DNA from: Saccoglossus kowalevskii
Taxonomy: Eukaryota; Hemichordata; Enteropneusta; Harrimaniidae
DNA length: 24,659 bases
Direction of reading: 5' to 3'
NCBI RefSeq assembly: GCF_000003605.2
Contig: NW_003125391.1
Location: 1-24,659, forward strand
Positions 1 through 24,659 of this stretch are shown here, piece by piece (within the stretch, counting starts at the first letter, position 1; the number at the start of each line of letters is the position of its first letter). The notes under the pieces were generated by a model, which worked only from the letters and a program-made list of their open reading frames with translations, did no database searches and was not told the DNA's origin. A program made the translations under genes and the position numbers.

Positions 1-479
1 TGATAAATGCACTACATGACATGGTAAATGCACTACACAACATGGTAAATGCACTATATAACATGATAAATGCACTATATAAGACGATAAATGCACTACA
101 CAACATGGTAAATTCACTACACAACATGGTAAATGCACTACATAACATGGTAAATTCACTACACATGATACATGCACCACATAAAATGGTGAATGCACTA
201 CATAAGATGGTAAATACACTACATAACATGATAAATGCACTACACAACATGGTAAATTCACTACACAACATGGTAAATGCACTACATAACATGGTAAATT
301 CACTACACATGATACATGCACCACATAAAATGGTGAATGCACTACATAAGATGGTAAATACACTACATAACATGATAAATTCACTACATAACACGGTAAA
401 TGCACTACACAACATGGTAATTGCACCACACAACATGGTAAGTGCTCCACATAATATGGTAAATGCACCACATAATATG
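1..479. repeat. 21-bp tandem repeat (minisatellite) with 144-bp higher-order period
   Basis: About 23 imperfect copies of a 21-bp unit close to atggtaaatgcactacataac run from the window edge, so the array is probably cut by the window start. A block with one shortened 18-bp unit (aaattcactacacat at 152 and again at 296) recurs with a 144-bp shift, meaning six 21-bp units plus one 18-bp unit duplicated together. Because the unit length is a multiple of three and contains no stop on the plus strand, the array reads as a run of heptads such as MVNALHN. I do not regard that as a gene: it has no flanking coding sequence or recognisable family. Confidence 0.93.
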
Positions 480-485
480 ATATTT

Positions 486-2242
486 TACGACTTAAGATAG
501 CTGTGGCTTTCCATAGTACTGACAGTATGTTGATAAGACTGTCGATATTATAAAACAAAAATCAGCTCTAAACATGTTCCAGAATGAAAAATAGTTGGAT
601 GAAAACAGAATAGTCAATAATACCGACAAGACGAAAATAATGCGTGCAAATTACCGCAAGTCAGAAATACCATAAGTTTACTAGAACGAATATAAAGATT
701 ACTGTGTGGCGACAACATTTAGAGACTGTCAATAAAACACGATTTATTTTACGTGATGATTGACCATCAACGCTCATTTAAATATAATGCTAATAAGTTA
801 TGTAGAACAATATATGTTGTTAGTGTCACGGAATAATTTATTTACACTTTGAATCTTGCAGCACAGTCTGGAGGTCTACACAATAAATTAAACAGTATAA
901 ATTACAAAAACAGAATAACAATAATGATATATGATTGCCCTACATGCACATGCCAATCAACCTAGTTTGCAAGGATGTTGCAGTGCGATAATAGTATTCA
1001 AAAGTATGAATTAACTTGCTCCAGATTATGTACGCTTTAATAATAGATCATTAGTGGTTACATACGCTATAATAATTAGTTATTTTGCAGGATACTTCTC
1101 GTATAACTTTCCATGTAAAATATATATTCATTTGTAAAAATAACATTTAAACATGTCGTGATTAATTTTTTAACATTATCAAACCATAGTTCAGACCACA
1201 CAGTAAATACAAACTATTTTCCGAATGTAAAATTTATAGTAAAATATGAGAGTGTGAATACAAATATTTTATATAAATGGCTCAGTGGCAAAACGTTGCT
1301 AACCATTTTAGTTGTCATTGATCGTGGCAAACTAAGGCAATAAGGTAAAACGACAGTTTCTGTTAGTGTTGTACACACCTATGTGTCTAAATTAATTACA
1401 AATATATTAAAGTATTCATTGACATTAATTGTTGATGACGTCATGTCCTCTTGCGACGAAGCACTTCTGAATTTTGGAAAGTATGTAGATATAAAAAGAC
1501 GACCCAATCTTTTGTGCAATTATTCGTCTTCTAAGATTTATCAATTTTCCCGATCTATAATATCGTTATAGGCGGATTAATACAAAGAAACAAAGTCATT
1601 CCAGTGAGCTCAATCGTTGTAGTGGGAAGGTTTTTAACACAATATGCAATGATTCCAACAATAAAGTCTACCTTGAAAATATATGTCGTCATATTAGATT
1701 TAATTAAAATGAATAAACATTATATTCTGTGGATATGCATTTATGGCAACTAATTCGACATTGGAAGAATTTCAAGTTATACAAAACAATCGTTATCGAC
1801 AATCGACATATTTTGCTGGACATCTTATCATAGTTTATGAATACCAATATGTATATATCAATTAATGCAACATTTTCAACTTAAACACATATAAACACAA
1901 TTGACTTGATATAGATTAAACAGACAAACGGACATGCAACACAACAAAGTCCCTGATTTGTAATCCATCAACGTGGTTGTTGACAATTGCAACCAAAACG
2001 ATACACTGTACATGATGGTCCTGCTTTTAAATGGCAAACATGTGTGATGCACTCTTTCGAATGAAATATCGCACCATGAAATGATTTTGAAATCGAGGAA
2101 GTGTCATAATATGTAATTTGATAGTTCGATTTATGATTTTTGCAATGTGTGCAGTCAAGTTGTCCATGAAATAAAAGTGAATAAACTGGACATGTGTTTT
2201 TATAACACCTAAAAGTACAGTATGTGTTGATAGCACGTGTAA
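486..2242. other. 3' flank of the channel gene, no gene seen
   Basis: AT-rich sequence between the tandem array and the end of the channel gene. Its open frames are short (about 60 codons) and show no family motifs or paired splice sites. A perfect cAMP-response-element octamer TGACGTCA is present at 1436-1443, but it is isolated and far from any start site I can define. Confidence 0.6.
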
Positions 2243-2248
2243 TTTAAT
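2243..2248 (-). terminator. possible poly(A) signal ATTAAA of the channel gene
   Basis: Read on the minus strand, this is the variant poly(A) hexamer ATTAAA, about 140 nt downstream of the channel stop codon. No canonical AATAAA was noticed on that strand between the stop and about 1700. The 3' end itself is inferred. Confidence 0.3.
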
Positions 2249-2383
2249 ATTTCCCAGGGTGATTGGTCACATGGTTGCTTGGTTACTATTTTGGTTTGCA
2301 TTGTCATTCGTTCTAGCATGACATCTGATTAATAACACAATGCATATGAAATATTGTTCTTCGATAAGAAGTTGTTAAGATTT

Positions 2384-2556
2384 CTAATTTAGGTCTTCCA
2401 GATTCCACGCTTTCTTTTCACTTACAACATCGCCGGCAGATGACGTCTTGGTAGGTGTTATCTTTTGGCATTTTCTGAAAAGTAGAAAATCTAGTATTTC
2501 GACCAGAGACAGCAGACTAGCTCCCAAAAACAGTCCAAGTGTGCCTCCAATATCAC
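2384..2556 (-). CDS. channel exon 11: pore helix TM2 and short C-tail
   Basis: Residues 636-692 and the TAG stop. DIGGTLGLFLGASLLSLVEI is the hallmark second helix with the G-x-S selectivity filter. A Lys-rich tail of about 30 residues (RKCQKITPTKTSSAG...) follows, ending WNLEDLN. Acceptor TTCATTGCAG. Confidence 0.96.
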
Positions 2557-5500
2557 CTGCAATGAATAAAACCAATTCATGTCAATTATAACATGAAATA
2601 CAAGGAAACTGTGAAAACATTACCAAATGACTTCTTTATGATTATTTGTTATACATCGAAATGCTGGATAAGATCACTTTCGAAAATAAAATATTCCAAT
2701 TTTTGTTTCAAGCATTCTAGATAAGTCTAAGATGTCCAAACGCGGTTTACTGTCCTCAAATGGTCGAAGGACTGGTAATCAGCCAGACTACAAAACAACT
2801 CAACACAGTAGTAAGTCCCAAGAGAGAGTCATGTGGCGATCAAACGTACTTATGTATTCTGAATCGTAACAGGTTATGTGCAGTTGTTTACATGGCGATT
2901 GTTTCTCTCAAATAGCTTGTTTGGTAACGTCCAATACAATATTATTTCAGTTAATATTTGTCCCTTACAAAGCACATTTCATAAAACTCGTTTATAAAAG
3001 TCATATATGTATATTTGCTTAATTGGTAAAATCTCTATCTGATATGTATGCATCTACGTACACGACTGTTTAAATATTGATGTCATTGATCTAGGAACTA
3101 ATTTAGATAATGTATCACAGGTGTTATAATTAAGTGCAAATAACAGTCAGTTTGTTCTCATTCTGCCTCACAAAATCTTGTGCATGCCTAGATCGACTTT
3201 CTCAATGTTTCATAGCAAAAAAATATTGAATCGCCGCATTGTTTGTTTTGATATGACTGTGCTGTTGTTATGCTGTTTTCATACATATTGATAAAGCGAT
3301 GTATATTTAGGATTGTTTTAACGCCTGTTCGTACGAAAACTGATACAATTTTGCGGACGAAGCATTAGGTCCTCTCCTGAGATGATAGTCAACATGCATT
3401 TGGTAGAATTAACTTAAATAATTTATTTGTAGTTTGAATGAGTGTTAACAATACGAATCACTTCAATGAGTACTGCGTTATGTCTTCTATAAAGCATTAT
3501 TGCATAACTTACACACGAGGTTGAATGCTTCATAATCCCTCTGCTGGGTGATTCTCTGTTCTCGCAAGATCCCGTAATAAACATTCAGTTTAACCACATT
3601 TTTCCTGAAAAATTATAATTACATAAAATAATTTTCATTACATTCTCAATAACGTTGTAGGGCATATTTATTCATTTTTCAACTTGATATTTTAGCCATA
3701 TTTAAAATTATAGTAGGAGATGAAATATTGTTTATTATTAGAACGTTATATCGGAACATCGTCAGCTGATTTTATTTTTAAATGTAGAAAATCCGCAAAC
3801 ATGTATGTTCAAAACTGGTCTCTAATTTAACATTTTAATGTTATCGTCCGCATTAACAGCGAACAACTAAGTTTACAATATATATATAAGTCACAACAAT
3901 CAAATACAGAGTTATTGCAATATTTGCCCACAATCTCATTGAATCTAAAACAAGAAAACAACATGATTTGATTGTCCAAAAACAGCTTTAATTTCGAAGC
4001 ACTAAATTCTCACCTCATGTAGTCGTAACATACGCTCTCGATTGGAGAATTAGAATGTATCTCTGGCAGTTTCTCTACGTAAAATTCATAGATTTGACTA
4101 TACATCACTTCAAACATATCAATACCGGATTGCTCGAGAACATCCGTTAGAATGAGCATGACATCATGATAGAATTCGGGCATAATATACCATGGCACAA
4201 GGAAAACGTCCTCCGTAGCTTGTTTAACAGTCCAGTTCAAATAATATCCTATTCTAATAGAATACTGATGCAAGAAAACGACGGAGGTTTTAAAATATAT
4301 GTCACTGCCTACACCGGCGCCAGTATAATTGCGACTTTCCTTATAGATATTATAATACATGGTCCGTCGTAGTGGAGTTACAAATTCATATAAACTAGCA
4401 TGGTAAAGTATTTGGAAAGCTCGATCTAATACGTCAGAAACATTATGGGCTGTAATTTGTAAGTTGGTGTTTATAGCAGAGGGGAATAGTTCCGCGTTGA
4501 ATTGCAAGTCGGAGGTTATGCTAGCAAATGTTTGTGAGAACGATGTGTTTTCCAACGTTGTAAAATTGACATGCATCAGTGGTATATGTAAACGATCTTG
4601 TACACCTGTCGGCACAATAAAGTGGGTTTTCATTCTTTCAATAACTGTATTTTTAGGTATATGTATCCTGGAAAGAAAAAATTACATTTACCCATTATAT
4701 TATTTCGTTTACAACACATATCGTGTTTGTCAAAAATCAGTATAATGTTAACCTGCGATAGATACACCAGTTATAATAATGACATACTTGCGTTGATATT
4801 TTACATCACACATAGATTAAAACACGATTAAACTAATACCTCGTGATTGGGAATAAGTCGTTTAATACAACTTACATTAGGAAACTAGCCATTGCCTTCG
4901 GACATGGGGCTGATGCAGTTGCAGCAAGTCCGTCCGCAAATGGTTTTGAAGGATATTGTCCATAAGAAAGTTGCACATCGTACAGTTCTTGATGACATGT
5001 AGGCTTACAGTGAGAGCACGCTTTGTTCATCTCCGCTGGGGACTCTGTGAAAAACAGTAATAAATTCGCACTATACTAAAAGTAACGTAGATTAGAACAT
5101 AGCAGTCGATGTTTCAGTACATCGCAGATGAGATATTTATTCCTATAATTAGGAAGTGTGAGTCAAGCAATGTTTCTTAGTAACAACATCGCTGGAAATC
5201 ATTGTACAAAAATGTAATTCGATATTTGAATATGTACGTTATATCACATGCCATAATTATATGGCACCCCGATAGCCTACCGCCGTATAGGTACAAATAA
5301 CATATCTTCAGTAATAATCCCATCCATTAAAGTAATGTGCCTTGTTCTAACAACACATATTTGATTATGTGTTCCTTGTATCAAAGGCGACCTCTCCTGA
5401 AGGTTTGGTGAATAATCCACTCATAACTTATGTCACACGCAACGTAATGTTACCGTAATTGGTATAGTACAGGTGTGATGGTTCAAATACCAAAATGGCA

Positions 5501-8500
5501 ACAGTAACAGAAAGACTTCCCTGGCGGCGATGATAAAATACGAACACGGAGCCAACAGATGAGGTTTCAACTGGCACTGGTATTATTATACTCTGCAAAC
5601 ATCAAGTACAATAACGCGGTAAAACTCCAAACCTCCAATAACTAGATACTTAAACTCCAATACAATTCAACGAGATCTCCGATCTGATCTCAGTGCTTAA
5701 CAACTCGATAGTAGATGTATATGACTTTCGAATTATAAATGATTAATCAATATTAAAATTGTCGTGTTTTTTTTTATTGGCGACGAGATAGACAACTTCA
5801 CGAAACCTTATCTTTCAATACTTGTCCCAAAACCTGAATACAAAATCTACCTATAACTTATAAAAATTCATATTCATTTTTTTGTTTTCATGGCAACAAG
5901 ATATGCATCTCCGTCGATATTTATTCTAGTGTTCCGCGTCAACACCTTCTTGAAATTTTATGAAAATCTATTCACACGTGTAAAATTTATAAATCAATAA
6001 TAAAACATTTCCGAAATTACTGTTAGCATAACGATCAGATCATCTTCTCTGCCAAAATATAATCGATTGGTCCGCAATGAAGGCAATGAGGTTGTCAATT
6101 TTTAAAAATTAACTTCTCCTGATAATTTCGTGATAATCAAACTATAATTTGTTGAGTCAAACCTTGTTAGAGACAACAAACCACAAATCAACACACGAAC
6201 ACCCGAGTTAACAATGCAAAAAAGAAAAGAGACACGCTTCGCAGCTGAACTACCCAACAAACTAGTAGTAAAACTAATAAAAAAACTAATAGTAGTAGAA
6301 TGTCACTCACCATTCAGAGGAAGGTAGCAGTTGAACATCTCAGTAGTGTTACATATCATCTCATTTCCTAAGTAAGCAAACAAATGTAAATTTGTCATGC
6401 ATTTGCTGCCTTGACCTTGTTATCGTATTTAGAAAGGATAGAGAGAACGTACTCACCTGGCATTGTGAAATAACGACAATTGCACTCATTAACAGTAAAA
6501 ATGGCTTCACATTCAGAAATACATTTAGACAGTGAGTAGTTTCCTGTGAAATATTTTAGCGCGGATGCCTCTGGCGCTATGCACTGTGTGTGGCCTTCGG
6601 GCTCTGGTAAGTAAGTGACCTAGAGTAAAAAGATCGAATTTAATCGTACGTATAATTTTAGTTTAGACTAGAATTGCTTGCTACTGTGACAAAAAAGTGA
6701 TGATTTGATTAAACCTACCGTTGATTTTTTAAGTTGCGCCGAGGCAATCATCCCCGGGGAAAGATTGAACCCCTCGTCCTTTGGGTTCGGTACGTCGTCC
6801 GCTCCATGGGCAATAACACGAAATCCAACGTGCTCAATTTGTTCATTAGTATACTCTTCTCCCTCAACGTCGAGAATAACAGCCAATCCGTGACGTTCAC
6901 CTGTCAAGAGCAAGCGCGTGCATTCATTTAAAACGATTGTGGATAGTGGTATGCCCGTAAACGAGAACTATGTCTAATGTTAAACATACCACTGTTACTC
7001 TGTTCCAATAGCGGTTCCTCCAGACCTGTGTTGAATGTATAACACACTGTTTCTCCCGCTGATGTCTCAGTAAAATTATGGTGTCCACAAGACCTGCCAC
7101 TCCATTGGCACCTTGATTGTAAAAATAATGATTGACAATTTAATATAAAGGTTATAAAACTCATCTTGTTCATCTTCGGTATTTCACATTTTCAATATTC
7201 AATCAATTGCAGTAGTCGAAAATAACTACTTTATTCAACTAATTTGCCATAATTGTCAGTTAATCACAAAAAGCACACCATTTGAATAGTGGAAATTTGC
7301 CTATTCCAGAAATTGCACGACATCGCGAGAAACGTTTTCGTTCGACTCTTTAGTTATTTCACATAATACAGAATAAAAACAGCTCGAAAACTAAAAATGT
7401 GACCATTAGTTTCCTAGCGTTCAAAACAAGCAGCCTCTCGGCGGAGATAGCTCCGCTGTTTGCAATGGACGTGTCAATTAAAGAACTGACGATAACATTA
7501 GAAAATGAACAAATCCGAGAGAAGTCGATCTGAGGTACCTACATATATAACAAGAATATCCCTTTTTACCAAAAATGACCAAAATAGTAATTACAAATAG
7601 AGAATTGAAGATAGAGGTCTACTAGTAATACATATATGTTTGATGTCAAAGCGATAGGACTTGTGGTTTTCCACAAGAAGTCAAAAATATCACTTTTTAC
7701 CAAAAATGACAAAAATATTTATCAAAATCAGAGTATTAAAGACATCATCACGAAATGAACAAATCTAAGAGATGTATGCCAAAGATACATATACACCAAG
7801 AATAAAAGCAATAAGAATTGTAGTTTTCAAGAAGAAGTCAAAAAAGTAAAATGTTGACACGGACGACGGACGCCGGCGGACAATCACTCAATATTATATG
7901 TTCCGCTCGACAAAGTCGTCAGCGGAGCAAACAAAATTATCCTCTTATATTAAACATTTGTTCGTACTTTGATGGAACCTGTTACTTGTTTCTTCAAACT
8001 TGCAAATGTCATAACATTGATGTGCATAAGACAGAAACAGAACCTACCTACAAATAATTATATGTTTTCATAAATCATTATTTCAAAATATACACTTTTG
8101 TTTAATAATTTAAATAATACTCCGACAAACATGAGAACGGTATATCCTTCTCTTAGTATATAAATAAGAAAACAAAACATCATACATAAGTATGAGACAT
8201 CGTTAAACGCTAGCTTGATCTACAGATCTTTTTATTAGGTGTAATATAAGTCATTATAATATTGTTAATGACATAGTTCTGTCCAGTTTTTAATTACTGT
8301 GTCAATTAAAAACAATTACAGATGTAGATTATAATTAAATGGTGTAGGAATATTCAGCATGTTACCACACAGTAAGGATTTTTCTTGAACAAAATCTAAG
8401 TATGAAAACAAAATATGGTCACCAGTCAGCATTTTGAATTAAATTACAATGCAGACGTGCATCAAAACCACCATCTATAATATTCAAAAGCAAGTTTGAA

Positions 8501-11066
8501 TAAAGTCCACAATGCCACAAGTGGAATAGCAATTGTAAACTGGAATTACAAAGAAAAAAAGAACGGGTAAATGAAATTATGAATACATTTTAAACTTTAA
8601 AGTGCAATTTAAAATCTAAAGAAATAAAAATGACAATTAAAATTTTCAAAGAAATGTAGAATTTTAATTATGAATCCATTAAAAATAGATAAAGTAGCAA
8701 GAATGAAAACACGAAAACGTGGTCCTTCTCGGCTGTCGTCACGGTACTCCATAGTCTAAGCAACACACTGAAACTTTCAGGCCATCCGTTTTAGTGGGAA
8801 ACTATGACCAGTAACACCACGGTCCGTCCCTCATTAATGCGAGACATCACTAGCTGCAAGGGGGTCGCTGATTAGCTGTTCGCGCTGCCAGTGTATAAGG
8901 AAATTAAGCATTCAAATATATATTTAACTTGAATCAAAGAGTTCAAACGAGTTCCTTATTGGGTTAGGTTGTATAATCATAGACAATGCTATAATATACG
9001 TGTTGTATAGCTGTATTGTGCATTTTAGTCACGTTCTCTGAGTCTCAGAAGAGTTTGCTTATAAAGGTTTTTTCAAGGTTGGCGATCTCTTACATGCACT
9101 GTTCTACATAATACAGATAACCAGATATATATGTAAATTAATGCATCATTCCCACCTTAATTATGTTATTATTCATAAACACGTACGAATATCACAGTTA
9201 CTGAAATTAAAAAAAAAAACGAATGGCAACGCAACGGTTTCGAATTATTATTGTTCTTTGGTTAGGACCAATGCATGCCTACAAATCGAGCTTTTGGCCA
9301 CATTACTACTTCGCGTTCTTGGTGGTTAGGTATACATGTCAAGAGTATACGTACCCTAAAATCATATCATCTTTCTGATGTCCAATCTCTTTTAAAAATG
9401 TCAGCATATCGTAGCCCGGAGGTAGAGCAATATCGCTCAAATTAACCCCTACTGGCAGTTGTGTAGTCGTAGGAGAGAGTATCGCTTTTGCTACTTCAAT
9501 CACAGTCTCTTCATCAGCGTATCCAAAAAAATCAAGTGTGCCCGTTTTCCTGGAAGGATTTTCAAGAGGAGACGTGTTAATTATGAATAAATTGCAGTGA
9601 TGCTAATGACTGTAGTATGTAACACGTGACTCGGTTCCATGCATGTAAACAAAAATAGCCAACACCTGGAAGGTGATTCAAATAGTATGACAGTTCGTTT
9701 TTTCTACCTATAAATACATGTATATGTATCATTAGTATACATACCTGGCAACATTGTTATTACAAATGGTTATAGAGGGTAACTTTAAAGTATCTACGGG
9801 TAGGTCCACAAAGTTGACACTGATCGGGCGTTCAGAATACGTTGTGACTATTTTGTACACCTGGAATAGCAACCCGCCTAACGCACAGCAAACAATTATG
9901 CCCCAGAAAATTCTGTGGATTATGAAGATGCAAGAAAAGTCAGAATCTGAACAATATAATATATTTATACAATAATCATTTTTAATAAGTGGTCATGTTC
10001 CACATATATTAAACGTAGTAATTTACTGTGAGCACATTTACCTCTTGCCTTAATTTTTGAAGCCCTTTACGAAGCGGCGTGGGCTAAATTACGAAGGTGT
10101 GGCTATTCAAGTTTGCAGAATTACTCCGTTAGAGTATGGAAACTCGGTTGCGAACGGTAGTCAACGGGGTTTTGGTTCTTACGGGCCTCGGACTTCAACC
10201 TCAATCCCTAAAAAGGCCGTTATTTCTTTAGCAGTCGCTTTAGTTTTCGCGATCACGCTGAAAGAACTAAAACAACAATTATTTCTTTTTGTAAAACAAA
10301 AAAAGAAGTCCCGACTTTGCCAGTCTAGAGTTTGTTCACAGTGGACTTTTAATTTTGACCATGGTTCAAGTAATCATTATAATTTCGCATACAATCAGCA
10401 CTATTATACTCGTAGTAAATATCCGTAAAATGGACAGGTTTTCGATTTCGTAACAGTGAACTATGCATGTTTACTTGATCTATAATCAGAGATGTTGCTT
10501 GTATCCCGATACGATGTAATCGCCATTTTTCTAGCTCTATTATAATATCAGGATGGGGTTTTAATAAAATATAGAATTTTTTTGTGAACCGCAAACTCCT
10601 TCAAAAATAATAATGTTGTATCTAATCTTTTTTTTTCTTGATATTACAGACATTTCAGGCATGCCCGTATTGCAATATTCTTTATAAAAACAAAGCGATT
10701 CGAAAGAGGATAAGCACACAACAAGGAAAGTATATTCTGTGTGAAATACTTCGTATATTGATTTTTAAAACTGAAATGTATATGCAAGTGTCATGATAAA
10801 TAATGTTAACATTGTAAGTAAAATTTATATGTCAGCTATGATTCATAGCTGTACCTATACAAATATAACTATCCAATATAACAACGCGTCAATAAGTAGA
10901 CACAAATTTATATATAATCGACGAGCACGTAATCGAGTAAAAAAAGCTAAATCACAATTTACCTTCTAAATCTAATCAAAGACGGGTCCGTCACATACTT
11001 TAAGCCTCCAATACTGGTCTCTTTGCCGAAATTCCAGAAAATACCAGAAGACGTCTGTTTTGTCAT
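2384..11066 (-). CDS. DEG/ENaC family sodium channel (ASIC/FaNaC-like), 11 coding exons
   Basis: Subunit of an amiloride-sensitive-type cation channel: two membrane helices, a large cysteine-rich extracellular domain, and a trimeric pore at the cell surface. The joined exons give 2079 nt, or 692 residues plus stop. TM1 is at about residues 36-60 (IFWGIIVCCALGG). The finger/palm follows, with CYTFNTG, the Cys-rich stretch CISECEAIF...CNCRYFTMPG, and CKPTCHQELYDV...YPSK. TM2 is at about 637-662 with DIGGTLGLFLGAS; the GAS selectivity motif is at 647-649. The start is the first Met after an in-frame TGA at 11163-11165; a spliced upstream N-terminus is not excluded. All ten introns are GT/AG and all phases agree. 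Ligand (protons, peptides or other) cannot be told from sequence. The 218-residue exon 9 is an unusual insertion. The family is certain; the orthology is not. Confidence 0.95.
3513..3604 (-). CDS. channel exon 10: palm strand before TM2
   Basis: Residues 605-636, encoding KNVVKLNVYYGILREQRITQ and then QRDYEAFNLVC. It matches the family's eN.l.l.i.ye.l....i.q...Y....ll segment just outside the pore. Acceptor TTTTTCAG, donor GTAAGT. The last residue, Cys636, occupies the position usually held by the Gly before D-I-G-G. Confidence 0.94.
4014..4667 (-). CDS. channel exon 9: 654-nt symmetric insert exon
   Basis: Residues 387-605. It starts IHIPKNTVIERMKTHF and ends SPIESVCYDYMR. In ASIC and FaNaC relatives only about 20 residues separate the PSK motif (exon 8) from the strand that leads to TM2 (exon 10), so nearly all of this exon is additional. 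The reading frame is open throughout (217 whole codons). It has five N-glycosylation sequons (NFT, NTS, NVS, NYT, NWT), as expected for extracellular protein, and a single Cys near its end. Acceptor CTTTCCAG, donor GTGAGA; both flanking introns are phase 2. I recognise no domain. Open frames on the opposite strand are shadows. Confidence 0.88.
4876..5044 (-). CDS. channel exon 8: end of the cysteine-rich region, PSK motif
   Basis: Residues 331-387. It encodes SPAEMNKACSHCKPTCHQEL and then SYGQYPSKPFADG, equivalent to the family's C.C..pC....Y......PS. segment. It ends with AT, two bases of a codon that both exon 9 and exon 10 can complete as ATG. Acceptor TTTTTCACAG, donor GTAAGT. Confidence 0.93.
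6311..6367 (-). CDS. channel exon 7: 57-nt mini-exon
   Basis: Residues 312-331, giving NEMICNTTEMFNCYLPLN with two further cysteines. It is a symmetric phase 1-1 exon of 57 nt, so skipping would remove 19 residues without a frameshift but would lose a conserved disulfide pair. Acceptor GCTTACTTAG, donor GTGAGT. Confidence 0.9.
6457..6619 (-). CDS. channel exon 6: cysteine-rich thumb entry
   Basis: Residues 258-312. YLPEPEGHTQC is followed by YSLSKCISECEAIFTVNECN and CRYFTMP, the classic Y....C..eC....v...C.C....MP signature whose cysteines form the thumb disulfides. Acceptor TTTTTACTCTAG, donor GTGAGT. Confidence 0.95.
6719..6900 (-). CDS. channel exon 5: beta-ball/palm segment
   Basis: Residues 197-257. 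GERHGLAVILDVEGEEY matches the family's G..GL.l.ld....EY strand. VGFRVIAHGADDVPNPKDEG and FNLSPGMIASAQL match the following G..v..h....P....G..l.PG region. Acceptor CTCTTGACAG, donor GTAGGT. Confidence 0.93.
6990..7111 (-). CDS. channel exon 4: finger domain, CYTFN motif
   Basis: Residues 156-197. It encodes CQWSGRSCGHHNFTETSAGE and then VCYTFNTG, the best conserved extracellular motif of the family. An N-glycosylation sequon (NFT) is present. Acceptor ACAATCAAG, donor GTATGT. The phases join exons 3 and 5 without a frame change. Confidence 0.93.
7437..7935. repeat. degraded dispersed repeat inside channel intron 3
   Basis: Intron 3 (7112-9354) is the longest in the gene. This part contains internally repeated text: tttttaccaaaaatgac at about 7563 and 7697, a tgaacaaatc segment at about 7506 and 7757, and an 'aaagcrataggacttgtggttttcaagaagtc'-like segment at about 7648 and 7806. 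It then runs into a CG-rich stretch with repeated GGACG words (7859-7881). The motif gctccgctg appears at 7449 and, inverted, near 7921, hinting at terminal inverted repeats. Such sequences are familiar as high-copy elements in bivalve genomes; this is recall, not a search. The rest of the intron holds nothing I can name, apart from a GC-richer patch at 8715-8895. Confidence 0.5.
9355..9549 (-). CDS. channel exon 3: finger domain
   Basis: Residues 91-156, acceptor TTCCAG and donor GTACGT. It ends in a segment typical of peptide-gated/degenerin members (PPGYDMLTFL...HQKDDMIL), which leads directly into the Cys-Gln-Trp of exon 4. Confidence 0.92.
9745..9912 (-). CDS. channel exon 2: first membrane helix and start of the palm
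   Basis: Residues 35-91. The acceptor ATCCACAG precedes A, which completes Arg35. TM1 reads IFWGIIVCCALGGLLFQVYK. It is followed by the family's post-TM1 segment, including LPSITICNNN (the P-S-I-T-I-C-N motif). The exon ends AG before GTATGT. Confidence 0.93.
10963..11066 (-). CDS. channel exon 1: cytoplasmic N-terminus
   Basis: Residues 1-34 plus two bases of codon 35 (AG), ending at donor GTAAAT. It begins MTKQTSSGIFWNFGKETSIG. The SIGG stretch sits where the family has its His-Gly gating motif: the Gly is kept and the His is replaced by Gly. The only Met in the open stretch after the upstream TGA was chosen as start. Confidence 0.85.
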
Positions 11067-14000
11067 TGTTTGTTGATTGTCCAAGTGAGTCTTGCTTAAC
11101 TGTTCAACACTTGTATTCCGCGTGTAGTAGTCCTGTACTGCGTCAGTTTGGGCGATACCAAGTCATTTAAATTAATAGAGATATGCTATGACATGGCCTT
11201 TTCAACAAATTGGTCTATACAAATGGACCTGCATTCAGGTGTGGGCGCCCAAAGCAATATAATCCCATTTTGAAATACATAAAATAAAACTGTATTGTGT
11301 TAGAGCCTTTTTGCTTTGAGTCGGATGAACGCGTGTGTAATAAATAAGCAATGAACTTTGCGTTCATTTCTCAAATGATGATAGCCAGACTATTAAAACG
11401 TTATAACTCATAATGATTTGATTGATTCCTAATAATTTCAAGATGCAATGAGTTGCCAGTTGTCAACATGATCATAATAATTTTATACCGTTCATGTCTA
11501 TGTATACGTTAATATTTAACTAAATCCGATGACGGACGTGAGGCACTTAATGCGTTTCCTGTGTTTGTGATTTTACGAGCTTTGCTTTGTGCTCACGGCA
11601 AGGTTGTCATGACAATAATGCATTAACTTGGATGGGAACTGACACGAATATTGTAATTACTTTGATAATATATTTACGTTATTATATTTCATCAATCTTT
11701 TTTCTGCTTTGTAATCTTTGATGTGGTTATAATTGACAATCATATAATAATATTTGACATAAATCAGCGTATTCGTGGGTATTTGCCGTCAGTTTATTAA
11801 AATACGAGTTCAGTCATGCTCTGATTGTCAATTATTATTCCTCCGTGATGCTGTGTGATTGTTGTCGGCACAACAATAACTGCGATACATTACTAACTCA
11901 TGGGCGTTGTTGTCGCAATTTGACGTTTGTGTATACGCTACGCTTTGGCAATATTGTGACATGATAATGGAATAAACTTGAATCATTGGTTCATATCAGT
12001 TTACATGCAGTGAGATTTATAATATATTGCATCTATCTGTACACTCAGCGGATGATAGGGAGCACGTTTTGTGCGGATTATTACGGTCACCAATTTCAGG
12101 CGACCTACTTATACTACCGACCTACCACGCAATCACCGCATCATGTTTGTTTCACCATTGTACTAAAACAATAGCTGAAGGTGTATATTAATTTGTCACA
12201 AAACATTTTTAACATTTTGAGCACGGTAATAACCACCGTAGGCAGAACATTGCATATAGAAACCCGCACAACATTGCTGTCAAGTTTCAAACACAGATGC
12301 ATGTGCAATCTGCGGTAGAAATTGCGTTTTCTTGTAAAAAGTAAGAAGCTACTCCAACGACATTATAAAATGAATAAACGCAAGAAGTGAATGAAATGAA
12401 TAACAGTGAACTAACACAATAGTTGAAATTGGAATTCATAACTTTAGTTCTGTTCACAAACATAGCACAACATTTATACAAACATTATAGCCCTATATCC
12501 ATGCAGAAGACGCTTATTCGCACTTTCCTGAATACGGAATACATATTAAAAAATAATAACTTTTCTATCTCGAACATAACGTGTTCACGATAAACACGCA
12601 GTATTTATTATTACGTGCTCGAATGTAAATTATAACTATAAAAGTTGTATTTTTGGCAACATTGTATCACCAATAATAATTAACTATTAACATAATAACA
12701 TTTAACCATTAAACCATTAAACCACCTAATAATTTAATGTTTACCGATAATTAAAGTAACAAATTTGGGTATTGTAATTTGAACTAAGTCTGTCAGTTTT
12801 AATTGCATGTTTTGCAACGGTCGTTTCAATGACTGGAGCTGCTGCATCACATAATGTCAAAATCGTGTAGCATATCGTGTTTACATTGAATGTGATCAAT
12901 GTTCCGAGGCAGTGATCGATCTCGAGGTGCATTGATTTTAGATGAAGCAGACTAAAAATTGTAGAGGATGCTATTTTCAGAAAACGTATGAAAATCAAGG
13001 GAACGTTAGGAAGCATAACGTCCCGGAATTTCAGTTAATTTATAAAATATCTAAAGCAAATTGTTTCTTACCACACACAGATCTTGGCCACAATTAAACC
13101 ATAGCCATAAAATGGATGTTCACAAATGGATGTTCCACATGAAAACTTCCCAACACAAATATGCTACGGTCTTTTGTGGGTGGGGCAGAAAATTAGTTTT
13201 TAACTAAAATGGTATGGAAATATACGCAATTTCATTACATTCTTAATCAGTCAAACAAGTTTCGTTATTCAGCACTTTTGATGGGAATGTATTTACAAAT
13301 ATATGTACCATACAAAGATTAATTTGATTTGCCTCAGAGTGAACTGAACCTGCGTACATTTCCATGAAATTTTTGTTAACAGTTTAAAAAATCTTAACAT
13401 TTGCATTATATAATGGCAACGACAATCATCAGGCCCTTCAACTCCTAAAACCTAACTAGGTCCAAAAGTACTCCTAGAAGTTCCATTCCTGTTCCTGTCT
13501 ACTATCGTAGTAATTAGCTTTCTGGTGAACAATACATTGTTTGGTGGTAATATCAACACTTTATATGGTACCTATGCTTATGGGTTGTATTATTATGTAC
13601 AAGAACTGGAGAATGGAAGACTTCTATAACATCACAGTGCTTTAGTTTAAGCTGGCCGTACGTGAAATAAACGCAGATATGTATTGATGTCAGTGTATGT
13701 ACCCTTCATTTCTGTAGCGGTTTCTGTCATACATGAGTATCTCATGGTTGCATCAGTCAACACTAATTTAGTATTTTGGGTGTGTAAAAGTCCGTATAGT
13801 AAAAGGTTGCTCTTAGTTTCACCAGTGATTTGGTTTACATACATTACTATATCTAAATATGTTATTGCAATATCGGTTAAAGTTGTTATTTAATTCACAT
13901 ATGATTCATTTACACTACATTATTGGCAATTTGTTATTACGTTTTATTACATCAATGGTTGAAAAATAATATGCTAATCGTCATGCTGAGTATCCAATCA

Positions 14001-15539
14001 AGTTTCAACTAAACATGACAAAGCATTTAATGCTGAAACCAGTGTTAGTGGCATTCGTGTATTCCCGTAACAATTGCGTACATTTTTGAAAATTATTCAT
14101 TCGCTCAAATTCAGATTCAGATTCACCACCCAATTCCAAGTGCTTTTAGACGCACCCATAATTCATAAAATGAATTTTAGTGCAGTATGTAAATATATAA
14201 AGTACAAATTGAAACTAGTTCCAGATGTATACAGTCACCTGAAGACAATAAATATCTGAATACACGCTAAACATGTCATTTTAATAAATAATTTATTTTC
14301 TATAGTTTTGTGTACTGCAGGATTGTGACAGATCCAGAAAAAGGAACTCAACACAGCCATTGAGGGTATTGTTCATGATATGCCGCTAATTCACCATTGC
14401 CTAAATACTGGAGGCGCTCATTGTCGACAACAAGTCTAAGAATGCCGTACATTTAATGGAGTATCTTTATCGGAAATACATGATATAAGTATGTAATGTT
14501 TATTCGTAGTGTAACAATCAAGCCACTCAGTTTATGTTTATGACAGCTAAATACATGTACTTCACATATCAATAAACACAGATATTGTCAATTGCACGTA
14601 CTGTGTTTACTGACTATTCTGAACAGTTCAGTATTTTTGATATTCTGCTTCATAGTATATTCTTAAAAACACGTACCTAATAAGTAAGTGTTCCGGCATT
14701 ATTGCTGCCTTTCCGTAATGTTAATACAAAGAGAGCTACATGACAGTAAATGTCATTGTCCTATACACCACACCAGCTTTGAAAGTTTTGTTATGAACTC
14801 TCGACCAAGTTTAAGTGTAATGCTGTTTTAATGTGGGCAAAATGTGACGAAAAAGTCATTTTTATTTGTTTAGCTGTAATAGATACAATTAAAACATGTT
14901 ACTTTGTTAAACTGTTGAATAAATGCATAAGACCAAGATGGTAGAGTGAAGATCAATTGCTGACCAGTATCTGTTATTTTAAAATTATAAAGATAATTAT
15001 GAAAATGTAAGAGACAATTATTATGTTACAATTATAGTAAGAAATATTTATTTTATCATCTTCAAATTTGACAACAGTCACTAACAAATATATAACAATA
15101 ACAACCTTCAAGAATATATTCAATAGGCGATGTCAGCTAATTCCCGAATCGTGGAACTGTTTTTAGTTTAATGGGTCAATGCAAAAAACTGTAGTGACAA
15201 ACACTTTTACAGTTGCTTTTTTTAGATCTGTCTCTGTATCGCGCGTTCACAAAGCAGCACAGTTTGATTATAGTTGCATTTGTAATAAAAGAATATTATA
15301 TAATAGGATATTAAAGCACACGGCAACATTGATTATTCATGTTTATTTAATAGCAACCGTTTATAATGTTTATAACCTTTATAATGCTTTGAAGAATACC
15401 TTTCCCATCACCAATTCGTCCTTTCTTCACAAATATCTCAAAGTAAAATTAATTCAGTTTAATAAAGCTTGTGCAATGTGCGAAAGGTGAAATTAATGTC
15501 TCAATAGCTATGAAAAACAACAACATGTAAGTGTATCCC
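11067..15539. other. intergenic region, no gene supported
   Basis: About 4.5 kb between the 5' end of the channel gene and the 3' end of the amine oxidase relic. It probably includes the channel promoter and 5' UTR (immediately above 11066), but no TATA or initiator can be fixed. The open frames here (for example 12741-13016 minus and 15179-15490 plus) are AT-rich, lack conserved motifs and have no matching splice partners. 12655-12735 is low-complexity AT sequence with short repeats of ttaaccattaaacca. Confidence 0.55.
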
Positions 15540-15711
15540 TCAAAAAAATTGCATTATTTCTAATGTACAATGAACGCCTTCGAGTAACATATCCCGATGT
15601 CTGACAAGCATAGCTCCGACCATGCTCAGTGACAGTAGACTAATGACGGTAGATATCGGACCATTCCAGTACAAACGTCTATGACTTCAGATCCCACATT
15701 CATCTTAAAGG
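15540..15711 (-). pseudogene. possible C-terminal membrane-anchor remnant of the amine oxidase
   Basis: One frame contains VRYLPSL, resembling the family's e..LPS segment before the anchor. Another frame runs from 15678 to TGA at 15540-15542 and contains PISTVISLLSLSMVGAML followed by VRHRD, a hydrophobic helix with basic residues after it, like the MAO tail anchor. The two halves lie in different frames, consistent with decay by indel. The exon limits are uncertain. Confidence 0.4.
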
Positions 15712-15796
15712 AAATATTTATTTTAGGTGTATTGTTATGGCAGATTTAAATAGATACATTACTCAATGCCGTTAGTAAAGAGACTTGTGTACTTAC

Positions 15797-15861
15797 CTTG
15801 CTTTCTGCAAAATTTATTTGGTCTCCTAGTTTGTTGTTGATAGTACCATAGCAAATAAAAC
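15797..15861 (-). pseudogene. amine oxidase relic, next exon with early stop
   Basis: 65 nt between acceptor TATTACAG and donor GTAAGT. In the phase set by the previous exon it reads VLFAMVLSTTN and then TAG (15826-15828); A-R-E-V-L is a good family continuation. In another frame the same bases read GTINNKLGDQINFAESK, which resembles the family's G......iw..EPeS. A small indel could explain both. Confidence 0.5.
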
Positions 15862-15941
15862 CTGTAATATGCTAGAATTTTTTCAGTTGCAAATATCGCC
15901 TATACAATGTAAGAATCCTAAGATGTAAAACATTTTCTCAC

Positions 15942-16009
15942 CTCCCTAGCAGCTCGACCACCAGCTTGTATCGCACCGTCCATGTAACGAGGCCATACCG
16001 TTACAGTTT
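15942..16009 (-). pseudogene. amine oxidase relic, exon with the C-terminal FAD-binding motif
   Basis: 68 nt, donor GTGAGA. With the acceptor GCTGGAACAG it encodes TVTVWPRYMDGAIQAGGRAA then RE, the family's TET...W.GYm.GA..aG.rAA.E FAD-binding element. The bases before it still read A-G-T-E-T in frame, so either the exon began further upstream or the previous exon's end has been duplicated in the acceptor. The preceding exon (family V-L-R-.-P-V-.-.-I-.-F-A-G-T) was not found in 16010-16849. Confidence 0.82.
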
Positions 16010-16849
16010 CTGTTCCAGCATTCAAGATGAACGAAGATTTAATATAATGTACCAGTTATAAGTTAAACAATTGCATTAGTTTATTGGAACCCTTCACTTT
16101 CTTATTGGTTACAATGAATTACATTAAGAAAAAATCATTACAGAAAATACTGGCTCATAATCTTGAAATAATGTCGGTTAGAGGTAAAAACATGAAAAAA
16201 TAATCCAGCTACATTGACAAGTTGTATTAATAGTTCAGAATATTTGTTGTACATATTGTATTGCAGTATTTTATTGTTATTTATCAGTATAAATATTTTG
16301 TAAAATCACTTATTGATTGTTCTTCTCTGAATGCTGTAAAAAGAGCATGTCGTGTCAAAATCGTGTTAATTTTTGAGGGTAAAGACTAAAAATTCTTTTT
16401 TTTTCTACTTGTAATTTTGGTTTAATGTATGCCTCCGTGTTTCGATTTTCATGTTCACATTACTCAAACAGAACCGAAAAAACGGCTTGCCGTATCAATC
16501 AGCATCAGCATTTTTCAGCATTATTAGATGATTTTTGTTATTAATTTTACGGTTATAAATGATATTGCTTGGGACGGAGCAATAAATTCCAGGTGTGAAA
16601 AAAGTGATCCGAAAGAAAGTGAAAGTGGCTTCAATTCAAAGATTGTTTGAAAATAGTTCATATATAGTGAGGAAGTGCGTGCCTGGCAGATTTAGTGTAT
16701 CGTATAATTTACAAGTCTGCAACCATGTATAATTATTGGTTGTGTCAACATTGTCTTTTTAACACGGTTCATGAACGTGTAATTTATACTACGTGTTATT
16801 ATTTATGGCGTTGTACAAATAGTACACTCCCAATTTGATATCAACTCAC

Positions 16850-16947
16850 TTTGTATATCTGGTTATGACGCCTGGTGGATACGCATGCGTATAACATCCG
16901 CCAGAGTAATGCTCCTTCGACTAATCAAATTCCACATGGTTAATAGG
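16850..16947 (-). pseudogene. amine oxidase relic, exon with SGGC flavin motif and in-frame TAG
   Basis: 98 nt in the best family alignment: PINHVEFD, stop TAG (16921-16923), then SKEHYSGGCYTHAYPPGVIT. The Cys of S-G-G-C is the residue that binds FAD covalently in MAO and is intact. The stop lies where relatives have Trp (TGG to TAG would explain it). The TAG also looks like a splice acceptor: an exon starting at 16920 would keep phase and lose eight conserved residues. Donor GTGAGT. Confidence 0.75.
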
Positions 16948-17068
16948 CTAATGTCAAACAAGTTTGTGTGTCGCACATAGCGTGTAATTCTAAAAAAAAA
17001 ATAGAATAACATTAATATTGTCAAAACGCTTCGAGGTGTGTATAATGCAATACACAAAATAGACTAAC

Positions 17069-17171
17069 ATTCAATACTTCTTTAGAATCCAATATTTTGG
17101 CATACTGTTCACACAACTCTTCTTTACTGAATTGTAAATTGTCGGGAAATAAGCAAAGAAACAGTTTCATA
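17069..17171 (-). pseudogene. amine oxidase relic, exon with LCEQYAKILDSKEVLN
   Basis: 103 nt (one base plus 34 codons). Acceptor AAATTAAG joins in phase with the exon above. The donor GTTAGT is weak but in the expected place. SKEELCEQYAKILDSKEVLN aligns with the family's kk.l.elYa..lgs.ea l.P helix. Confidence 0.75.
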
Positions 17172-17429
17172 CTTAATTTAAGTAATTAAATGAAGATTAA
17201 AAAAACAAACATTTTAAACAAATCATAAACATTGTAACATACCGTGGGTATATTTTCATTTTCATGGGCTAGACACAAATTTCAACACATATTTACCGTT
17301 GTTCTTTCGTATTTTTCCCCAAACGTACGTCCCCAATATCCGTTAACAAAGCTAGATCAAGAAGATAAAATACAATTTCGCAATACTCATGCGTATAACG
17401 ACATTCCTGAAAGATATGTGAGTACATAC

Positions 17430-17514
17430 CTCATAAGAGCAGGGAGGAATCCATCAGGTTTTGCGTAATCATAAGATAACAATGGTCCATCGGATGCAAT
17501 ACTTCCACACAGAC
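17430..17514 (-). pseudogene. amine oxidase relic, exon with KPDGFLPALM
   Basis: 85 nt, acceptor TATTTTAAG, donor GTATGT. LCGSIASDGPLLSYDYAKPD then GFLPALM matches the family's g..G......p......d...pdG..paLMgF region. Confidence 0.82.
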
Positions 17515-17736
17515 CTTAAAATATCATTTCAATGTATTTTAAAATAACATAATATATTTATAATATGTAATATTATATAATATATGGGCGCAATGTATTT
17601 ATTTTATTTCGAGTATTGAATGTATATAATTTGATACGATTTGACCATGGCAGACATGAATGATGACGATGGTATTTATGCATAGCCCGAATTTGTGTGA
17701 GAAACGGTGAACAATAAACGTCCAACACATTCTCAC

Positions 17737-17803
17737 CTTTTTGTTTCCAGAAGCAACTTTCATAGAATTTGAATGTTTTGAGGCAACATTCCATGGGGAT
17801 TTT
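17737..17803 (-). pseudogene. amine oxidase relic, exon with KIPMECCLKTFKFYESCFW
   Basis: 67 nt after a long pyrimidine tract and ATACAG; donor GTGAGA. It corresponds to the family's r.PMG...K....Y..pFW..kG, with the usually invariant Gly after P-M replaced by Glu. An alternative acceptor 36 nt upstream (exon from 17839) also keeps frame and would add LSPVPRTQYMIQ. Confidence 0.75.
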
Positions 17804-18114
17804 CTGTATCATATATTGTGTGCGAGGGACAGGAGACAACTCAAAATACAAAACAAGGTCATACCATTTATATAAAATGTTAACAATTTAACACTGATGT
17901 TGACTTAATGCTGATTTTTTTGGTTGCGAAAGAATTTTAATGATGAAAGTACTTAGTGTCAATGTAGTGATAACATTAACAAGAAGTAGCTAGTATCTTC
18001 TTTCACCATGTTTGCAATGTCCATTTTGATGTGTTCTTTTATGGAGAGTCATTGTGCCGTCGTACAAATAAGTCACATTTTTGAAAACTGTTTTACGTCA
18101 GACATGTTCCTCAC

Positions 18115-18198
18115 CTGTATTCGCTTAGATGGCAAATGTGGAGTGAATTCGATGCGATCCAACATAGTCTGCGGTAAAGCACATACTATATAGGAAGC
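18115..18198 (-). pseudogene. amine oxidase relic, exon with YIVCALPQTM
   Basis: 84 nt (28 codons, phase 0-0), acceptor TTATTTTAG, donor GTGAGG. ASYIVCALPQTMLDRIEFTP followed by HLPSKRIQ matches the family's a.yVI.A.P......I.F.P.LP..r.q. Confidence 0.85.
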
Positions 18199-18843
18199 CT
18201 AAAATAATAATTACATGTTATATTTTAACACATGTATCAAAACTGTTTGAAATAGGATTAATCTGAGTGTTCTCGATATCCACCGATTGTTTCATACATT
18301 CAACATTGTGCACTTTGCTCTAAATTGTAAGATTCGTGATTTTGTAAGATTCGTGTTTATGATTCCCCCAACCTTACAGTGGCAAAGTATGGAATTTGTT
18401 TTTTCACTGACCCGCCACAATTGAACGCATATATAACTAATCTACAATTCAGTTGAAATGTTGCCAAGGTGTTTCTATAATGATAAATATTCCTGTTGTT
18501 GCTGTGTGCAAATAAACGAAAGCGCTAAGACACTTGGGACACGCGCACACAAATGTCAATTTAATGCTATATGTGATAAATCAAAATTCCTGACCGTGTA
18601 GTGTGGTACTTCTTAAACGAGTATACTAATTTCCATATGTTCTGATCTTCTAAAAATTATTACATGACCACTTATAGGATACCTTCTAGGTGGCCGTATT
18701 TACAACTTTTAGATGAACATGGTAGTCACAGCTATTCGCAGCTAGTTGTACATTAGCTGGGAATACAGCCAAAACAGCACATTAAGATGGCTTCTTTTAG
18801 TTGCATCACCATATCATGGATGCTAATCAAACATAAACCTTAC

Positions 18844-18920
18844 CCGATGAACACAGTCTTCTGATGTTGTAACAGTTACTTGCTTTATTTTCACTAAAGG
18901 GCTTGACAACACCACATTTT
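18844..18920 (-). pseudogene. amine oxidase relic, exon with NVVLSSPLVKI
   Basis: 77 nt, acceptor TTTTATCACTCAG, donor GTAAGG. It encodes NVVLSSPLVKIKQVTVTTSE and then DCVHR, matching the family's v.L..pV..i.q....V.v....g. Phases fit both neighbouring exons. Confidence 0.8.
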
Positions 18921-18947
18921 CTGAGTGATAAAATACGTATTATTTAA

Positions 18948-19089
18948 ACAATAATGAACGACCCGCCAACCCATAATTTGCGAAAGCTCACTTTGTGCTA
19001 CATATATGTGCGAGACGTGGGTCGAGTACATATATGGAGCACAAAGTGTGCTTGAGCCCATTATGGGTTGTCATGGAGTTCATTATTGT
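18948..19089. repeat. foldback (inverted repeat) element, 62-bp arms
   Basis: The left arm 18948-19009 and right arm 19028-19089 are inverted copies matching at about 51 of 62 positions, with an 18-nt loop. Shared blocks include acaataatgaac, aacccataat and actttgtgct. It lies in an amine oxidase intron, 27 bp from the exon at 18844-18920. The shape fits a small non-autonomous foldback or MITE. No target-site duplication was established. Confidence 0.85.
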
Positions 19090-19366
19090 TATTATTTTGT
19101 AGCGTTATCAATACCGAATCAATGGATATGCTGCCACTAAATAGCGAAAGATTTGTGGGGGAAATCACAGTAAAAAATACACAGTTTTAAAATCACTGGC
19201 TGAATCTGAATACTTTAAAATGTCTTTCTGAAAAAGATTTCCATGACAAACTAATAAAGAAACTAGTTTCAATCCATCAAATTATTGTGATATCATTCAT
19301 CCATGTAAAAACTGTTTAAACTAGTCTTTAATACATTTTAATCATGTTATAATCTAGCGCATATAT

Positions 19367-19893
19367 GTCACAGTACATTAATATCACATTCAAAAGTATC
19401 AAAGATTCATTTGTTTCATTGGAAAATAATGATATGAATGGTTATATTATTGTCTTACAATACATGAATATCACATTCAAAAGTATCAAAGATTCATTTG
19501 TTTCATTGGAAAATAATTATATGAATGGTTATATTATTGTCTTACAATACATGAATATCACATTCAAAAGTATCAAAGATTCATTTGTTTCATTGGAAAA
19601 TAATTATATGAATGGTTATAATATTGTCTTACAATACATGAACATCACATTCAAACGTATCAAAGATTCATTTGTTTCATTGGAAAATAATTATATGAAT
19701 GGTTATATTATTGTCTTACTATACTTGAACATCACATTCAAAAGTATCAAAGATTCATTTGTTTCATTGGAAAATAATTATATGAATGGTTATATTATTG
19801 TCTTACAATACATGAATATCACATTCAAAAGTATCAAAGATTCATTTGTTTCATTGGAAAATAATTATATGAATGGTTATATTATTGTCTCAC
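19367..19893. repeat. 87-bp tandem repeat, six copies
   Basis: Six near-identical copies with an exact 87-bp period: atatcacattc or acatcacattc recurs at 19381, 19468, 19555, 19642, 19729 and 19816. The unit is a multiple of three and lacks stops on the plus strand, so it reads as a 29-residue repeat (MNITFKSIKDSFVSLENNYM...). I take that as incidental. High identity suggests recent expansion. On the minus strand each unit begins GTAAGAC (GTGAGAC in the copy next to the exon). Confidence 0.95.
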
Positions 19894-19956
19894 CGACTCC
19901 AATCATCATAGCTAATTTCTCGCTTATCTGCTGTGCCCGCAAACTATTAGCTGTTC
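19894..19956 (-). pseudogene. amine oxidase relic, exon with QQISEKLA
   Basis: 63 nt, acceptor TTCGTCTTCAG, donor GTGAGA. It encodes TANSLRAQQISEKLAMMIGV plus G, equivalent to the family's GG.QQ.SE..A..lG. The last base joins AA of the next exon to give Glu-Asn-Val-Val. Its donor abuts the 87-bp tandem array. Confidence 0.8.
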
Positions 19957-21128
19957 CTGAAGACGAAATACAAAGCTAATAATATCATAAGTACAATAAT
20001 ATTATGGCTAAATATTATTATTGGTAACTCTATTCTAGGTATATATATAATAATCATTTGATTTTATCACTTCCGATTAGAATTCTAAATTCAAACAAAG
20101 ACAAAATATTCACCAATCAAATGTTAATACAGAAACATAACAATATAAGTAAAGTTGGATTTCATTGATAATATTCCTACCAGCCCACCGCCTTCAACGG
20201 AATATATTTTACCTTCAAAAAAATACTTGTGTTATTTCGAGTTTTATCAAATCAGTAACAACGTAGACGACGTATTGTAATACGATAAATATGGCACACC
20301 AACATGGAAAGTTACCTCCTGTACAACGAATATACCAGAGGAAATACAAAAATGACAGCTCTCATGACTCTGCAGCAAAATTGTGTCTCACAAAAATATC
20401 AGCAAACACTCATTCGGGAACCAATTAAACAAATATGTTCTAGGTTCTCTACATTGCGAAGGTTATATTAAGCTTTTAATTCTCAAATACCTGCTTAATG
20501 AGATAAACAATTTTTACCAAATGAGCCAAGATATATTTCCCAGTACATCAAGGCCAAATGAAATTGAATTGAATCATTTGTCTAACATATTAATATTTGG
20601 CATTGCAAGTCACAAATTTCCTTTGAGATAGCAAAACAACATTTAGTCATTCGTGGTTGTGTCGTTTTGAACTTGGAAAGTCCTGTGGGTACCCTAATCG
20701 ATGTTCGCACACATATCGAGGGTGTGTTGAGGAAAGATGTGATTCAACGATAACATGTTGCGTCTCTAATCATAGTCGATTTAGTGATAATTAACAATGG
20801 TTGAGACAAAAAGCGGTCGACTACAGGCATATAAAATATAATACGTATATCCAACTTCCATGGTCGATAACCATAGCCAAGTCTCTTTTTAGCAAGATGC
20901 AGTCAACTATGTTCCCGTAGATAGGAAATATTGTGGTATTTAATTAGATTGCGTTATTTTTGGCCCGTGTAACTGCGGTAATGACGTCAACAGATCACGT
21001 GATTGCTGTCGTTTCACAATGTTCATGTTACATTTTAAGTCCAATTGAGATGGGATATGATGATTACTGATGCATTTGCAGATGTAAAACTAAATAAGAA
21101 CATTTGTCAAAGGTTTGTGAATACATAC
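19957..21128. other. region upstream of the amine oxidase relic, no gene supported
   Basis: AT-rich sequence. The frame at 20383-20631 (plus) has no recognisable motif. On the minus strand, 20181-20210 reads KIYSVEGGGL, which may be a decayed amine oxidase exon (family V-E-G-G-A-Q), but its splice phase does not fit. A CRE octamer and an E-box palindrome lie at 20982-21003. Confidence 0.45.
20982..21003. promoter_or_regulatory. CRE octamer beside E-box palindrome
   Basis: TGACGTCA (20982-20989, CREB/ATF consensus) is followed four bases later by ATCACGTGAT (20994-21003), a palindrome containing the CACGTG E-box. Both are perfect consensus sites for animal bZIP and bHLH factors. Function is inference from motif alone. 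Confidence 0.3.
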
Positions 21129-21205
21129 CTGCACGCAGAATTTATCAATAGTCCAAAATAAATTGTATGAACCATCAGTGTTATTGGATTATACCAAGGG
21201 GGCAT
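21129..21205 (-). other. candidate exon on the minus strand: signal-peptide-like or decayed amine oxidase exon
   Basis: An open frame ends at a good donor (TGCAG before GTATGT). From the ATG at 21203-21205 it reads MPPWYNPITLMVHTIYFGLL then INSAC, 25 codons plus two bases. It could be a first exon with a hydrophobic signal or anchor. Alternatively, YFGLLINSAC may be the remnant of the MAO family's Y-F-L-.-Y-I-N-S-A-G-G helix, which belongs just upstream of the first recognised relic exon. No matching acceptor phase links it to the next exon. Confidence 0.25.
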
Positions 21206-21944
21206 TTGTCTGTTGCTTAATGTCCTTTTCCCCTTCGGAAAAAAGAGTATGAGAATATGACCTACAGATTACGATATAATTTAAAATTACATTTATCTTT
21301 CGCTACTTGAGACAACCGTGATGCTTGTTCCAATAATTATGAAAGCCTTAAAGTGTGTGAATATTGTGTACATATTTCTGATAACATAAGTGCTTCATCT
21401 TGTACTGCGGTGCACCAATATACATAACCCCCGAGATCCACGCACCTCGTGGATGGATACTTGTCGGAATAACGGAGATGTCAGACAGACAGGCAGTTTG
21501 ACTTTAGAAACTGAATGTTATTTGAAGTAGTGTAAAGACGGCAACGGTCGTTTTAAAAACTGCGTCTCTGTAACTGGAGTAAACTAACATTTACGGGTCA
21601 TCTTTCTGAATTTTCCATGAACGAATTTCACACACAAAAATGTACTACTAAGCCCTGTATTCGGTAAAAAGTAACTATTATAATGGCCAATTACTATCTA
21701 ATAATGTATCGAAATAACATTATTGAGCATTCATATTGAAGTTAAGGTCTGTACAGATGCACATTACAATTGTTTGTACACTGAAATCATTAAAATAAGT
21801 GCAACGAATTGATTTGGCTTATATCTTATTTATTTCTGTTATTTTCAATTTTTTGTACTTTTGTCACACTCTCTCTTATTTTTTATTGCTGATTAATGAA
21901 ATAATTGTGAATATGTTATTCACATAGCCAGGGTTGCTACAAAC

Positions 21945-22665
21945 ATGTTGCTATGTCTCCAATTTTTGAAAGATGTAATCCCAAAGAATAACACAGGAAA
22001 ATTCAGTGAACATCTTTCAAAGAAAAGCAAGGTAGTGCAGCTGCCAGTGTTGGTAAACTGCAACGAACAGAATTATAATGATGTTGTCAAAATCTTGGAT
22101 TATTATGAAGAGATGTTGCATAATATTTACCAGCAAACTAAGGTAACCTTTGATGACAGTACTAAAGTTCATATTGGTGGTGATCAACTTACCAGGGATT
22201 GATTTTCTGGTGCTAAATGTTTGCGGATAAGAGGTGCTACACCCAGTGAGAGATTTGGCCATCTCAGCCCCATCACCTTTGAATTTTTTCATATGCAGAT
22301 GAAATTTCTGTCATTATTCTATAAGCGTCTCTACAACGAAGAAAGCATTCAGGAAATGGGAACTATGCGATCAGAACAGCAGCGTATAATGCGGCGGAGG
22401 GTAAAAGCTGATGTTAAAAATGCATATGATACTGATGCAGATTTTGCCATTTCTTTCATTGATACCTATATTATCGAGGCACTATTTGAGTTCTTTGGAA
22501 TGGAAGATGTGAATGGTATCCCAACAAAGAATATGCCTCCACCAAATCTTGGTTCTATTGATGATCGTCGTGAGTGGATGAATACAACCTTTATCAAAAT
22601 CATTGATGAGTTTGTATGGCCTAAAGCAGATGTAAATACACAAAACCATTAAGAAACTGTTGAAG
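21945..22665 (+). pseudogene. DUF6589-like protein, broken by in-frame stops
   Basis: A single frame carries the conserved run VVKILDYYEEML, KVHIGGDQLTRD, FSGAK, GATPSERFGHLSPITFEFFH, MQMKFLSLFYKRLY, DADFAISFIDTYIIEALFEF FG, and IIDEFVWPKAD. I recall this pattern from the large multi-copy family named DUF6589 in invertebrates and fungi, suspected to be transposon-associated; its biochemical role is not known to me. It is interrupted by TGA at 22200-22202, in GGDQLTRD-stop-FSGAK, where relatives have Arg, so a CGA-to-TGA change fits. A second stop, TAA at 22650-22652, precedes a donor-like GTAAGT at 22666. The true 5' end is unknown; the first Met at 21945 is arbitrary. Confidence 0.7.
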
Positions 22666-23126
22666 GTAAGTTTTCCTTTCATATCCTCATTTAATTGTTA
22701 AGGAGTGGGGATATATATTTATTAGCATTGAAAATCTCCAATGGAAAACGTCTGTGGGAATAACAAATAATGATACACTAGTATGCTTTGTTTATTTGAC
22801 TAACAAAATTAAATTAGTTCACAACAATTTATTTTTCATACATGTATATATGCTAAAATACATTGTATGCTAATTTTCTTGACTGCTAAGAATACCTTCT
22901 AAAATATCCTCCAATGAGTAGATCACCAGACACAAAACAAGTGAATGCAAAAATAGCAATAAAAGTGCTTGGATTGTTCTCATTTATTCAGTATTCAGTG
23001 CACATTTTTTATTTTTGTGTGAAAAGTACACTGTACTTTGGAATAATTCCTTTTGTTTCAGGTTGATATGTTTCTGTTCTTTCTATGCTTCTTTTGATCA
23101 TGTTTGTTCATTCATATATATTTCAG

Positions 23127-23258
23127 AAGATGGCAATGTTATCCATGTGAAACTGACAGATATTTCTCTGTGTACGTTATTATTGAAGAATAAAAAGCCT
23201 GAAGTTTAAGATGCAGACTGTGTGAAGAACTACGTCACTCTATTCTGGAATCAGGTCT
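23127..23258 (+). pseudogene. possible downstream exon of the DUF6589-like relic
   Basis: It follows the acceptor TATATTTCAG, and its phase fits the donor at 22666. It reads EDGNVIHVKLTDIS...KPEV, stop TAA (23207-23209), then DADCVKNYVTLFWNQ. I cannot match these residues to the family with confidence; linkage rests on phase and orientation only. Confidence 0.3.
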
Positions 23259-23639
23259 CTTATTTAAATCTATGTGTGATATGTGCAAGGTTCCCGATCG
23301 AGATAGAGGATTACGAGGATTTTGAAAATTGCTATGGTAGTATTTTCTTAACCGCCCTCAGCGTTGAAATTGGGGCAGTGGACCAGACTAGATTAACGCA
23401 TTTCATTGGCCGGGGAGGGCGCTACTCACCCCGACGGTAGCCGATATTTATTGGGTGAGATGAGTGAGATTATTGTTTCAATAACATTTTATAATTACTG
23501 TGCCAAATGTATTTATTTATCGATTGTTACGTCATTATGTAACAATTCTCATTCTCATTACTTTTTTAATACTACTTTAAATAGAGAGTCAAATATCAAA
23601 ATAGTCAAATATCTCTATGATTCATGAAATCGGTCGGTA

Positions 23640-23960
23640 TCACTCAAGACTAGATTCGACCAGTGGCGGTGGCACCGAGGGCGGTCATCCCCTTGGCAAA
23701 AATGTTCAATCAAGATGAAACCCATTGTGTCAGCAAAATTGAAATAGCGTTTTAGAGGGTCTAGATTTATAATTTTTAAGGTGGCATGCCACCTCTAGTA
23801 AGGTTGCGTCTTCGGCGCGAGGGATGGTGATCAAATCTCATCCCATCATGCAGAATTTCGTGACGCCGCTTCTGTCAACGTCGCCCAACGGATTCGCTCG
23901 CTTTGGACCGATATGAGCGACGGAAAGATGATCGATCGCTATCCTAGATTTTTCCTTTTT
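23640..23960. repeat. degraded GC-richer dispersed repeat with 16-bp palindrome
   Basis: The text around 23660-23700 (ccagtggcggtggcaccga, then ggtcatccccttgg) resembles a GC-rich motif often seen in dispersed elements of marine invertebrates. A perfect palindrome AGGTGGCATGCCACCT lies at 23779-23794. GC content is clearly above the surroundings up to about 23940. A 66-codon minus-strand frame at 23838-24038 overlaps it but has no recognisable motif. Confidence 0.35.
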
Positions 23961-24659
23961 TACCCAGCATTGCAGTTCTCGGTTCGTAATTATACTCGAC
24001 TCAAACTCACTAAGGACTATGATTGAAACAGAAATCACAAAAGGCCATGGTTAGCATTTACAAAAACAATTCTCGTCTCATCATATACAAATTATAATAC
24101 GTTGCATTTACCTGGCAAACTTCCATTATCGTTGCCGCCTCTTTAAAAAAGATGGTTTTAAGACATGCTCACTTAAGTCAAAACATAGCAGTTCAAGTTA
24201 GTTATTGTGTGTTTCACGTGTTTCATCTAAAGTCAATGTTTCATAATACAACGTGCTTCATTTCACAAACAATAATTCATATAGCAGAAATTCCAAGTAC
24301 GTTATTACACTCCTGTCCATTGTTCAAATTTAGTTACATATTTGCATGTCGTTGTAAATGTAAATTACAAATAATAAGCATCATTATCACATTAAAATGC
24401 AACTCTGATCAGGAATTTGGTGTATATTGTTCTGTCTATACCTTACTGTTGCGTGTTCTAAATTTGGATATCAATTGGTAATTCAATCTATATTCATGTT
24501 ATATTTACATATTGCAATCGATGCATGGTAATAATAATTCCTTTTGTCTGTTACTGTTGTTAGCCATAATGCGACTCACACAGCCAAGTTATGAAAAACG
24601 TACATTTAGTATCTATATAAAATAAGTAGTTTAGGCGACATTATAGGTACGACCATGAG
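23961..24659. other. right edge, nothing recognised
   Basis: AT-rich sequence. The 109-codon plus-strand frame at 24152-24481 has no family motif, no clear splice sites and base composition like its surroundings, so no gene is called. If the amine oxidase once had its N-terminal FAD-binding exons here or beyond, I cannot see them. Confidence 0.5.

Follow-up and report, generated by a model that had tools for sequence, protein, structure and literature searches.

A separate exon probably encodes an extra knuckle domain in a DEG/ENaC channel subfamily of Saccoglossus kowalevskii

The outer ectodomain of DEG/ENaC channels senses protons, peptides and force, and the selectivity-filter motif of these channels in TM2 is G-x-S. 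In the available part of one study, the knuckle is described as sitting atop the palm (PMC12658276). The available part of another, which names a GIS motif, describes the outer ectodomain of FaNaC as strongly divergent, with the finger being the divergent part; in FaNaC1, the FMRFamide pocket abuts knuckle helix alpha6 of the neighbouring subunit, next to the finger (PMC11026163).

We have analysed a stretch of 24,659 nt from Saccoglossus kowalevskii (contig NW_003125391.1, hereafter the window), which holds an intact DEG/ENaC gene with exon 9 open. The features of this gene used below are as follows.

2384..11066, minus strand: DEG/ENaC channel gene, 11 coding exons, 692 aa with exon 9 (gene model)
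11066-10963, minus strand: exon 1, N-terminal SIGGLKYV segment (ASIC2 alignment)
4876..5044, minus strand: exon 8, end of the thumb, palm strand and first knuckle segment (YPSK...), with the extra Cys378 (APC)
4668..4875, minus strand: intron 8-9, 208 nt, phase 2 (gene model)
4014..4667, minus strand: exon 9, the module exon, residues 388-604, phase 2/2, 654 nt
3605..4013, minus strand: intron 9-10, 409 nt, phase 2 (gene model)
3513..3604, minus strand: exon 10, palm strand before TM2 (KNVVKLNVYYGIL)
2384..2556, minus strand: exon 11, TM2 with the GAS filter, and the C-terminus

All 10 introns of the rebuilt gene are GT-AG, with consistent phases. In the profile search, the Pfam ASC family (PF00858) covers the 474-aa form, that is, the protein without exon 9, over the whole profile (1-455 of 455, E 1.6e-88), with a score of 298.2 bits against a curated cut-off of 23.6. 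The TM2 filter is GAS, within LFLGASLLSL. By sequence search of the PDB, which returns 33 distinct sequences at E <= 0.001, the best solved relatives of this form are ASIC2 and ASIC1, and the FaNaC and ENaC chains rank lower. The family is large in the source genome, where PF00858 has at least 93 matches (572-Mb assembly).

Several other features have been observed in the window. Its left end (4-479) is a 21-bp tandem repeat of about 23 copies, and an 87-bp repeat, whose unit is divisible by 3, occupies 19370-19890 in six copies with 97% matches; a plus-strand frame at 19353-19976 stays open for 208 codons across it. A short minus-strand frame at 15921-16055 resembles the C-terminal end of a flavin amine oxidase (Pfam Amino_oxidase, E 0.0024, below the cut-off) and is possibly part of the next gene upstream, and an open plus-strand frame at 22203-22649 has a sub-cut-off match to DUF6589 (E 9.6e-6). 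Rfam, at gathering thresholds, gives no match within the window.

The initial annotation of this DNA had described exon 9 as a 654-nt symmetric exon, and its account of the exon holds in our gene model. On the minus strand the exon runs from 4667 to 4014 (AG|G...AG|GT) with phase 2 at either end. Exon 8 ends in AT and exon 10 opens with G at 3604, so the frame survives skipping; the protein has 692 aa with exon 9 and 474 aa without it, and the skipped junction would read ...KAMASFLM-KNVVKLNVYYGIL. The module has five sequons and one cysteine (Cys600), as stated there. Its location has to be revised, however: the initial annotation had placed it at the thumb/palm junction, whereas the ASIC2 alignment puts the insertion between a segment that we take to be knuckle (PSK...YIS) and a strand that we assign to the palm (ENILVLDIFF), all knuckle, palm and thumb names here being our assignments to the ASIC2-aligned segments. 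By this alignment, the module would be a knuckle insertion at the top of the ectodomain.

For paralogues in the same genome, we have read the DNA that separates the knuckle exon from the palm-strand exon after it. Seven genes are resolved at this site, three with the module, the window gene included, and four without. Six further genes were looked at and left uncounted: in C603, C3821, C3229, C1144 and C3976 the motif scan did not find exon 8 in the pieces scanned, and in C648 exon 8 is cut off. The two module exons outside the window are as follows.

L061:2533-3069: module exon of the C2443 gene, 537 nt, 178 aa, phase 2/2, with exon 10 in L067
L066, ending at 693: module exon of C4124 gene 2, at least 155 aa (5' part unseen), 3' phase 2, followed by exon 10

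In the C2443 gene, the counterpart of exon 8 leaves 2 bases and is followed by an open module exon and then by exon 10. For C4124 gene 2, exon 8 and the 5' end of the module are unseen, while in C4124 gene 1 exon 8 is of the module-group type and the DNA beyond it is unseen. All four module-less genes (C1426, two of C3473, at 44 kb and at 71 kb, and C2924) have one phase-2 intron exactly at the site. These introns are about 106 to 894 nt long, and none of the four has a stop-free run of more than 70 codons on the gene strand. After splicing, three of the four show Y-x-R or Y-x-S before the palm strand and the fourth S-V-K. The C3473 contig (L002-L006, L072, L073) has five DEG/ENaC matches in total, each spanning TM1 and the finger as a single run of about 180-197 codons and one of them with internal stops; the 3' ends of two of its genes have been read, and both are without the knuckle module.

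The three module genes also resemble each other outside the module. In exons 10 and 11 together they share 31-38 of 55 residues, while the window gene shares 16-23 of 55 with five other genes and ASIC2, and 11 of 30 with C1426. In a comparison of ten pieces, the module genes come out as mutually closest. Against this grouping, the tree split that unites them has only 68% support over 55 columns, and C2443 and C4124 also share 24 and 26 of 55 residues with ASIC2. Overall, the module exon looks like a subfamily feature within the source genome. The suggestion that the exon was gained inside an old intron is supported, in that all four module-less paralogues keep one phase-2 intron there, but the accompanying idea of an optional cassette peculiar to the window gene is not supported: two more genes have a module exon, nothing is unusual about the splice sites, and the sole apparent partner for the extra exon 8 Cys lies in exon 9.

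Based on these comparisons, we favour, with a probability of roughly 0.78, the reading that exon 9 is normally included and would encode a knuckle domain of a DEG/ENaC subfamily, gained once before the duplications and evolving fast since then.

At the sequence level the module is isolated. As in the initial annotation, which recognised no homologue, sequence searches of Pfam, NCBIfam and the PDB match it to no known family. The window module alone finds nothing in the PDB at E <= 10, and in its own genome only itself, the next hit having E 9.2. The candidates that came up were rejected. DHR-2 lobe A (E 0.017, under its own cut-off) and DpdE (E 0.13) each match one of the three modules only, and the PDB entry 3sd2 is weak (E 0.33, with a three-row module profile). 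A match in C2185 (E 0.012) adjoins, by eye, an open frame resembling an RNA-recognition motif; it has internal stops, and no channel exon was recognised there.

Between the modules, BLASTP in single comparisons gives E 0.08 for window-C2443 and E 0.002 for C2443-C4124, and whole-module shuffles give z values of 3.2 (window-C2443), 1.6 (window-C4124) and 3.9 (C2443-C4124). If the last 20 residues are taken off, the z values are 1.4, 0.8 and 1.1, respectively, and 83, 219 and 134 of 1000 shuffles score as high, that is, the module bodies show no significant likeness. Since this is so, the three modules are grouped by their site and by the relationship of the genes. The dissimilarity of the bodies would fit an alternative in which a single permissive intron took up an unrelated module separately in each of the three genes. 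We consider this unlikely, as the three modules share their phases, are of similar size, have a common tail and carry a Cys at -4 from the module end in 3/3 cases, and as they sit in the genes that are mutually closest in exons 10 and 11. With the tail included, moreover, none of 1000 shuffles attains the score of L061-L066 and 4 attain that of window-L061, although window-L066 is reached by 60 of 1000 and is not significant. A common origin of the module bodies, judged from site, phase, size, tail and Cys, is likely.

The cysteines bear on how exon 9 is used. We have assumed that the 14-Cys disulfide scheme of ASIC applies to the ectodomain of the window channel, which without the module has counterparts of all 14. 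Beyond these there are Cys378 at the end of exon 8, Cys600 in the module, trailed by four module residues, and Cys636 at the start of TM2. The extra exon 8 Cys is present in 3/3 group genes with exon 8 visible (window, C2443 and C4124 gene 1) and absent from the four module-less genes (0/4), and both extra Cys are observed together in two genes, window and C2443. The L066 module carries a second Cys, so a single Cys pair is not general. This distribution suggests that Cys378 and Cys600 may form a disulfide closing the base of the module, and such a base-closing pair argues for constitutive use of exon 9. The module would probably be a sugar-decorated domain, as predicted from its five sequons; the two other modules have 2 and 4.

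The two channel forms proposed by the initial annotation should be weighed against this. According to this proposal, exon 9 would be a regulated cassette, and the gene would yield channels of 692 aa and 474 aa that differ in gating. The exon is indeed symmetric, the skipped form is still a full-length ASC match, and the module-less paralogues show that a channel can be built without the module. Symmetry, however, is uninformative on skipping, because a frame-keeping exon inserted into a phase-2 intron must be symmetric. Nor are the splice sites of exon 9 weak: the donors of exons 8 and 9 agree with the consensus at 8/9 and 7/9 positions (range in the gene 6-9), and the acceptor of exon 9 has a pyrimidine content of 0.80, joint best in the gene. 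Skipping would also strand Cys378 without an apparent partner and would leave F-L-M at the junction, in contrast to the Y-x-R or Y-x-S of three of the four module-less genes. We thus regard a regulated cassette as rather improbable; exon 9 is most likely constitutive, and the two-isoform idea is not favoured.

Exon 9 itself is real, and it most likely adds a genuine extra domain to the channel. The stop-free run through it is 223 codons, a length reached in 0 of 300 Markov-1 simulations of window-length sequence (simulated maximum 192). Its codon-usage score of 0.003 is just under the 95% level of intron pieces (0.018). With codon usage not clearly in favour, what speaks for the exon is its open frame, its splice sites and the presence of module exons in the other genes. 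A chance open frame or untranslated relic, to which a codon score not clearly over intron pieces and the absence of a homologue in sequence searches might point, is very improbable considering the simulations, the clean in-phase splice sites on both sides and the two other genes that hold module exons at the same place.

Coming back to the preferred reading of a normally included knuckle domain, we can propose how it might have come about. An old phase-2 intron would have acquired a phase 2/2 exon, and duplications would then have yielded the at least three module genes in this genome; that is, a single gain would have been followed by divergence, which seems to have been fast in the module after the duplications. 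In the protein, with exon 9 included as normal, the putative Cys378-Cys600 disulfide would lie at the module base, and the module would form a glycosylated cap atop the trimer, beside the pocket that forms where the finger of one subunit meets the knuckle of its neighbour. Such a cap might modulate ligand access or gating, or serve as an extracellular tether for the channel. More tentatively, and with less than even odds, these genes may represent a DEG/ENaC subfamily with a disulfide-closed, glycosylated knuckle cap whose fast evolution has erased recognisable likeness between paralogues while the pore is conserved, as might be expected of a diversifying recognition or gating domain on an ancient channel scaffold.

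With at least three genes carrying it, the module belongs to a subfamily and is not a single oddity. A knuckle domain of about 200 residues that is encoded by a separate exon, brings an extra Cys pair and diverges very fast would offer a clean natural experiment on the control of gating and ligand specificity by the top of the trimer. Among the literature matches listed, a set outside which subscription papers mostly fall, no title or abstract opening describes a DEG/ENaC channel of an invertebrate with a large knuckle domain.

Compared with the solved channels, the core is closest to ASIC. ASIC2 (6l6p) and ASIC1 (9e4a) align with the 474-aa form almost end to end, with E 1.9e-54 and 6.4e-47, respectively; unlike the window channel, they have no module and a short knuckle. 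The N-terminal His-Gly of ASIC (STLHGIRHI) is Gly-Gly in the window channel (SIGGLKYV, exon 1), and since Gly replaces His in this motif, the window channel is not filed as an ASIC. The FaNaC structures match the same form at E 5.2e-28 (7yvb, best stretch 4-312) and E 7.2e-16 (8on7, best stretch 387-449). The ligand pocket of FaNaC is bordered by the knuckle, and the available part of PMC11026163 describes no knuckle module. Known DEG/ENaC channels with extra knuckle residues, as far as the accessible portions of the sources describe them, carry these as loops between two knuckle helices. The window channel, which we liken to them by description, instead has a 217-residue module, with its own exon and Cys, at the end of the knuckle before the palm strand.
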